Source: Denitrobaculum tricleocarpae
GTDB taxonomy: Bacteria > Pseudomonadota > Alphaproteobacteria > Kiloniellales > Kiloniellaceae
Direction: 5' to 3'
Assembly (NCBI RefSeq): GCF_007004665.1
Contig: NZ_ML660059.1
Coordinates: 124,001 to 188,000, forward strand
DNA length: 64,000 nt
Shown: positions 1-64,000 of the stretch, in pieces
Layout: every line of letters begins with the position of its first letter
How positions within the stretch are numbered: position 1 is the first letter of the stretch
Program-made: the position numbers and the translations under genes
The notes under the pieces: generated by a model
What the model saw: the letters and a program-made list of their open reading frames with translations, nothing else
Told to the model about the DNA's origin: nothing
Databases searched by the model: none

Positions 1-407
1 CCCGCTTCCAGGTCGAGGTCTCGGACAGTCTTCCGCTGATCGTCCAGGGAATCGAGGGACGGCTCGGACAGGTCCTGCGGAACCTGATCAGCAATGCCGT
101 CACCTTCAGTCCGCCGGGCGGGCTGATCAGTCTGCGCGCCGAGCGGCAGGAGGAGGACATCGTTCTCTCGGTCTCGGATGAAGGGCCCGGCGTTCCTGAC
201 GGCAAGCTGGAGGCTATTTTCAATCGCTTCTACACCGAACGGCCGAAGTCTGAAAAGTTCGGCACACATTCGGGACTCGGACTGAGTATTTCGAAGCAGA
301 TCATCGAAGCACATGGCGGCGAGATTTTCGCGCAAAACCGCTACAACGGCTCCGGCGAGGTTGCCGGAACCCGCTTTACGATCGTCCTGCCCGCAGAGGA
401 TGCTTAG
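1..407 (+). CDS. Sensor histidine kinase, C-terminal part (ChvG-like), truncated by window edge
   Basis: The open frame runs in from the left edge (first full codon at base 3) and stops with TAG at 405-407. The visible 134 residues are a HATPase_c domain: an N-box (LRNLISNAVTFSPPGG), a G1 box (SDEGPGVP), an F-box region (IFNRFYTERP) and a G2 box (HSGLGLSISKQIIEAHGG). It would bind ATP and phosphorylate a response regulator encoded to the left. It lies four bases upstream of hprK, the arrangement known for chvG/exoS in alphaproteobacteria. The ChvG label is therefore inferred from neighbourhood; the sensor domain is not visible. Confidence 0.88.
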   Translation, partial: RFQVEVSDSLPLIVQGIEGRLGQVLRNLISNAVTFSPPGGLISLRAERQEEDIVLSVSDEGPGVPDGKLEAIFNRFYTERPKSEKFGTHSGLGLSISKQIIEAHGGEIFAQNRYNGSGEVAGTRFTIVLPAEDA

Positions 408-410
408 ACA

Positions 411-866
411 ATGGCCGAGTCGCTGGTTCATGCCACCTGCGTGGCAGTGCCGGAAGATCGCGGTCAGGGAACCGGCATCCTGCTGCTCGGCCCTTCCGGC
501 GCCGGTAAGTCGGACCTGGCGCTTCGGCTGATCGATCAGGGCGCGCAACTGGTCGCCGACGACCAGACCTGCCTCTCCCTCCAAGGTGAAAAGCTCTGGG
601 CCGAAGCGCCTGCGAGCCTTGCCGGACGCATCGAGGTCAGGGGCCTGGGTATCCTTAAGATGCCTTATGTCGAGAAAATAGAACTTTCAGCCTGTTTCAA
701 TCTCGTCGAAGCGACAAAGATCGAACGTTTGCCCGAGTTGGAAACGCGCAGTTTTCTGGGCATTTCCCTCCCGAGTCTCGATTTGTTCCCGTTCGAAGCC
801 TCCGCAAGCCTGAAGCTGCGGCTTGCCGTGCGGGAGATGAGCGGGTTTATTATGGATCAGGATTAA
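411..866 (+). CDS. hprK: HPr kinase/phosphorylase, short alphaproteobacterial form
   Basis: A 151-residue protein with a P-loop (GPSGAGKSDLALRL, about residues 28-41) and the HprK signature region (IEVRGLGILKMPY, about residues 74-86). In Firmicutes HprK phosphorylates HPr on Ser46 and reverses the reaction. The family is usually about 310 residues; alphaproteobacterial members lack the N-terminal domain and keep only this catalytic part, which fits the length here. The ATG follows the kinase stop by three bases and the HPr substrate is encoded 1.4 kb downstream, so the partners share one cluster. Confidence 0.93.
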   Translation: MAESLVHATCVAVPEDRGQGTGILLLGPSGAGKSDLALRLIDQGAQLVADDQTCLSLQGEKLWAEAPASLAGRIEVRGLGILKMPYVEKIELSACFNLVEATKIERLPELETRSFLGISLPSLDLFPFEASASLKLRLAVREMSGFIMDQD

Positions 867-924
867 GAGACTCGGCGCGCAGATGCCGATCTCGTCTTTT
901 TTCGAAAGTGTGTGACGAAATCGG

Positions 925-1860
925 ATGCCCCAAGAAACGCCCCGAATGTGCGTAATATTAGTCACCGGTCTTTCCGGCGCCGGGCGCTCCTCGGCGTTGC
1001 GCATCCTGGAGGACGTCGGTTTTGAAGCGATCGACAACCTGCCGCTGAATCTCCTGGAGACCATGATCGACGAGGGGGGCGCCGAGCGCAAAGTCGCGGT
1101 CGGCGTGGACATTCGCACGCGCAACTTCGCAGTGGCGCCCTTTCTCCAGCAGCTCGATACCCTTGAAAACCGGGACGATCTGGACCTGAAGCTGCTGTTT
1201 CTGGATTGCGATGCCGAAGTCCTCAGCCGGCGTTTTACCGAGACCCGCCGCCGGCATCCCCTGTCACAGGATCGGCCGCTCCACGACGGCATCATGGCCG
1301 AACGCAGGCTGGTGTTTCCCCTGCGCAAACGCGCCGACTACGTGATCGATACCTCCAGCTTGACCCTGGGGGCGCTGCGCCAACAGATGGTCGGCCAGCT
1401 CGGTTTGTCCGAAGGTTCCGGCATGGCGATTTTCGTGACGTCATTCTCTTATCGCCTGGGTTTGCCCAGGGAAGCGGATCTGGTGTTCGACGTCCGCTTT
1501 CTGACCAATCCGCACTACGTTCAGGATCTCCGGCCTCTGTCGGGCCGTGATGCCGCCGTGGTCGATTACATCGCCACTGATTCAGCCTTTGAGCCCTTCT
1601 TCGAGCAGCTGACAGCCATGCTGCGGCCTCTTCTGCCGCGCTATGAGAGCGAGGGCAAAAGCTATCTGACGATTGCGTTCGGCTGCACCGGCGGTCGGCA
1701 CCGCTCGGTCGCCCTGGCGGAACAACTGGCCGCCTGGCTGACCGACCACTGGGGAAAGGTCAGCCTGGTGCACCGGGACATCGACAGAGAGTCGCAAAGA
1801 GAACGGGCCGCGAACCCTGCTAAACCTGATCCACAGAAGACCCTGAAGGACGAACAATGA
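925..1860 (+). CDS. rapZ: RapZ/YvcJ family nucleotide-binding protein
   Basis: A 311-residue P-loop protein. The N-terminal Walker A reads GLSGAGRS, with arginine in place of the usual lysine. The family C-terminal signature GCTGGRHRSVALAEQL is at about residues 252-267. In E. coli RapZ is an RNase E adaptor that controls GlmS through small RNAs and senses glucosamine-6-phosphate; whether that applies here is unknown. Start ATG 925 is kept, with an alternative at 946 (MCVILVTG). The stop overlaps the next ATG by four bases (ATGA), indicating translational coupling to the PTS genes. Some downstream residues are charged and low in complexity. Confidence 0.92.
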   Translation: MPQETPRMCVILVTGLSGAGRSSALRILEDVGFEAIDNLPLNLLETMIDEGGAERKVAVGVDIRTRNFAVAPFLQQLDTLENRDDLDLKLLFLDCDAEVLSRRFTETRRRHPLSQDRPLHDGIMAERRLVFPLRKRADYVIDTSSLTLGALRQQMVGQLGLSEGSGMAIFVTSFSYRLGLPREADLVFDVRFLTNPHYVQDLRPLSGRDAAVVDYIATDSAFEPFFEQLTAMLRPLLPRYESEGKSYLTIAFGCTGGRHRSVALAEQLAAWLTDHWGKVSLVHRDIDRESQRERAANPAKPDPQKTLKDEQ

Positions 1861-2264
1861 TCGGAATGGTTTTGGTCACACATGGGCGGCTCGCTGAAGA
1901 GTTTGCCGATGCGCTTGTGCATGTGGTCGGGCCCCAGGCAAACATCGCCTGCATCTGTATCGGGGCCGAAGACGACATGGAAAAGCGGCGCCAGGACATT
2001 ATCGAGAGTGTCAAAAAGGTTGATCAGGGCAAGGGGGTTGTTCTGCTGACGGATATGTTCGGTGGCACACCGTCCAATCTGGCCATATCGGTGCTGGATT
2101 ATGGTGAAGTCGAAGTGATTGCGGGCATCAATCTGCCGATGCTGATCAAACTCGCAAGCCTGCGCGAAACCCACGACATGCGCTCGGCGGTCAAGGAAGC
2201 ACAGGACGCCGGACGGAAATACATTAACGTCGCGTCACAGCTTCTGACCAACGAGCAGTCGTGA
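1857..2264 (+). CDS. PTS system mannose-family EIIA component (regulatory)
   Basis: A 135-residue EIIA-Man fold protein. The phospho-accepting histidine is His9 in the N-terminal strand-loop MVLVTHGRLAEEF, close to His10 of E. coli ManX. The motif TDMFGGTPSNLA follows at about residues 62-73. It should take phosphate from HPr-His15. No EIIB, IIC or IID is nearby, so it is expected to act as a regulatory output rather than in sugar uptake, as known for the alphaproteobacterial PTS. It overlaps rapZ by ATGA and the HPr gene by GTGA. Confidence 0.93.
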   Translation: MIGMVLVTHGRLAEEFADALVHVVGPQANIACICIGAEDDMEKRRQDIIESVKKVDQGKGVVLLTDMFGGTPSNLAISVLDYGEVEVIAGINLPMLIKLASLRETHDMRSAVKEAQDAGRKYINVASQLLTNEQS

Positions 2265-2539
2265 GTGTCCTCATGGTCAGCCGAGTGGTTACAATACAGA
2301 ACCAGCGGGGCCTGCACGCAAGGGCATCGGCCAAGTTCGTCAAGGTTGCCGGGGCCTACGACGCCGAGGTGATGGTCCGCAAAAACGAGACAGAGGTCTC
2401 CGGCTGTTCGATCATGGGCCTGATGATGCTGGCGGCCTCACCGGGAAGCCAGATCGAGCTCCGCGCCACAGGCCCCGCCGCCGAGGATGTGGTGAATGCC
2501 CTGACGGCCCTTATTGTCAGTAAGTTCGATGAAGACTGA
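2261..2539 (+). CDS. ptsH: Phosphocarrier protein HPr
   Basis: A small HPr with the active-site motif GLHARAS and the regulatory-serine region SGCSIMGLMML. From the GTG at 2261 (overlapping the EIIA stop as GTGA) it is 92 residues. From the in-frame ATG at 2273 it is 88 residues, and the histidine and serine then fall exactly at canonical His15 and Ser46, so 2273 is a serious alternative start. HPr carries phosphate from enzyme I to EIIA and is the HprK substrate. Both enzymes are encoded beside it, so both phosphorylation sites probably matter. Confidence 0.94.
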   Translation: MSVLMVSRVVTIQNQRGLHARASAKFVKVAGAYDAEVMVRKNETEVSGCSIMGLMMLAASPGSQIELRATGPAAEDVVNALTALIVSKFDED

Positions 2540-4331
2540 AACCAAAGCTCCTGATCAGGAAGTCCCGGATAACTCCGAGGACCTGGAGGAGCGCGTCTTC
2601 GAGGGGTTGGGGGTTTCGCCCGGAATCATCGTCGGCCCGGCGCATCTGCGCGATGGCGGCGATGTACAGGTTCTGGAATACCGGTTGCCCCAAGGCAAAC
2701 TGAACGAGGAGGTCGAGCGCTTTCAGGACGCCGTCGAGCGGGCGCGCCGGCAGGTCGGCAATTTGAAATCCAAAGCCGAGAGCTACCATGGAGCGGCAGC
2801 CGAAGAGCTTGGCTATCTGCTGGACGCGCATCTTCAGATGCTCAAAAGCAACAGCCTGCTCGGTGCGGTGGAGCAACGGATACGGCGGGAGATGCTCAAC
2901 GCCGAAGCTTCGGTGATGGCGGAAATCACCGAGATCTCGAAGAATTTCGCGGAGATGGACGACCCCTACTTGCGCGCTCGGGCGCAGGAGGTACGCGAGG
3001 TCGGACTGCGCATCGTCCGAAACCTCACCAAGACCGAGTATGGCGGCTTCGCTCATCTCGAACCCGGCAGCATCGTCATTGCCGAAGAGATCACACCCGC
3101 CGACACAGCGCTGATGGATCCGAAGCGGATCGGCGGTTTCGCGACGGATCTGGGCGGCGCCGAGGGCCATACGGCCATTATGGCCCGCTCACTCGGTATT
3201 CCGGCGGTGCTCGGCATCACCGGTCTTTTCGCCGGCATCAAGACCGGCGACAGCGTTCTGGTCGATGGCAGCAACGGACGGGTCATCGTCAACCCGACGG
3301 CAAAACGGCTGTCCGATTACAAGCTCCGGCGCCAGGCCCTGGCGCGCGAGACCCGTTCCCTTGCCCTCTTGCGGGACGTCGATGCGCGGACAAGAGACGG
3401 CGAGAACATCAGTCTGCAGGCCAACCTGGAACTGCCGCGCGACCTGGTCCAGGCCGTCGCCGCCGGTGCGCAAGGCGTGGGTCTGCTGCGGACGGAATTC
3501 ATGTTCATGAACCGGGAGGATCTGCCCGCAGAAGACGAGCAGTATGATGCGCTGCGGACCATCGTCGAAGGTATGGACGGATACACGGTCACCATCCGCA
3601 CCCTCGATGTGGGCGGCGAAAAACTGGCATCCTCGCTGGGAGATCATGTGGGAACCGGGGTCAACCCGGCTCTGGGCCTGCGGGCGATCCGCCTCTCGCT
3701 CAAAGAGATTTCCCTGCTCGAAACCCAGCTCGCCGCCATTCTCAGAGCCGGCGCTCACGGTCAGGTTCGTATTCTGCTGCCCATGATCTCGAGCACGAAT
3801 GAGGTCAAAGAGGTCAAGAAGATCCTGTTTTCGGTCGCCGAGAGGCTTCAGGCTCAGGGGATCAGAATTGCCGATCCGCTGCCGCCGGTTGGAGCAATGA
3901 TCGAAATTCCCGGTGCCGCACTCGCGGCCGATGCCTTGGCCCAGGTGGTCGACTTCTTCGCGATCGGCACCAACGACCTGACCATGTACACCCTGGCGAT
4001 CGACCGCAGCGAAGAGCAGGTTGCGCACCTTTACAACCCGCTGCACCCCGCTGTCTTACGACTGATACAGTTCTCGGTCGGTGCCGCGCTCCGCGCCCGT
4101 ATACCCGTCTCGGTTTGCGGCGAGATGGCGGGCGACCCCAGGTTCACCGCCTTGCTCCTCGGACTCGGCGTGCGCGACCTCTCCATGTCCGCAACCGGCC
4201 TGCCGCGTGTGAAAAAACGCGTTCTCAAGATTGACATGCGCGCCGCCAGCCACCGCGCCATGGCGATCATGGATCAGCATGACTCCGGCCGCATTTCGGC
4301 ACTGCTCGACGACTTCAACGAGAGCCATTGA
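2529..4331 (+). CDS. ptsI: PTS enzyme I (phosphoenolpyruvate-protein phosphotransferase)
   Basis: About 600 residues: an N-terminal HPr-binding helical domain, then the phosphohistidine domain (GGAEGHTAIMAR, His at about residue 214), then a PEP-binding TIM barrel (GLLRTEFMFM, GAMIEIPGAAL, FAIGTNDLTMYTLAIDR, VSVCGEMAGDP). It uses PEP to charge HPr. There is no N-terminal GAF domain, so it is PtsI-like rather than PtsP. I prefer ATG 2529, which overlaps the HPr gene by 11 bases; TTG at 2514 would add five residues. It ends a cluster with no permease, consistent with a purely regulatory PTS. Confidence 0.94.
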   Translation: MKTETKAPDQEVPDNSEDLEERVFEGLGVSPGIIVGPAHLRDGGDVQVLEYRLPQGKLNEEVERFQDAVERARRQVGNLKSKAESYHGAAAEELGYLLDAHLQMLKSNSLLGAVEQRIRREMLNAEASVMAEITEISKNFAEMDDPYLRARAQEVREVGLRIVRNLTKTEYGGFAHLEPGSIVIAEEITPADTALMDPKRIGGFATDLGGAEGHTAIMARSLGIPAVLGITGLFAGIKTGDSVLVDGSNGRVIVNPTAKRLSDYKLRRQALARETRSLALLRDVDARTRDGENISLQANLELPRDLVQAVAAGAQGVGLLRTEFMFMNREDLPAEDEQYDALRTIVEGMDGYTVTIRTLDVGGEKLASSLGDHVGTGVNPALGLRAIRLSLKEISLLETQLAAILRAGAHGQVRILLPMISSTNEVKEVKKILFSVAERLQAQGIRIADPLPPVGAMIEIPGAALAADALAQVVDFFAIGTNDLTMYTLAIDRSEEQVAHLYNPLHPAVLRLIQFSVGAALRARIPVSVCGEMAGDPRFTALLLGLGVRDLSMSATGLPRVKKRVLKIDMRAASHRAMAIMDQHDSGRISALLDDFNESH

Positions 4332-5949
<1,618 letters not shown>

Positions 5950-6011
5950 AACAGATCAGAGTCAGGTTGGAGTGCGCCACTCGGCGCAGGTGAATTCAAC
6001 CAAAGACATAC

Positions 6012-6046
6012 ACGGGGAGGCCTTCTCGGGTCTCCCCGTTTCTTTT
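6012..6046 (+). terminator. Rho-independent terminator after ahcY
   Basis: Stem ACGGGGAG (6012-6019) pairs with CTCCCCGT (6032-6039), extended inward by a G-T pair and CC/GG around a TTCTCG loop, followed by TTCTTTT. It isolates ahcY from divL. Confidence 0.9.
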
Positions 6047-6178
6047 GCAGTGGCGACAAACCCCTGACGGCTTGTCGCGGCGCGTGTAAACCCTTAGACT
6101 CATAGCATGAATCCGACTGATGGTCGTTTACCGGCAAGGTAAGTGGTCTGATGCTGCCGGATCATGATCATAAGCTGG

Positions 6179-6274
6179 GAGTGCAGTCGCACTCTGGAGG
6201 CTGATTGTTTCCAAGTTTTCAACGGGAACGTGGACCAGCCTCCAAAACATGTATTTGGAGAGCCGTCGCTCTCC
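6179..6274 (+). promoter_or_regulatory. Structured leader upstream of divL
   Basis: Three inverted repeats lie in under 100 bases: GAGTGC/GCACTC (6179-6184, 6189-6194, 4-base loop), GGAGGCTG/CAGCCTCC (6196-6203, 6236-6243), and GGAGAGC/GCTCTCC (6257-6263, 6268-6274, loop CGTC). An open frame crosses this stretch in phase with divL from ATG 6164. The density of perfect stems, and the fit of the protein length from a later start, argue that it is an untranslated structured leader. Function unknown. Confidence 0.45.
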
Positions 6275-6340
6275 AGCGTGTCCTCTGATCGGGTCCGTGA
6301 GAGCGGCGGGCTCGATCCGGTTGGTTGGGGGGAAGACAAC

Positions 6341-8740
6341 TTGGCGGGACTGCCGGTATATCTACCGGGACTCTTATTCGCGGCGATCGGGATCGCGGGC
6401 GCAGCGCTGGTGGCATTCGTCTATCGCAAGCGCTGGCTCGAGGCTGAAGCGGCCGCAGAAAAGGGAACGAAACAGGCCAGGGTGCTCGGCAGCGTGCTCT
6501 CCTCCGCGCCTTTTGCCTGCCTGGCCTATCATCATGAGACCGCCCGCCTGAACCGAAGCGGCAATCTGACCGCCGTATTGGGCGCCGGGACCGAACAGGC
6601 AACGAGCCTGGAAGATGTCAGCGGAATCTTCACCGACCAGGATGCCCAACAACTCATTGCGGCGGAGCAGGCGCTGAGAACCGCCGGCGAGAGTTTCATT
6701 CTCAGCCTGCGGCACCGCGACGGCAATCGGATCTACGAAGCGCTGGGCATTCGCACAAAGGCCGATGACGGACAGGCGGTCGCCGACACGATCTGGTTCC
6801 GCGACGTCTCGGCGCAGCAAAGTGTTCTGAACAGCGCCATGCGCGAAACCGAGGATCTCAGCACCATCCTGGACGCGCTGCAGATTCCGATCTGGCGGCG
6901 CGACAGCGACCTGAACCTGACCTACTGCAATGCGGCTTATGCCGCCGCTCTCGACACGAAGGCCGAAAACGCCATCGCGGAGAGCCTGGAGCTTCTGGGA
7001 CAGTCGCAGGGGCGTATCGGCCAGGCGATCGCGCAACGCGCCAAGGAAAGCGGCAAACAGGAAACCGAGAGCCATCATATCGTCGTCGGCGGTGCGCGCC
7101 GCCTCTATCAGGTCAATGAACGCCCCTTAAGAGACGGACGCCTGATCGGATATGCCTTTGACGACACCACGCGCGAAGACCTGCAGGTCGAGCTGACCCG
7201 GCATATCGAGGCGCAGGCGACGGTTTTGGAGAATCTGGGCACGGCCATCGCGATTCTTGGTCCGGATATGCGGCTGAAGTTTTTCAACTCGGCCTACGCA
7301 TCGCTGTGGCGGATCGACGAAGCCTTCCTGAACAGCGGCCCCGATATGAGCGACATCCTGGATGCCGCGCGGGACGAGCGCCGGATGCCGGAGTACGCCA
7401 ACTATCCGGAATTCAAGCAGCAGCGTCTGCGCGAATTCCGGACTATGATCGAACCCATGGAGGAACTGCAGCATCTGCCGGACGGCAATACTCTGCGGAT
7501 GGTGGCGACGCCGCACCCCTTCGGCGGCGTACTCATGACTTTCGAGGACGTGACGGACCGGCTGACCCTGGAACGTTCCTACAACACCCTGATCGAAGTA
7601 CAGCGCGAGACTCTCAACAACCTCTACGAAGGTGTGGCGGTGTACGGCGCCGATGGCCGGCTGAAGCTGTCCAATCCGGCCTTTGCCAGGATCTGGAACC
7701 TCCCGCCTGAACTCTTGTCCGGCGAACCCCACGCCCGGCAGGTGATCGACCGCATGCACGATTTCTTCGACATCTCAGCCGAAGAGTGGCCGAAAGTGCT
7801 CGAGACCATGGTCGCGCAGGCCACCGAGGCTGAATCCATGAGCGGACGGTTCGAGCGGGCCGACGGATCGATCGTGGATTGGGCGCAGGTGCCGCTTCCG
7901 GACGGGGCCTCGCTCTATACCTTCCTGGATGTCACGGATTCGATCCACGTGGAGCGTGCCCTGCTCGAACGGAACGAGGCCCTGGAGACCGCGGATCGCC
8001 TGAAGTCCGAGTTTATCGCCAATATTTCCTACGAACTGCGCACGCCGCTCAACGCCATCGTCGGCTTTGCCGAAATTCTCGAGAACCAATTCTTCGGCAG
8101 CCTGAACGAGCGGCAGCTGGAATACAGCCACGCAATCGTGGAATCCTCGCAGCGCCTCATGACGCTGATCAACGATATTCTGGATCTGGCCTCGATCGAA
8201 GCGGGTTACCTGCATCTGGATCGCAACGAAACCTCGGTCTGCGGCCTGCTGGAGACCATCGAGACCCTGGGCCACGAACGCGCCCTGAACCGGGATATCC
8301 GCCTGAAGCTCGAGTGCGCGGCGGACACGGGAACCGCCTTCGTCGACGAGCGCCGCCTCAAACAGGCGCTCTTCAACCTGCTGTCCAATGCCATCAAATT
8401 CACCCCGCAGGGCGGTTCCGTGACCCTCGGTGCCGAGCGGAAAGACAACATGATCCGTTTAAAAGTGACGGATACGGGTCCGGGGATTCCAGCCGACGAT
8501 CAGGCGCGCGTCTTCGGAAAATTCGAAACCGGCAGTGGACAAGCACGGCAATCGGGCGCGGGACTGGGTCTGTCGCTGGTGAAAAGCCTGATCGAAATGC
8601 ACGGTGGCTGGGTCGAGCTGGAATCCTTGGAAGGCACGGGAACCTCCGTCACCTGCCACATTCCGATCGATCCCAGCACAGCCACGGAGCCCGCGGAGTC
8701 CCCCTTACCGAAGCCCAGCAACCTGCCCGAACCCAGCTAA
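6341..8740 (+). CDS. divL: DivL-like PAS-domain kinase with tyrosine in the H-box
   Basis: A membrane-anchored histidine-kinase-like protein: one N-terminal TM segment (about residues 4-25), several PAS-like domains (about 60-530), a DHp domain, and a HATPase domain with N-box (NLLSNAIKFTPQGG) and G-boxes (DTGPGIPADD, GAGLGLSLVKSLIEMHGG). The phospho-acceptor site reads IANISYELRTPLN: tyrosine replaces histidine, the hallmark of DivL, which in Caulobacter works with DivK and CckA in cell-cycle control. I chose TTG 6341, preceded by GGGGGGAAG; it gives 799 residues with Tyr564, near the Caulobacter values. An open frame extends to ATG 6164 (858 residues), so the start is uncertain. Confidence 0.85.
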   Translation: MAGLPVYLPGLLFAAIGIAGAALVAFVYRKRWLEAEAAAEKGTKQARVLGSVLSSAPFACLAYHHETARLNRSGNLTAVLGAGTEQATSLEDVSGIFTDQDAQQLIAAEQALRTAGESFILSLRHRDGNRIYEALGIRTKADDGQAVADTIWFRDVSAQQSVLNSAMRETEDLSTILDALQIPIWRRDSDLNLTYCNAAYAAALDTKAENAIAESLELLGQSQGRIGQAIAQRAKESGKQETESHHIVVGGARRLYQVNERPLRDGRLIGYAFDDTTREDLQVELTRHIEAQATVLENLGTAIAILGPDMRLKFFNSAYASLWRIDEAFLNSGPDMSDILDAARDERRMPEYANYPEFKQQRLREFRTMIEPMEELQHLPDGNTLRMVATPHPFGGVLMTFEDVTDRLTLERSYNTLIEVQRETLNNLYEGVAVYGADGRLKLSNPAFARIWNLPPELLSGEPHARQVIDRMHDFFDISAEEWPKVLETMVAQATEAESMSGRFERADGSIVDWAQVPLPDGASLYTFLDVTDSIHVERALLERNEALETADRLKSEFIANISYELRTPLNAIVGFAEILENQFFGSLNERQLEYSHAIVESSQRLMTLINDILDLASIEAGYLHLDRNETSVCGLLETIETLGHERALNRDIRLKLECAADTGTAFVDERRLKQALFNLLSNAIKFTPQGGSVTLGAERKDNMIRLKVTDTGPGIPADDQARVFGKFETGSGQARQSGAGLGLSLVKSLIEMHGGWVELESLEGTGTSVTCHIPIDPSTATEPAESPLPKPSNLPEPS

Positions 8741-8824
8741 GTCTTGCGAGGCTCAAGAGTGGCTTCGAGAGCGGCCACTCCTTTGTTGCCGCCTAAGGGT
8801 CCGCCGGTTAAAACCTCTCCTATC

Positions 8825-9373
8825 ATGAGACCTCTCGACACCACCACAAGCGCCATAACACTGCCGCTCGCCGGCGAGGCGGCGACCGCGTCTCTGGCCC
8901 GGGCCTTGAGCAGGCTTGTAGCGCCCGGCGACGTGATCGCGCTGTTTGGAGACCTCGGCGCCGGCAAGACCTCTTTTGCCAGGGCTTTCATCAATGCCCT
9001 TCCCCGTGAAAACGCAGATGCCGTGGAAAGCGAAGGTACCGTAGAACGCGAGGAGGAAGAAGTTCCCAGCCCGACCTTTACCCTGGTTCAACTTTATGAG
9101 CGCGTGCCTGCGACCATCTGGCACTTTGATCTTTACCGCCTGGAGCAGGCGGAAGAAGTCTACGAACTTGGCATTGAGGAAGCCTTCGCCGATGGCATCT
9201 CACTGATTGAATGGCCCGAGCGCCTGGGTGGCCTGCTGCCCGCCGACCGGCTCGAAGTTCATCTTGGGTTTGGATCAGGCCCGGATGCGCGAACCGCAGC
9301 CCTGACCGCTTTCGGATCCTGGACCAAGCGCAGGGAGAGCCTCGCGGCGCTTCAGGGAGATCTGGCCGGATGA
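8825..9373 (+). CDS. tsaE: tRNA t6A biosynthesis ATPase TsaE
   Basis: A P-loop ATPase of the TsaE family, 182 residues from ATG 8825. It has the Walker A GDLGAGKTSFAR, the conserved PSPTFTLVQLYE, HFDLYRL and IEWPERLG. TsaE works with TsaB and TsaD to put threonylcarbamoyl on A37 of ANN-decoding tRNAs. Between Walker A and PSPTF there is an acidic insertion of about 15 residues compared with E. coli TsaE. A longer frame to TTG 8744 adds a non-conserved N-terminus and is not favoured. The stop overlaps the next ATG (ATGA). Confidence 0.93.
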   Translation: MRPLDTTTSAITLPLAGEAATASLARALSRLVAPGDVIALFGDLGAGKTSFARAFINALPRENADAVESEGTVEREEEEVPSPTFTLVQLYERVPATIWHFDLYRLEQAEEVYELGIEEAFADGISLIEWPERLGGLLPADRLEVHLGFGSGPDARTAALTAFGSWTKRRESLAALQGDLAG

Positions 9374-10410
9374 ACCAACGCGACAGCCAGATCGAGGATT
9401 TCCTTGCGCGGGCAGGCTGGCAGAGCGCGCGGCGGCAGCCCTTGCAGGGCGACGCTTCCAGCCGTCGTTACATACGTCTGAACCGCGACGGCGATGCGGC
9501 TATGCTGATGGATGCGCCGCCGCCGAGGGAAAAGGTCGCGCCCTTTTACGACATCGGCAGACTGCTTGACGAACTCGGCTTCAGCACACCGGCATTTCTG
9601 GCCGTCGACCTGGAACGCGGTTTTCTTCTGCTGGAAGACTTCGGCGACCGGACCTTCACGAACGAACTGGCCGACGGTCAGGACGAGGGCCGGCTTTACC
9701 GCCTGGCCGTGGATAACCTGATCGCGCTTCATCAACGCTGGAAACCGCAGACCACCGGCGGTCCCGCTCTTGTGGTTCCGCCCTACTCCGACCAGATCCT
9801 GCTGGAGGAAGTCGGACGCTTTGCCGAATGGTATCTTCCAGAAGTCCTTGGCGCCAAGAAGGCAGCCGCGCTGGAGGCGGAGTTTATGGCACTTTGGCGG
9901 GCGGCTCTGCCTAGGGCCCGCGCGGTGCCCGACAGCCTCGTGCTGCGTGACTATCATGTCGACAATCTGATGGTGCTTCCCGGGCGCGAGGGCCTCTCCG
10001 CCTGCGGTCTGCTCGACTTTCAGGACGCGGTGATCGGACCGCTGACCTACGACCTCATGTCACTGGTTTGCGATGTCAGGCGCGATGTGTCGCCCACCGT
10101 CGCCCAGGACGCGGTGGCGCGCTACCTCGCAGCCTTTCCCGAACTTCCGGACGCCGCCTTCAAGGAGTCTCTCGCCGTCATGTCAGCGCAGCGGAATGTG
10201 AAGATCCTGGGAAACTTCACCCGCCTGCTGATCCGTGACGGAAAACCAACCTATCTGAAATACATTCCCCGGACATGGCGCCTCATCGAAGAGGCCCTCG
10301 GACATCCGGCGTTGCAGGATCTGCGCGCCTGGTTCGATGAAACCATCCCGGCGGAACGGAGAATCGTGCCTGCAAGCCATGACGCGGCGGGCAATGGAGG
10401 ACATGAATGA
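9370..10410 (+). CDS. amgK: Anomeric MurNAc/GlcNAc kinase, aminoglycoside-phosphotransferase fold
   Basis: A 346-residue APH-family protein with the catalytic loop VLRDYHVDNLMVL and the metal-binding segment GLLDFQDAVIGPLTYDLMSL. Next to a murU homologue this matches AmgK, which in Pseudomonas phosphorylates MurNAc at the anomeric carbon in a peptidoglycan recycling shunt that bypasses de novo synthesis. The ATG overlaps the tsaE stop and the end overlaps the murU ATG by four bases, so the three are co-translated. The function is inferred from family and neighbour. Confidence 0.88.
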   Translation: MNQRDSQIEDFLARAGWQSARRQPLQGDASSRRYIRLNRDGDAAMLMDAPPPREKVAPFYDIGRLLDELGFSTPAFLAVDLERGFLLLEDFGDRTFTNELADGQDEGRLYRLAVDNLIALHQRWKPQTTGGPALVVPPYSDQILLEEVGRFAEWYLPEVLGAKKAAALEAEFMALWRAALPRARAVPDSLVLRDYHVDNLMVLPGREGLSACGLLDFQDAVIGPLTYDLMSLVCDVRRDVSPTVAQDAVARYLAAFPELPDAAFKESLAVMSAQRNVKILGNFTRLLIRDGKPTYLKYIPRTWRLIEEALGHPALQDLRAWFDETIPAERRIVPASHDAAGNGGHE

Positions 10411-11144
10411 CGACCGAGATCCCAAAACGGGCCATGGTGCTGGCGGCAGGCCTGGGGACGCGTATGAAGATGCTCACCGAGAACCTGCCGAAACCGCTGG
10501 TCGAAGTGTCGGGCCAGGCTATGCTGGATACCATTCTGGACCGCGTCGAAGCCGCCGGCATCCAGGAGGTGGTGATCAACCTGCACTACCTGGGCGAGCA
10601 GATCGTCGCGCACCTGGAAGGGCGGCCTTCGCCGAAAATCCTCTACTCCCGCGAGGAGGAACTGCTGGAAACGGGCGGCGGTGTCAAAAAGGCGTTGCCT
10701 CTGCTGGGCGAAGATCCCTTTTTCGTGACCAATGGCGATGTCTGCTGGCTGGACGGTTACGCGTCGGCCCTGGAGCGTTTGGCTGAGCAGTGGAACGAAG
10801 GCGAGATGGATGGGCTCCTGCTGCTGCATCCCACGGTGTACGCCTTCGGATACGACGGTGTGGGCGACTTCCATATGGATGCGGCGGGACGGATATCACG
10901 CCGCAAGGAGCGCGGCGTGGCTCCCTTTATCTACGCCGGGATCCAGATCCTGCATCCCCGCTTTTTTGACGATGCGCCCGACGGTCCCTTTTCGCTGAAC
11001 CTGCTGTATGATCGCGCTATCGAGAATGAGCGTCTCTTCGGTATTCGCCACGACGGCGAATGGTTCCACATCGGAACTCCGGAACAGCTGCGCGAGACCG
11101 AATGGGCCCTGAAGGAACTCTCGTTCTCGTCGGTACAGACCTGA
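10407..11144 (+). CDS. murU: N-acetylmuramate alpha-1-phosphate uridylyltransferase
   Basis: A 245-residue nucleotidyltransferase with the N-terminal signature MVLAAGLGTRMKMLTENLPKP, the metal-site region FVTNGDVCWLDG and a C-terminal segment IGTPEQLRETEWAL. It would convert MurNAc-1-phosphate, the AmgK product, to UDP-MurNAc. It overlaps amgK by four bases. Confidence 0.9.
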   Translation: MTTEIPKRAMVLAAGLGTRMKMLTENLPKPLVEVSGQAMLDTILDRVEAAGIQEVVINLHYLGEQIVAHLEGRPSPKILYSREEELLETGGGVKKALPLLGEDPFFVTNGDVCWLDGYASALERLAEQWNEGEMDGLLLLHPTVYAFGYDGVGDFHMDAAGRISRRKERGVAPFIYAGIQILHPRFFDDAPDGPFSLNLLYDRAIENERLFGIRHDGEWFHIGTPEQLRETEWALKELSFSSVQT

Positions 11145-11180
11145 GCAACAAGGTGGCGTCGCGATGATCCCACGAGCCGG

Positions 11181-14100
11181 ATGAGCACAGCAGACCCGAA
11201 GGTTCTGAACATCCCCGCGGGCGTCGCCTTTGCCGACGCTCTGGCAGAGGGCGTGATCCAGCGCTGGGGTCACGATCCGCTTACGCTTGCCAAGGTCAGG
11301 ATCCTGCTGCCCAACCGGCGCGCCTGCCGGGTACTGCAGGAGGCCTTTCTGCGGATCTCCCAGGCCCGTGCGCTCCTGTTGCCGCGGCTCATGCCCCTGG
11401 GTGATCTGGATGCGGACGAGCTGGAACTGACCAGCGGCGATGTGACGGTGGATGCCAGTGCCGAGACCGAGATTCCACCGGCCATCCCACCCCTGCGGCG
11501 GCAACTTCTGCTGGCCCGGCTGATCATGAAATGGGGCGAAGTGGCGGCCGCCGACGACGGGATCGACGCGCCGAGCGAGGATCAGGCCGTACGTCTCGCC
11601 GCAGAGCTTGCGAGCCTTTTGGATCAGGTCGAGACCGAGGGTCTGGATCTGCGCGATCTGAAAAACCTGGTCCCGCAGGAATATGCCAGCCATTGGCAGA
11701 TCACGCTCGATTTCCTCGAAATCCTCTCGGCGCAATGGCCTGCGATCCAAGCCGAAGCCGGTTGCGTCGGGATCGCCGAGCGGCGGCGTCTCCTGCTTGA
11801 AGCGCAGGCCGCCGCCTGGCAGGAGATCCCGCCGGATTTCCCCATTGTGGTGGCCGGTTCCACCGGTTCGATCCCTGCCACAGCGGCCCTTATAAAAGTC
11901 ATCTCAAGCCTGCCGCAGGGCTACGTTGTCCTGCCGGGTGCAGACTTGAAAGCCGGCGAAAGGGCCTGGCAGGCGATCGGAACCGACCCGAGCCATCCGC
12001 AGTATGGCCTGCATCATCTGCTTGCGCGCCTGGAGACCGATCGAAATGATGTCGGAGCCTGGAGCACGAGGGAAGAGAGCGCCGCCGCGCAAGAGCGCGC
12101 AGGTCTGCTCGCCACGGCATTGCTGCCCGCCGACGTGACGCCGGAGTGGCTGGATGCCATCGAAAGCATGCCAAGCGAGGACATCGCAGCCGCGCTGGAG
12201 CCCTTGCAAAGGATCGACTGCCCGGGCGCATCCGAGGAAGCGATGGTCATCGCCCTCTTGATGCGGGAGAGCCTCGAGGAAGACGGACGGCGCGCGGCTC
12301 TGGTGACACCGGATCGCGCCCTGGCGCGACGGGTTGCGACCGAACTCGGACGCTGGGGCCTGACCGTTGACGATTCCGCAGGACAACCCCTTGCCACGTC
12401 ACTCGCCGGAAGCTTCCTGCGGCTTACCGCAGAAATGATCGCAGGCAAACTGGAACCCCTCGCAACCCTCGCGGCTTTGAAGCACCCCATGGCGTCCGGC
12501 GGCCTGTCCCGGGAGCGTTATCTGGACAGGCTACGCCAGATGGAAAAGCTGGTCTGGCGCGGCGTACGTCCCGCCCCTGGTTTCTCCGGCCTCCTCGCCA
12601 GCCTTGACGAAGTCAGCGGTAATCCGAAGCAGGATGAGCAAAAGGCGGACTGTCGGCGCTTTGTCGAATGGCTCGCCCAAACCGCCGCTGATTTCGACCA
12701 GACCCTCGAGGCGGCCGAGAACCTCGAGAATATCATCGACGCGCACATTGCCTTCATGGAAGCCCTGGCGGCGAGCGATTCGGAAAGCGGCGCAGAACGC
12801 ATCTGGCTCGGCGAGGCGGGGGCGGCGCTGGCCAACTTCGTCGATGAACTGCGCGACGCCGCCAACAGCCTGCCTTACGTCTCGCGCTGGCGCTATCCCG
12901 CGCTGTTGAGCAGTCTGCTGGAAGGCCGGGTCGTGCGCCAGTCCTTCAGCAGTCATCCCAGGCTTTCGATCCTCGGACCCCTGGAAGCGCGGCTGCTGCA
13001 CCCGGACGTGATGATCCTGGGTGGCCTCAACGAAGGCACTTGGCCCATGGAAGTGGACTCGGGCCCCTGGCTCAGCCGGCCCATGCGCGCGGACTTCAAC
13101 CTGCCCTCGCCGGAGCGCCGGATCGGCCTCTCCGCCCACGATTTCGCGCAGGCGGCCTCGGCGCCGAGGGTCTATATCACCCGCGCCACACGCGTTGACG
13201 GCACACCGACCGTACCCTCGCGGTGGCTTTTGCGGCTGGATGCTCTGCTCCAGGGCCTCGGCATTTCGGAAGCACTCACCAGCGAGGCACCGGACTGGCT
13301 GGCCTGGGCGGAGATGCTTGATAAGCCGGACCGGACCTCCCGTGGCAAACCACCTGCGCCCCGGCCGCCCCTCGCCGCACGGCCGCGCCGGCTCTCGGTT
13401 ACCCGGATCGAAACCTGGCGGCGCGATCCCTATGCGCTCTATGCCCGTGAGATCCTGCGGCTCCGTCCGCTGGATCCCATCGATGCCGATCCCGGTGGCG
13501 CGGAAAAGGGCACGATCATACACGAAATTCTGGAACTCTTTCTGCAGGCCTATCCGGATCGCTGGCCCGCGGACCCCGAAGGAAAGCTGCTGGAGATCGG
13601 TGCGGAGGTTTTCGAGCGTGCCGCCGTGCGGCCCGGCCTGCGTGCGTTCTGGTGGCCCCGCTTTTTGAGGATCGCCGAATGGTTCGCCGGGGCCGAGGAG
13701 GCCTGGCGGGAACAGACCCGAAGATCATACCCGGAGGAAACCGGCAGACTGGTCCTGAGCGCGCCGGGCGGCGCCTTCGAACTTACGGCGAAAGCCGACC
13801 GTATCGATGCTCTGCGGGATGGCGGCTTCGCCATTCTCGACTACAAAACCGGCCGTATCCCGACGGATCCGGAAGTCGAGATGGGATATGCGCCCCAACT
13901 GCCGCTTGAAGCGGCGATGTTCAACGCAGGCGCCTTTGGTGATCTGCGCGGCGAGGTCACCCATCTGAGCTACTGGCGTCTTACCGGGGGCACCACCGCG
14001 GGCGAGATGAAACCGCTCAAACAATCCGCCGCAGACTCTGCGGAAGCCGCGATCACGGGACTGACAAGCCTGATCACCCGCTTCGACAATCCCGAAACGC

Positions 14101-14204
14101 CTTATCCCGCGCAGCCGCGTCACGACCGGCGCCTGCGCTTTAACGACTACGCCCATCTTGCGCGTATTAAAGAGTGGACAGCCGGCGAAGGAGGCTCGGA
14201 CTGA
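11181..14204 (+). CDS. addB: Double-strand break repair protein AddB
   Basis: A 1007-residue AddB of the alphaproteobacterial type. It has an inactivated helicase-like N-terminal half, then LGGLNEGTWPMEVDSGPWLSRP at about residues 614-635, and a C-terminal PD-(D/E)XK nuclease (EKGTIIHEILELFL near 775 and AILDYKTGR near 885). It forms the AddAB helicase-nuclease that resects broken ends for RecA. The stop overlaps the addA start as TGATG. Confidence 0.95.
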   Translation: MSTADPKVLNIPAGVAFADALAEGVIQRWGHDPLTLAKVRILLPNRRACRVLQEAFLRISQARALLLPRLMPLGDLDADELELTSGDVTVDASAETEIPPAIPPLRRQLLLARLIMKWGEVAAADDGIDAPSEDQAVRLAAELASLLDQVETEGLDLRDLKNLVPQEYASHWQITLDFLEILSAQWPAIQAEAGCVGIAERRRLLLEAQAAAWQEIPPDFPIVVAGSTGSIPATAALIKVISSLPQGYVVLPGADLKAGERAWQAIGTDPSHPQYGLHHLLARLETDRNDVGAWSTREESAAAQERAGLLATALLPADVTPEWLDAIESMPSEDIAAALEPLQRIDCPGASEEAMVIALLMRESLEEDGRRAALVTPDRALARRVATELGRWGLTVDDSAGQPLATSLAGSFLRLTAEMIAGKLEPLATLAALKHPMASGGLSRERYLDRLRQMEKLVWRGVRPAPGFSGLLASLDEVSGNPKQDEQKADCRRFVEWLAQTAADFDQTLEAAENLENIIDAHIAFMEALAASDSESGAERIWLGEAGAALANFVDELRDAANSLPYVSRWRYPALLSSLLEGRVVRQSFSSHPRLSILGPLEARLLHPDVMILGGLNEGTWPMEVDSGPWLSRPMRADFNLPSPERRIGLSAHDFAQAASAPRVYITRATRVDGTPTVPSRWLLRLDALLQGLGISEALTSEAPDWLAWAEMLDKPDRTSRGKPPAPRPPLAARPRRLSVTRIETWRRDPYALYAREILRLRPLDPIDADPGGAEKGTIIHEILELFLQAYPDRWPADPEGKLLEIGAEVFERAAVRPGLRAFWWPRFLRIAEWFAGAEEAWREQTRRSYPEETGRLVLSAPGGAFELTAKADRIDALRDGGFAILDYKTGRIPTDPEVEMGYAPQLPLEAAMFNAGAFGDLRGEVTHLSYWRLTGGTTAGEMKPLKQSAADSAEAAITGLTSLITRFDNPETPYPAQPRHDRRLRFNDYAHLARIKEWTAGEGGSD

Positions 14205-17200
14205 TGGCCCCCGCGGACAGCAGAGACCTCTTCAACGTCGGGATTTCGCAGCAGAGCGACAGGATCAAGCAGAGCGCCTCCCTTGCCCAGCGCCGGGCGG
14301 CCTCTCCCGCATCTTCCGTTTGGGTGGCGGCCTCCGCCGGTACAGGCAAAACCAAGGTGCTGACCGACCGGGTCCTCAGTCTCTTGCTCGAAGGCACCGC
14401 CCCGCCGCGCATTCTCTGTCTGACCTTCACGAAAGCCGCCGCCGCCGAGATGTCGAACCGGCTGGCCCTGCGGCTCGCGCGCTGGGCAACCCTGGAAGAG
14501 ACGGCCCTGGCCAGAGAACTGCTGTCCCTGACCGGGTACACGCCTGACGACGCGCTGATCGAAACTGCGCGCCAGCTTTTTGCCCGTGTCCTCGATGCAC
14601 CGGGTGGCATGAAGATTCTGACCATCCATTCTTTCTGCCAGTCGCTGCTCGGACGTTTTCCGCTGGAGGCAGGCGTGGCGCCGCATTTCCAGGTCCTCGA
14701 TGACCGCTCCGCCGAGGAGCTTTTGCTGCAGGCGCGCGAGGTGATCCTGACCAAGGCCGGACAGACTCCGCAGGACCCGCTGGGCCGGGCGCTGACGGAA
14801 ATCGCAACCCATGCGCAGGAACAGGGATTCGGGGATCTGATCGCGGAACTGATCATGGCGCGTGGACGGCTGAGACAGAGCCTGCAACGGCACGGCGGAC
14901 TCGCAAGCCTGATCACGGCGATATACGCTTGTCTGGGTGTGAAAGAGAACGAAACCGCGGATGACCTGCTCGCCCAAGCCCTTCAGGATGAGGCCCTGGA
15001 CCTGATCGGTTTGCGCCTCGCCTGCGATGCCTTCTCCGCCGGTTCAAAGACTGATATCGCCAAGGGGGAGACCCTCGCGGCCTGGCTCGCGAGCGGCTTG
15101 AAAGACCGGGTCGCAGGTTTCGACGCCTATGCTTCGATCTTCACGACCAAGAAGCGGGAGGTGGCGAAACGCCTGCTGACCAAGGGCGCAGCAGCGGCCG
15201 TTCCCAGCGCCCTGCCTGTTCTCGAAGTCGAGGCCCAACGTATTCTCGAGGTTCAAAAGCGGCTTGATGCGCTCGCGGTGGCGCATAAATCGGTGGCCCT
15301 GCTGCGTCTGGGTGCGGAGATGCTGACGCTTTACGAGGCCCTGAAATCCAACCGGGCCCTCCTCGACTACGACGACCTGATCTTTCATACCCGCGATCTG
15401 CTGCAACGTCCCGAAGTCGCCCCCTGGGTGCTCTTCAAACTCGACGGCGGTCTGGACCATATTCTGGTCGACGAAGCGCAGGACACGAACCCGGATCAAT
15501 GGGCGGTCATCCGAAGCCTTGCCGATGAGTTTTTTCAGGGCGAGAGCGCCCGCGAGGACAATAGAACGCTTTTTGTCGTGGGCGACGCAAAACAGTCGAT
15601 CTACAGTTTTCAGCGTGCCGATCCCGCCGCCTTCGAGGCCATGCGCGGTTATTTTGCACAGCGTGTCCTTGACGCCGGGCAAAGTTGGGATGAGGTGGGG
15701 CTGGGCGTTTCTTTCCGCTCCACCTCTGCCGTTCTAAGCTCGGTCGATGAGGTTTTCGCGCAACCGGAGGCCCTCGACGGCGTACGCTTCGGTGAGGAGT
15801 TGATCGAGCATCTTCCGGCGCGTGTGGGGCAGGGCGGACGCGTCGACATCTGGCCGCCCGTCGATCCGCAGGAAGAAACCCAGCCTGAACCCTGGGAACT
15901 GCCTGTCGCCGGGCAGCGGCTCAATTCGCCACGCAGCCGCTTGGCCCGCCTCGTCGCCCATAAGATTCATCATTGGACCCTTTCCAAGGCCGGCGCGGAG
16001 GATCCGGAGTCCTGGCTGGCCTCCAAGAATCGCCGGATGGATCCCGGCGACCTGCTGGTCCTGGTGCGCCGCCGAAACGACTTTGTCGAGGAACTGGTGC
16101 GTGAACTTAAGACGCTCCAAGTCCCCGTGGCCGGCGTCGACCGCATGGTCCTGACCGATCAGCTCGCGGTCATGGATCTGATTGCCTTGGGCCGCGTCCT
16201 GCTTTTGCCCGAGGACGATTTGACCTTGGCGACGGTCCTCAAGGGGCCCTTGCTCGATCTCAGCGAAGAACAGCTCTTTGCGCTGGCCCATGGCCGGGAG
16301 GCCTCACTCTGGTCGGCACTCAGGGAACGCGCTGCAAAGGAGCCTGCGTTCCAAGCCGCCCGCAACAGACTTGAGATGCTTCTCGCGCGTGCCGAAAACG
16401 TTCGGCCTTTTGAACTCTTTGCCGAGATTCTCGGGCCCCTTGGCGGGCGTAAAGCCCTGGTTGCCAGGCTGGGTCCGGACGCCAACGATCCGATCGATGA
16501 ATTTCTGAACCTTGCGCTCAACTACGAGCGCGAGCAGACACCGACGCTCGAGGGTTTTCTCCACTGGCTGGAACGCGGCGAACAGGAAATCAAACGCGAT
16601 ATGGAGCATGGCGGCGGGGCAGTCCGTGTCATGACGGTTCATGGTTCGAAGGGCCTGCAGGCACCCGTCGTCTTTCTGCCCGATACGCTGCAGGGTCCCC
16701 TGCCACATCGTGGACTGATCTGGCTGAAGAACGAGGGAGATCTGCCGATCTGGTCGCTGGGTCAGGACTTTGCCGGTCTCGCCGAGTCCTCGGCCCGGCG
16801 CGCCATCGCGCAGGCCAATACCCGTGAGTACAAACGCCTGCTCTACGTGGCGATGACCCGGGCGGAAGACAGGCTGTTGCTCTGCGGGTGGAACGATAAG
16901 CGGCGCACGCCTCCTGACGACTGCTGGTACAACCTGGTGCAGTCGGGAATCGCGCCTCTGGCCGAGGAAGTCGAGTACGATTTCTCGCGCAGTATTGCCG
17001 AGGGGTGGTCGGGCACAGGCTGGCGCCTGGAGAGTCCGCAAGCCGCGGCAACGGAGAGCAGGAGCAGCTCCGCAGAAGTTCGGCGCAGTCCGGTAAAGCT
17101 GCCGGCCTGGGCGCAGGCACAGCCACCTGCAGAACCCTCACCACCGCGGCCTCTTGCCCCCTCCCGCCCGTCGGAAGTCGAGCCCGCCGTGCGCTCGCCC

Positions 17201-17743
17201 CTGGGCCTTGACCGCGGCAAACAATTCCGCAGAGGCCGCCTGATCCACCGTCTTCTGCAGACCCTGCCCGAGCTGCCTTTCGATCAGCGGACCGAGGCCG
17301 GCCACCGGTTTCTCGCACGCGCGCTCCATGACCTGACCGACGCGCAACAGGCCGAAATCCTCTCAGAGACTCTTGAAGTCATCGACGATCCACGTTTCAG
17401 CGCCCTTTTCGGCCCGGGCAGTCAGGCAGAGGTCCCCGTGGTCGGTGTGATTCCCGAAAGCCGAAAATCCGGCAAGCCGCGCAGCGCAGAGGTTATCTCC
17501 GGACAGGTTGACCGTCTGCTCGTGACGGATGAAAAAGTCTGGATCATTGACTACAAGACCAATCGGCCGCCACCTGTAGACCCCAAAGAGGTACCTGTTA
17601 TCTATTTGAAACAAATGGCGTCTTACCAGGCGGTCCTGAAGCAGATCTATCCGGACAAGCAAATTGAAAGCCTGTTGCTCTGGACAGATGGCCCGCGTCT
17701 CATGCATCTCAGCGATGCTCTGCTTGCGGATCACGCGCCTTGA
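14204..17743 (+). CDS. addA: Double-strand break repair helicase AddA
   Basis: A UvrD/Rep superfamily 1 helicase with a C-terminal nuclease, 1179 residues. Motifs include Walker A ASAGTGKTKVLTDRVL (about residues 46-61), the Walker B/DEAQ region ILVDEAQDTNPDQW, VVGDAKQSIYSFQRADP, VMTVHGSKGLQAPVVF, YVAMTRAEDRLLL, and the nuclease motif VWIIDYKTNRPPP near the end. ATG 14204 is preceded by GAAGGAGG at 14187-14194 and overlaps addB by one base. An upstream GTG at 14174 is less likely. Confidence 0.96.
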   Translation: MAPADSRDLFNVGISQQSDRIKQSASLAQRRAASPASSVWVAASAGTGKTKVLTDRVLSLLLEGTAPPRILCLTFTKAAAAEMSNRLALRLARWATLEETALARELLSLTGYTPDDALIETARQLFARVLDAPGGMKILTIHSFCQSLLGRFPLEAGVAPHFQVLDDRSAEELLLQAREVILTKAGQTPQDPLGRALTEIATHAQEQGFGDLIAELIMARGRLRQSLQRHGGLASLITAIYACLGVKENETADDLLAQALQDEALDLIGLRLACDAFSAGSKTDIAKGETLAAWLASGLKDRVAGFDAYASIFTTKKREVAKRLLTKGAAAAVPSALPVLEVEAQRILEVQKRLDALAVAHKSVALLRLGAEMLTLYEALKSNRALLDYDDLIFHTRDLLQRPEVAPWVLFKLDGGLDHILVDEAQDTNPDQWAVIRSLADEFFQGESAREDNRTLFVVGDAKQSIYSFQRADPAAFEAMRGYFAQRVLDAGQSWDEVGLGVSFRSTSAVLSSVDEVFAQPEALDGVRFGEELIEHLPARVGQGGRVDIWPPVDPQEETQPEPWELPVAGQRLNSPRSRLARLVAHKIHHWTLSKAGAEDPESWLASKNRRMDPGDLLVLVRRRNDFVEELVRELKTLQVPVAGVDRMVLTDQLAVMDLIALGRVLLLPEDDLTLATVLKGPLLDLSEEQLFALAHGREASLWSALRERAAKEPAFQAARNRLEMLLARAENVRPFELFAEILGPLGGRKALVARLGPDANDPIDEFLNLALNYEREQTPTLEGFLHWLERGEQEIKRDMEHGGGAVRVMTVHGSKGLQAPVVFLPDTLQGPLPHRGLIWLKNEGDLPIWSLGQDFAGLAESSARRAIAQANTREYKRLLYVAMTRAEDRLLLCGWNDKRRTPPDDCWYNLVQSGIAPLAEEVEYDFSRSIAEGWSGTGWRLESPQAAATESRSSSAEVRRSPVKLPAWAQAQPPAEPSPPRPLAPSRPSEVEPAVRSPLGLDRGKQFRRGRLIHRLLQTLPELPFDQRTEAGHRFLARALHDLTDAQQAEILSETLEVIDDPRFSALFGPGSQAEVPVVGVIPESRKSGKPRSAEVISGQVDRLLVTDEKVWIIDYKTNRPPPVDPKEVPVIYLKQMASYQAVLKQIYPDKQIESLLLWTDGPRLMHLSDALLADHAP

Positions 17744-17831
17744 CGGCGTGCCCCCCCGCTCCCTACATTTGAAACATGCTCGCGCAGTGGACCGGTGAGT
17801 CCGGCGCCAACAACAGGTCATAGAGGTTACA

Positions 17832-18152
17832 ATGGTTACCAGTCCCGTCAGTGATTCTTCCTTCGAAGTCGATGTTATTAAGGCGGATGGACCCGTTCTC
17901 GTGGATTTCTGGGCCGAATGGTGCGGCCCGTGCAAGATGATCGCGCCGGCGCTTGAAGAGATCGCTCAGGAAATGGACGGCCGCTTGACTGTCGCGAAGA
18001 TGAATATCGACGACAATCCGATGACGCCGCAAAAATATGGTGTGCGCGGTATCCCGACACTCATGCTGTTTAAAGACGGACAGGTGTCCGCGACGAAAAT
18101 CGGTATGGTCGCGAAAAACCAACTCATCGAATGGGTTGAAGAGGTCATCTGA
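17832..18152 (+). CDS. trxA: Thioredoxin
   Basis: A 106-residue thioredoxin with the redox motif WCGPC (residues 31-35), the cis-proline region [11 protein letters not shown], and family-standard length. It is a cytoplasmic disulfide reductant. It sits 88 bases after addA and is followed by a strong terminator, so it closes the plus-strand run. Confidence 0.96.
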
Positions 18153-18180
18153 CCCCTTCGCACCCGAGCTATCCAAAATG

Positions 18181-18217
18181 AAAACACCTCCGCTGTTCGC
18201 AACGGAGGTGTTTTTTT
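18181..18217. terminator. Terminator after trxA, likely bidirectional
   Basis: Stem CACCTCCG (18185-18192) pairs with CGGAGGTG (18203-18210), flanked by AAAA on the left and TTTTTTT on the right. The A-tract on the other side gives a T-tract on the minus strand, so it could also end transcripts from folC. Confidence 0.9.
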
Positions 18218-18234
18218 CGGCCGAATCCAGGATG

Positions 18235-18317
18235 GCTCTACATCATATAAGGTAGAGCAGATTCGCCGGTGCGGCGGATCACCGAAGGCGATTCCATCTA
18301 AACCGGATCTGCTCTAG
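18235..18317 (-). repeat. Dispersed palindromic repeat, copy 1 (at folC stop)
   Basis: Read on the minus strand this 83-base element begins CTAGAGCAGATCCGG and ends GATGTAGAGC. It is nearly identical to the first 80 or so bases of the element at 57199-57339, with about seven differences. Its core is a long imperfect palindrome (GAGCAGAT...ATCTGCTC, with an inner GGAATCGCC/GGCGATCC-type stem). The CTAG end contains the folC TAG stop codon. Confidence 0.85.
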
Positions 18318-19636
18318 GAATTATCCGCCAGGATATGTCCAGCCAGATAGAGCGAGCCGCAGACCAGAATACGTCCGCCCGGGAACCGCGCATTGATGTC
18401 GGAAATCGCCGCTTCGACAGAGGGGCTTGAGGTCGCGGCAAAGCCCTGTGCGACCGCATGGGATTTTGCCTCGTCAGCCGTCAGCGACGCTGTGGCATCC
18501 GGGATGGCGACCGCGTGAAGGCTGGATGCCTTTTCGGCGAGCGGCCGTACGAAATCCTCGGCGACTTTGGTGTTCAACATGCCGTAAATAAGATGCACAG
18601 GACGGTCATCCCACGCGGCAATGACCTCCGCCAGCGCTTCCCCCGCCGCCGCGTTGTGCCCGCCATCGATCCAGAGTTCCCAGCGGCGGTCCGCACCATC
18701 ACCGCCATCGGGTTCAACGCCTAACAGCTCCAGGAGCGGCCCTTTGGTCAGGCGCTGCATACGCGCGGGCCAGACAGCCCCTGTGATCCCCTCGGCAGTC
18801 TTCGGATGGAATTCGCCCAACTGCTCAGCACAAGCAACCGCCACAGCGGCATTGACGACCTGATGGGCCCCCGGGAGTGCAGGCGTCGGGTAATGGAAAG
18901 AGCCCTTGCGTCCCGAAAAACGGAAACCGTCTTCCAGAGCTTCAACGTCCCAATCGATGCCGCCCCGATAGAGAGACACGCCGAGTTCCGCCGCCTTGGC
19001 TTCAAACACAGCCATGACAGACGGTTCCTGCGGCGCAACCACACAGGGCACACCGGCCTTGAGAATCCCTGCCTTCTCGGCAGCAATTGTCTCTTTTTCA
19101 TTGCCCAGAAACTGCACGTGATCGATCGAGATCGGTGTGATCGCCGTCAAGCGCGGACGTTCCAGAACGTTCGTTGCGTCCAGGCGGCCGCCGAGACCGG
19201 TCTCAAGCAGCAGGACATCGGCCGGTGTTCTCGCGAACGCCAGAAAGGCGGCAACTGTCGTGATTTCAAAATAGGTAATGGACTCGCCGAGATTGGCCGT
19301 TTCGCATTCCTCAAGCAGCTCGACCAGCAAATCCTCGTCGATCAATTGACCATCGAGTTCAATCCGTTCGTGAAAACGAACCAGATGCGGTGACGTATAG
19401 GCGTGCACCCGATTGCTGCCCGCTTCCGGGTCACCTCCCAGCGCCAACATGGCGCGCAGGTAGGAAATCAGCGAACCCTTACCGTTCGTTCCCGCGACAT
19501 GGATGGTCGGAGGCAAACTCCGCTCCGGATGATCCAAGCGCTCCAGCAGCGTCTCCACTCGTCCGAGGGAGAGGTCGATGATCTTGGGATGAAGACGGGT
19601 AAGGCGCTCTAGGACCGCGTCACTCCGTCTTGCCAT
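18314..19636 (-). CDS. folC: Bifunctional folylpolyglutamate synthase / dihydrofolate synthase
   Basis: A 440-residue Mur-ligase-fold enzyme with the ATP loop HVAGTNGKGSLISYL, LLETGLGGRLDATNV, ITPISIDHVQFLG and LWIDGGHNAAAGEAL. It joins glutamate to dihydropteroate and extends folate tails. ATG 19636 is chosen: it overlaps the accD end by 17 bases, whereas the upstream ATG 19693 adds a lysine/proline-rich stretch inside accD. The TAG stop is provided by a dispersed repeat. It is the last gene of the trpF-trpB-trpA-accD-folC series. Confidence 0.95.
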   Translation of the reverse strand: MARRSDAVLERLTRLHPKIIDLSLGRVETLLERLDHPERSLPPTIHVAGTNGKGSLISYLRAMLALGGDPEAGSNRVHAYTSPHLVRFHERIELDGQLIDEDLLVELLEECETANLGESITYFEITTVAAFLAFARTPADVLLLETGLGGRLDATNVLERPRLTAITPISIDHVQFLGNEKETIAAEKAGILKAGVPCVVAPQEPSVMAVFEAKAAELGVSLYRGGIDWDVEALEDGFRFSGRKGSFHYPTPALPGAHQVVNAAVAVACAEQLGEFHPKTAEGITGAVWPARMQRLTKGPLLELLGVEPDGGDGADRRWELWIDGGHNAAAGEALAEVIAAWDDRPVHLIYGMLNTKVAEDFVRPLAEKASSLHAVAIPDATASLTADEAKSHAVAQGFAATSSPSVEAAISDINARFPGGRILVCGSLYLAGHILADNS

Positions 19637-20603
19637 CGGCGGACTCTTCCTTGCCGGACTCGGCTTTTTCTGGTTTTGGCTTAGGCTGGACATCGGCCTC
19701 GGGTTCCGAAGCGGCGTCCTCGCTCACCGGCAGCGTGACGATTTCAGCAGAGGGCGTCTTCACGCTCAGCAGGTTCAAGATCCGGCCCAGCGTAACCTTC
19801 AGTTCCTGCCGCGGCACGACCATGTCGACCATACCGTGATCGAGCAGATACTCGGCGCGCTGAAAACCCTCGGGCAGCGTCTCGCGGATGGTTTCTTCGA
19901 TCACCCGCTTGCCGGCAAAGCCGATGGTCGCGCCCGGCTCAGCAATCGCGATGTCGCCCAGCATGGCAAAAGACGCCGAAACACCGCCCGTCGTCGGATC
20001 GCTCAACAGCACGATGTAAGGGAGCCCGGCCTCCTTGACCAGATCCACGGCGATCACCGACCGCGGCATCTGCATCAGCGAGAGGATTCCCTCCTGCATG
20101 CGGGCACCACCCGATGCGGGGACCACGATCAGCGCTGCATTCTGCAGCACGGCCAGACGGGCCGCTGCCAAAAGGCCCTCTCCGACCGCCATGCCCATGG
20201 AACCGCCCATGAAACTGAAATTGAAGGCCGCAACCACAACACTGGAACCGCCGATTTCGCCGTGAGCGACAACGATGGCTTCCTTGTCCTCGTTCTTCGC
20301 CTGTGCTTCCTTCAAACGATCCGTGTAACGCTTACGGTCCCGGAACTTCAGCGGATCGACGATGGTTTCGGGCAGTTCGATCGCCTTGTAGGCGCTATCG
20401 TCGAAAAGCCAATCGAGACGCTGGCGCGCCGTGATACGAAGGTGATGATTGCAATGCGGGCAGACGCGCTGATTGGCCTCCAACTCCCGATGAAAAACCA
20501 TCTGCTCACAGCTTGGACACTTCTCCCAGAGATTATCGGGTACGTCCGGCTTGTTGACCAGAGCCCGGATTTTTGGGCGGACGAAGTTGGCAATCCAGTT
20601 CAT
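19620..20603 (-). CDS. accD: Acetyl-CoA carboxylase carboxyltransferase subunit beta
   Basis: A 327-residue AccD with an N-terminal zinc ribbon (CPSC near residue 28, CPHC near 48) and the carboxyltransferase core (GGARMQEGILSLMQM, LSDPTTGGVSASFAMLGD, GFAGKRVIEETI). With AccA it transfers carboxyl from biotin to acetyl-CoA. The last 40 or so residues are a charged Glu/Lys/Pro/Ala tail beyond the conserved core. The trpA-accD-folC neighbourhood is common in alphaproteobacteria. Confidence 0.96.
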   Translation of the reverse strand: MNWIANFVRPKIRALVNKPDVPDNLWEKCPSCEQMVFHRELEANQRVCPHCNHHLRITARQRLDWLFDDSAYKAIELPETIVDPLKFRDRKRYTDRLKEAQAKNEDKEAIVVAHGEIGGSSVVVAAFNFSFMGGSMGMAVGEGLLAAARLAVLQNAALIVVPASGGARMQEGILSLMQMPRSVIAVDLVKEAGLPYIVLLSDPTTGGVSASFAMLGDIAIAEPGATIGFAGKRVIEETIRETLPEGFQRAEYLLDHGMVDMVVPRQELKVTLGRILNLLSVKTPSAEIVTLPVSEDAASEPEADVQPKPKPEKAESGKEESADGKTE

Positions 20604-20711
20604 AGCGTTTCGTTTTCTATACTCAGGTGACTTTGCTTAGGCTATTTCGCTCAGCGTGGCGAACAAATTCTCACGAACGGCCGCTGACAGCTTCCTCTGC
20701 TTTTACATCCG

Positions 20712-21545
20712 CTATCCCTGACGGGCGGCACGTACACCCTGCGCAAGCGACGCAACGTAATCGATGACACCGTCCACCAGGCCTTCTCCCGCAAGCCCAT
20801 CCGGCCCCAGTCCGGCCTTAACCTGCTCGACAAGGGCGGTCCCGACAACCGCCGCATCGGCAACGGCGGCAACCTCCGCAGCCTGGTCCGGCGTCCGGAT
20901 ACCGAAGCCAACCGCAACCGGCAGATCGGTGTGGCCTTTCAGGCGGGTGACCGCAGCACGCACCGCGTCACCCGAGGCCGCCTTTGTACCTGTGATGCCC
21001 ATGATCGAGACGTAGTAGATAAAGCCACTGGTGTTGGTCAGGACCTTCGGCAAGCGCGCATCGTCTGTCGTGGGTGTCGCGAGGCGGATAAAATGCAGTC
21101 CCGCGGCCACAGCCGGCTCGCAAAGCTCGTCGTCTTCCTCCGGCGGCAGATCCACGACGATCAATCCGTCGACACCGGCGTCCAGCGCAGCCTTTAGGAA
21201 GGCGTCAACGCCGTAAGAGTAGATCGGATTGTAATACCCCATAAGCACGATCGGCGTCACATCGTCTTCCGCGCGGAAACCGCGGACCATGTCCAGGGTC
21301 TTTTGCAGGGTCATCCCGGCATCAAGCGCCCGCAGACTGGCAGCCTGGATCGAAGGACCGTCGGCCATGGGGTCCGAAAAGGGCATGCCCAGCTCGATCA
21401 CGTCGGCACCGGCCGCCGGGAGCCGCTGCAGGATTTTGCATGCCGTGTCATAGTCCGGGTCACCGGCTGTGGTAAAGGTGACAAGTCCTCCCCGGCCTTC
21501 GGCTTTCAATGCGGCGAAACGGCGCTCTAAACGGCTCTCGCTCAT
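20712..21545 (-). CDS. trpA: Tryptophan synthase alpha chain
   Basis: A 277-residue TIM barrel with the catalytic glutamate in [16 protein letters not shown] and the aspartate region [15 protein letters not shown]. It cleaves indole-3-glycerol phosphate and channels indole to TrpB. Its ATG overlaps the trpB stop by four bases. Confidence 0.96.
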
Positions 21546-22753
21546 ATCTCGACTCCGAGCGCTTCAGCGACCGTAAAGACATCCTTGTCTCCACGCCCGC
21601 ACATGTTCATGACCAGCAGATGATCCCGCGGCAGATCGGGCGCGACCTTGCGCACATGCGCGAGTGCGTGGGAGGGCTCAAGGGCGGGGATAATGCCTTC
21701 CAGGCGGGAACAGAGCTGAAAACACTCCAGGGCTTCCTTGTCGGTCGCCGAGACGTAGTTCACGCGCCCGATGTCATTGAGCCAGGAGTGCTCGGGACCG
21801 ATCCCCGGATAATCCAGGCCCGCCGAGATCGAATGCGCATCCTTGATCTGTCCGTCGTTGGTCTGGAGCAGATAGGTGCGGTTGCCGTGCAGGACGCCGG
21901 GACGCCCGCCCGTGAGCGAAGCGGCATGCTCGCCGGTTGGAATGCCATGCCCCGCCGCTTCGACGCCGGTGATCTGGACATCCTGGTCGTTCAGAAAGGG
22001 ATGGAACAGGCCCAGGGCGTTGGAACCGCCACCGATGCAAGCCACTAAGCTATCAGGCAGGCGGCCCTCGGCCTCCATCATCTGCTCGCGCACTTCGCGG
22101 CCGATGACCGACTGAAAGTCGCGCACCATGGCCGGATAGGGATGGGGACCCGCCGCCGTACCGATAATGTAGAAGGTGGATTCCACATTGGCGACCCAGT
22201 CACGAAGGGCGTCGTTCATGGCGTCCTTGAGGGTTCCGGTCCCGCTGGTAACCGGCACGACCTCAGCGCCCAGAAGCTTCATGCGAAAGACGTTGGGAGC
22301 CTGCCGGGCAATATCCGTGGCCCCCATATAGACAATACAGGGCAGATTAAAGAGCGCGCAGACGGTCGCGGCCGCGACGCCGTGCTGGCCGGCACCGGTC
22401 TCGGCGATAATCCGGGTCTTGCCCATGCGCTTGGCCAGCAGAACCTGGCCCAGACAGTTGTTGATCTTGTGGGAGCCCGTGTGGTTCAGCTCATCGCGCT
22501 TGAAATAAACCTTCGCGCCGCCGAATTCCTGGGTCAGACGCTCCGCAAAATAGAGCGGGCTCGGGCGGCCGGTGTAATGCTTGGCATAGTAGTCGATATC
22601 GGCCTGATAGCTCGGATCGTTCTTGGCCGCATCATAGGCCTCTTCGACCTCCAGGATCAGCGGCATGAGCGTTTCAGCGACAAATCGGCCGCCGAAGTTG
22701 CCGAAATGGCCGCGCTCGTCGGGTCCGGTGGTATAGGAGTTGGGCGTTGTCAT
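21542..22753 (-). CDS. trpB: Tryptophan synthase beta chain
   Basis: A 403-residue PLP enzyme with the Schiff-base lysine in [14 protein letters not shown], the GAGQHG loop ([15 protein letters not shown]) and the phosphate-binding GGGSNALG. It condenses indole with serine. ATG 22753 gives the conserved [20 protein letters not shown] start; an extension to 22810 is not conserved in character. Confidence 0.96.
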
Positions 22754-22946
22754 TTTGTTACTTCGGCCTCGTGCGCGCCCCGGCACCTGAATTCGTTCCC
22801 CGAAACTCAAAGCGCAAGGCGTAAATCATGTGAATCCGGTGCGATCCCAGCGTCCCTGCTCCACACAACCAAAGCTGCCGGGGCGGGCGCGTCACACCGA
22901 AAGGACGGCGGACTTTGCCGCAAAATCACGGCTACCGCAAGGCAAG

Positions 22947-23594
22947 CTAGAGGCTTTTGGCCTGTCGCACGAAAGCCCGAATCTTATCCGGGTTCTTCAC
23001 GCCGGGCCGGTCCTCGACGCCCGAGGAGACATCGAGCGCAGGTGCTCCTGAAAGCTCCACGGCACGGGCCAGGTTTTCCACGGTCAGGCCGCCGGCCAGC
23101 ATCCAGGGTTTTGACCAGCTTTTTCCCCTAAGATAGGTCCAGTCAAAGGAGACCGCATTGCCGCCGGGAAGCGGGTTTTCCAGATCGGCGGGGGGTGCCG
23201 CATCAAAGAGAATACGGTCCGAAACCTCCAGAAAGTCCTCGACCCGGGCAACATCCTCCGCGCCGCGGATCTTTATCACTTTCATAACCGGAACGCCGAA
23301 GCCAGTACGGATCGCTTCGACGCGCTCGACGGACTCACTCCCATGGAGCTGCAAGAGATCAAGGGACGCCGCGCGCAGCACCTCCTCAATGAAAGCATCC
23401 TCTGCGTCGACAAAAAGGCCCACCTTGACGGCCCGATCGCCGACCGGCCGCATCAATTCGCCCGCTAGCCCGGAGGTCACCGACCTCGGACTCGGCGGAA
23501 AGAAATTGACCGCGACGTAGTCGGCACCGGCATCCAGCGCGGCATCCATTGTCTCCGGCGTGGAGAGTCCGCAGATTTTGACTTCGATGCTCAT
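22947..23594 (-). CDS. trpF: Phosphoribosylanthranilate isomerase
   Basis: A 215-residue TrpF barrel with the N-terminal catalytic cysteine in KICGLSTPE, the LQLHGSE motif, and the C-terminal phosphate-binding segment ALDVSSGVEDRPGVKNPDKI. It catalyses the Amadori rearrangement in tryptophan synthesis. There are 193 bases to trpB. The ATG overlaps the stop of a possible 32-codon upstream frame. Confidence 0.95.
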   Translation of the reverse strand: MSIEVKICGLSTPETMDAALDAGADYVAVNFFPPSPRSVTSGLAGELMRPVGDRAVKVGLFVDAEDAFIEEVLRAASLDLLQLHGSESVERVEAIRTGFGVPVMKVIKIRGAEDVARVEDFLEVSDRILFDAAPPADLENPLPGGNAVSFDWTYLRGKSWSKPWMLAGGLTVENLARAVELSGAPALDVSSGVEDRPGVKNPDKIRAFVRQAKSL

Positions 23595-23689
23595 GCTGCG
23601 GTTTTAATCGGTGAAGGCAGCCCATGCACATGGTTTTTTAGCGGCTCAAGGCTGCCAAAATCACTTTTTGAAGCTAAAGTCCGGGTCAT
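23591..23689 (-). CDS. Possible short upstream ORF coupled to trpF
   Basis: An ATG at 23689 opens 32 codons (starting MTRTLASKSDFGSLEPLK) whose TGA overlaps the trpF ATG as ATGA. There is no tryptophan codon, so it is not a classical trp attenuator peptide, and no good Shine-Dalgarno is visible. The same stretch carries an inverted repeat GGCAGCC/GGCTGCC (23616-23622, 23650-23656). It may be chance; the coupling geometry is the only support. Confidence 0.22.
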   Translation of the reverse strand: MTRTLASKSDFGSLEPLKNHVHGLPSPIKTAA

Positions 23690-23850
23690 TAGCAGCAGGA
23701 ACTCAGAAAGCTAGGGTAGATTCCGGTATTGCGGCCGGTCATCATTCGAAGCGGAAACTCCCGCAAAAATTGAATGGCCGTGGTCAAAGGACTCAAACTC
23801 CACCGGTCGTCTGAGATTTCCGTAGCTCACAGTTGAATGGGAGAGTGTCT

Positions 23851-25359
23851 ATGCCACGTCGGGCGATCAGGCGGCTGATGAGTCTTTGCCTCGTTCTTAC
23901 GCTTACCGGCGTATTGGGATTTGGCGGTTTCGCCCTGGTCACGCAGTACTATTTCCAGGAGAGCGCACCTACCACATGGAGCAGGCTTCTGCAGCCGCAA
24001 CTGGAGTGGCAGAGGGAAGCGCGCCCGTCGCTCAAGCCAATTCTCGACATTCTGGCATACTTTATGGTCGAAACTGATCCTCGAGATCAATTTGGTGTCC
24101 TCAGTCGCTCCTCTGCCCCCGCACGACCGGAAGACTGGAACAATGACATACTCGGCCCTCAAACCCCGGTGGGAGCCTTCTCACGAAATGGCACCGAGAC
24201 TGTTTTTGTAACGACGGCCGAAGAGTTCAAAGCGGCCGTAAAGACAGCCCGTCCCGGAAACGTCATTCAACTGCAACCTGGCACTTACAGTTTTTCCGGA
24301 AAATCCATCGTGGCCGGCGTGCCGGGGACCGCCGGCCAACCGATCATCGTTCGGGCCGCAGAATTGGGAAGCGTTCAGTTAAACTTTTCGCTTCTGGAGG
24401 GCTTCCACGTCACCGCACCTTTCTGGATCTTCGAAAACCTAATGATCGACGGAGTGTGCGAAACGGATGCACGCTGCGAGCACGCCTTTCATATCGTTGG
24501 AGGCGCAGTCGGAACCATCGTTCGCAATAACTGGGTCACCAACTTCAACGCAGCCATCAAGGTCAACGGAACGGGAAATCAATTTCCGGACGACGGGCTT
24601 GTCGCGAGTAACGCATTTTTCAATGATCGCCCCAGGCAGACCTCCAATCCGGTTACCGTTCTCGACATCGTCGCCGCCAGCAATTGGGTGGTTCGGAAGA
24701 ATATCATTTCTGATTTTGCGAAAGCGGAAGGCGATCGAATCAGCTATGGCGCATTCTTTAAGGGCGCCGGAGAGAATAATGTTTTCGAACAAAACCTGGT
24801 GCAGTGCCAACAGCGTCATTACGGCGGAACCCGGATCGGATTTTCATTTGGCGGCGGCGGAACAACGCGTTCGGTCTGCCGTGACGGCGCCTGCCCCATA
24901 GAGCACCGCAATGGGATCGTCCGAAACAACATCATTATGAACTGCCCGAATGACGTGGGTATCTATGTAAACAAGAGTGCGAAAACGCTGATTCACAACA
25001 ATGCCCTCATCAATACGCGAGGCATCGACATCCGCTTCCCCGAGTCAGATGCTGTTATCGTAAATAATATACTGGACGGCAGAATTCTGGCCCGTGATGA
25101 TGCTAACCAATTGGCAAAAAACAATCTTCAGAGTGCGGTCGAAGCCGCGTTTCTGCAAAAGATCAGCTTCAGCTTCTACGCGGATCCACAAAACGGTGAT
25201 TTCCGGCTCGTCAATGCGGACGGCATATCGGGTTTTGGTGTTCCCTTAGCCAACGGAGGCCTGGATTTATGCGATCAGGCATTGAATTCAGAGCACCCGG
25301 ATATCGGGCCAGTACAGTACAGTCCGAACATGAGTTGCATTCCAGTAATCAGCCCGTAG
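23851..25359 (+). CDS. Membrane-anchored right-handed beta-helix protein
   Basis: A 502-residue protein. An N-terminal TM segment or uncleaved signal (about residues 8-32, after PRRAIRR) is followed by a periplasmic linker and then, from about residue 125, a parallel beta-helix. The helix entry (PGNVIQLQPGTYSFSG) resembles the first turns of PL6/chondroitinase-B-like lyases. Later turns carry Asn/Ile ladders (VRNNIIMNC, IHNNALINT, IVNNILDG). Cysteine pairs could form disulfides. The substrate is probably a polysaccharide, but I see no assured catalytic residues. ATG 23851 has GGGAGAG upstream. The VanZ-like gene follows after 65 bases. Confidence 0.75.
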   Translation: MPRRAIRRLMSLCLVLTLTGVLGFGGFALVTQYYFQESAPTTWSRLLQPQLEWQREARPSLKPILDILAYFMVETDPRDQFGVLSRSSAPARPEDWNNDILGPQTPVGAFSRNGTETVFVTTAEEFKAAVKTARPGNVIQLQPGTYSFSGKSIVAGVPGTAGQPIIVRAAELGSVQLNFSLLEGFHVTAPFWIFENLMIDGVCETDARCEHAFHIVGGAVGTIVRNNWVTNFNAAIKVNGTGNQFPDDGLVASNAFFNDRPRQTSNPVTVLDIVAASNWVVRKNIISDFAKAEGDRISYGAFFKGAGENNVFEQNLVQCQQRHYGGTRIGFSFGGGGTTRSVCRDGACPIEHRNGIVRNNIIMNCPNDVGIYVNKSAKTLIHNNALINTRGIDIRFPESDAVIVNNILDGRILARDDANQLAKNNLQSAVEAAFLQKISFSFYADPQNGDFRLVNADGISGFGVPLANGGLDLCDQALNSEHPDIGPVQYSPNMSCIPVISP

Positions 25360-25424
25360 TTTCCAACGCCACCGGAATCAGCCGCCGGAACCATTCGAGA
25401 GAGCTCCACGAGCGAAGTCTGTAG

Positions 25425-26681
25425 ATGAGAATCACATCGACAACAGGTCCACTCGACACCCTACGGTTAGTGCCCATGATCCTGATCGGATTTTGGCTCG
25501 CGTATCTTCTACTGACTCTTGTACCGAATGATGAACCACAAACGATCTCAGAGGCGATCACCCCCTACAGCGTTTCGGCGGGCTCAGCACCAGAGTTAAG
25601 TATAAAAAAAGCAACCTACCATGCGGTTGCCTGGTTGATTGTCGGCTATCTTCTTCAGGTTTGCCTGCCGGGTAAAAGGACGGGCCGGATGTTGCCCATT
25701 CTCTTTTTCGGCACCCTGGGATTAGAGATCTTTATTGCCAACAGCGCCTTGACATCCTCGAACGCCGTTGGCGGCATCGTTGCCATAGTGCTTCACTGGA
25801 CTGTCTTTACCCGCCTGAAACGGATTGAGTTATCGCTTCTGATCCTTCTGTTGGCGATCAGTGCCTGGATCGATCTCACACCCCTTATCCTTCGGTCCGA
25901 ATCCATCACCTTCAACTGGCTGCCGTTCCAAGGTGTCTTGGACGGATCCTTGTTCGTCAACGCGCAAGCGGCGGCCGGGAAGTTTTTCGCCTATGGCAGC
26001 ATGGTCTACCTGCTGCAGCGTATGGGTGCAGGCGACTGGATCAGCGTTCTCGCCCCGACCGGTTGGGTTGCCGGCATCGAGGTTGCCCAGACTTACGTCG
26101 TCAACCACACGCCGGAAAGCACCAATCCCCTGCTGGTCGTTTTCGCTGCGCTGGCCATTCTCGCCATCGAGGGTCTTAACGCAAAGCAATCCCGCCTTCA
26201 CACGCAGGCCGGGGAGACCGCGCATCGCGACGGTCACGACAGCAGCGGATATCAGAGCGGTTCCCACGCACGCGCCCATCCCGCCACAGACCACCAGCGC
26301 AAGCACCGTGCGGTGATCCAAAAGGTTAATCTGAACGCGGCTCAGGCGGAGCTTCTGGACCAGCTTGCAGAGAAAATGCAGGTCTCGGTCTCCGAAGCCA
26401 GCAGAAAGATCATCGGCAGCGCGATTGAAGAAGCAGGGCGGGAGACTCAGAACCCTGATGAACTGGTGCGCAGACTGCGGACCCTCTCCCTGCGGGGCGC
26501 AGCCGGTTTGATCACGCGCGAGAACGAGAACAATGGCTGGCTGGCGAGAGAAATCGAACTATACCCGGATCACTATGAAGTTCTGCAGGAGCTCTCGGCC
26601 GAATCCGGCAGCAGCATCTCGCGCGTGATCCGCCGCATCGTCGATCGCTTCTTCTCTCAATTGGAGTCCGAAACCGGCTGA
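25425..26681 (+). CDS. VanZ-like membrane protein fused to two ribbon-helix-helix-like repeats
   Basis: A 418-residue protein. Residues 1-255 hold about seven hydrophobic segments with VanZ-like landmarks (FNWLPFQGVLDGS and GIEVAQTYVV, the E..Q pair). A hydrophilic His/Gln/Ser-rich linker (about 256-297) leads to two similar C-terminal repeats, about 299-337 (VNLNAAQAELLDQLAEKM, then SVSEASRKIIGSAI) and 376-412 (IELYPDHYEVLQELSAES, then SISRVIRRIVDRFF). Each reads as short strand, helix, S-x-S turn, helix with basic residues, the pattern of RHH DNA-binding domains. Tandem RHH units could make an intramolecular dimer. The architecture is unfamiliar to me. Confidence 0.7.
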   Translation: MRITSTTGPLDTLRLVPMILIGFWLAYLLLTLVPNDEPQTISEAITPYSVSAGSAPELSIKKATYHAVAWLIVGYLLQVCLPGKRTGRMLPILFFGTLGLEIFIANSALTSSNAVGGIVAIVLHWTVFTRLKRIELSLLILLLAISAWIDLTPLILRSESITFNWLPFQGVLDGSLFVNAQAAAGKFFAYGSMVYLLQRMGAGDWISVLAPTGWVAGIEVAQTYVVNHTPESTNPLLVVFAALAILAIEGLNAKQSRLHTQAGETAHRDGHDSSGYQSGSHARAHPATDHQRKHRAVIQKVNLNAAQAELLDQLAEKMQVSVSEASRKIIGSAIEEAGRETQNPDELVRRLRTLSLRGAAGLITRENENNGWLAREIELYPDHYEVLQELSAESGSSISRVIRRIVDRFFSQLESETG

Positions 26682-26698
26682 AACCAAAGCGGTCCGCG

Positions 26699-27526
26699 TT
26701 ATTCCGGCACTGGTGGCGTCGCCGGGACCCAGCCGCTACAGGTTTTGAACGCAATCGACAGATACGAGACCACCGCAAGGCCGTTCAAAAGGCTAAAGAC
26801 AGTTACGAAAGCTTCGAGCCAGAAGGGGCGCGGCGTGATCTGCGCCTGACCGCTTGTCGCAAGCTGAACCACCGCATCCCAATTCACCAAAAAATAGAGC
26901 GCAAACGCCGGTAAGAAGCACAGAACGAAGCCCGCGACGAGGCGGAGCTCCTGGCCGCGCGACTGTTTCCAGGCATTCAATAGACCATAGTTCTCATCAA
27001 CGGCTATCGCGGGGAAAACAAATGCGAACTTCACGAGAAGCGCGATGTATACGATGGACACCAGGAACGCCATAACGGCAGGCGGCATGATCGTCGTCAG
27101 AAGAAGCACCGTGAGAAAGACCGCGATGATGACAATCGTCAATACCAGCAGGGCATTGGCAAAAAACCGCCAATGCCTGCGTCTGATCGCATAGAGAAAT
27201 CTTGGCCGGCCGTGTTCGGGCCCCAGCAAAGTCAGTCTGTGCCAGGCTACGTAGAGAAGGCTCATAGCAAAGGCCTGCACGGCGAAGGCCAGAAACAACA
27301 GGAAAAAGCCGGCCAGAGGATTCGATCGGCCCGAGCCGGCAAAAACGGCCAGGATACCGGTCGTGTGCAGCAGGAGATACCAGAGGAAATAGATCAAAAC
27401 CGGCAGAAAAACCGCCGCCGGAACAGCCCAAAGATTCGAAAACAGAAGCCGATAAGACTCTTTCACGCTCGCGATGATCGGCAGAGAAGTCACAGCCTCT
27501 TCAGGCGGAGTCGAAGAATGGGTCAT
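26699..27526 (-). CDS. Multi-pass membrane protein, paralogue of the next gene
   Basis: A 275-residue protein with about six hydrophobic segments. It shares with the gene at 27634-28494 the order of a short cytoplasmic N-terminus ending SVKESYRLLFSN, the motif LYVAWHRLTLLGPEHGRPRFLY, the motif FVFPAIAVDENYGLLNAWKQ, and LCFLPAFALYFL. It recalls membrane domains fused to some glycerophosphodiester phosphodiesterases, but I cannot assign a function. The gene runs convergent to the VanZ/RHH gene with a 17-base gap. Confidence 0.7.
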   Translation of the reverse strand: MTHSSTPPEEAVTSLPIIASVKESYRLLFSNLWAVPAAVFLPVLIYFLWYLLLHTTGILAVFAGSGRSNPLAGFFLLFLAFAVQAFAMSLLYVAWHRLTLLGPEHGRPRFLYAIRRRHWRFFANALLVLTIVIIAVFLTVLLLTTIMPPAVMAFLVSIVYIALLVKFAFVFPAIAVDENYGLLNAWKQSRGQELRLVAGFVLCFLPAFALYFLVNWDAVVQLATSGQAQITPRPFWLEAFVTVFSLLNGLAVVSYLSIAFKTCSGWVPATPPVPE

Positions 27527-27633
27527 ACAAGCCTATGCCTTGAGTCAACGACGACCCCGCAGTCCCGCGGGCATCATGCCGCAAAGTCGCATGCCCGGCA
27601 CAAGCAATCAACCGGACGCCTTCAGGTCGCAAG

Positions 27634-28494
27634 TCAGGAACTCTCACTCCCGGACCGCGCCTGCACCCAGCCGGACTGGCCCTGGAAAACGAAGGTGATG
27701 AAGGTGACGGAAACCAGACTGCTGTAGGATAGGACGAAAAGGTTCGCGGCCTCCAGCCATAGAGGTACGCCGCCGTAGCCTCTGATGAAGTCTGAGAGGA
27801 TCATGTTCATCGCCAGCAGCAAGAGCCCGCCAGGCAGGAAACACAACAAAAATCCGATGGCCAGAGGCCAGGTGATATGGGTGGTCTGGTGCCAGGAGTC
27901 GGCAATGCTGTAAGGCTCGTCCACTGCAATCGCAGGAAAAAGAAACGAGAGCCTGGCAAAGAGAACCACATATGCGGCCGGAAGCATCACGAGAAAGAGG
28001 TAGTGGAAAAGCAGGGCGATGGCCCCCAGCAGGCTTGCAAGAACAGCCAACACTATACTCGCCGCAATAATAGTGAACGCGACGGATACGAGACCGGCAA
28101 GAAGGCCGCCCGTCATGTAGCCGAAGTACTTCCAATGGCGTGTGCGCGGTGGATAGAGCCAGCGCGGTTGACCCTCGCTGCCCGCAAGCAGAATAAGCCT
28201 GTGCCAGGACACGAAAAGCAGTGATGCCGGAACAAAGACGACGAGAGTCAGGGCCACACCATTGACCGAGAAGCCCACGGTGTCCCGGCCACTCGCGCCG
28301 GTTTGCACTTCATCTGAGAACTCGAAGCCCCCGACATCGATGAAAAATGAGAGTATGAGATAGAGCAGGGCCGGCTGAAACAACACAAGAGGCAGGAAAG
28401 CTTTGTTTTCGAAGACAAATCTGTAGGACGCCCGAACCAGCACCAGGAGCGGGAACCTTGGCTTGACACTGGTGTTTTGCCCGCCATCCGTCAC
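27634..28494 (-). CDS. Multi-pass membrane protein, tandem paralogue
   Basis: A 286-residue protein with about six TM segments. It matches its neighbour at LFVSWHRLILLAGSEGQPRWLY, FLFPAIAVDEPYSIADSWHQ and GFLLCFLPGGLLLL. It clearly arose by tandem duplication. It follows pyrF's divergent neighbours with a 108-base gap to its paralogue. The conserved WHR and PAIAVDE segments face loops between TM helices and are the best candidates for a functional site. Function unknown. Confidence 0.7.
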   Translation of the reverse strand: MTDGGQNTSVKPRFPLLVLVRASYRFVFENKAFLPLVLFQPALLYLILSFFIDVGGFEFSDEVQTGASGRDTVGFSVNGVALTLVVFVPASLLFVSWHRLILLAGSEGQPRWLYPPRTRHWKYFGYMTGGLLAGLVSVAFTIIAASIVLAVLASLLGAIALLFHYLFLVMLPAAYVVLFARLSFLFPAIAVDEPYSIADSWHQTTHITWPLAIGFLLCFLPGGLLLLAMNMILSDFIRGYGGVPLWLEAANLFVLSYSSLVSVTFITFVFQGQSGWVQARSGSESS

Positions 28495-28532
28495 TTTAGA
28501 CTATCCCGAAAATTCTACGCCACTCCTGATGA

Positions 28533-29246
28533 TCAGAGCGCCTCGAGCTCCTCCACGACCCTGTCCGCCGCGGCAGCGGGATCTGAGGCCGCAACGATGG
28601 GGCGCGCTATGACGATATAGTCCGCCCCGGCCGCCACGGCATCGGCTGGGGTCATGATGCGCTTCTGATCGCCGGTCGCCGCCCAGACCGGGCGGATACC
28701 CGGCACAACAAGCTTAAAGTCCGGGCCGCACAATTTGCGAAGCGCAACAATCTCGCGGGGCGAGCAGACCACGCCATCCAAACCGCACTCCTGCGTCAAA
28801 GCGGCCAGTCGCTCAACCTGCTCCGAAGCGGGGCCCCGCTGCCCCACAGCGGCAAGATCCGCATCGTCCAGACTGGTCAGCACCGTTACGCCGATCACCA
28901 AGGGTTTTGCGACACCCAGCTTTGCCGCTTCTTCCGCAGCCGCCTGGGCTGCAGCCGTCATCATGGCCCGCCCGCCCGAGGCATGGATATTCACGATCGC
29001 GGGCCGCATGCGCAACGACGAGCGAAGCGCACCCGCCACGGTGTTGGGAATGTCATGGAACTTCAGATCCAGGAAGAGTTTTTGCTCACCAATCAGCTGA
29101 CGGACCCGGTCCGGTCCCTGAGCCGTAAAGAATTCCTTGCCGATCTTGATCCCGCCGACCCGGCCCGTGACACTGCGTACGAGCGTCTCCGCGCGCTCGT
29201 AATCAGGCGTGTCGATACCTACAAGGATGCGGTCTTTGGGATCCAT
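28533..29246 (-). CDS. pyrF: Orotidine 5'-phosphate decarboxylase
   Basis: A 237-residue PyrF with the active-site signature LDLKFHDIPNTV (Lys/Asp tetrad), an N-terminal VGIDTPD, and C-terminal VPGIRP. It makes UMP, the last step of pyrimidine synthesis. Neighbours upstream on the same strand are a cyclodeaminase-family gene and lapA. Confidence 0.95.
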   Translation of the reverse strand: MDPKDRILVGIDTPDYERAETLVRSVTGRVGGIKIGKEFFTAQGPDRVRQLIGEQKLFLDLKFHDIPNTVAGALRSSLRMRPAIVNIHASGGRAMMTAAAQAAAEEAAKLGVAKPLVIGVTVLTSLDDADLAAVGQRGPASEQVERLAALTQECGLDGVVCSPREIVALRKLCGPDFKLVVPGIRPVWAATGDQKRIMTPADAVAAGADYIVIARPIVAASDPAAAADRVVEELEAL

Positions 29247-29379
29247 AGATAATTTCCTTCACTTCTACTTGGTTGGCGGGCGGGGAGCGGTCTCACGCTG
29301 CGTCGAGTGTTTTGACGAATTTCCCGGCCCCGCACAACCGCAGATCCTGCATATCAGCCCCCGGCACCTGCAAAGCCGT

Positions 29380-30315
29380 TCAAGCCCGCTCGAAGGTCAA
29401 CTGCGCGGCGGCAAGATCCTCGATTGCCGTCCCAACAGATTTGAAGAGCGTAATCTGATCATAGTAGCGCCGCCCCGCGCGCGCGCCGCGGGTCATATCG
29501 AAGAAATCCCCGGCGATGTCCTCGGGATCAAAGACGCCATCGCGGATTGGCAGCAGTAAATCGCCTGCTTCCCGCAATGCGCCCTCACGCGTATCCACAA
29601 AAATGCGCGCGCGTTTGATCACGTCATCATCGCTCTCGCGCATATCGGGCCGGAAGGCCCCGACCAGGTCCACATGCTGTCCCGGACGCAACCAGCGCCC
29701 CTGAAGCAAAGGTTTAGAACTCAGAGTTGCGCAGGAGATAACATCAGCGCCTCGCACCGCGGCTTGCAGATCCGTGGTGAAATCGACGCGAAAGTCGCGC
29801 CGGTTTAATCGCTTTGCAAGCCGCTCGGCCTTGTCGGGGTTCCGGCCCCAAATGAGTACATTGCAGATCGGCCGCACGGATGCGTGCGCGGTGATCAGGT
29901 AAGGCGCCAAAGCACCGGTTCCAATCATGAGAAGGCGCTCACAGTCGGGCCGGGAGAGATACCGTGATGCGAGTGCGGAGGCGGCTGCGGTCCGTTTGAC
30001 AGTCAGCGTGGGACCGTCGATCAAGGCTTTGGGCGAACCCGTTTTGGCGTCGAGCAGAAGATAAGCGCCCATGACGGAGGGCAAGCCTTGCGCAGCATTG
30101 TTCGGAAAGACCGTCATCAGCTTGACGCCGGCGCTTTGCCCCGCCTGCCAGGCCGGCATCAGCAACAGCGAGGCCTCGCCGCCATTTCCGTCGTCCAGGC
30201 TGTGTTGATACCGTGCCGGAACAACGGTGTCGCGCCGGAAAGCCTGACGCAGGCGTTCGACCAGACTGGTGAAGTCCAGTGCGCCTTCAACTTCTGCGGC
30301 CGAGATTATCCGCAT
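29380..30315 (-). CDS. Ornithine cyclodeaminase / mu-crystallin family protein
   Basis: A 311-residue NAD(P)-dependent family member with an N-terminal substrate domain (SAAEVEGAL, HSLDDGNGGEASLLLMPAW), a Rossmann loop (LMIGTGALAPYL) and GAFRPDMRESDDDVIKRA. Members include ornithine cyclodeaminase, alanine dehydrogenase and delta1-pyrroline-2-carboxylate reductase; the sequence alone does not decide between them. The gene lies 93 bases after lapA on the same strand. Confidence 0.88.
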   Translation of the reverse strand: MRIISAAEVEGALDFTSLVERLRQAFRRDTVVPARYQHSLDDGNGGEASLLLMPAWQAGQSAGVKLMTVFPNNAAQGLPSVMGAYLLLDAKTGSPKALIDGPTLTVKRTAAASALASRYLSRPDCERLLMIGTGALAPYLITAHASVRPICNVLIWGRNPDKAERLAKRLNRRDFRVDFTTDLQAAVRGADVISCATLSSKPLLQGRWLRPGQHVDLVGAFRPDMRESDDDVIKRARIFVDTREGALREAGDLLLPIRDGVFDPEDIAGDFFDMTRGARAGRRYYDQITLFKSVGTAIEDLAAAQLTFERA

Positions 30316-30408
30316 TGGATAGCTTTATTCGTCCGGTAGCTGTTCAAAAACAGGTCCGCGTTTCCCCACAGCCCGCTGACCGATTTACAAACTTGCCCAG
30401 TTCAGGCT

Positions 30409-30882
30409 TCAGGTCCCGGTCAAACGAGTCGGTCCGGTGCCTGCGTTGGCCTGACCCAGTTGAGATCCGTCGGAGGAAGTTTGCCCGGACAGGCCGCCCG
30501 CAGCGATCTGCCGCTGCCCCTCAGAAAATCCTGCTCCGGATCTGTGCGCGTCCCGGGCCGCCTGTTGCGATACTCTCTGCTTCAGACTGGTAATTTCGCG
30601 TTTGTACCCGACAGCTTCGAACTCCAGCCTGCGCGCCTTGCGGCGGGTCTTGCCGGCAGAGAACCAGAGCACCACTCCGCCACAGACGAAACCAATCACG
30701 AAGGTCGCAAGCACAGCAATGTATAGCGGCAGCGAGAAGGTCTGTTCGAGCGGCCAAAACCCGACCGCAATACTGTGGAGGTTGCTGACCGCAAAGATCA
30801 CCGCGATGACGGTCAGAGGCAGCGTGATGATCCAGGAGAGGTATTTCACATTCGGCTCGCTGATATTGCCTAAGGAATCCAA
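30409..30882 (-). CDS. LapA-domain membrane protein
   Basis: A small inner-membrane protein with two TM segments (about residues 13-30 and 51-74 of the 157-residue reading) and the LapA-type sequence FAVSNLHSIAVGFWPLEQTFSLPLYIAVLATF. A basic, helical cytoplasmic tail (RRKARRLEFEAVGYKREITSLKQRV) follows. LapA proteins take part in lipopolysaccharide assembly control in enterobacteria. GTG at 30849 is an equally good start (146 residues, VKYLSWIITLP). Its place after ihfB is common in alphaproteobacteria. Confidence 0.82.
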   Translation of the reverse strand: MDSLGNISEPNVKYLSWIITLPLTVIAVIFAVSNLHSIAVGFWPLEQTFSLPLYIAVLATFVIGFVCGGVVLWFSAGKTRRKARRLEFEAVGYKREITSLKQRVSQQAARDAHRSGAGFSEGQRQIAAGGLSGQTSSDGSQLGQANAGTGPTRLTGT

Positions 30883-31148
30883 AGCCTAATCAGGCCCTTA
30901 TCGTTCGCTCCAGAGCAGATTGAGCCAGAATGCCGAATTGCGATCGCGATCACGCGCGAACCGGTTCCACTCTCGACTGGCCCTGCCCCAGGACCGATGC
31001 AGGCGACGCAATCCAGCCGCATCGGCACCGCGTCGATGCTAGCACAGCTGCAACGCCACATGGAAGCGGCACAAGCATGGCTTTTACGCCATGAACAGGA
31101 CCCGGCAAAAGCCTGCGCCGGCCGAAATACGGTCTCTTCCGCTCCCGG

Positions 31149-31433
31149 TCAGGAATCGCCGTTGAGGCGCTCGCGCAGCTGCTTGCCTGTTTTGAAGAAA
31201 GGAATGTGCTTTTCGGATACGCTGACTGCGTCGCCGGTGCGCGGGTTCCGCCCGACACGGGCTTCCCTGTGCTTTACCGAGAAGGCCCCGAAACCGCGGA
31301 GTTCCACCCGGTCTCCACGTGCAAGCGCCTCGGAAATTTCATCAAAAATTGTCGTAACAATCCGCTCCACATCGCGATGATAAAGATGTGGATTTAGTTC
31401 CGCGATATGCTGAATGAGCTCCGACTTGGTCAT
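31149..31433 (-). CDS. ihfB: Integration host factor subunit beta
   Basis: A 94-residue HU/IHF-family DNA-bending protein with [12 protein letters not shown] at the start, the DNA-intercalating arm region [12 protein letters not shown] and a C-terminal [17 protein letters not shown] 31433 is preceded by a strong GGGGGAAGGGG. The upstream rpsA neighbour is the standard rpsA-ihfB pairing. IHF bends DNA between enhancers and sigma-54 promoters, relevant to the PEP-CTERM genes in this window. Confidence 0.95.
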
Positions 31434-31689
31434 AATGCCCCTTCCCCCTGGCAAGCCATGCGTATGAAGACCTTGAGTTGGTCAAAGCCTAAACGCCCCA
31501 TTTATCTGTTCAACCGCCAAAGTCGGGATTTTCGCGTGCCGTTTCGAATTCAGGTGAAGCGACAGAAGCAGGGAAACCGCTTTGGCTCTTTATCGTTATA
31601 CCGAAGGTTGCCAGAGCGATGCAGAGGCGTCAAGTGTAACCCACTAAGATCAAAGGTTTTTTTAACAACAGAGTTAACAAGACCTTCAC

Positions 31690-31725
31690 TATATACAGAA
31701 ACGGCCCGGCAAATCTGCCGGGCCG
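31690..31725 (-). terminator. Terminator after rpsA (minus strand)
   Basis: A perfect 10-bp stem, CGGCCCGGCA (31702-31711) with TGCCGGGCCG (31716-31725), is followed on the minus strand by TTTCTGTATATA. It lies 40 bases after the rpsA stop and would separate rpsA from ihfB. The rest of 31434-31765 contains no gene. Confidence 0.8.
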
Positions 31726-31765
31726 CTTTGTCAGAACGCGACGCAGATGCGCCGGATCAGGTCGA

Positions 31766-33589
31766 TCAGGCCTTGTCGCCGTCTTCCGCCTCTGCAGCTT
31801 CCGCTGGTGCTTCTTCAGCATCAGCGTCGGCAGCTTTGGCCTTTGCGGCGGCCTTTTTAGCGGGCTTAGGCGCCTCTTCATCACGGCTCTCCGCCGCTTT
31901 GGAAAGGGCCGCACCAAGGATATCACCAAGGCTGGCACCGGATTCGGTCGAACCGTAATCCGCCATAGCCTGTTTCTCTTCCTCGGCTTCACGCTGCTTG
32001 ATCGAGAGCGAGATTTTGCGGGTCTTGCCGTCGATCGTGGTGATCTTGGCATCGACCTTTTCCCCAACCGCAAAACGGTCCGGGCGCTGCTCGCTGCGAT
32101 CGCGGGAGAGTTCGGCCTTGCGGATGAAGCCCAGAGCGCCGTCGGCGAGCTGCACTTCGATGCCGCCGTCGGTGATCTGGTGAACCGTGACGGTCACCAC
32201 ATCGCCCTTCTTGATGTTCTGGGTCGAACCGGCGAAAGGATCGTCGGAAAGCTGCTTGATACCAAGGCTGATGCGCTCTTTGTCGACATCGACATCGAGA
32301 ACCTTGACCTTGACCATTGCGCCCTTCTCGTACTCCTTGACGGCTTCTTCGCCGGAGAGGTTCCAATCCAGATCGGAGAGGTGAACCATACCGTCGATTT
32401 CGCCAGGCAGGCCAACGAAGAGACCGAACTCGGTGATGTTCTTGATCTCGCCCTCGATCTCGCTGCCTGTCGGATAGTTGTCGACGAAGGCATCCCAAGG
32501 GTTGGAACCGCACTGCTTGAGACCAAGGCTGATCCGGCGCTTCTGCTCATCCACGTCGAGAACCATGACCTCGACTTCCTGGCTGGTCGAGACGATCTTG
32601 CCAGGGTGGATGTTCTTCTTGGTCCAGCTCATCTCTGAAACGTGGACCAGGCCTTCGATACCGGGCTCGAGCTCGACGAAAGCACCGTAGTCGGTGATGT
32701 TGGTCACGCGGCCGACGAACTTGGCACCCATCGGGTACTTCGCCGACACACCTTCCCAGGGATCGGCTTCAAGCTGCTTCATGCCCAGGCTGATACGCTG
32801 GGTTTCAGCATTGAAACGGATGACCTGAACATCGACCTGCTGACCGATGGACAGAGCTTCCGTCGGGTGATTGATGCGCTTCCAGGAGATATCGGTGACA
32901 TGCAAGAGGCCGTCGACACCGCCGAGATCGACGAAAGCGCCGTAGTCGGTGATGTTCTTGACCACACCTTGCAGGACCTGACCTTCCTTGAGGTTTGCCA
33001 CCAGTTCCGAACGCTGCTCGGCGCGGGTCTCCTCAAGAACGGCACGGCGCGAAACAACGATGTTGCCGCGGGCACGGTCCATTTTCAGGATCTGGAAAGG
33101 CTGCGGCGTTCCCATCAGGGGCGAAACGTCGCGAACCGGACGAATGTCGACCTGGCTGCCGGGCAGGAAGGCCACGGCGCCCGAGAGATCAACAGTGAAA
33201 CCGCCTTTGACGCGGCCGAAGATAACGCCGTTCACACGCTCGTTATCGTTGAAGGCCTTCTCGAGCTGGGTCCAGGCTTCCTCGCGCTTGGCTTTTTCGC
33301 GCGAGATCATAGCCTCGCCGTTTTTGTTCTCCATGCGCTCGAGGTAGACTTCGACGTCGTCGCCGACTTTCAGCTCGGGAACTTTTCCGGCCTCGGAAAA
33401 TTCTTTGAGGGCAACGCGGCCTTCCGATTTCAGGCCGACGTCGACCATGACGGAATCGCTGTCCATCGAAACGATGGTGCCTTTGAGAACGGTACCCTCA
33501 AGGCTCGGGATCGTGCCGAGGGATTCTTCAAGAAGTGCTGCGAAGCTTTCCTTCGCTGGGGTTTGGGTTTCTACGGCTGCTTCAGCCAT
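31766..33589 (-). CDS. rpsA: 30S ribosomal protein S1
   Basis: A 607-residue S1 with six OB-fold S1 repeats, seen as recurring VKNITDYGAFVDLGG, VTNITDYGAFVELEPG and IKNITEFGLFVGLPG segments. It binds mRNA leaders and helps load the 30S subunit. After about residue 560 the tail is Ala/Lys/Glu-rich. ATG 33589 has AAAGGA eight bases upstream. The aroA-cmk-rpsA-ihfB order is the classic one. Confidence 0.97.
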   Translation of the reverse strand: MAEAAVETQTPAKESFAALLEESLGTIPSLEGTVLKGTIVSMDSDSVMVDVGLKSEGRVALKEFSEAGKVPELKVGDDVEVYLERMENKNGEAMISREKAKREEAWTQLEKAFNDNERVNGVIFGRVKGGFTVDLSGAVAFLPGSQVDIRPVRDVSPLMGTPQPFQILKMDRARGNIVVSRRAVLEETRAEQRSELVANLKEGQVLQGVVKNITDYGAFVDLGGVDGLLHVTDISWKRINHPTEALSIGQQVDVQVIRFNAETQRISLGMKQLEADPWEGVSAKYPMGAKFVGRVTNITDYGAFVELEPGIEGLVHVSEMSWTKKNIHPGKIVSTSQEVEVMVLDVDEQKRRISLGLKQCGSNPWDAFVDNYPTGSEIEGEIKNITEFGLFVGLPGEIDGMVHLSDLDWNLSGEEAVKEYEKGAMVKVKVLDVDVDKERISLGIKQLSDDPFAGSTQNIKKGDVVTVTVHQITDGGIEVQLADGALGFIRKAELSRDRSEQRPDRFAVGEKVDAKITTIDGKTRKISLSIKQREAEEEKQAMADYGSTESGASLGDILGAALSKAAESRDEEAPKPAKKAAAKAKAADADAEEAPAEAAEAEDGDKA

Positions 33590-33843
33590 GTGTTAAAGTC
33601 CTTTCAAATCGCACTATACGGGCCGGCCGGTTGACTCCGGCGGTCTTCCCGGGACCATCCCGGGCTTACATTATGCCGTCCCGCCCCGCGGCACTTCCGG
33701 CCCACGGAAGACCACGTACCAGGCTGAACGACGACGGGGCGGCAAAGCCTGAGCCCACTGCCGCCGGTACAGATTCAATGCCTTCTGAAACCACCCTGAG
33801 GACATCAAGCCCCCGGCGGTAAACGGCCTGGAAAAGGGCGAGG

Positions 33844-34491
33844 CTAAAGGCCCCGCGACCGAATGACATCCAGTGCCGTTTCCAGGACCTTCCCGGCTTC
33901 CACTGTGCTGGTATCGAGATACACAGCATCTTCCGCCGGTTTCAAAGGAGCCGTGACACGCTGCGAGTCACGGGCATCCCGGTCTTTCAGATCCTGAAGA
34001 ACGCGCGCGTATATAGACTCATCGCCGCGTTCAATCAACTCTTTATGACGCCTTTCGGCCCGGGCCTCCGGTGTCGCGGTCACAAAAAACTTCAAATCGG
34101 CGTCCGGACAGACCACGGTTCCGATATCCCGGCCATCCAAAACGGCGCCAGCGGCCGGCCCATCGGCTAAATCCGGAGGATTTTTGGCAAAATCCCGCTG
34201 AAATTCCAAAAGAGCCGCACGCACCTGTGTGTTCACGGCGACCGTCGAAGCCGCCAATCCGACCGATTCACGGCGCAGATCCGGGCGCTCAAGGTCCCCG
34301 GGACCAAGGGATTCCGCCACACTGAGCGCCGCGACCGGGTCGCCCGGATCCTGATCCGCTTCGAGAATCTTCGCCCCGACGGCCCGGTAGATGGATCCGG
34401 TATCCAGGTACGCGAGCCGGAGTTCCCTGGCCAGGCTCCGGGCCAGCGTCCCTTTTCCGGCAGCAACAGGACCATCAACCGCAATAATCAT
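33844..34491 (-). CDS. cmk: Cytidylate kinase
   Basis: A 215-residue NMP kinase with the P-loop AVDGPVAAGKGTLARSLA, the DTGSIYRAVG substrate segment, and LDGRDIGTVVCPDADLKFFV. It phosphorylates CMP and dCMP. It is spaced five bases after aroA on the minus strand. The 254 bases between it and rpsA contain no gene I can support. Confidence 0.96.
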   Translation of the reverse strand: MIIAVDGPVAAGKGTLARSLARELRLAYLDTGSIYRAVGAKILEADQDPGDPVAALSVAESLGPGDLERPDLRRESVGLAASTVAVNTQVRAALLEFQRDFAKNPPDLADGPAAGAVLDGRDIGTVVCPDADLKFFVTATPEARAERRHKELIERGDESIYARVLQDLKDRDARDSQRVTAPLKPAEDAVYLDTSTVEAGKVLETALDVIRSRGL

Positions 34492-34496
34492 GCTGA

Positions 34497-35879
34497 TCAG
34501 GCCCCTGACGGTACCGGCGCGTTTCTGGCGAAAACATGCGCGCCCAGGCCTGTCATCAAGCGCTGAAAATCAGGAAAGGAGGTATCTATCGCCGTCGCAT
34601 CGTCAACTGTGACCGGCGCTTTGGACACCAGACCGAGCACCAGAAAGCTCATCGCGATCCGGTGATCGAAATGCGTCGCAACCGTCCCGCCGCCCTCCGG
34701 CCGATAGCCGGCCGCGGCTCCAACCCCGTGCACAATCAGGCTGTCCTCGCCCTCCTCGACTTTGACACCGCAGGCCTCAAGCCCGCGCGCGGTTGCCGCC
34801 AGACGGTCACACTCCTTGACCCGCAGCTCAGCAAGGCCCCGCATGACGGTCGTGCCCTCGGCACAGGCAGCCGCCATGGCCAGAACCGGATATTCATCGA
34901 TCATGGAAGGCGCCCGCTCAGCCGGCACTTCAATCCCCTGCAGAGGTCCGGCCCGGACGATCAAATCGGCGACCGGCTCGCCGCCTTCTTCGCGTTCATT
35001 CGTAAATTCGATGTTCGCGCCCATTTCACGCAACGTGATGAACAGGCCGATGCGATGGGGGTTCATACCGACAGCGCGCAGGGTGATTTCGGATCCGGGA
35101 CTCAAAAGGGCCGCAACCGACGGGAAGGCGGCAGAGGAGGGATCCGCGGGAACCGTGATATACCGACCGGTCAATTCGGGCTGTCCGGTCAGGGTCGTGG
35201 CACGCCCCTCGGATGTTTCCTCGACCTTTATCCGGGCACCGAAGTGCCGCAGCATTAATTCGCTATGGTCGCGGGTATGGGCAGGCTCGATCACCGTGGT
35301 CTCGCCGGGTGTATTCAGTCCGGCCAAGAGCACCGCCGATTTGACCTGCGCCGACGCCACCGGCAAGCGGTAAGTGATCGGAATTGGGCTGTCGCTTCCC
35401 TGAATGGTCAGGGGCAAAAGATCCCGTCCCTTCCCGGAAAGATCGGAACGACCGGTGAAGGCGGCCCCCATTTCACCCAAGGGCCTGGTCACCCGGCCCA
35501 TCGGCCGCCCGCGCAGGGATTCATCCCCGGTCATCGTCGCGGTCAAAGGATGGGTCGCCAGGAGGCCGAGCAGCAAACGTGCGGCAGTGCCCGAATTGCC
35601 CATATCGAGGACATTGGCCGGCTCTTGAAGACCACCAACACCACGTCCCCAGATATGCCAGACTCCATTGTCGTCCCGCTCGATCTCAGCACCGAGCGCC
35701 CGCATTGCCGCCGCCGTGCAGAGGACATCCTCGCCCTCAAGCAACCCCTCGACCCGGCTTTCACCTACCGCAATCGCGGAAAGCATCAGCGCGCGATGGG
35801 AAATAGACTTATCGCCCGGCACACGCACGTCGCCTGTCAGCGGTCCAGATGCTGTTGCAGTTAGAGGTTTGACGGTCAT
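34497..35879 (-). CDS. aroA: 3-phosphoshikimate 1-carboxyvinyltransferase (EPSP synthase)
   Basis: A 460-residue EPSP synthase with the N-terminal phosphate/PEP site [31 protein letters not shown], and the C-terminal [20 protein letters not shown] and [15 protein letters not shown]. It is the sixth step of the shikimate pathway. ATG 35879 is used; 35888 would add three residues. It is the first gene of the aroA-cmk-rpsA run. Confidence 0.97.
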
Positions 35880-36277
35880 TTTTCTCAACCCGGTTTCGGC
35901 CCCGGCTCCTGCGTAGATTTTTGCTCACTTCCAACTGCGGCACCTGCAGGCCCGCAATGGGAAACTCCCTGGCCCCTCTCTTCCCAGCAGTCGGCATAGC
36001 GAGAAGCGGCCCTGCTCTAGCATACCGAAGCAGGATGACAAGCCTTTCAAGCAGGCACCTTCGGGTCATGGTCACCAGATCCAGTCACGAAACAGACGCA
36101 AAAACCCGTTCCGGGCTCATCGCGGTTCACCTGTCCTCTTTTTAATGAAAAAGCGGTCAGTCTTGGATTGTGACGCGCCGGAACGAGGTGATACATTCAA
36201 TTACCTTTTGACAGGCGCAGTCGAACATGGCAAACGCCACGCCCGTAGCCGTGTCGTAGTTGAGTGGAGAATTGGCC
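35880..36277. other. Divergent intergenic region, no gene supported
   Basis: 398 bases between the starts of aroA (minus) and the FYDLN-type gene (plus). It must contain both promoters. A minus-strand frame overlaps aroA's 5' end here but has no recognisable features. I see no repeat or clear regulatory motif. Confidence 0.4.
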
Positions 36278-36625
36278 GTGGCCAAGCCGGAGTGGGGTCT
36301 TAAGCGCGTCTGCCAGAGTTGCAGCGCCAAGTTTTACGATATGCAGCGCAATCCGATCACCTGCCCGAAGTGCGGCGCAAACTTCGATCCGGATGCTCTG
36401 TTGAAGTCCAGGCGCCCGAGACCGGCTGCCAAGGCAACGCCGAAGGAAGCCGTCAAGAAGCCGGTCGAAAGCGTGGAAGATGACGTTCTTCTGGACGATT
36501 CCGACGACGACGATCTTAAAACCGACGACGATGATGACGATGCTGTCCTGACCAACACAGACGACTTGGGCGGCGACTCGGACCTCGCGGATGTCGTCAT
36601 CGAGGGCAACGAAGAAGAGACCTGA
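36278..36625 (+). CDS. TIGR02300-type (FYDLN acid domain) zinc-ribbon protein
   Basis: A 115-residue protein. The N-terminal zinc ribbon has CQSC near residue 11 and CPKC near residue 29, with KFYDMQRNPITCPKCG between; FYDMQR stands where the family's FYDLN is named. The rest is a Lys/Pro/Ala segment, then a highly acidic Asp/Glu tail. The function of this alphaproteobacterial family is unknown. GTG 36278 is preferred over TTG 36260: TGGAGAA lies seven bases upstream and the product begins MAKPEWGLKR. The tRNA-Ala gene follows. Confidence 0.88.
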   Translation: MAKPEWGLKRVCQSCSAKFYDMQRNPITCPKCGANFDPDALLKSRRPRPAAKATPKEAVKKPVESVEDDVLLDDSDDDDLKTDDDDDDAVLTNTDDLGGDSDLADVVIEGNEEET

Positions 36626-36874
36626 GAGCGGTATAGCGCCGCCGGGCCGTCAATCATGGACGAACGCGGCCTTGAACGCCGCCGGTCGTTACCTCGCCCA
36701 TCGTTAGCTCGGCAAAAGCCCGCAAAGCGGCCAAAAACGCCAGCTGCCTCATTGTAACTGCCGCGGAACTGCCGCCACGATTTTTCCCTTGCCTTGATCC
36801 GGTGAGGCACATATCTTCCCGCCGACCGCGCGAGCCGTTTCCCGAACGGCACCAGAGCTTCGCGCGCGGCAGAT

Positions 36875-36941
<67 letters not shown>

Positions 36942-36950
<9 letters not shown>

Positions 36951-37074
36951 AACTTCCGTGAAATTCAGTTCCGCCTCAGGTTTGTTGGTTCGAACTCAGT
37001 TCCCGGGGCTCCACCAAATTTCCATGAAATTCGGTTCTACCTCGGATCGTTTGGTTCGAACTGAAGCCTTGAGA
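36942..37074 (+). repeat. Tandem duplication of the tRNA-Ala 3' end
   Basis: Starting inside the tRNA acceptor, GCTCCACCAAACTTCC (36942-) recurs as GCTCCACCAAATTTCC (37008-) at a 66-base period. Similarity continues through TGAAATTC, CCTC and GGTTCGAAC. Most differences are transitions. The intermediate copy retains T-loop-like GGTTCGAACTC followed by GGGGCTCCACCA. This looks like a decayed remnant of the tRNA 3' half, possibly an old attachment site. No integrase gene is nearby. Confidence 0.7.
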
Positions 37075-37145
37075 CTCAGGCGCATTTCCCCAACACATCG
37101 CCTCGCCCGCGAGGGGCCGGATCGGACTGCGTCTGCGTGCCGTCT

Positions 37146-38798
37146 TCAGCCAACCGCAGATTCCGCCCCGAAAGTCGTATGACGGCCCGGCGCAGCGGCG
37201 AGCAGCGATTTTGTGTAATCGTGGCTGGGCGAAGCATAGACCTGCGCAGTGGGTCCCTGTTCGACGACCTGTCCCCGCTGCATCACCATGATCCGGTCGC
37301 AGACCTGCGCGGCCACACGCAAGTCATGCGTGATGAAAAGCATGGCAAGATCGAAGCGTTTGCGGACGTCGTCCAGCAGCTCCAGCACCTGCGCCTGTAC
37401 GGAGACATCCAAGGCCGACACCGCCTCGTCGGCGATCAGGACCTTTGGTTCCATGGCCAGCGCCCGGGCGATACAGATGCGTTGACGCTGACCGCCGGAG
37501 AACTGGTGCGGGAAGCGCTCCAGCGCATCGGGTGACAACCCGACGACATTCATGAGATCCCGGGCCCTTGCGAGTGCATCGTCCTTCGAAAGGCCAAAGT
37601 TCATCGGTCCCTCGACGATCGACTGTCCGACCGTGCGCCGGGGATTGAGGGAGCGGTAGGGGTCCTGAAACACGATCTGTACATCGCGGCGGTAAGGCCG
37701 CAGGGCTTTTTCGCCGAGGCCGGCGATGTTGTTGCCCGCAATCATGATTTCGCCGTCGGTCGGATCGATCAGACGGACGATGCAGCGGGCAACGGTCGAT
37801 TTTCCCGATCCGGATTCGCCAACGACGCCGAGGGTTTCGCCGCGGTGCACGACTAGCTCGACATTCTGCGCCGCATGGACCTCACGTCCGCGCTTGAACC
37901 AGCCGCCGGAGCCGTAGGTCTTGTTGAGGTTCCGGGCAGACAGTGCCGGCCGCTCCCGATCAACCGGCTCGCGGACCGGCGGCGTCAGGCTGGGCACGGA
38001 TGCCATCAACATCTTGGTGTAGGGATGCTGCGGCTTGCCGATAACCTCGCCCGCCGTACCCTGCTCGACCACCTTGCCGTGCTGCATCACGATTACCCGG
38101 TCGGCGATTTCGGCGACGACACCGAAGTCGTGGGTGATGAACATGACGCCGGTGCCATGGCGGCGCTGGATATCCTTGATCAGCTCCAGGATCTGCGCCT
38201 GCGTGGTCACATCGAGGGCCGTCGTCGGCTCATCCGCGATCAGCAGCCCGGGTTCCAGCGCCAGAGCCATGGCAATCATGATGCGCTGGCGTTGGCCGCC
38301 GGAAAGCTGATGCGGAAAGGAATGGAACAGCTGCTCGGGTTCGGGCAGACTGACGTCCTTCATCACTTCCAGAACCCGCTGATTGCGTGCCTGCGCGTTC
38401 ATCGGACTGTGGATCTCCAGCATCTCGGCAATCTGCTCGCCGACTTTCATGACCGGGTTCAGCGCCGTCATCGGCTCTTGAAAAATCATCGCCATGCGTT
38501 CGCCGCGCAGGCGCCGCAGCTCCGTCTCGCTCTTGGTCAGGAGTTCGTCGCCCTGCAGCAGGATTTCGCCCGCAACCGGCGTCAGGTCCTTGCGCGGGAT
38601 CAGGCCCATCACGGTGTGGGCTGTCACCGACTTGCCGGAACCGGACTCTCCGACCACACACACGATCTCGCCGGGCCCGACGTCAAAGGACACGTCCTCT
38701 ACGGCGAAGTCCCGGTCGGCATCGTCCGGCAGGCGGACCGTCAGGCCACGGACCGTGAGGACAGGATGCGCGCTGGCGTTCATGTTCTCGCGGCCCAT
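37146..38798 (-). CDS. Peptide ABC transporter, fused dual ATP-binding protein
   Basis: 550 residues with two complete ABC ATPase halves: Walker A GESGSGKS in each (about residues 50 and 335), signatures LSGGQRQR and FSGGQRQR, and Walker B LLIADEPTTALDVT and VLIADEAVSALDVS. It corresponds to DppD and DppF fused, like GsiA. The ATG overlaps the permease stop as TAATG; a second ATG at 38783 is possible. It powers the two permeases encoded upstream. Confidence 0.95.
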   Translation of the reverse strand: MGRENMNASAHPVLTVRGLTVRLPDDADRDFAVEDVSFDVGPGEIVCVVGESGSGKSVTAHTVMGLIPRKDLTPVAGEILLQGDELLTKSETELRRLRGERMAMIFQEPMTALNPVMKVGEQIAEMLEIHSPMNAQARNQRVLEVMKDVSLPEPEQLFHSFPHQLSGGQRQRIMIAMALALEPGLLIADEPTTALDVTTQAQILELIKDIQRRHGTGVMFITHDFGVVAEIADRVIVMQHGKVVEQGTAGEVIGKPQHPYTKMLMASVPSLTPPVREPVDRERPALSARNLNKTYGSGGWFKRGREVHAAQNVELVVHRGETLGVVGESGSGKSTVARCIVRLIDPTDGEIMIAGNNIAGLGEKALRPYRRDVQIVFQDPYRSLNPRRTVGQSIVEGPMNFGLSKDDALARARDLMNVVGLSPDALERFPHQFSGGQRQRICIARALAMEPKVLIADEAVSALDVSVQAQVLELLDDVRKRFDLAMLFITHDLRVAAQVCDRIMVMQRGQVVEQGPTAQVYASPSHDYTKSLLAAAPGRHTTFGAESAVG

Positions 38799-39691
38799 TA
38801 CATTTTCCTCGCGATACGGGGATCCAATGTATCCCGTAGACCGTCACCCACAACGTTTACCGCCAGAACGGTTACAGCAAGGGCGATGCCGGGGTAAAAG
38901 ATGATCCAGGGCGAAAGCTGAAAATAGGTCCGGCCCTCCGACATGATGTTGCCCCAGCTGGGGATCTCCGGCGGGATACCCGCGCCGATGAAGCCCAGGA
39001 TTGATTCCGTCAGCATGGCCGAGCCGCAAATGTAGGTCGCCAGTACGATCAAGGGCGCGATGGTGTTTGGCAGGATATGCCGGATCAGGATCAGCGGCAG
39101 ATTGGTGCCTGACGCGATCGCGGCCTCGACATAGGGTTCCTCGCGTACGGACAGAACGACGGAACGCACGAGACGCACCACCCGCGGAAGCTCGGGAATG
39201 GCGATCGCGATCACGACCGTCATGAGTGTCGCGCCGGAAAGCGAAATCAGCGCGATGGCCAGAAGGATCCCTGGGATCGACATCAGGCCGTCCATCACCC
39301 GCATCACCACCGCGTCGAGCACACGGATGTAGCCCGAGACCATGCCGATGATCAGACCGAGAGAAACCGCGAAAAGCGAAACCGCGAGACCGACGACGAG
39401 CGAAATGCGGGCACCGTAGATGACGCGCGCGAAGGTGTCGCGGCCCAGATAGTCGGTGCCGAACCAGTTGTCGCCGGACGGGACCTTCAGGCGGTTGAGC
39501 GGATTGAGAGCAATGGGATCGACCGTAAAGAGCGGGCCCAGAACTGCGACGATAACCATGAAGGCCAGCAGAACGCCGCCCCAGAAGATCGAGCGATGCC
39601 GCAGCAGAAGCACGAAGAGATGCGGGTCGCTCGACGCCGGTGCAACGAGGAGACCTGGCGCTTTGCCGGAAGTTGAAGGTGTATCCGTCAA
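38798..39691 (-). CDS. Peptide ABC transporter permease, DppC type
   Basis: 297 residues: a cytoplasmic N-terminus, one TM, the OppC-type segment GTDYLGRDTFARVIYGARISL, then a five-TM permease domain with an EAA-loop (EEPYVEAAIASGTNLPLILIRH is the coupling region). Its ATG overlaps the previous permease stop by four bases. With the DppB-type partner it forms the channel. Confidence 0.94.
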   Translation of the reverse strand: MTDTPSTSGKAPGLLVAPASSDPHLFVLLLRHRSIFWGGVLLAFMVIVAVLGPLFTVDPIALNPLNRLKVPSGDNWFGTDYLGRDTFARVIYGARISLVVGLAVSLFAVSLGLIIGMVSGYIRVLDAVVMRVMDGLMSIPGILLAIALISLSGATLMTVVIAIAIPELPRVVRLVRSVVLSVREEPYVEAAIASGTNLPLILIRHILPNTIAPLIVLATYICGSAMLTESILGFIGAGIPPEIPSWGNIMSEGRTYFQLSPWIIFYPGIALAVTVLAVNVVGDGLRDTLDPRIARKM

Positions 39692-40629
39692 TATCTGATC
39701 CTCGGGTCAAAGAAGCAGTAGCTCAGATCGATCAGCAGATTGATCAGGATGTAGACGAAGCTGAAGAGCAGGATCAGCCCCTGGATGATCGGATAGTCCC
39801 GCTTCAGAACGGCATCCAATACCAGCCGCCCGAGGCCGGGAATGTTATAGACGCTCTCGGTCACCACCACGCCACCGATCAGCAGGGCAATCCCCAGGCC
39901 GATAACAGTGACAATCGGTACGGCGGCATTGCGCAGCGCATGGCGGAGCAGAACTTTGAACTCGCTCTGGCCTTTGGCGCGCGCGGTTCGGATATAGTCC
40001 TCCTGCAAAACCTCCATCACGGATGCCCGGGTCATACGGGAAACAAGCGCGATGAAAATGACGGACAGCGTCATGGTCGGCAGAGCGATATGCCGGAAGA
40101 AAGGCCCAACGCCGTCGAAGATGCTTTTGTATCCCTGAACCGGCAACCAGCGCAGTTCCATGGAGAGGAAATAAATCAGAATGTAGCCAAGCACGAAGAC
40201 CGGAATCGAAAATCCACCGACCGAAAAGAGCATGACGAAGCGGTCGACCAGACTGCCTGATTTCCAGGCCGCAAGCGTACCCAGCGGAACGGCAACGATA
40301 ATCGTGAAAAGCAGCGTCGTGATCGTAAGGGAAATTGTCGGCTCCAGGCGCTGCGCGATCAGCGTCGTGACCGGCAGGTTGGTGAAGATCGAGATCCCGA
40401 GGTCACCCTGTGCAAGGCTGCCGATCCAGGTGAAGAACTGCACGAAAATCGGCTCGTTGAGCCCAAGCTGTTCGCGGATGCGCGCGATGTCTTCCGCGGT
40501 TGCATAATCGCCTGCAATAACCGCAGCAGGGTCGCCAGGCGAGAGGCGCAGCATCAGAAAGACAAACAAGGCAACCACGCCCATGACGGGGACAGTCGCC
40601 AGAATACGTTTAAAGATATAGCCGGTCAT
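39688..40629 (-). CDS. Peptide ABC transporter permease, DppB type
   Basis: 313 residues, six TM segments, opening MTGYIFKRILATVPVMGVVA as in the DppB family, with the EAA-like loop RTARAKGQSEFKVLLRHALRN. It lies downstream of the binding-protein gene, separated by a large hairpin. Confidence 0.94.
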   Translation of the reverse strand: MTGYIFKRILATVPVMGVVALFVFLMLRLSPGDPAAVIAGDYATAEDIARIREQLGLNEPIFVQFFTWIGSLAQGDLGISIFTNLPVTTLIAQRLEPTISLTITTLLFTIIVAVPLGTLAAWKSGSLVDRFVMLFSVGGFSIPVFVLGYILIYFLSMELRWLPVQGYKSIFDGVGPFFRHIALPTMTLSVIFIALVSRMTRASVMEVLQEDYIRTARAKGQSEFKVLLRHALRNAAVPIVTVIGLGIALLIGGVVVTESVYNIPGLGRLVLDAVLKRDYPIIQGLILLFSFVYILINLLIDLSYCFFDPRIRY

Positions 40630-40643
40630 ATTGACTCAAGTCC

Positions 40644-40701
40644 TTCCGCGCCGCCGGCTAACACCGCAATAGAATACTCGGGTGTTGCCGGAGGCGCGGA
40701 A
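40644..40701 (-). promoter_or_regulatory. Large intercistronic hairpin between binding-protein and permease genes
   Basis: 22 bases at 40644-40665 (TTCCGCGCC, CCGGC, AACACC) pair with 40681-40701 around a 15-base loop, with one mismatch and one bulge. It lies between the solute-binding protein stop and the first permease start. No T-tract follows on the minus strand, so it is more likely a transcript-stabilising or attenuating stem that lets the binding protein be made in excess. Confidence 0.75.
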
Positions 40702-40735
40702 GCACATCCAGTTCTGTTAAAGGCTACGTGCCGGT

Positions 40736-42328
40736 TCAATCAACGGAGATGTTCCAGAAGAACTGGACCGGCGACTTGATCAACCCCTTCACGTTCGACC
40801 GGTAAGCCACCGGAACGAAGAACTGCCCGAGCTGGCCGGAAGCTCCAATCGACCAGAGCCGATCCTGAACCTTGGCCGCAATCTCCTTTTGCTCCTCGAC
40901 GTTGGCTGCCCGTGCGAACGCTGCGCGCTGGGTTTCGAGTTCCGCATCGGTCGGCCAGCCGAACCAACCCTTGTCCGGATTGCCAGAGAATGCGATTGCC
41001 ATCGGGTTGCTGACGTCGGCACCGATCCACCAGGTGTGGAACATGTTCCAGCCGCCGTCCGCGACCGGATCACGCTTGGCGCGGCGGGAGGTCAACGTCG
41101 ACCAGTCCATGGCCTGCACTTCGACCGTCATGCCGATCTTGCGCAGTTTCTCTGCAGTGATCAGCGAGAAAGCGGAGAGCAACGGAATGTCGGTCGGCTG
41201 CATGATCACAACCGGCGTGCCATCGTAGCCTGCGTCTTTGAGTGCGGCTGCCGCCTTCTCAATATCGGCCGTCTGCATGACTTCGCTGCCGCTGTCGTTC
41301 TCGAGCGGCGTGGCGCAAGGATACACGCTGTAGCAGGTTTTCCAGAACTTCTGATCGCCAACCGCGCCGGCCATGTAGTCTTCCTGCTTCATCGCCATAA
41401 TCGCAGCACGGCGAACATCCGCATTGTCGAAGGGCGGCAGAAGGTGGTTGAAGCGTGCGAAACCGATGTTCCCCAGCGGGTCATTGATCTCGACTGTGAT
41501 CTCTTCCTGAATCTCCATGAGCGGCGCCAGGTCGTTGGCCGGCTGCTCGAAGAAATCGACCTCACCGCTGATCAGCGCGTTCATTGCCGTGGTCTGGTCC
41601 GGGAAGTAGGTCCACTCGACACGATCGACCTTGGCAACCTTGCCGCCCGCCGCAGCCGAAGGCGGCTCAGAACGCGGCACGTAGTCGTCGAACTTCTCGT
41701 AAACGACCTTGGAACCGGGAACCCATTCGTCCTTTTTGAACATGAAGGGGCCCGAGCCGATGTATTCCTCAATCTGTTTGAAGGGATCGGTTTTTGCAAT
41801 CCGCTCCGGCATCATGAAGGGAACGTTGGAGGAGATCTTACCGATCGACTCCAGCACCAGGCCGTAGGGCTCGGTGAATTTCATGACGAAGGTTTTGTCG
41901 TTGGAGGCCGTTAGACTTTCCATCGCTTCGAAAAGCTGTTGTCCCATGCCGTCGCGTTGGCCCCAGCGGTTCAAGGATGCGATGACGTCCGCCGAGGTGA
42001 CGTCGGCACCATCGTGCCATTTCAATCCGTCGCGCAGTGTGAAGGTCCAGGTCAGTTTGTCGTCCGACACGTCCCAGGTGTCGACCATCTGCGGCTGCGG
42101 GGTGAAGGATTCATCCATCGCGAACAGGGTATCGTAGATAAGATAGCCATGGTTGCGCGAGATGTAGGCCGTGGTCCAAATGGGATCCAGATTTTTCAGG
42201 TCAGCGTGCGGAATCACACGCAGCACCGTCTCAGCCGAAGCCGGTGTCACAGCCTGCGCAGCGCCCAACGAGAGCGGCAGCACGACGGCGGCAGCCGTCA
42301 GGAATTGTCGTTTTGTCCAACGTAACAT
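40736..42328 (-). CDS. ABC transporter substrate-binding protein, family 5 (peptide type)
   Basis: 530 residues: an export signal (MLRWTKRQFLTAAAVVLPLS, cleavage likely after ASA near residue 32), then the SBP_bac_5 domain (ENVVRVIPHADL-like start, YLIYDTLFAMDES, WHDGADVTSADVIASLNRW). The KR pair before FL might allow Tat export. Start ATG 42328 has GGAGA upstream; 42373 would disrupt the signal. Binding specificity is not readable. It is transcribed divergently from the M81 genes. Confidence 0.93.
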   Translation of the reverse strand: MLRWTKRQFLTAAAVVLPLSLGAAQAVTPASAETVLRVIPHADLKNLDPIWTTAYISRNHGYLIYDTLFAMDESFTPQPQMVDTWDVSDDKLTWTFTLRDGLKWHDGADVTSADVIASLNRWGQRDGMGQQLFEAMESLTASNDKTFVMKFTEPYGLVLESIGKISSNVPFMMPERIAKTDPFKQIEEYIGSGPFMFKKDEWVPGSKVVYEKFDDYVPRSEPPSAAAGGKVAKVDRVEWTYFPDQTTAMNALISGEVDFFEQPANDLAPLMEIQEEITVEINDPLGNIGFARFNHLLPPFDNADVRRAAIMAMKQEDYMAGAVGDQKFWKTCYSVYPCATPLENDSGSEVMQTADIEKAAAALKDAGYDGTPVVIMQPTDIPLLSAFSLITAEKLRKIGMTVEVQAMDWSTLTSRRAKRDPVADGGWNMFHTWWIGADVSNPMAIAFSGNPDKGWFGWPTDAELETQRAAFARAANVEEQKEIAAKVQDRLWSIGASGQLGQFFVPVAYRSNVKGLIKSPVQFFWNISVD

Positions 42329-42482
42329 CTTCCGGGTCTCCTGTTTTAGCCGGGTTCGAAATCGCCCGACCATTATGATTTTTTGATTTCAGAAAAAGAC
42401 ATCGTTATTGCCCCAATTGTACGGAGCTAAGCTATTGCAGAGTCAATGCCGTTTTTTGCGCTTGACCGAAAGTCTCTTCGCC

Positions 42483-42528
42483 AACACCCTAGTTTGAGAC
42501 TGAGAAAATCGCCAAAAACGAGGGTGTT
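42483..42528 (+). promoter_or_regulatory. Inverted repeat covering the ribosome-binding site of the first M81 gene
   Basis: AACACCCT (42483-42490) and AGGGTGTT (42521-42528) are perfectly complementary. The right arm contains the GAGGGTG Shine-Dalgarno, one base before ATG 42530. In RNA the stem would hide the ribosome-binding site, with a 30-base loop. Confidence 0.45.
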
Positions 42529-42529
42529 A

Positions 42530-44020
42530 ATGCGAATCCTGGCCGCCATGATGAAGCACGAAACAAATTCCTTCTCTCCGGTCAAAACGGATCTCGCACG
42601 GTTTGAAGCCTGGGGATTGCATCTAAATGAAGCAGTCCTTGATGCTTATCGCGGCACCAACATGCCGATTGCCGCCTATATCGAACTCGCCGAGCGGCGC
42701 GGCGCCGAGCTTGTGACGCCGGTTGCTGCGGAAGCCATGCCCAGCGGACTGGTCGAACGTGAAGCCTATGAGACCCTTGTGGAGTGGATTCTGGCACCGA
42801 TCGAAGCGGGCGATATCGATGCGGTTTTTCTGGATCTGCACGGCGCCATGACAGCCGAGCATTTACCTGACGGCGAGGGTCATCTGCTGCAACGCATCCG
42901 TGAAATCGCACCTGACATGCCGATAGCCGTCACGCTGGACATGCACACAAATCTGACCGCGGCAATGGTGGCCAATTGCGACGTCATGATCGGCTATAAA
43001 TCCTACCCCCACACGGATATGTATGATGTGGGCAGACAGATTGCCGAGGTCCTTTGGGATAAGATCGAAGGCCGTGCGGATCCCGTCATGGCCTGGGGTC
43101 CAGCTCCGGTGCTTGCTCAGACGCTCTGTATGGGAAGCGACGACGAGCCAATGAAGTCGCTGCAGGAAGCAACCCGCCGTGAAGAGAAGGCGACGCCGAT
43201 CCTTGCCGCCACCGTCTTTGGCGGGTTCCCCATGGTGGATGTCGAACACGCGGGGGCGTCGGTTGTCACCGTTGCCGATGGCGACTCCGCGGCAGCGGAA
43301 GCCTGCCGAGACCGGCTGCTCAGCCAGGTCTGGTCCGTGCATGAAGACCTTGTCTATGAACACCGCCCTGTTATGGCGGCATTAAAGGAAGCCAAAGAGC
43401 GCAATGTCGCACCCATCGTCCTGCTCGATCATGCGGACAATGTCGGCTCGGGCGGAACCTCTGACGTCATGACCGTGATCAAGTCCGTCATCGACTCCGG
43501 CCTGCAGGGTGTCGCCGTGGCAACGGTTTTCGATCCGGAAGCAGCCGCGCAGATGCACGCAGGAGGCGAGGGCGCGGAAATCACCGTTGATCTGGGCGGT
43601 AAGCTGGCGATGCCGTCGCTTGGCCTCGAAGGACAGCCTTTGCGGCTGACGGGCAAGGTCCTCAAGGTCACCGATGGCCGCTGGATCGTGCGGGGCCCCA
43701 TGTACACCGGCGTCGAGGTCAACACCGGCCCGACCGCCGTGTTCGAAACCGGCGGTGTAAAGATCGTCGTAACCTCGGTCCATCATGAACCTTGGGATGC
43801 CGGCATTCTCTCAGAGAACGGCATCGATCCGCTTGCCTGCCGCTACATTCTGCTGAAGTCGCGAATCCACTACCGCGCGGGCTTCGCCCCCCTGGCAAAA
43901 GCGACCTACACGCTGGATGGACAGGGCGTCACGACCTCCGACAACTCAATCCTCACCTATAAAAATATCCGCCGCCCGATCTATCCTCTGGATCCTGCCG
44001 AATCGGTGGAGCAGGCCTGA
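42530..44020 (+). CDS. M81 family metalloprotein (MlrC/microcystinase C-like)
   Basis: A 496-residue protein of the DUF1485/MlrC_C family with likely metal ligands in MMKHETNSFSP (near residue 8), FLDLHGAMTAEHL and TLDMHTNLTAAM, plus DHADNVGSGGTSDVM. MlrC of microcystin degraders hydrolyses linearised peptide products; other members act on unknown small amides. ATG 42530 follows GAGGGTG. It is tandem with a paralogue and divergent from a peptide-type transporter, suggesting uptake and hydrolysis of one compound class. Confidence 0.9.
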   Translation: MRILAAMMKHETNSFSPVKTDLARFEAWGLHLNEAVLDAYRGTNMPIAAYIELAERRGAELVTPVAAEAMPSGLVEREAYETLVEWILAPIEAGDIDAVFLDLHGAMTAEHLPDGEGHLLQRIREIAPDMPIAVTLDMHTNLTAAMVANCDVMIGYKSYPHTDMYDVGRQIAEVLWDKIEGRADPVMAWGPAPVLAQTLCMGSDDEPMKSLQEATRREEKATPILAATVFGGFPMVDVEHAGASVVTVADGDSAAAEACRDRLLSQVWSVHEDLVYEHRPVMAALKEAKERNVAPIVLLDHADNVGSGGTSDVMTVIKSVIDSGLQGVAVATVFDPEAAAQMHAGGEGAEITVDLGGKLAMPSLGLEGQPLRLTGKVLKVTDGRWIVRGPMYTGVEVNTGPTAVFETGGVKIVVTSVHHEPWDAGILSENGIDPLACRYILLKSRIHYRAGFAPLAKATYTLDGQGVTTSDNSILTYKNIRRPIYPLDPAESVEQA

Positions 44021-44076
44021 TCAAGCCACAAACGGCGCACAACCAACTTCAATTTTCTCAAGCCTTCGGAGACATC

Positions 44077-45600
44077 ATGAGCCGCCCCAGAATTGCGATT
44101 GCCGGATTTCAGCACGAAACCAACACTTTTTCTCCGGCACCGACGCGAATGGAAAATTTCGAATCCGGCGGCGCCTGGCCGGCCCTGACCAGGGGCGCAG
44201 ATCTTTTCGACGTCTTTCTCGGGCTGAACATCCCGCTCGGCGGTTTCATTGATGCGGCAAAGGATGATTGCGATCTGGTGCCGATCCTCTGGAGCAACGC
44301 GGAACCCGGAGGCTATGTGGCGCAGGACGCCTTCGATAGGATCTCCGCCATGATCGCAAGCGGCCTTGAAGAGGCCGGGGAACTCGACGGGCTCTATCTG
44401 GATCTGCACGGCGCCATGGTGACCGAGGATTTCGAAGACGGCGAGGGCGAACTGCTGCGCCGCCTGCGCGCAGTTGTCGGCCCGGATCTGCCGATTGCGG
44501 TCAGTCTCGATCTGCATGGCAACCTCACGAGGGAGTTCGTTGAACTTGCCTCCGTGCTGGCGATCTACCGGACCTACCCGCATGTCGATATGGCGGCGAC
44601 CGGGGCAAGGGCCCATAAACTGCTGATGGAGACTCTTGCCAACGGCCGGCCCTTTGCCAAAGCCTTCCGGCAGCTCGAATACCTGATTCCCCTGCAGGCG
44701 CAATCGACAATGCGCGAACCCGGGCGGCGCATCTACGGATTGCTGCCAGGTTTTGAGAGTCCAGGCGTCGCATCGGTCGACCTGGCCTTCGGCTTCCCGC
44801 CCGCTGACATTCATCACTGCGGAACTTCAATCGTCGCCTTTGGCAGTGATCAGGATGCCGTCGATCAGGCTGCCGACAGCCTGTTGGAAACACTGCGGAA
44901 GAGCGAAAGCGAGTTTCATAATCCGCTTGTTCCGGCAAATGCCGCCGTTCGCCAGGCCATGGACGCCGCCAACGGCGCGGAAAAACCCATTGTGCTGGCG
45001 GACCCGCAGGATAATCCTGGGGCCGGTGCCGTCGGCGACACTACCGGGCTATTGAAAGCGCTGGTTCAGGAAGGTGCGAAAAAGGCCTGTCTGGGCATGC
45101 TCTGGGATCCGGAGAGCGCCCGCAAGGCGCACGAGACCGGTGTCGGCGGCACATTCGAAGCCTCGCTGGGAGACTGCCTGCCGCAGCCCGATTGCAGCAG
45201 CCTGGACATTGCCGTCCGGGTCGAGGCCGTTTCAGATGGACAGTTTCGCTTTACCGGGCCGATGTTCGGTGGCACCCATGCGGATCTGGGATTGATGGCG
45301 GTGCTTCTGATCCTGGATGATCATAGTGAAGTGCGTGTGGTCGTGGGGTCGCGCCGGGCACAGAACGCCGATCAGGCGATTTACCGCCACATTGGAATCG
45401 ATCCCACGGAGCAGAAGATTGTCGCCGTGAAAAGCGCGGTGCACTTTCTGGCCGACTATCAGCCGATTGCCGAACAGGTCATCTTCACCGAGTCGCCCGG
45501 CGCCAATCCCTGCCAGCTTGATCGGATTCCCTTCAAGCGCCTGCGCTCCGGTGTGCGCCTGGGTCCGGAGGGGCCCGCCTACGCACCCGCGGCACAATAA
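44077..45600 (+). CDS. M81 family metalloprotein, second paralogue
   Basis: 507 residues with the same landmarks as the preceding gene: FQHETNTFSPAPTRM, YLDLHGAMVTEDFEDGEGE, SLDLHGNLT, and DPQDNPGAGAVGDTTG. The similarity is moderate, so the two probably differ in substrate. GGAG lies nine bases before ATG 44077. A 16-base direct repeat (ATAACGGGCGGCGG twice) sits at the stop codon. Confidence 0.9.
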   Translation: MSRPRIAIAGFQHETNTFSPAPTRMENFESGGAWPALTRGADLFDVFLGLNIPLGGFIDAAKDDCDLVPILWSNAEPGGYVAQDAFDRISAMIASGLEEAGELDGLYLDLHGAMVTEDFEDGEGELLRRLRAVVGPDLPIAVSLDLHGNLTREFVELASVLAIYRTYPHVDMAATGARAHKLLMETLANGRPFAKAFRQLEYLIPLQAQSTMREPGRRIYGLLPGFESPGVASVDLAFGFPPADIHHCGTSIVAFGSDQDAVDQAADSLLETLRKSESEFHNPLVPANAAVRQAMDAANGAEKPIVLADPQDNPGAGAVGDTTGLLKALVQEGAKKACLGMLWDPESARKAHETGVGGTFEASLGDCLPQPDCSSLDIAVRVEAVSDGQFRFTGPMFGGTHADLGLMAVLLILDDHSEVRVVVGSRRAQNADQAIYRHIGIDPTEQKIVAVKSAVHFLADYQPIAEQVIFTESPGANPCQLDRIPFKRLRSGVRLGPEGPAYAPAAQ

Positions 45601-45746
45601 CGGGCGGCGGAATAACGGGCGGCGGGCCAAGGATCGCCAGGCTAACTGTTTCCAGAGACCTGCCTTCGGGCTTCGAACTTGAATTGAGACCTGAGACAGG
45701 CTGATTTTAGTTTCAAATGAAACCGATGGCGCCATTTCAGCGCGAT

Positions 45747-46967
45747 TCAGGGCTTTGGCGCCAAAGCCTGCTCGAACCAGGAAGCGATCAACTGGCGCTC
45801 TTCACCACTGATCTCAGTCACATTGCCCGGTGGCATGGCGTTCGAGCGGCCGGCCTGAATGTAGATCTCGTGCGCGTGGCGCAGGATCTGTTCGTCGGTC
45901 TCCAGCACCACACCCTTGGGCGCCACGCCGATGCCCTCCCAGAAGGGTTCCTGCGCATGGCACATGCTGCAGCGCCCGATCACGGTTTCACGGACGTCTT
46001 CGAAGGAAGCCGAGAGGTAGAGCGGGTTTTGCGTGCCGCTGATGTCATACTCCTCGGGTGTCTCCGCGGGAAAAGTGGAAAGCCAGACGATCGCCGCGAA
46101 ACAAAGCGCCGCGACACCCCAGGTCCACCAGGGCCTGCCCTTCTTGGCGTGCATGGAATTGAAAAAATGACGGATGATCGCCCCCATCACCAGCACCAGG
46201 GAGACGATCACCCAGTTCCACTTGGTCCCAAAGGCCAGGGGATAGTGGTTGGAGAGCATCAGGAAGATGACCGGCAGGGTCAGGTAGTTGTTGTGGGTTG
46301 AGCGCTGCTTGGCCTGCAGCCCGAGCTTCGCTTCCGGTGTGCCGCCGGCCCTCAAGGTCGCAACGACTTTTTTCTGATTGGGAATAATGATCATGAAGAC
46401 GTTGGCCGACATGATGGTGGCGACCACAGCGCCGGTGTGCAGAAAGGCCGCCCGTCCGCTGAAAACCTGCGTGAAGCCCCAAGACAGCAAAACCAAAAAG
46501 CCAAACAGCGCCGCATAGAGCAGCCAGTCGTTCTTGCCAAGCGGTGAGCGGCAAAGCAGATCGTAGATGATCCAGCCCAGCGCCAGTCCGCCCAGACTGA
46601 TCAGGACCGCACCCCAGGCGGGCACGTCCAGCACCGCCCGGTCGATGAGGTAAAGCTCTGCGCCAGCGTAATAGACCACCACCAGCAAGAAAAAGCCGGT
46701 CAGCCAGGTGCTGTAGGATTCCCATTTGAACCAGATCAGATGTTCCGGCATGGCCTCTGGTGCGATCATGTATTTCTGAATGTAGTAGAAACCACCCCCG
46801 TGAACCTGCCATTCCTCGCCGGTAACGCCCTCGGGCAGGCCCGGCCGCTTGCGGAGCCCCAGATCGAGGGCGATGAAGTAAAAGGACGACCCGATCCAGG
46901 CAATCGCGGTGATCACGTGCAGCCAGCGGACACCGAAGCTCAGCCATTCCCAAACCAACGGATCCAT
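45747..46967 (-). CDS. puuD: Urate hydroxylase PuuD, membrane-bound with cytochrome c domain
   Basis: 406 residues: about eight TM segments (FGVRWLHVITAIAWIGSSFYF onward), then a C-terminal cytochrome c-like domain with the haem motif CSMCH near residue 340 and a likely axial Met in AMPPGN. PuuD oxidises urate to 5-hydroxyisourate in proteobacteria lacking uricase. ATG 46967 has GAGGGGGAC upstream. The LysR gene diverges from it and the remaining ureide genes lie beyond. Confidence 0.92.
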   Translation of the reverse strand: MDPLVWEWLSFGVRWLHVITAIAWIGSSFYFIALDLGLRKRPGLPEGVTGEEWQVHGGGFYYIQKYMIAPEAMPEHLIWFKWESYSTWLTGFFLLVVVYYAGAELYLIDRAVLDVPAWGAVLISLGGLALGWIIYDLLCRSPLGKNDWLLYAALFGFLVLLSWGFTQVFSGRAAFLHTGAVVATIMSANVFMIIIPNQKKVVATLRAGGTPEAKLGLQAKQRSTHNNYLTLPVIFLMLSNHYPLAFGTKWNWVIVSLVLVMGAIIRHFFNSMHAKKGRPWWTWGVAALCFAAIVWLSTFPAETPEEYDISGTQNPLYLSASFEDVRETVIGRCSMCHAQEPFWEGIGVAPKGVVLETDEQILRHAHEIYIQAGRSNAMPPGNVTEISGEERQLIASWFEQALAPKP

Positions 46968-47175
46968 CAAAGTCCCCCTCATGCGCCCAAAATCCGGTCC
47001 CGGAGCTTCTGCGGGCCGATTCTTCCGTATAGCGGAATCCCGGGACCTTCCCAAGCGCCCGATCAAATGAGAGGACAGAATAGTGCCGGCGGACCGCGCA
47101 AAGAAGACCGGCGGCGTTGGGAGTACTTTCAAAAAAAACCGAAAGCCGATAGCCTATCTTCGGGAGAACAAAAAG

Positions 47176-48123
47176 ATGTCGTTGTTGGAAAATATCCGGG
47201 TTTTCGTCCGGGTGGTGGAGCTGGGCTCGCTTTCGGCGGCGGGCCGGCACATGCGCGTCTCACCGGCTGTCGCCAGCCACCGGATGAAGGAGCTGGAGAA
47301 ACATGTCGGTGTCCGGCTGTTCAACCGGACCACGCGGCAGCTGTCGCCAACTGAGCATGGCCGCCTTTTCTATGAAGGCTGTCTGGAGGTGCTGCACGCC
47401 CTGGAACAGGCGGAAGCAACGGTTGCAGCTGTCGGCGGGCGGCCTCGGGGCGCGATCCGCGTGACGGTGCCTCTGGGACTCGGACGCCGGGTCATAGGCC
47501 CGGCTATTCCGGATTTCTGCGCGCTCTATCCCGAGATCGAGGTGCGTCTGCGCCTGTCCGACTACGTGATCGATCTGGCGCGCGAGGGTGTCGAGGTCGC
47601 GATCCGGCTTGCCGTGCTGGGAGACTCGAGCCTGACCATGCGCAAGATCTGCGATTGCGAGCGCGTGCTCTGTGCCGCACCAGGCTACCTGGAAGCGCAG
47701 GGCATACCCCGCACGCCCGAAGAGCTTCTGAAACATCGCTGCCTGCTGCTGCGCTATCCCGGATCGACCCAATTCCGCTGGCCGTTGCAAACGAAAGATG
47801 GTCCCGCGAAGCTCTCGATCAGCGGACCTTTTGAGTCGGACGACGGGGATATCCTGACGGACTGGGCCCTGGCCGGACAGGGCATCGTGATGAAACCCCT
47901 GTTTGAAGTAGCCGAGCACCTGCGCTCAGGTGCGCTCTTGCCGGTCCTGACCGAAACACCACCGGAACCTGTGTCGCTGGCCATACTCTATCCGCACCGG
48001 CGTCTGCTTGCGCCCAAGATCAAGGCCTTCGCCGATTTCATGCATGAGAGGTGCCTGGATGATCTGGGCAAGACCCTGCAGGGTCTGTCCCTGGCCGAGC
48101 TTCAGGATACGGCGGCGTTGTAG
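47176..48123 (+). CDS. LysR family transcriptional regulator
   Basis: 315 residues with an N-terminal winged helix (LLENIRVFVRVVELGSLSAAGRHM, then SHRMKELEKHVGVRLFNRTTR) and a substrate-binding domain. It is divergent from puuD and upstream of puuE-uraD-alc-allA, so it probably controls purine catabolism, with a ureide or urate as ligand (inference). ATG 47176 is chosen with GGGAG upstream. Confidence 0.93.
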   Translation: MSLLENIRVFVRVVELGSLSAAGRHMRVSPAVASHRMKELEKHVGVRLFNRTTRQLSPTEHGRLFYEGCLEVLHALEQAEATVAAVGGRPRGAIRVTVPLGLGRRVIGPAIPDFCALYPEIEVRLRLSDYVIDLAREGVEVAIRLAVLGDSSLTMRKICDCERVLCAAPGYLEAQGIPRTPEELLKHRCLLLRYPGSTQFRWPLQTKDGPAKLSISGPFESDDGDILTDWALAGQGIVMKPLFEVAEHLRSGALLPVLTETPPEPVSLAILYPHRRLLAPKIKAFADFMHERCLDDLGKTLQGLSLAELQDTAAL

Positions 48124-48231
48124 GAGCGCAACAGACCGAAAGACTTTCAAAAAATATGTGGAAGCTCAGGCGGGCTTCGCGATTTAATCTAAAATCCGCT
48201 GAGCATCGAGATCTTGGGAAACGAATCTGTA

Positions 48232-49152
48232 ATGACACCGCCTTATCCCCGCGACATGACCGGTTACGGCCGCGCGACCCCTGATCCGCGCTGGCCCGGT
48301 AATGCGGCCATCGCCGTGCAATTCGTCGTGAACTACGAAGAGGGCGGCGAAAACAACATCCTGCACGGCGACGCGGCCTCCGAGGCCTTTCTCTCCGAGA
48401 TCGTCGGCGCGGCCGCCTGGCCCGGACAACGCCACATGAACATGGAGTCGATATACGAATACGGCGCCCGGGCCGGGTTCTGGCGGCTCTGGCGGCTCTT
48501 CACGGAGCGGAAGATCCCGGTCACCGTCTTCGGTGTCGCAACCGCCCTGGAGCGCGGGCCGGAACAGGTTGCTGCCATGCTGGAAGCCGATTGGGAGATC
48601 GCCTCGCACGGCTTGAAGTGGATCGAATACAAAGACTTCACCAAGGATGAAGAACGGGCCCACATGGAGCAGGCCATCGAGATCCACAGCCGTGTGACCG
48701 GGTCGCGACCGCTGGGCTGGTACACGGGACGGACATCGCTCCACACAAACAATCTGGTCGCGGAGAACGGCGGATTCCTCTATGGCGCGGACAGCTATGC
48801 GGATGAGCTGCCTTATTGGACAGCCGGTAAGGATGAAAACCGGGCTCCACAATTGATGGTGCCTTACACCCTTGACGCCAACGACATGCGCTTCGCGACC
48901 CCGCAGGGCTTCAATGCCGGAGATCAGTTTTTTACCTATCTTAAGGACTCGTTTGACTGCCTCTATGCCGAGGGTCTGGCGGGCGCGCCCAAGATGATGT
49001 CGGTCGGCCTGCACTGCCGGCTTGCGGGACGGCCCGGCCGTGCGGCGGCCCTGGCGCGTTTTCTCGATTATATCCAGGGCTTCGAGCGGGTCTGGGCCGC
49101 GCGGCGGATCGATATCGCCCGCCACTGGCACCAGGAACATCCCTGCAAATGA
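48232..49152 (+). CDS. puuE: Allantoinase PuuE, polysaccharide-deacetylase fold
   Basis: 306 residues with the PuuE start MTPPYPRDMTGYG, VQFVVNYEEGGENNILHGD, EYGARAGFWRLWRLF and GWYTGRTSLHTNNLVAENGG. It opens the hydantoin ring of allantoin to allantoate. ATG 48232 gives the conserved N-terminus; TTG 48214 would add six residues. It overlaps uraD by four bases. Confidence 0.95.
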   Translation: MTPPYPRDMTGYGRATPDPRWPGNAAIAVQFVVNYEEGGENNILHGDAASEAFLSEIVGAAAWPGQRHMNMESIYEYGARAGFWRLWRLFTERKIPVTVFGVATALERGPEQVAAMLEADWEIASHGLKWIEYKDFTKDEERAHMEQAIEIHSRVTGSRPLGWYTGRTSLHTNNLVAENGGFLYGADSYADELPYWTAGKDENRAPQLMVPYTLDANDMRFATPQGFNAGDQFFTYLKDSFDCLYAEGLAGAPKMMSVGLHCRLAGRPGRAAALARFLDYIQGFERVWAARRIDIARHWHQEHPCK

Positions 49153-49673
49153 ATGCACCGCCACAGACCAGCTTGCCCAGCGAGATGACCCAAGACGCCT
49201 TCGTGGCACAGTTCGGCGGCGTCTTCGAGCACTCTCGCTGGATCGCCGAACGGGCTTATCCAGGCCTGGCGGACGAAGACTGCGACAGCGCTGAAGGCTT
49301 GCATCGGCTGCTTTGCAGTGTCTTTCAGACAGCAAGTGATGCGGAAAAACGCGGCGTTCTGACCGCGCATCCCGATCTTGCGGGGCGCCTGGCGCTGGCG
49401 GGCCATCTCACCGGTGAATCCACGAAAGAACAGGCGTCCGCCGGTTTGGACAGCCTCAGCGAGAGCGAACTGCAGGTCTTCACCGAACTGAACGACCGCT
49501 ACACCTCGAAATTTCACTTCCCCTTCATCATGGCCGTCAAAGGCCGCAACAAAGACGAGATCCTGGCGGCGTTCAAAAGCCGCGTGGAGAACAATGCCGA
49601 GACCGAATTTACGACGGCCTGCGGTCAAGTCGAGCGCATTGCTCTGCTGCGCCTGAAGGACATGCTGCCCTAA
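49149..49673 (+). CDS. uraD: OHCU decarboxylase
   Basis: 174 residues of the 2-oxo-4-hydroxy-4-carboxy-5-ureidoimidazoline decarboxylase family: FVAQFGGVFEHSRWIAERAY, LTAHPDLAGRLA (with the conserved HPDL), and FHFPFIMAVKGRNKDEIL. It yields S-allantoin. The ATG overlaps the puuE stop. Confidence 0.94.
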   Translation: MNAPPQTSLPSEMTQDAFVAQFGGVFEHSRWIAERAYPGLADEDCDSAEGLHRLLCSVFQTASDAEKRGVLTAHPDLAGRLALAGHLTGESTKEQASAGLDSLSESELQVFTELNDRYTSKFHFPFIMAVKGRNKDEILAAFKSRVENNAETEFTTACGQVERIALLRLKDMLP

Positions 49674-49709
49674 CCGCCTTCGCGCTGAACCAGATAACTT
49701 GGAACACCC

Positions 49710-50762
49710 ATGACCTCTGAAGCCATCACACCGATATCTGTCACACCGGCTCCGCCGTCGCCCGAAGCCGAAGCCTTCGCCGGAGACCGGGTGAACCTTC
49801 TCGACCCAAGGCTGGGCGCGCGCGCAGTTTCCTGCAGTGACGACTTCTTTGCGTCCATGGACCGCATGCTGTCCTCCTCGGCGCCGGTCTTCGCGGCAGG
49901 CAAGTACGACGAAAACGGCAAATGGATGGACGGCTGGGAGAGCCGGCGCCGGCGGAGCGGCGGAAACGACCACTGCATTGTTCGGCTGGGTCAACCGGGC
50001 CGCCCGGAGCGCGTCGATATCGACACCTCCTTTTTCACCGGCAACTATCCCCCCTCCGCGTCGATCGAAGCCTGCCTGAGTGAAAGCGAAATTCCAGGCG
50101 ACGATGCGCAGTGGGTGACGATCCTGCCCGCGGTCGAACTCCGGGGTGATTCTCACAACCTGTTCGAAATTCCCCCATTCGAACTGGCAGGCGATCGCGC
50201 CGTCACCCACCTGCGGCTCTCGATTTATCCCGACGGCGGCGTCGCCCGATTGCGGGTTTACGGCGAGGTCGCTTGCGACTGGTCGAACGCCGGCGAAGAG
50301 ACAACGGACCTCGCGGCCCTGCTGCAAGGCGGACGCCCGGTCGCCTGGAATGACAGCCACTATGGCCCGCCGCACCCGCTTCTGGCGCCGGGACGCGGCG
50401 AGAACATGGGCGACGGCTGGGAAACCCGGCGGCGCCGGGAGCCGGGCAACGACTGGATCATCATTGAACTGGGACATCCCGGCACAATCGAGAGCGCTCT
50501 CGTCGACACCGCGCACTTTAAGGGTAATTTCGCCGAGAGCTGCTCGCTTCAAGCCGCGATGGTGCCCGATATGAGCAAGGCCGCCCTGATCGCCTCATCA
50601 CAGTTCTGGCCGGAACTGATGGACCGCAGGAAACTAAGCGCCGATGCGGAGCACCCCTTCGACCGGCTGAAAGACATCGGACAGGTCAACTACGTGCGCT
50701 TCAACATCTATCCCGACGGCGGCATCAGCCGCCTGCGGCTCTTCGGAAAGCCGGTCAAGTGA
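49710..50762 (+). CDS. alc: Allantoicase
   Basis: 350 residues built of two similar halves, each with [16 protein letters not shown], a strand like [10 protein letters not shown] or [10 protein letters not shown], and [15 protein letters not shown] or [15 protein letters not shown]. It cleaves allantoate to ureidoglycolate and urea. The stop overlaps the allA GTG by four bases. Confidence 0.95.
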
Positions 50763-51268
50763 CGCGCAGCCTTCGACCCCGAGCCCTCACACGGGAAGCC
50801 TTTGCCCCCTTCGGCGACGTGATCCAGACCGAAGGTGCAAAACACTTCCAGATCAACGAAGGCACCACCACGCGGTTTCACGATCTGGCCGAGATCGACA
50901 CCTTGGAACAAGGCGGCCGGCCGATCATCTCGATCTTCCGGGGCGACCCGCGCCCCATGCCCTTCGAGATCCGGATCATGGAGCGTCACCCCTTGGCCTC
51001 GCAGGCCTTCGTTCCGCTCTTCGCGCGGCCGTATCTGGTTGTCGTGGCGAGACCTGAGATCGAGGACGGCGCGGACATCACAGCGGAAGATCTGCATGTT
51101 TTCGTCGCTCAGCCCGGTCAGGGCGTAAACTATGGCCGGAACGTCTGGCATCACCCTCTGATCGCCCTGGACGCCTCCTCGGATTTTCTGATCGTCGATC
51201 GTGGCGGCGAAGGAGACAATCTGGTCGAGGTTCACTTCGACAAAGCGATTGCCAGGATCGAACTATAA
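50759..51268 (+). CDS. allA: Ureidoglycolate lyase
   Basis: 169 residues of the AllA cupin-like fold: [18 protein letters not shown], the Arg/Phe-rich [14 protein letters not shown], and the binding segment [16 protein letters not shown]. It releases glyoxylate and urea. The GTG start overlaps alc; the end overlaps the convergent tetR end by six bases. Confidence 0.94.
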
Positions 51269-51892
51269 CCTCGCCGGGCGGGTTTTGAGGCCGGCGATAT
51301 AGTTCTCGATCAGCGCGGCGGTCAGGCTTTCAGCCGTCTCCACGCCGACCAGGGTCAACTTGTTGGTCAAAGTCAAGGCACAGATCCCATGGATGCTGGC
51401 CCAGAGCACCCGCGCTGTCTGACGCAGTTCGGCTTCATCCTCACCGACGACCGGTTTTAGCCGCGCCTCGATTAACGTAAAAAGAGCGCCGATCTTCTCG
51501 CCGTACCAGTCAGGAAGCGGCATATCGGGCGCGAGATTGTGCTCGAAAAGCGCGCTCCAGCAATTGTAATTCTCGCGGGCATAGTCAATGTAGCAGGCTG
51601 CCAGGGCTCTCAGGGCCTCGTAGTCATCGAGATCCGCGCTTGCATCGCCCGAGACGCCAAAACGACTCTCCATGACAGAGAGCAGATCTTCCAGGGTCAC
51701 CGCGTTGATATGCAGTATAATGTCATCGTGGTTCTCGAAAACGTTATAGAGCGTGCCGACCGTGTAGCCGATGGCCGTGGCGACCTTGCGCGCACTGAAG
51801 CCCGCATAACCCGCATCCCGGATCAATTCCCGCCCGGCGGCAACCGCCATGGTCTTGATTTCCTCCCGGGTATGGTCGCTGCGACGCGCCAT
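51263..51892 (-). CDS. TetR family transcriptional regulator
   Basis: 209 residues with an N-terminal HTH ([33 protein letters not shown]) and a C-terminal helical ligand domain with WHG-like features ([17 protein letters not shown]). It probably binds the palindrome at 51923-51963, 30 bases upstream, repressing itself and the divergent DUF2339 gene. Confidence 0.92.
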
Positions 51893-51922
51893 GATGACTG
51901 AACCCTTGCTTCAAAATCGGTT

Positions 51923-51963
51923 AATTAAACACTGTTCATTATTTTATTGAACGATGTTTAATT
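51923..51963. promoter_or_regulatory. TetR operator palindrome
   Basis: AATTAAACACTGTTCA (51923-51938) and TGAACGATGTTTAATT (51948-51963) are inverted repeats matching 14 of 16, with a 9-base spacer. This placement between the divergent TetR and DUF2339 genes is typical of a self-regulated operator. Confidence 0.75.
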
Positions 51964-51975
51964 ATGCCTTATGTT
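51948..51975 (+). promoter_or_regulatory. Candidate promoter of the DUF2339 gene
   Basis: TTGAAC (51948-51953), 16 bases, TATGTT (51970-51975). The -35 lies within the right operator arm, so bound TetR would block it. Transcription would begin near 51982, after the ATG at 51954, which supports the later GTG 52023 start. Confidence 0.4.
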
Positions 51976-52022
51976 CCACAAGCCTGCAAGACAACACTGT
52001 TTTAACGCTGGGAAATATCGCC

Positions 52023-55004
52023 GTGTTCGATTCGATCGGAATCCTCATCATTTTTGCCCTCCTGTTCCTTTTGGCGTCCAGTATCGCCTCCTGGGTGGCC
52101 TTGAGCAGGGCCGGACATCTGCGGTCGGAAGTCCTTTTGCTCAAGAAGCGGATCGATGAATTGCTGCAAGACCTTCCCGGCGCAGAGCAAGACCCTGCGC
52201 AGAGGGACAGGTCACAAACGGCGGCGACAGACGCTGCGCCTGACAGGGCTCAAGACCCCAATCCGGCGGAGCCAGGTACCCCATCAATTGGCGAACGAAC
52301 GGGCACGATGGTGCCGAAGCTTTCAGACCAAGCGAAAGACCCGGCAGAAAACCCACAACCTGCGGCATCCGAGGCACCCAAGGGAGTCTGGACCAATCAG
52401 CCGTCTCAACCCGCGTCGGGCGCCGCGAGCGAGACGCCATCTCGGGAGGAACCGGAGACAGACGCAGCAGGCAAACCAGGTGACGTCTGGACCAACGCAG
52501 GCGCACCGCCCGCCGCCGCTGTCGAAACTCCCGGGCAGGAAGCGCGGAGCGCCGGGGATGAGCGTATCGCCGCACGGCAGATGGGCGTTGACTTCGAGCC
52601 GGAGAAACAGTCTTTCGAGCACAACTTCGGGGCCCGCCTGCCGGTCTGGATCGGTGGAATTGCTTTTGCGCTCGGCGGCCTCTTTCTCGTCAAGTACTCC
52701 ATCGACAACAACCTGCTGAGCCCCTTTGTCCGGGTCCTGCTCGGCGGACTGCTGGGTTTAGGTCTGCTTGCGGCCGGCGATATTGTGCGCAAACGCCCGA
52801 ACTTTGCCAACGGACGGCGCATCGCGCAGTCGCTTTCGGGCGCGGGCATCGCCGTGCTTTATCTGGCAGTCTACGCCGCCACGAGCCTTTACGGACTGCT
52901 TTCGCCCACAGTCGGCTTCATCGGGATGGCGGCCGTTACGGCGACGGGGATCATGCTGTCACTGCGTTATGGCAAGCCGATCGCCTTGCTCGGACTGGTC
53001 TTCGGCTTCATCACACCGGCACTGATCCAATCGGATACGCCGTCTGCCCTTATTCTCTTTGCCTACCTCATCGTCCTCTCTGCGGGCGCCATGGCCCTGA
53101 TCCGGCAACAGGGCTGGTGGGACCTGGCACTCCCGACCCTTGCGGCCAGTCTGGGTTGGGCACTGCTCTGGATCGTATCTTCGTTCGGCGACGATATGTT
53201 GGTTGTCGGTTTTTTCCTCATCGCCATCGCAGGTCTGGTCGCCTTCTTCAACCAGGGCCATCACTCCAAAGCCGCAAACGCCTGGGCACCCGAGTTCGAT
53301 CAACGTACCGCGTTTGGCTACCTCGGCGTCGGCGGCGCGACGGTCGCGATGGCAACGGGCGTAGGTCTTGCCGGATATGGCCTGACTGAATGGGGCCTGA
53401 CCGCGATCCTGGCAATCGGCGGCATCTATCTGGCCTATAGCGATGACCGGCAATATCGGCTGATTCCCTGGATTTCACTGGCCGCGACCAGTCTTCTCCT
53501 CTTTTTGTGGAAAGAAAACGACCTCGCCCTCTACGCCGGTACTTTGATCGGCTTCGCCGCGATTTACGCGGCCAGCGGTTATGCCCTGCTTTGGAAGGCG
53601 GATAACGCGGTGCCTTGGGCCGGTCTTACCGCTGCGACAAGTCTCGGCTTCTATCTCCTCGGTTACTTCAAACTGCACCTCGCGCCGGCATCCCCTGAAA
53701 CCGCGGTAGACAGCACCTTGTTCTGGGGCGGACTCGCGCTGGCACTTGCAGCCATAGCGATCTATTCGGTCAGACGGGTTCAGGAACACTTCCGCGCAGA
53801 GGCACAAAAGGAGTATCTGCTGGCGATTTTCGCGGTCGCCGCGACGGCCTTTGTCTCGCTCGCCATGACGGTCCTTCTGGACGAAAAGAACCTGCCGCTG
53901 GCCTTTGCCGCGGAAGTCCTGGCCGTGGCCTGGATCAGCCGCCGAGCAGAGATTGCCGTCCTTCGGCCAGTGACGGGCATTCTGGCGGTGATCTTCGGGG
54001 GCCTTTTGGTTCCGCAGATTCTTCTGCTGGTCCAGTTGACGGCCTTCAGCCTGATCGAGCTGAAACTTCCGCTGCAAGCCAGTGTACCATTGGTCGAGCA
54101 GCCGTTGATCAGACTCGGCCTTCCCGCGCTCTTCTTCATCGGCGCCGCGACGTTGCTGCGCCAAAAAGCAGACGACTGGCTGGTGCGCGGGCTGGAGATC
54201 GCCGCCATCGCCTTGGGCGCGGTGATGGGCTACTACCTCACCCGCCACGTCATGAATGTGGACGCGAACGTGCTCTATGTGAAAGCGGGCTTCCTGGAGC
54301 GCGGGATCATCACTAACGTTCTCTTCTTCTATGGCCTCTTCTGCTTCTGGGCGGGGCGCCGCTTCCTGCGAGCGTCGGTTTCCTGGAGCGGCGCGGTTCT
54401 CTGCGCAGTGGCTCTATTCCGGATCGGATACTTCGATCTCTTCCTCTACAACCCGATCTGGTCGAATCAGGAAGTTGTCGGCTGGCCGGTGCTGAACGCC
54501 CTGATCCTGCCCTTCGGCCTGCCCATCCTCTGGTGCCTGCTCACCGCGCGTGAGATGGCCTTCCTGAGCAAGAGCGAAAGGACAGAATACTGGGCGCGAT
54601 TCCTCAAACCCGTCGCATTGTTTCTTGCCTTCACCTGGGTCACCCTGATGATCCGCCAGGGCTTCCAGGGCAGCTTTCTGGACAGCTTCGTGGCTGGAGA
54701 CGCCGAGGTTTACAGCTATTCGGTCGCGTGGATCCTCTTTGGCATCGGCCTGCTTGTCGCCGGCATCGTCACCAAGGACCAGTCGTTGCGCTATGCGTCA
54801 TTGGCCGTGACGCTCCTGGCGGTCGGTAAGGTTTTCCTTTACGACACGGCGGAGCTCGAGGGCCTTTACCGCATCTTTTCCTTCTTCGGCCTTGGATTCT
54901 CGCTTCTGGGCCTCAGTTACGTTTACACCCGCTTCGTATTCGGCGGGAAAGAACATGCCGGCGGCGAAATTTCTTCGGAAAAGCCCTCGGGAAACCCTCG
55001 GTAG
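52023..55004 (+). CDS. DUF2339 giant multi-pass membrane protein
   Basis: About 993 residues: one TM (IGILIIFALLFLLASSIASW), a short coiled coil (LRSEVLLLKKRIDELL), a Pro/Ala/Glu/Thr-rich stretch with two VWTN repeats to about residue 190, then some 25 TM helices to the end. DUF2339 proteins are of unknown function, sometimes linked to envelope or stress. GTG 52023 is preferred because ATG 51954 lies in the operator palindrome. Its 3' end overlaps the convergent gene at 54923 by 82 bases. Confidence 0.85.
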   Translation: MFDSIGILIIFALLFLLASSIASWVALSRAGHLRSEVLLLKKRIDELLQDLPGAEQDPAQRDRSQTAATDAAPDRAQDPNPAEPGTPSIGERTGTMVPKLSDQAKDPAENPQPAASEAPKGVWTNQPSQPASGAASETPSREEPETDAAGKPGDVWTNAGAPPAAAVETPGQEARSAGDERIAARQMGVDFEPEKQSFEHNFGARLPVWIGGIAFALGGLFLVKYSIDNNLLSPFVRVLLGGLLGLGLLAAGDIVRKRPNFANGRRIAQSLSGAGIAVLYLAVYAATSLYGLLSPTVGFIGMAAVTATGIMLSLRYGKPIALLGLVFGFITPALIQSDTPSALILFAYLIVLSAGAMALIRQQGWWDLALPTLAASLGWALLWIVSSFGDDMLVVGFFLIAIAGLVAFFNQGHHSKAANAWAPEFDQRTAFGYLGVGGATVAMATGVGLAGYGLTEWGLTAILAIGGIYLAYSDDRQYRLIPWISLAATSLLLFLWKENDLALYAGTLIGFAAIYAASGYALLWKADNAVPWAGLTAATSLGFYLLGYFKLHLAPASPETAVDSTLFWGGLALALAAIAIYSVRRVQEHFRAEAQKEYLLAIFAVAATAFVSLAMTVLLDEKNLPLAFAAEVLAVAWISRRAEIAVLRPVTGILAVIFGGLLVPQILLLVQLTAFSLIELKLPLQASVPLVEQPLIRLGLPALFFIGAATLLRQKADDWLVRGLEIAAIALGAVMGYYLTRHVMNVDANVLYVKAGFLERGIITNVLFFYGLFCFWAGRRFLRASVSWSGAVLCAVALFRIGYFDLFLYNPIWSNQEVVGWPVLNALILPFGLPILWCLLTAREMAFLSKSERTEYWARFLKPVALFLAFTWVTLMIRQGFQGSFLDSFVAGDAEVYSYSVAWILFGIGLLVAGIVTKDQSLRYASLAVTLLAVGKVFLYDTAELEGLYRIFSFFGLGFSLLGLSYVYTRFVFGGKEHAGGEISSEKPSGNPR

Positions 55005-55486
55005 GTGCCCTTCGTGAAGCCGCTTATCTTGTAAGCGGAACCCTCAAGGTAACAGCCGAACTCGACACCAAGGTCCGCGCTCACACGGGCGTGGACCTTG
55101 CCCTGCTTATCAAAGAAACGCTGGCGATCCTGGACCGGGAAGATACCCTCGTGCCAGATGCCCGGGTGGATGTAGAGGCCCTGGCTGCCGTCACACCAAA
55201 ACGCGACCACGTCCTCGAGCTTGAGGTCGTCGCCGGGAAGGGCGAGGGGGACGACGAAGGGATTCGGCTCAAGCGGAAAGAAGAGCTGTCCGCCGTCGGG
55301 ATGATAGTTGAGATGCCAGAGCAGAACCTGCCGCCGCTCCACCGTCGCCTCGTCCATTGAGGCCCGCTGCGGATCACAGCTCCAACCAAGAACGTAATCA
55401 CCGCCAACCGCCGCGTTGCAGCCGGTCAGGACATCACGGTCATGACAACACGCGCTCGGAATGATCGGATTCCAAGCAAACATCAT
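54923..55486 (-). CDS. AllA-like cupin protein, probably lacking its N-terminus
   Basis: 187 residues resembling the ureidoglycolate-lyase/cupin fold: LLWHLNYHPDGGQLFFPLEP, VVAFWCDGSQGLYIHPGIWH and GKVHARVSADLGVEFGCYL. An in-frame TGA precedes the ATG by seven codons, so nothing coding extends upstream; the N-terminus looks shorter than I would expect. The last 82 bases overlap the DUF2339 gene. It may be a functional short relative or a decaying copy. It is not in the allA operon. Confidence 0.6.
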   Translation of the reverse strand: MMFAWNPIIPSACCHDRDVLTGCNAAVGGDYVLGWSCDPQRASMDEATVERRQVLLWHLNYHPDGGQLFFPLEPNPFVVPLALPGDDLKLEDVVAFWCDGSQGLYIHPGIWHEGIFPVQDRQRFFDKQGKVHARVSADLGVEFGCYLEGSAYKISGFTKGTYRGFPEGFSEEISPPACSFPPNTKRV

Positions 55487-55582
55487 ACAGCTTTTGATGA
55501 CAATTCAAGGACTGCAGCGTCGAGAAAATGGGATTCAGATGAATCCACAGTTTTTGTTCCGCGATCGAAGAATAGCCGGCCC

Positions 55583-56302
55583 TTAAGCCGCAACCAGTGT
55601 CCGGCGTTCAGCCAGGCGTCCGCTGTCAGTCATCACTTCATAACAATCGAAGTTATGCTCCCGCGAGGTCGCAACCATTTCCTCGATGTTCGCGGCGCAA
55701 GGCTGGCGCAGACCGTGATGCTCGATCAAGCCTCCGATCGGCGCGTAGAAAATGCCGACGCGCTGCAACAAGCGAAGAAGGGCGGGCTCCATGACCGCGA
55801 GCCAGTCAGTGATGTCGTGGGCACGGCTGATCTCCATGATCGCGCGCATCAGTCCGAGGGTGATGTGCTGCATGACGAGCGGGCGGCCTGGACTGTTGTC
55901 GCCATAAGCCGTATCGGAAAAGCGGCGCCGGAAGTCGCGCGAAATGGCGAAGCGCGAAACCTCCGCTGTGTGTGCCAGGGGAAAGCGCCGCCGGTCGCAA
56001 AAGGCCGGATCGTCGCTGAATTCCTGCAGTGGGAAACTTCGCAACGGGTCGTTCGGGCGGCTCCGAACCAGCCGCACGCCGCCGGCCACGTTTCCGCTTG
56101 CGCGGTGAATCAAAAGGCCATGCAGCGAATGCCCGTCGTAGATATCGCGCTCCAGGCCCTCGAGATTCTTGGGTTCAAAGGAGTTCTCAACACAATACAC
56201 TTGATAGCGTAACCGGAACGCTTTCAACTTCAATTCGTCGGTTGTTGCTTCAGCAACCTCGAAATGATGGTGAAACAGATCGACAAGTCGTAGTTCCGAC
56301 AT
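55583..56302 (-). CDS. PEP-CTERM/exosortase-associated acyltransferase (GNAT/autoinducer-synthase-like)
   Basis: 239 residues with KLKAFRLRYQVYCVENSFEP near the start, VAGGVRLVRSRPNDP, the AEVSRFAISRDFRR strand and DITDWLAVMEPALLRLLQRVGI. This is the pattern of TIGR03694, acyltransferases that occur with exosortase systems and resemble acyl-homoserine-lactone synthases. A role in modifying surface polymer or protein is suspected, not proven. Two PEP-CTERM proteins are encoded 5 kb away; the exosortase lies outside the window. Confidence 0.82.
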   Translation of the reverse strand: MSELRLVDLFHHHFEVAEATTDELKLKAFRLRYQVYCVENSFEPKNLEGLERDIYDGHSLHGLLIHRASGNVAGGVRLVRSRPNDPLRSFPLQEFSDDPAFCDRRRFPLAHTAEVSRFAISRDFRRRFSDTAYGDNSPGRPLVMQHITLGLMRAIMEISRAHDITDWLAVMEPALLRLLQRVGIFYAPIGGLIEHHGLRQPCAANIEEMVATSREHNFDCYEVMTDSGRLAERRTLVAA

Positions 56303-57198
56303 AAAAAACGAAAACCCCCTCAGATGACCGAAACCTCGATTCCGGCCTGGCTTGTACCGCTCTTCCGGACATCCCTTCCCATTCTTCGGAAAAGGCCGGA
56401 TTTACAAGATGGAAGCGCCAGGGAACACGTGATCTGCGATACCCAATCAACTCAAACCTTGGTACGAGAGGAACGCATCAAACCCCACCCCAGAATCAGG
56501 AAACCATTCCCGACCAGGGCCTTTGCACTTCATGGTAGTTAATACTTTATTATTCTTTTCTTCCCCATGAAACTAACAGACGAATGAAATAGCACGATGT
56601 GTTATTTTTGTGGTACGGAGCTTACTTTACAATTGTGAAGAGTTTTTTACTTCGAATTGATTTTGTTTTTTCTCACACAAACCCAGAACACTAATAGTAA
56701 TTTGAATTATTAAACGCTCAGACACACAGCTTTATAGCGCGCAACTTACATGGCGTCAGCCCAGATTATTGCATAAAAACAATGCAATTATTATGGTTAA
56801 CAACCCTGAGTTCTAAGCGAAGATATATGCGTTTCCGTTACACGCAAGGGAACATGGCCGCCAAATCTCCCTAAGACTTAATTCCCGAACCCAATATACT
56901 TGTTAATAGGTTTGCTTCCGTGGTTAACGCGAAGAGCCGTTAACAGCCATTTTCCGCTGCAACGGATCCATGTGACCACCAGCACCCGGCATCAAACACA
57001 ACGCGCCAAGGTTCGGCACGAACTCATCCACTCAAGGATCAGTCGGGCGTGAGGAACCGGAGGTTCAAAAAAAGGTGAGAGTCGAGACCCTGCCATCCTC
57101 GCTCGGATTAAGACGGCAGATGGCGCCGCTCCGGAAGACAGTGAGCGGTCAACCCATGTCTCTGGTCCGGACCCACGTCATTGCGACGAAGGTGATTA
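56303..57198. other. Long AT-rich intergenic region
   Basis: About 0.9 kb without a credible gene between the acyltransferase start and the repeat next to galE. The centre (56530-56930) is far richer in A and T than its surroundings. It includes an inverted repeat ATTGCAT (56768-56774)/ATGCAAT (56782-56788) with a 7-base A-rich spacer. It should contain the acyltransferase promoter. Short frames inside have no recognisable content. Confidence 0.5.
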
Positions 57199-57339
57199 CT
57201 AGAGCAGATCCGGTTTAGATGGAATCGCCTTCGGCGATCCGTCGTACCGGTGAATCTGCTCGTACTATATGATGTAGAGCGGGTTCACATGTTTTAGCGA
57301 AAACACTCTGTGTTTCCGTTAAAACATGACGCGCTCTAG
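57199..57339 (+). repeat. Dispersed palindromic repeat, copy 2 (at galE stop)
   Basis: A 141-base element with CTAGAGC/GCTCTAG ends. Its first 82 or so bases match the element at 18235-18317. A second palindromic module follows (CATGTTTTAGCG, a central AAACACTCTGTGTTT stem, CGTTAAAACATG). The right CTAG contains the galE TAG stop. Confidence 0.85.
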
Positions 57340-58340
57340 GAACCGAATTTGGAGGAGTTATGTTTTAAGAGTTGACGCTTGCGCTCCCATTCCAGCGCCG
57401 TGCGGACGATGAAATCCAGATCGTCATGGCGCGGCGCCCAGCCAAGCACCTTCCGGATCAAACCACTCTCCGCCGTAAGGGAGGGCGGATCGCCGGCCCG
57501 GCGCCCGTCAAGCTTCACCGGAAAATCAACGCCTGAAACGCGTTTCACAGCATCGATGACTTCAAGCACGCTGCTGCCGTGCCCGTAACCGCAGTTCATG
57601 ATGCGGGACTCGCCGCCCGCGGCCAGATAGGCGAGAGCATCGACATGCGCACGCGCCAGATCCTCTACATGAATGTAATCGCGCACGCAGGTTCCGTCGT
57701 CCGTCGGATAGTCCGTGCCGAATACCGTCAGTCCGGGCCGCGCGCCAACAGCTGCCTCCGACGCCACCTTGATCAAATGGGTCGCGTCGGGCGTGGACTG
57801 TCCGATCCGGCCCTCCGGATCGGCACCCGCCACGTTAAAGTAGCGCAGAATAACGTGGCGCAGCGCCGAGGCGGCGGCAAGGTCGCGGATCATGCGCTCG
57901 CTCATCAGTTTTGAAGCGCCGTAGGGGTTGATCGGCAGGAGCGGGTCTGTCTCGCCGACCATGCTCTGGTCGGGAATCCCATAGACTGCGGCTGTCGAAG
58001 AGAAAACGATCTTATCCACCGCATGCGCGTCGCAGGTCTCCAGAAGCCCCAGGGTGTTGCGCGTGTTGTTGCCATAGTATTTGAGCGGATCGGCCACGGA
58101 CTCCGGCACGACAATGTTTGCCGCAAAGTGCATGACCGCATCGAAACTCTCGGCCTCAAAAAGGGCGTTCAGTTTGCCAAGATCGGAAAGCTCGCCCTCA
58201 ACCAATGTGCCGGCAAGCACGGCGTCGGAGTTCCCGGTCGAGAGGTTATCGTAGACCACCACTTCATGTCCGGCCTGATCGAGCTGTAAAACGACGTGGC
58301 TACCGATGTAACCCGCGCCCCCTGTCACCAAAACACGCAT
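57336..58340 (-). CDS. galE: UDP-glucose 4-epimerase
   Basis: 334 residues of the SDR fold: NAD loop VTGGAGYIGSHVVLQL, catalytic YGASK (Tyr near residue 145) and FSSTAAVYG. It interconverts UDP-glucose and UDP-galactose for surface polysaccharide. The C-terminus ends in a dispersed repeat. Confidence 0.95.
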   Translation of the reverse strand: MRVLVTGGAGYIGSHVVLQLDQAGHEVVVYDNLSTGNSDAVLAGTLVEGELSDLGKLNALFEAESFDAVMHFAANIVVPESVADPLKYYGNNTRNTLGLLETCDAHAVDKIVFSSTAAVYGIPDQSMVGETDPLLPINPYGASKLMSERMIRDLAAASALRHVILRYFNVAGADPEGRIGQSTPDATHLIKVASEAAVGARPGLTVFGTDYPTDDGTCVRDYIHVEDLARAHVDALAYLAAGGESRIMNCGYGHGSSVLEVIDAVKRVSGVDFPVKLDGRRAGDPPSLTAESGLIRKVLGWAPRHDDLDFIVRTALEWERKRQLLKHNSSKFGS

Positions 58341-58541
58341 CTTTAAAATCTTCCTCTGGTTTGAAACATTCGATTCGTATTCTGCCGATAGCTCTATGAT
58401 CGCACATTAGAGCAGGACCCCTTATAACGAAAACAGACATGCACCCGATTTAAGCCCAGCTGTCCGGGAGTCCGGACCCATCATCCCAGCCTCGGAGATA
58501 AAGAGTCCAAAGATTGTGCAAAAAAGCGTAAGGACGAGGAT

Positions 58542-58617
58542 TGGTAGGCGGGGATAGGAATCGAACCTTCGACTTCTCTCGTGTTGCAAGAGCGCTCTGC
58601 CACTGAGCTACCCGCCT
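58542..58617 (-). tRNA. tRNA-like locus, probably degenerate (anticodon ambiguous)
   Basis: The minus strand folds as a cloverleaf with encoded CCA: acceptor AGGCGGG/CCCGCCT, D-arm GCTC-AGTGGCA-GAGC, anticodon stem CTCTT/GAGAG with loop GCAACAC, and T-arm GAAGG-TTCGATT-CCTATC with one bulged A. Position 33 is C instead of the near-universal U, so the anticodon reads AAC by position. Shifting the loop to get U33 (anticodon GCA) breaks the stem. It may be a pseudogene or a divergent tRNA. Confidence 0.55.
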
Positions 58618-58745
58618 ATCGCCAGCTGAGACCGCGCTCAACCGGGAAAATCAAATGTTAGAATAAAAAAACGAATCTAATCTTAAACGGCAAGAAAGAA
58701 TCCACAGCGTCATCAAACCTTCTTCACAAGCGGGTTCCGCTTATC

Positions 58746-58943
58746 TCACCTGACCAAGAATGCCTGCCCAAAATAGAACAATGCGCCATAGCCGGAAAGC
58801 GACAAGGTAACCAAAACCAAAAGTGCGCAGCGGCCTCTGAGACTTTTCGGCTGACGGCGCATTTCCGGTGCGCGCTCCTCGCACACAGTATTCTCTGCGC
58901 CGGACATCTCAAACGGCAAAGACAACCCCTCTGCGTGCCCCAT
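58746..58943 (-). CDS. Small single-TM membrane protein
   Basis: 65 residues. The ATG is preceded by a strong Shine-Dalgarno (GGGGGGAG, six bases upstream), the main reason to believe it. A soluble N-terminus with two basic patches (EMRRQPKSLRGR) is followed by one TM (CALLVLVTLSLSGYGALFYF) near the C-terminus. A TTGACA box (58997-59002, minus strand) lies upstream with a weak -10. It sits between galE and manC in a surface-polymer region. No family recognised. Confidence 0.55.
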   Translation of the reverse strand: MGHAEGLSLPFEMSGAENTVCEERAPEMRRQPKSLRGRCALLVLVTLSLSGYGALFYFGQAFLVR

Positions 58944-59123
58944 CTTATCTCCCCCCTATTGGTGAAGGCGATTTGTTAACCAAACAAACCTCTAAGTGTC
59001 AATAGCATAGCTCAGTTCAAGATCTGTCGCCTATGGCCGACGCGCGAGGCGCAAGCGCCAGTAAGACAAGCTCCTGAAGCCAGGTTGAGGGCTGATGTTA
59101 CTTTACACCCCTGAGGCAGCAAT

Positions 59124-60557
59124 CTAGTCCCGGCCGTAGGTGTCTTCGATTCTGATAATGTCATCCTCGCCGACATAATCGCCGACCTGCACCTCGATCA
59201 GATGCAGTGGCTCCACCTCTTTATTGGCGAGCCGGTGCACGACGCCTTTCGGAATGTAAACGGATTGGTTCTCCCGAAGGCTGGTCTCCTCCTCTCCGCA
59301 GGTGACCGTCGCGGTTCCCTTGACGACCACCCAATGCTCAGAGCGATGCTTGTGCTTCTGGAGGGAGAGGATACCGCCCGGCTTCACGATGATGCGCTTG
59401 ACGCGAAAACGTTCTTCCTCGTCGATATCCTTGTAGTTACCCCAGGGGCGGTAAACCCGCCTGTGGTGAACCGCTTCGCTTCGATCCGAGGACTTCAGAC
59501 TTTCCACCAGATCCTTGACCTCGGCCGCCCTGTCCTTCGGCGCGATCATCAAAGCATCATCGGTCGAGACAACGATCATGTCCTGGAGACCGACCGCGGC
59601 GATCAGGCGGTCATCCTCGCCGCGGATGTAAGAGTTGGCGACATCACGCAGCAGGTTGTCGCCCGCCGACACATTTCCGTGGTCATCTTTCTCAGCTATA
59701 TCCCAGAGAGCCGGCCATGCACCGACATCATTCCAACCTATGTCCGCGGGCACCACCGCAGCATTGCCGGTATGTTCCATGACGGCATAGTCAATCGAAT
59801 CGCTCGGACAGGCTGCGAAAGCCGGTTCGTCGAGGCGGACGAAATCCAGGTCGCGAAAACTTTTTTCCAGCGCCAGATTCGACTGCTTAAGTATTTCCGG
59901 CGCCAAACGACCGATTTCATCGAGGTAGACCTGAGCCGGCAGAACAAACATGCCGCTGTTCCAAAGGTAGTTGCCGGCGGAGAGATAACTCTGCGCCGTT
60001 GGAAGATCCGGCTTTTCGACGAAACCGGCAACGGAGAAGGCGCCATTCAAGGCCTCGAGGCCCTCTCCCTGCTTTATGTAACCATAACCGGTCTCGGGAT
60101 GGCGCGGCGTGATGCCAAAGGTGACCAGTTTGCCCGCGCGCGCCGCTGCGCCGGCGCTATCCACAGCCGATGAGAAAGCTCTCAAGTCACCGACAACATG
60201 ATCGGATGGCAGCAGAACCATGATGGCGTCCGGATCCTCGCGCTGAAGCATCAGAGCGGCAACCGTTACGGCTGGCGCCGTATTGCGGCCCAAAGGCTCA
60301 AGAACAATGGCCCTTGGCGAGACATCGGCCTGCTGCAGCTGCTCGGCAACGATAAAGCGATGCTCGTTGTTGGCGATGATCAACGGCGCGTGATAGCGGG
60401 CAGGATCCGATACCCGCAGGGCCGTATCCTGCAACATCGTATTCTCGCCGGAAAGCGGCAGAAGCTGTTTCGGATAGTGCGCCCGGGACAGAGGCCAAAG
60501 CCTTGAACCGGATCCGCCGGATAGAATAACCGGATAGAGCTTCGAATCGTTTGGCAT
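59124..60557 (-). CDS. manC: Mannose-1-phosphate guanylyltransferase / mannose-6-phosphate isomerase
   Basis: 477 residues: a nucleotidyltransferase domain (ILSGGSGSRLWPLSRAHYPKQ, FVEKPD, WNSGMFVL) and a C-terminal cupin isomerase domain (RPWGNYKDIDEEERFRVKRI, LSLQKHKHRSEHWVVVKGTA, YIPKGVVHRLAN). It supplies GDP-mannose for exopolysaccharide. Confidence 0.96.
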   Translation of the reverse strand: MPNDSKLYPVILSGGSGSRLWPLSRAHYPKQLLPLSGENTMLQDTALRVSDPARYHAPLIIANNEHRFIVAEQLQQADVSPRAIVLEPLGRNTAPAVTVAALMLQREDPDAIMVLLPSDHVVGDLRAFSSAVDSAGAAARAGKLVTFGITPRHPETGYGYIKQGEGLEALNGAFSVAGFVEKPDLPTAQSYLSAGNYLWNSGMFVLPAQVYLDEIGRLAPEILKQSNLALEKSFRDLDFVRLDEPAFAACPSDSIDYAVMEHTGNAAVVPADIGWNDVGAWPALWDIAEKDDHGNVSAGDNLLRDVANSYIRGEDDRLIAAVGLQDMIVVSTDDALMIAPKDRAAEVKDLVESLKSSDRSEAVHHRRVYRPWGNYKDIDEEERFRVKRIIVKPGGILSLQKHKHRSEHWVVVKGTATVTCGEEETSLRENQSVYIPKGVVHRLANKEVEPLHLIEVQVGDYVGEDDIIRIEDTYGRD

Positions 60558-61174
60558 TCAGCGCATCTTCCTCAATTACCTTGCCTCACAACAAAAGGCT
60601 ATCTCTCGACAAACGGGCTTTTCCGCCGCACGGGTCCAAGGCAGCAGCTTCCATGACCTAAGCTTCGCGGGAGTCTTAGCCTGCAGCAAGAGCGTCGGAC
60701 GAGACAAATAAACCAGGATTAACCGCCTAACACTAACCGGATGAAGCTGTTAAATCATTACCCACTTATCGCTTTGCGTCGAGTGACGCTTTCGGGTTCC
60801 ACATTCCCGCCACACGGCGTTACGCCCTGGCAGTGCGATCGCAGGATAGCACTGCACGAATTCGACCCTTTTGAGTATCGGGGCGTCAAAACTTAGGGAT
60901 GGCCGGAAAAGCATCACGAGTCGGCAGAATTTACAGGCTTCGTTACGCTTTCGCCGAGTGCGATTCTCTTATCAGATTCATATGCCTACGGTAATTCTCC
61001 AGGTAAAGTTCAGCGACGGGCTCAACATCGGCTCAGGGGCTGGACGCTGCAAAGAGACGACAGGTGTTGAGAATTTTTACACCCCGGCGGAAAATCTTAA
61101 CACACTGTTAATATTAACCTTATTTCGGCCTATGCCGAGATGGGTCTGGATTTCTAAAGTCTTGGCCGATTCAA
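60558..61174. other. Intergenic region upstream of the PEP-CTERM genes
   Basis: Roughly 0.6 kb with no supported gene. It contains an inverted repeat GCAGTGC/GCACTGC (60830-60836, 60849-60855; 12-base spacer). A 117-codon frame at 60871-61224 runs through it but looks spurious. Confidence 0.4.
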
Positions 61175-61191
61175 GACATAAAATTTATGTC
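61175..61191. promoter_or_regulatory. Candidate activator-binding palindrome
   Basis: GACATAAA, A, TTTATGTC is a perfect 8-bp palindrome with a one-base centre. It ends 75 bases before the -24 element of the sigma-54 promoter, a usual place for an enhancer-binding protein. Binding by a PrsR-like regulator is speculation. Confidence 0.45.
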
Positions 61192-61223
61192 GAAATTCCT
61201 TACAAACGCCATACGCTTGTATG

Positions 61224-61236
61224 AATTAACAAATTA
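61224..61236 (+). promoter_or_regulatory. Near-consensus IHF site
   Basis: AATTAACAAATTA matches WATCAANNNNTTR with one change (T for C). It sits between the palindrome and the sigma-54 promoter, where IHF commonly bends DNA. Short AT-rich motifs occur by chance in such sequence. Confidence 0.3.
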
Positions 61237-61265
61237 ATACACTGATTCTATTCATAAAATATAGT

Positions 61266-61281
61266 TGGCACGCGAATTGCT
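61266..61281 (+). promoter_or_regulatory. Sigma-54 promoter of PEP-CTERM gene 1
   Basis: TGGCACG (61266-61272), four bases, TTGCT (61277-61281): a full match to TGGCAYGNNNNTTGCW with the required GG-to-GC spacing. It lies 71 bases before ATG 61352. Confidence 0.82.
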
Positions 61282-61351
61282 TGTAAACCCCAGAAAGCCT
61301 ATTAACGCTTGTATGTCGTATTTAAGATTATCAGCGAGGGTAATAAGACCA

Positions 61352-62194
61352 ATGTTAAAGTTTAGTAAAATTCTGGGCGGCACCGCGGTTGCGCTGACGC
61401 TCATGGCCGGCGCATCACAAGCCTCCGCCGGAACCTTGATCGACGACTGGAGCTATGAGATTCAAGCTGGCTTCGTCGCCTTTACACCACAGCCTGCAGT
61501 CTCTGGATCGGGTAACAACGGCGATCTTCCGGCTCCTTTCACGAATGCACCTACAGTCCTCAGTTGGGGCACAGGAGATGACGGCCCCAGCCAGCTGGAA
61601 GTTTCCAAAGAAGTTATCAGCACGACCGGCGGTCTCTTCACCAACGACCTTAGCGGTGTGAACGGAGCTTTGCTCACACACAGAAACCGCACCATTGCTG
61701 ACGGCCCTTCGCTCGAAACCGCTACGATTTTCGCGCCTCTGACGCTCACCCCCTTCTCCCCTGCGGGACCTGCTCTCGAAGCGTTTGATATTTTCTTCAA
61801 TATCGTTTTTGAAGAAACGGCTAATTTCGGGCTGGATGGTAATCCCGGACCCGGAGCTGGCGATTGTACTCCAGGCACAGGCAACGAGCCTTGCGCAGAC
61901 ATCTTCGTACTTCAGAACCCGGGTTCGCTGTCGACGTCCTTCATTCTGGATGGCTTCGAATACACCATTTCTCTCTTCTCGGAAGACCTTGGCCCACTGA
62001 GCGACGAAGCCTGTGCCGCAGCCGGTGCAGATCCGGAATGCATTGGTTTCATCACACCTGAAGGCATGGTCAACACCCTGCAGACCCAGTTCAACATTAC
62101 GGCCCGCGCTGTTCCTGAGCCCGGCACCCTGGCCCTTCTCGGCCTCGGCCTGCTTGGTCTTGGTATCGCACGCCGCCGCAAGGTTGCTGCCTAA
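61352..62194 (+). CDS. THxN-type PEP-CTERM protein 1
   Basis: 280 residues: a signal peptide (MLKFSKILGGTAVALTLMAG, then ASQASA), a secreted beta-rich domain with the LLTHRNRTI segment (the THxN motif), four cysteines (DCTPGTG, EPCADI, EACAAAG, ECIGF), and the sorting tail VPEPGTLALLGLGLLGLG followed by IARRRKVAA. The VPEP-TM-basic signal is recognised by exosortase, which releases the protein to the surface. ATG 61352 is chosen by match to its paralogue's signal peptide. Confidence 0.92.
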   Translation: MLKFSKILGGTAVALTLMAGASQASAGTLIDDWSYEIQAGFVAFTPQPAVSGSGNNGDLPAPFTNAPTVLSWGTGDDGPSQLEVSKEVISTTGGLFTNDLSGVNGALLTHRNRTIADGPSLETATIFAPLTLTPFSPAGPALEAFDIFFNIVFEETANFGLDGNPGPGAGDCTPGTGNEPCADIFVLQNPGSLSTSFILDGFEYTISLFSEDLGPLSDEACAAAGADPECIGFITPEGMVNTLQTQFNITARAVPEPGTLALLGLGLLGLGIARRRKVAA

Positions 62195-62226
62195 GTCTAC
62201 CCCGACTTAGAGTTACCACTAAGAAG

Positions 62227-62255
62227 ACCTCCCGCCACTTGGCGGGAGGTTTTTT
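62227..62255 (+). terminator. Terminator after PEP-CTERM gene 1
   Basis: Stem ACCTCCCGCCA (62227-62237) pairs with TGGCGGGAGGT (62240-62250), followed by TTTTT. An identical stem follows gene 2, showing that it was copied with the gene. Confidence 0.93.
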
Positions 62256-62540
62256 GTTTCCTGCTGTGCCCAGACTCAAGATCTCATTTCGTCCGATACA
62301 GACGGGCGCACAAGAGATGCAAGGCTCTATCAACCGCATTGTTGATAAATTTTACAGCGGCATTCAACCTGGTTAATCATTGATTTACATATATTTTTTT
62401 CGAGTTATCAAAAAAACCGCGGCAAAACGCCGTTCGTTGTGACTTTTTTGAGGCCGGATTTTGTCGGCGCACTTTACAATCAAGCAGCCTCAATTTACAC
62501 AAACCCGCACAAGCCGTTGTTTACAAACACTTTTTATTCT

Positions 62541-62556
62541 TGGCATGTGGATTGCT
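62541..62556 (+). promoter_or_regulatory. Sigma-54 promoter of PEP-CTERM gene 2
   Basis: TGGCATG (62541-62547), TGGA, TTGCT (62552-62556): full match to the sigma-54 consensus, 46 bases before ATG 62603. The upstream 62256-62540 is AT-rich with no gene and no copy of the palindrome found before gene 1. Confidence 0.82.
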
Positions 62557-62602
62557 ATGAAGGGCAGGGTATCCACACATGATTTTAGGATCGATTAACA
62601 AT

Positions 62603-63427
62603 ATGTCTAAGTTCACAAAGTTTTTGGGCGGTGCTGCGCTTGCAGTGACGCTCGCGGCAGGCGCCACGCAGGCATCTGCCGGAACCTTGATCACCGACTG
62701 GAGCTATGAAGTCCAAACCGGCTTCGTTGCCTTCACACCACAGCCTACGGTCACGGGATCGGGCAACAACGGCGATCTTCCGGCTCCTTTCACGAATGCA
62801 CCTACAGTCCTCAGTTGGGGCACAGGCGATGACGGCCCCAGCCAGCTGGAAGTCTCCAAAGAGGTGATCAGCACAACCGGTGGCCTCATCACCAACGATC
62901 TTGGCGGCGTGAACGGCGCACTGCTTACGCACAGAAACCGGACCATCGGCCCGGGCCCGACACTTGAAACCGCTACGATTTTCGCACCCCTGACGCTCAC
63001 TCCCTTCTCTCCCGCGGGACCTGCTCTCGATCCCTTCGACATCGCCTTCAATATCGTTTTTGAAGAAACCACGAACTTTCCTGCAAACGGGGGTGATTGC
63101 ACACCCGGCACAGGCGGCACACCTTGTGCTGACATCTTCGTGCTTCTGAACCCAGGTTCGCTCTCGACGTCCTTCATTCTGGACGGCTTCGAATACACCA
63201 TCTCTCTCTTTTCGGAAGACCTTGGCGTACTGAGCGATGAAGCCTGTGCCGCAGCCGGCGCAGAAGCGGGATGCATTGGTTTCATTACACCTGAAGGTGA
63301 GATCAGCACCCTGCAGACCAAGTTCAACATCACGGCCCGCGCTGTTCCTGAGCCCGGCACCCTGGCCCTTCTCGGCCTCGGACTGCTTGGCCTCGGTATC
63401 GCACGCCGCCGCAAGGTTGCTGCCTAA
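62603..63427 (+). CDS. THxN-type PEP-CTERM protein 2
   Basis: 274 residues, highly similar to gene 1 throughout: signal peptide (MSKFTKFLGGAALAVTLAAG), LLTHRNRTI, the same four cysteines, and the same VPEPGTLALLGLGLLGLG sorting tail. The main change is a shorter loop before DCTPGTG (TNFPANGG instead of a longer Gly/Pro segment) and a few substitutions near ISTLQTKF. It arose by tandem duplication but has its own promoter and terminator. Confidence 0.92.
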   Translation: MSKFTKFLGGAALAVTLAAGATQASAGTLITDWSYEVQTGFVAFTPQPTVTGSGNNGDLPAPFTNAPTVLSWGTGDDGPSQLEVSKEVISTTGGLITNDLGGVNGALLTHRNRTIGPGPTLETATIFAPLTLTPFSPAGPALDPFDIAFNIVFEETTNFPANGGDCTPGTGGTPCADIFVLLNPGSLSTSFILDGFEYTISLFSEDLGVLSDEACAAAGAEAGCIGFITPEGEISTLQTKFNITARAVPEPGTLALLGLGLLGLGIARRRKVAA

Positions 63428-63459
63428 GTCCACCCCGGCTTAGAGTTACCACTAAGAAG

Positions 63460-63489
63460 ACCTCCCGCCACTTGGCGGGAGGTTTTTTT
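63460..63489 (+). terminator. Terminator after PEP-CTERM gene 2
   Basis: The same ACCTCCCGCCA/TGGCGGGAGGT stem as after gene 1, followed by seven T. Confidence 0.93.
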
Positions 63490-63902
63490 ATGCCTAGTAA
63501 GCTGCTCCGAGGGAAAACGCGCAAAGCGGCACAGCCTGCATCGAAACCCTTGTCCCGCAGGCTCCCGTGGGGCTCTCCTCAGGAAGATAGCGTATGCAGT
63601 GTTTTCTGGTGACCACCGCCCCTGGCCAGCGATCTGAGTAAGCCAGCTATCTCAATAAACCGTGCAGTCGCGGCTAGACTGTTGACCGCATCGGGCTCAT
63701 AACACAGAAAGATCAGTAAAACTTGTTACTGACTACCTTTACGATTGCGGCACGCTTCGTCATCGTCACTGACTGGCCCGACCCTGACGAGTTTTCACTG
63801 CCGTTCGTTGACAGCCTAGATTGGTTGCAATGACTTTAAACAAGGCAAACGGGCGCCGACGCAGCAGCGGATCTGCCCTAGCTTTCGAAGGACCTTACCC
63901 CC
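63490..63902. other. Intergenic region, nothing clear
   Basis: About 0.4 kb between the last terminator and a possible gene at the edge. No coding frame, sigma-54 site or strong repeat is seen. Confidence 0.4.
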
Positions 63903-64000
63903 ATGTCGAGAGCAAAGCAGTTACGTGCAGCGGAATTGATGGATCAGACGTCTGATATGACACAAGCCTCGTGGAATGCGATACCTCACAAATTGAAGGT
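63903..64000 (+). CDS. Possible start of a gene running off the right edge
   Basis: An ATG with in-frame TAG eight codons before it and 32 open codons after (begins MSRAKQLRAAELMDQTSD). AGGA lies about eleven bases upstream. Too little is visible to identify it. Confidence 0.35.
   Translation, partial: MSRAKQLRAAELMDQTSDMTQASWNAIPHKLK

Follow-up and report, generated by a model that had tools for sequence, protein, structure and literature searches.

Fusion gene and its surroundings

The window, by which we mean the whole analysed stretch of 64,000 nucleotides from Denitrobaculum tricleocarpae, contains a gene whose product combines a VanZ-type membrane part, recognised as such by homology to its relatives, with a tandem ribbon-helix-helix (RHH) tail in one chain. 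Its parts and the neighbouring features are listed below, with G000 denoting the genome of the window and G001, G002 and G003 the three other genus members compared.

23641 to 26264 (ends approximate), no strand: apparently replaced or introgressed block, from nucleotide and codon comparison with G003
23833 to 25359, plus strand: gene for a right-handed beta-helix protein, pectate/alginate-lyase-like (1ru4, E 2.7e-6; 6kfn, E 2.5e-5; Pfam at or near cut-off)
25422 to 25424, plus strand: in-frame TAG abutting the ATG start codon
25425 to 26681, plus strand: VanZ-like/tandem-RHH fusion gene, a single open frame of 418 aa
25458 to 25823, plus strand: membrane unit 2, residues 12-133, from alignment with ten relatives (no Pfam match, no catalytic motif)
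25824 to 26192, plus strand: membrane unit 3, residues 134-256, degenerate VanZ-like (keeps ExxQ; PF04892 below cut-off in two relatives)
26193 to 26306, plus strand: variable hydrophilic linker, residues 257-294 (no invariant column at 257-292 among G001-G003)
26313 to 26438, plus strand: RHH unit 1, residues 297-338, strand VIQKVNLN (Pfam RHH_1; modelled strand 297-303, helices 305-318 and 322-338)
26454 to 26495, plus strand: connecting helix between the RHH units, residues 344-357 (structure model)
26541 to 26678, plus strand: RHH unit 2, residues 373-418, strand LAREIELY (Pfam RHH_1; structure model)

Since the TAG lies in frame directly 5' of the ATG, the fusion protein has no longer upstream start, and a missed one is ruled out. 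A frameshift making the tail a separate gene, the objection foreseen in the initial annotation, is likewise ruled out: membrane part and tail are read in one frame in the window and in all tail-bearing relatives. Two genes on the minus strand (26699-27526 and 27634-28494) converge with the fusion gene. They code for hydrophobic proteins of similar appearance, have no Pfam match at E<=0.1 and are present in G003.

Tandem RHH tail

Pfam RHH_1 (PF01402) matches the fusion protein in two stretches, both with the whole protein (E 2.1e-6, 27.9 bits) and with the tail alone (E 7.4e-8, 32.5 bits), above the cut-off of 20.5. In the predicted structure, the strand-helix-helix order occurs twice, as given above for unit 1 and with strand 373-379 and helices 381-394 and 398-417 in unit 2, which is preceded by the extra helix. 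The two repeats noticed in the initial annotation are thus recovered by both approaches it had proposed, profile search and structure prediction. Mean pLDDT of the tail per ten residues is 79-88 (residues 301-350) and 77-86 (371-410), with lower stretches of 66 and 41 (351-370) and 66 (411-418). Local comparison of the two units, using segments chosen by hand, yields a score of 37; the mean of shuffled sequences is 19.9 and one shuffle in 1000 reaches 37.

A fold search with the model retrieved relaxosome chains and single-chain Arc, which match it across both RHH units. Because single-chain RHH proteins rank among the top fold matches, the tail is likely to be a single-chain RHH pseudo-dimer, as the model suggests; the intramolecular dimer envisaged earlier fits well with this. 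TraY and AvtR are described as single-chain RHH proteins in passages of PMC12117103 and PMC5569661, respectively. Given this likeness of the predicted fold, the idea of a membrane-tethered DNA-binding protein, also put forward in the initial annotation, is a reasonable one. Candidate DNA-facing residues are K/N/N in the strand of unit 1 (K-V-N-L-N) and E/E/Y in that of unit 2 (E-I-E-L-Y), at positions that we take to correspond to those of Arc. Comparison of the tail with G003 gives dN/dS of 0.17, which indicates that this TraY-like domain is retained under purifying selection; the value for the linker is 0.81.

An operator search for the fusion protein found none, and Rfam returned no match. 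A perfect inverted repeat, AATGCGCTAGCATT, lies about 100 nt before the start of the VanZ-RHH gene in G003 (L002 983-996) and at the same place in G002, and is possibly an operator or part of a promoter. Exact copies occur once each in G003 and G002, and none was found in G000. With one mismatch allowed, G002 has a second match, G001 has one and G000 has none; a control with the pattern read backward gives one match each in G000 and G001.

Relatives, missing VanZ unit and mosaic structure

Search of genomes for the same fusion, as suggested earlier, identified orthologues with the tail in all four genus genomes searched, own included, and in a Pelagibius MAG (G021). The fusion is therefore real and conserved in the genus, the three other orthologues being 58-70 % identical to the window protein. 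The family is matched in 6 of 61 genomes of the order (four of the genus, G021 with two loci, and one more). The tail is present at five of the seven loci and missing from L006 and L009. The tail of G021 is diverged (28 % identity), and whereas the window protein and its tail exceed the RHH_1 cut-off, this one has no Pfam RHH match. It belongs to a single frame of 1021 aa (L005 1087-4152, equal to L008 5584-8649). In addition to a VanZ-type part and the diverged tail, which aligns with the RHH tail, this frame contains a hydrophobic segment and a domain of the PHP phosphoesterase type (Pfam PHP, E 4.7e-7).

At the level of class, the family profile matches 7 of 385 genomes, namely the own one, five with full-length proteins without tail and one with a partial match, so the membrane protein is spread wider than the RHH tail. 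The tail alone finds only its own genome among these 385. At E<=0.01, a profile of five tail rows matches 13 of them; apart from that in the own genome, these matches are weak. Two of the 12 non-own matches were inspected: the best, in G183 (L026 1444-1920, minus strand, E 3.6e-5), has an RHH2-like C-terminal end, the frame extending beyond the locus edge so that only this end is visible, and L029 reads as chemoreceptor-like. Search of the phylum gave 14 non-own loci, and the ten C-termini compared by eye are unlike the tail (L056, L059, L060 and L061 fall outside this comparison). The whole fusion protein had no match in plasmids and the tail none in phages; in viral contigs, none of 33 pattern matches was confirmed. 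An RHH_1 search of 23 family genomes gave five matches, a number insufficient for comparing residues, at a threshold (E<=0.001 per genome) that misses the window gene itself.

The N-terminal half had initially been likened to the VanZ family. This stands as far as relationship is concerned, which is seen through the relatives, but the window protein itself has no match to the VanZ profile (PF04892) in the Pfam search and the canonical unit is missing. G000 as a whole has no PF04892 match at E<=0.001, in contrast to 10 of 14 control genomes. The protein of G021 and of the other genus members starts with an extra unit of ~130 residues, which carries the VanZ-1 motifs and exceeds the VanZ cut-off in all five proteins tested (E 1.5e-9 to 2.6e-13). 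For the remaining membrane part, two of the three relatives tested have a VanZ match below cut-off (E 1.2e-4 and 1.9e-4), and the third has E 0.93. An alignment of 11 rows was constructed from the window protein and ten relatives, omitting G289 (L041), G304 (L044, partial) and G682 (L054). Unit 1 is N-terminal in all ten relatives, each of which keeps its motifs (N of helix 2, Q/E..Q, R, D...N), and it is absent from the window together with them. The motifs given for VanZ-1 Lipocone proteins in PMC12419801 include N in helix 2 and a D...N-type motif in helix 4. A remnant of unit 1 in the window was sought by tblastn with the G003 unit and rejected, nothing credible being found (best E 0.13).

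Units 2 and 3 retain less of this signature. Unit 2 is counted as VanZ-like by position and helix pattern alone. Unit 3 has GK in place of the EK of seven of the ten relatives, and N in place of the helix-4 D of EITDP found in nine; G002 is likewise without D. An internal repeat among the three membrane units received no support from hhalign (probabilities 0.3-2.7 %, shallow alignments). Hydropathy scan detects five segments in the window protein and 9-11 in relatives; about eight low-confidence helices of membrane length in the model would place both protein ends on one side. Fold matches of the membrane part (TTYH and others) were disregarded, model pLDDT being below 50. Since the motifs of unit 1 are absent and unit 3 is degenerate, the window copy is unlikely to perform Lipocone chemistry and, if functional, probably works by binding. 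In appearance it is closer to a sensor or an anchor than to an enzyme.

Comparison with the closest relative, G003, shows that the window gene is a mosaic. Nucleotide identity is 82.8 % at 23401-23640 and 86.7 % at 25750-27700, and between 23640 and 25750 the sole collinear match comprises 53 bases (25623-25675, 73.6 %). Values of dS, each of them rough as the pieces compared have 20-60 codons, range from 0.64 to saturation in residues 1-280 and from 0.12 to 0.31 in residues 281-418; seven flanking genes, a set that leaves accD aside, give 0.23-0.52. The RHH tail thus diverges from G003 no more than the flanking genes, and before about 26265 synonymous sites differ too. G003 and G002 compared with each other show the opposite pattern, with identity of about 84 % in the membrane half and 60 % in the tail. 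Among columns invariant in G001 and G002, the window deviates at 68 of 204 in units 2 and 3 (G003 at 12 of 204) and at 19 of 75 in the tail (G003 at 15 of 75). Tail changes at columns invariant in G001-G003 amount to 1/21, 1/15 and 2/24, a count biased towards the tail because G003 is close kin of the window, so that the former count is fairer. GC content is 0.48-0.57 in the block, mostly 0.58-0.65 in the upstream trp genes and 0.54-0.60 in the downstream genes, which is weak support for foreign DNA. In the tree of the membrane part, the window adjoins G003 on a long branch with weak support (43.8/48); therefore no donor clade was identified from trees. The simplest reading of these sequence comparisons is one recombination from near the trpF start to the linker (~26265), which would have brought in the beta-helix gene and the divergent membrane half, the latter lacking VanZ unit 1, and kept the native tail in frame.

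The beta-helix gene ends 65 nt upstream of the fusion gene and occupies the place of VanZ unit 1 of the relatives. Its product has an N-terminal hydrophobic stretch, as read by eye. At E<=1e-8, the gene is without a match in G001, G002 and G003. Within the family, G016 and G021 have homologues with 52 % identity, beside which no VanZ-like gene was found in the 10-12 kb read. The G016 homologue adjoins a second beta-helix gene in an apparent exopolysaccharide-type cluster. The extracellular fusion partners of VanZ or Skillet-3 proteins given in PMC12419801 include beta-helix domains.

Possible role and comparison with known systems

Because the protein fits the VanZ-RHH class as a variant and a lyase-like beta-helix gene lies upstream, we propose that it may be a regulator tethered to the membrane and connected with envelope polysaccharide. 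We take this to be the most likely mechanism and give it slightly less than an even chance; DNA binding is its least secure step, the strand of unit 2 and the tail as a whole being acidic. It would be an inner-membrane protein whose C-terminal tail is probably cytoplasmic and built, like TraY, as a single-chain RHH pseudo-dimer. The ancestral form, represented by the three other genus genomes and one Pelagibius, would have about three four-helix units of VanZ/Lipocone type, the first with intact VanZ-1 motifs. Such units may bind a polyprenyl-phosphate-linked polysaccharide precursor, which the relatives probably also cleave or exchange. Occupancy by the precursor would change what the tethered tail can bind, probably DNA, and the target probably controls genes for envelope polysaccharide or the gene of the regulator itself. 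The window copy would have lost the enzyme-like unit, most simply by the recombination importing the lyase-like gene, with the native tail kept in frame, and would now bind or sense without catalysing a reaction. We consider it unlikely that this exchange amounted to a swap of the input module (catalytic Lipocone unit out, lyase-like partner in, TraY-like single-chain DNA-binding output kept) that turned a dead lipid-head-group enzyme into a one-component transcription sensor.

The tandem RHH could instead be a protein-interaction or oligomerisation module, its fold being kept for binding a partner or clustering the membrane protein. Acidic residues on strand 2 and the acidic tail (pI about 5.0 across the genus) point in this direction, as does the lack of an operator in our searches, and membrane tethering would restrict access to DNA. 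On the contrary, strand 1 retains K/R-V-N-L-N throughout the genus, the profiles matching the tail include many DNA-binding families, and two of the closest folds, TraY and AvtR, are single-chain DNA binders. We thus regard this alternative as possible yet doubtful.

It is quite improbable that the gene is a decaying copy, with a membrane half drifting after loss of the VanZ unit and a fusion without own function in this strain. Absence of unit 1 with its motifs, the replacements in EK and EITDP of unit 3 and the excess of changes in units 2 and 3 over those of G003 would be in line with decay, but the frame is intact over 418 codons, dN/dS against G003 is low in the tail and 0.23 in residues 111-258, and synonymous sites diverge too, which relaxed selection does not explain. 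Regulation might also run in reverse, from the RHH tail to the membrane enzyme. PMC12419801 offers regulation of VanZ for a cyclic-nucleotide-binding/VanZ fusion, and the motifs of unit 1 are intact in the relatives. This direction is inapplicable to the window protein, where the tail is present without the enzyme-like unit, and we find it hardly credible.

Among known systems, the regulator proposed here resembles PutA, a membrane-associated enzyme carrying an RHH domain, though not an integral membrane protein. The likeness to F-plasmid TraY (relaxosome entries 9f0x, 9f0y and others) concerns the predicted fold of the tail, with no sequence match between them; TraY acts at oriT in the relaxosome, whereas the window tail sits on a membrane protein. 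The archaeal virus regulator AvtR (4hv0), also among the closest folds, is small and without membrane part, both matches being weak when taken singly.

Contrary to the initial statement that no VanZ/RHH fusion had been described, fusions of VanZ-1 Lipocone and RHH domains appear in a paper by Burroughs, Nicastro and Aravind (eLife 2025, PMC12419801), so the fusion is not unprecedented; at title and abstract level, the literature gave none beyond this general mention. Its authors propose head groups of lipid-linked polysaccharide precursors as the targets of VanZ-1 proteins, and regard VanZ in VanZ-RHH fusions as a possible allosteric regulator of transcription. They also describe a duplicated VanZ-1 with inactive C-terminal copy (VanZ-i). 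The relatives similarly have an intact-motif unit followed by inactive-looking copies, but they are alphaproteobacterial and have more than two units, and no operon of four genes was seen; in the window, all copies are inactive-looking. Compared by text alone, the published fusion and ours share a single chain that unites RHH with a VanZ-type membrane part; ours differs by its two RHH units, by the number of VanZ-type units in relatives (about three) and by the absence of a unit with VanZ-1 motifs from the window. Coupling of the state of lipid-linked polysaccharide to transcription, as proposed there, is the same idea as that advanced here. DNA binding by the tail would make the protein a single-chain RHH regulator tethered to the membrane. 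As one RHH tail is common to relatives that have the enzyme-like unit and relatives that lack it, signalling and catalysis would be separable, which makes this family a test case for the proposed route from VanZ/Lipocone proteins to transcription.
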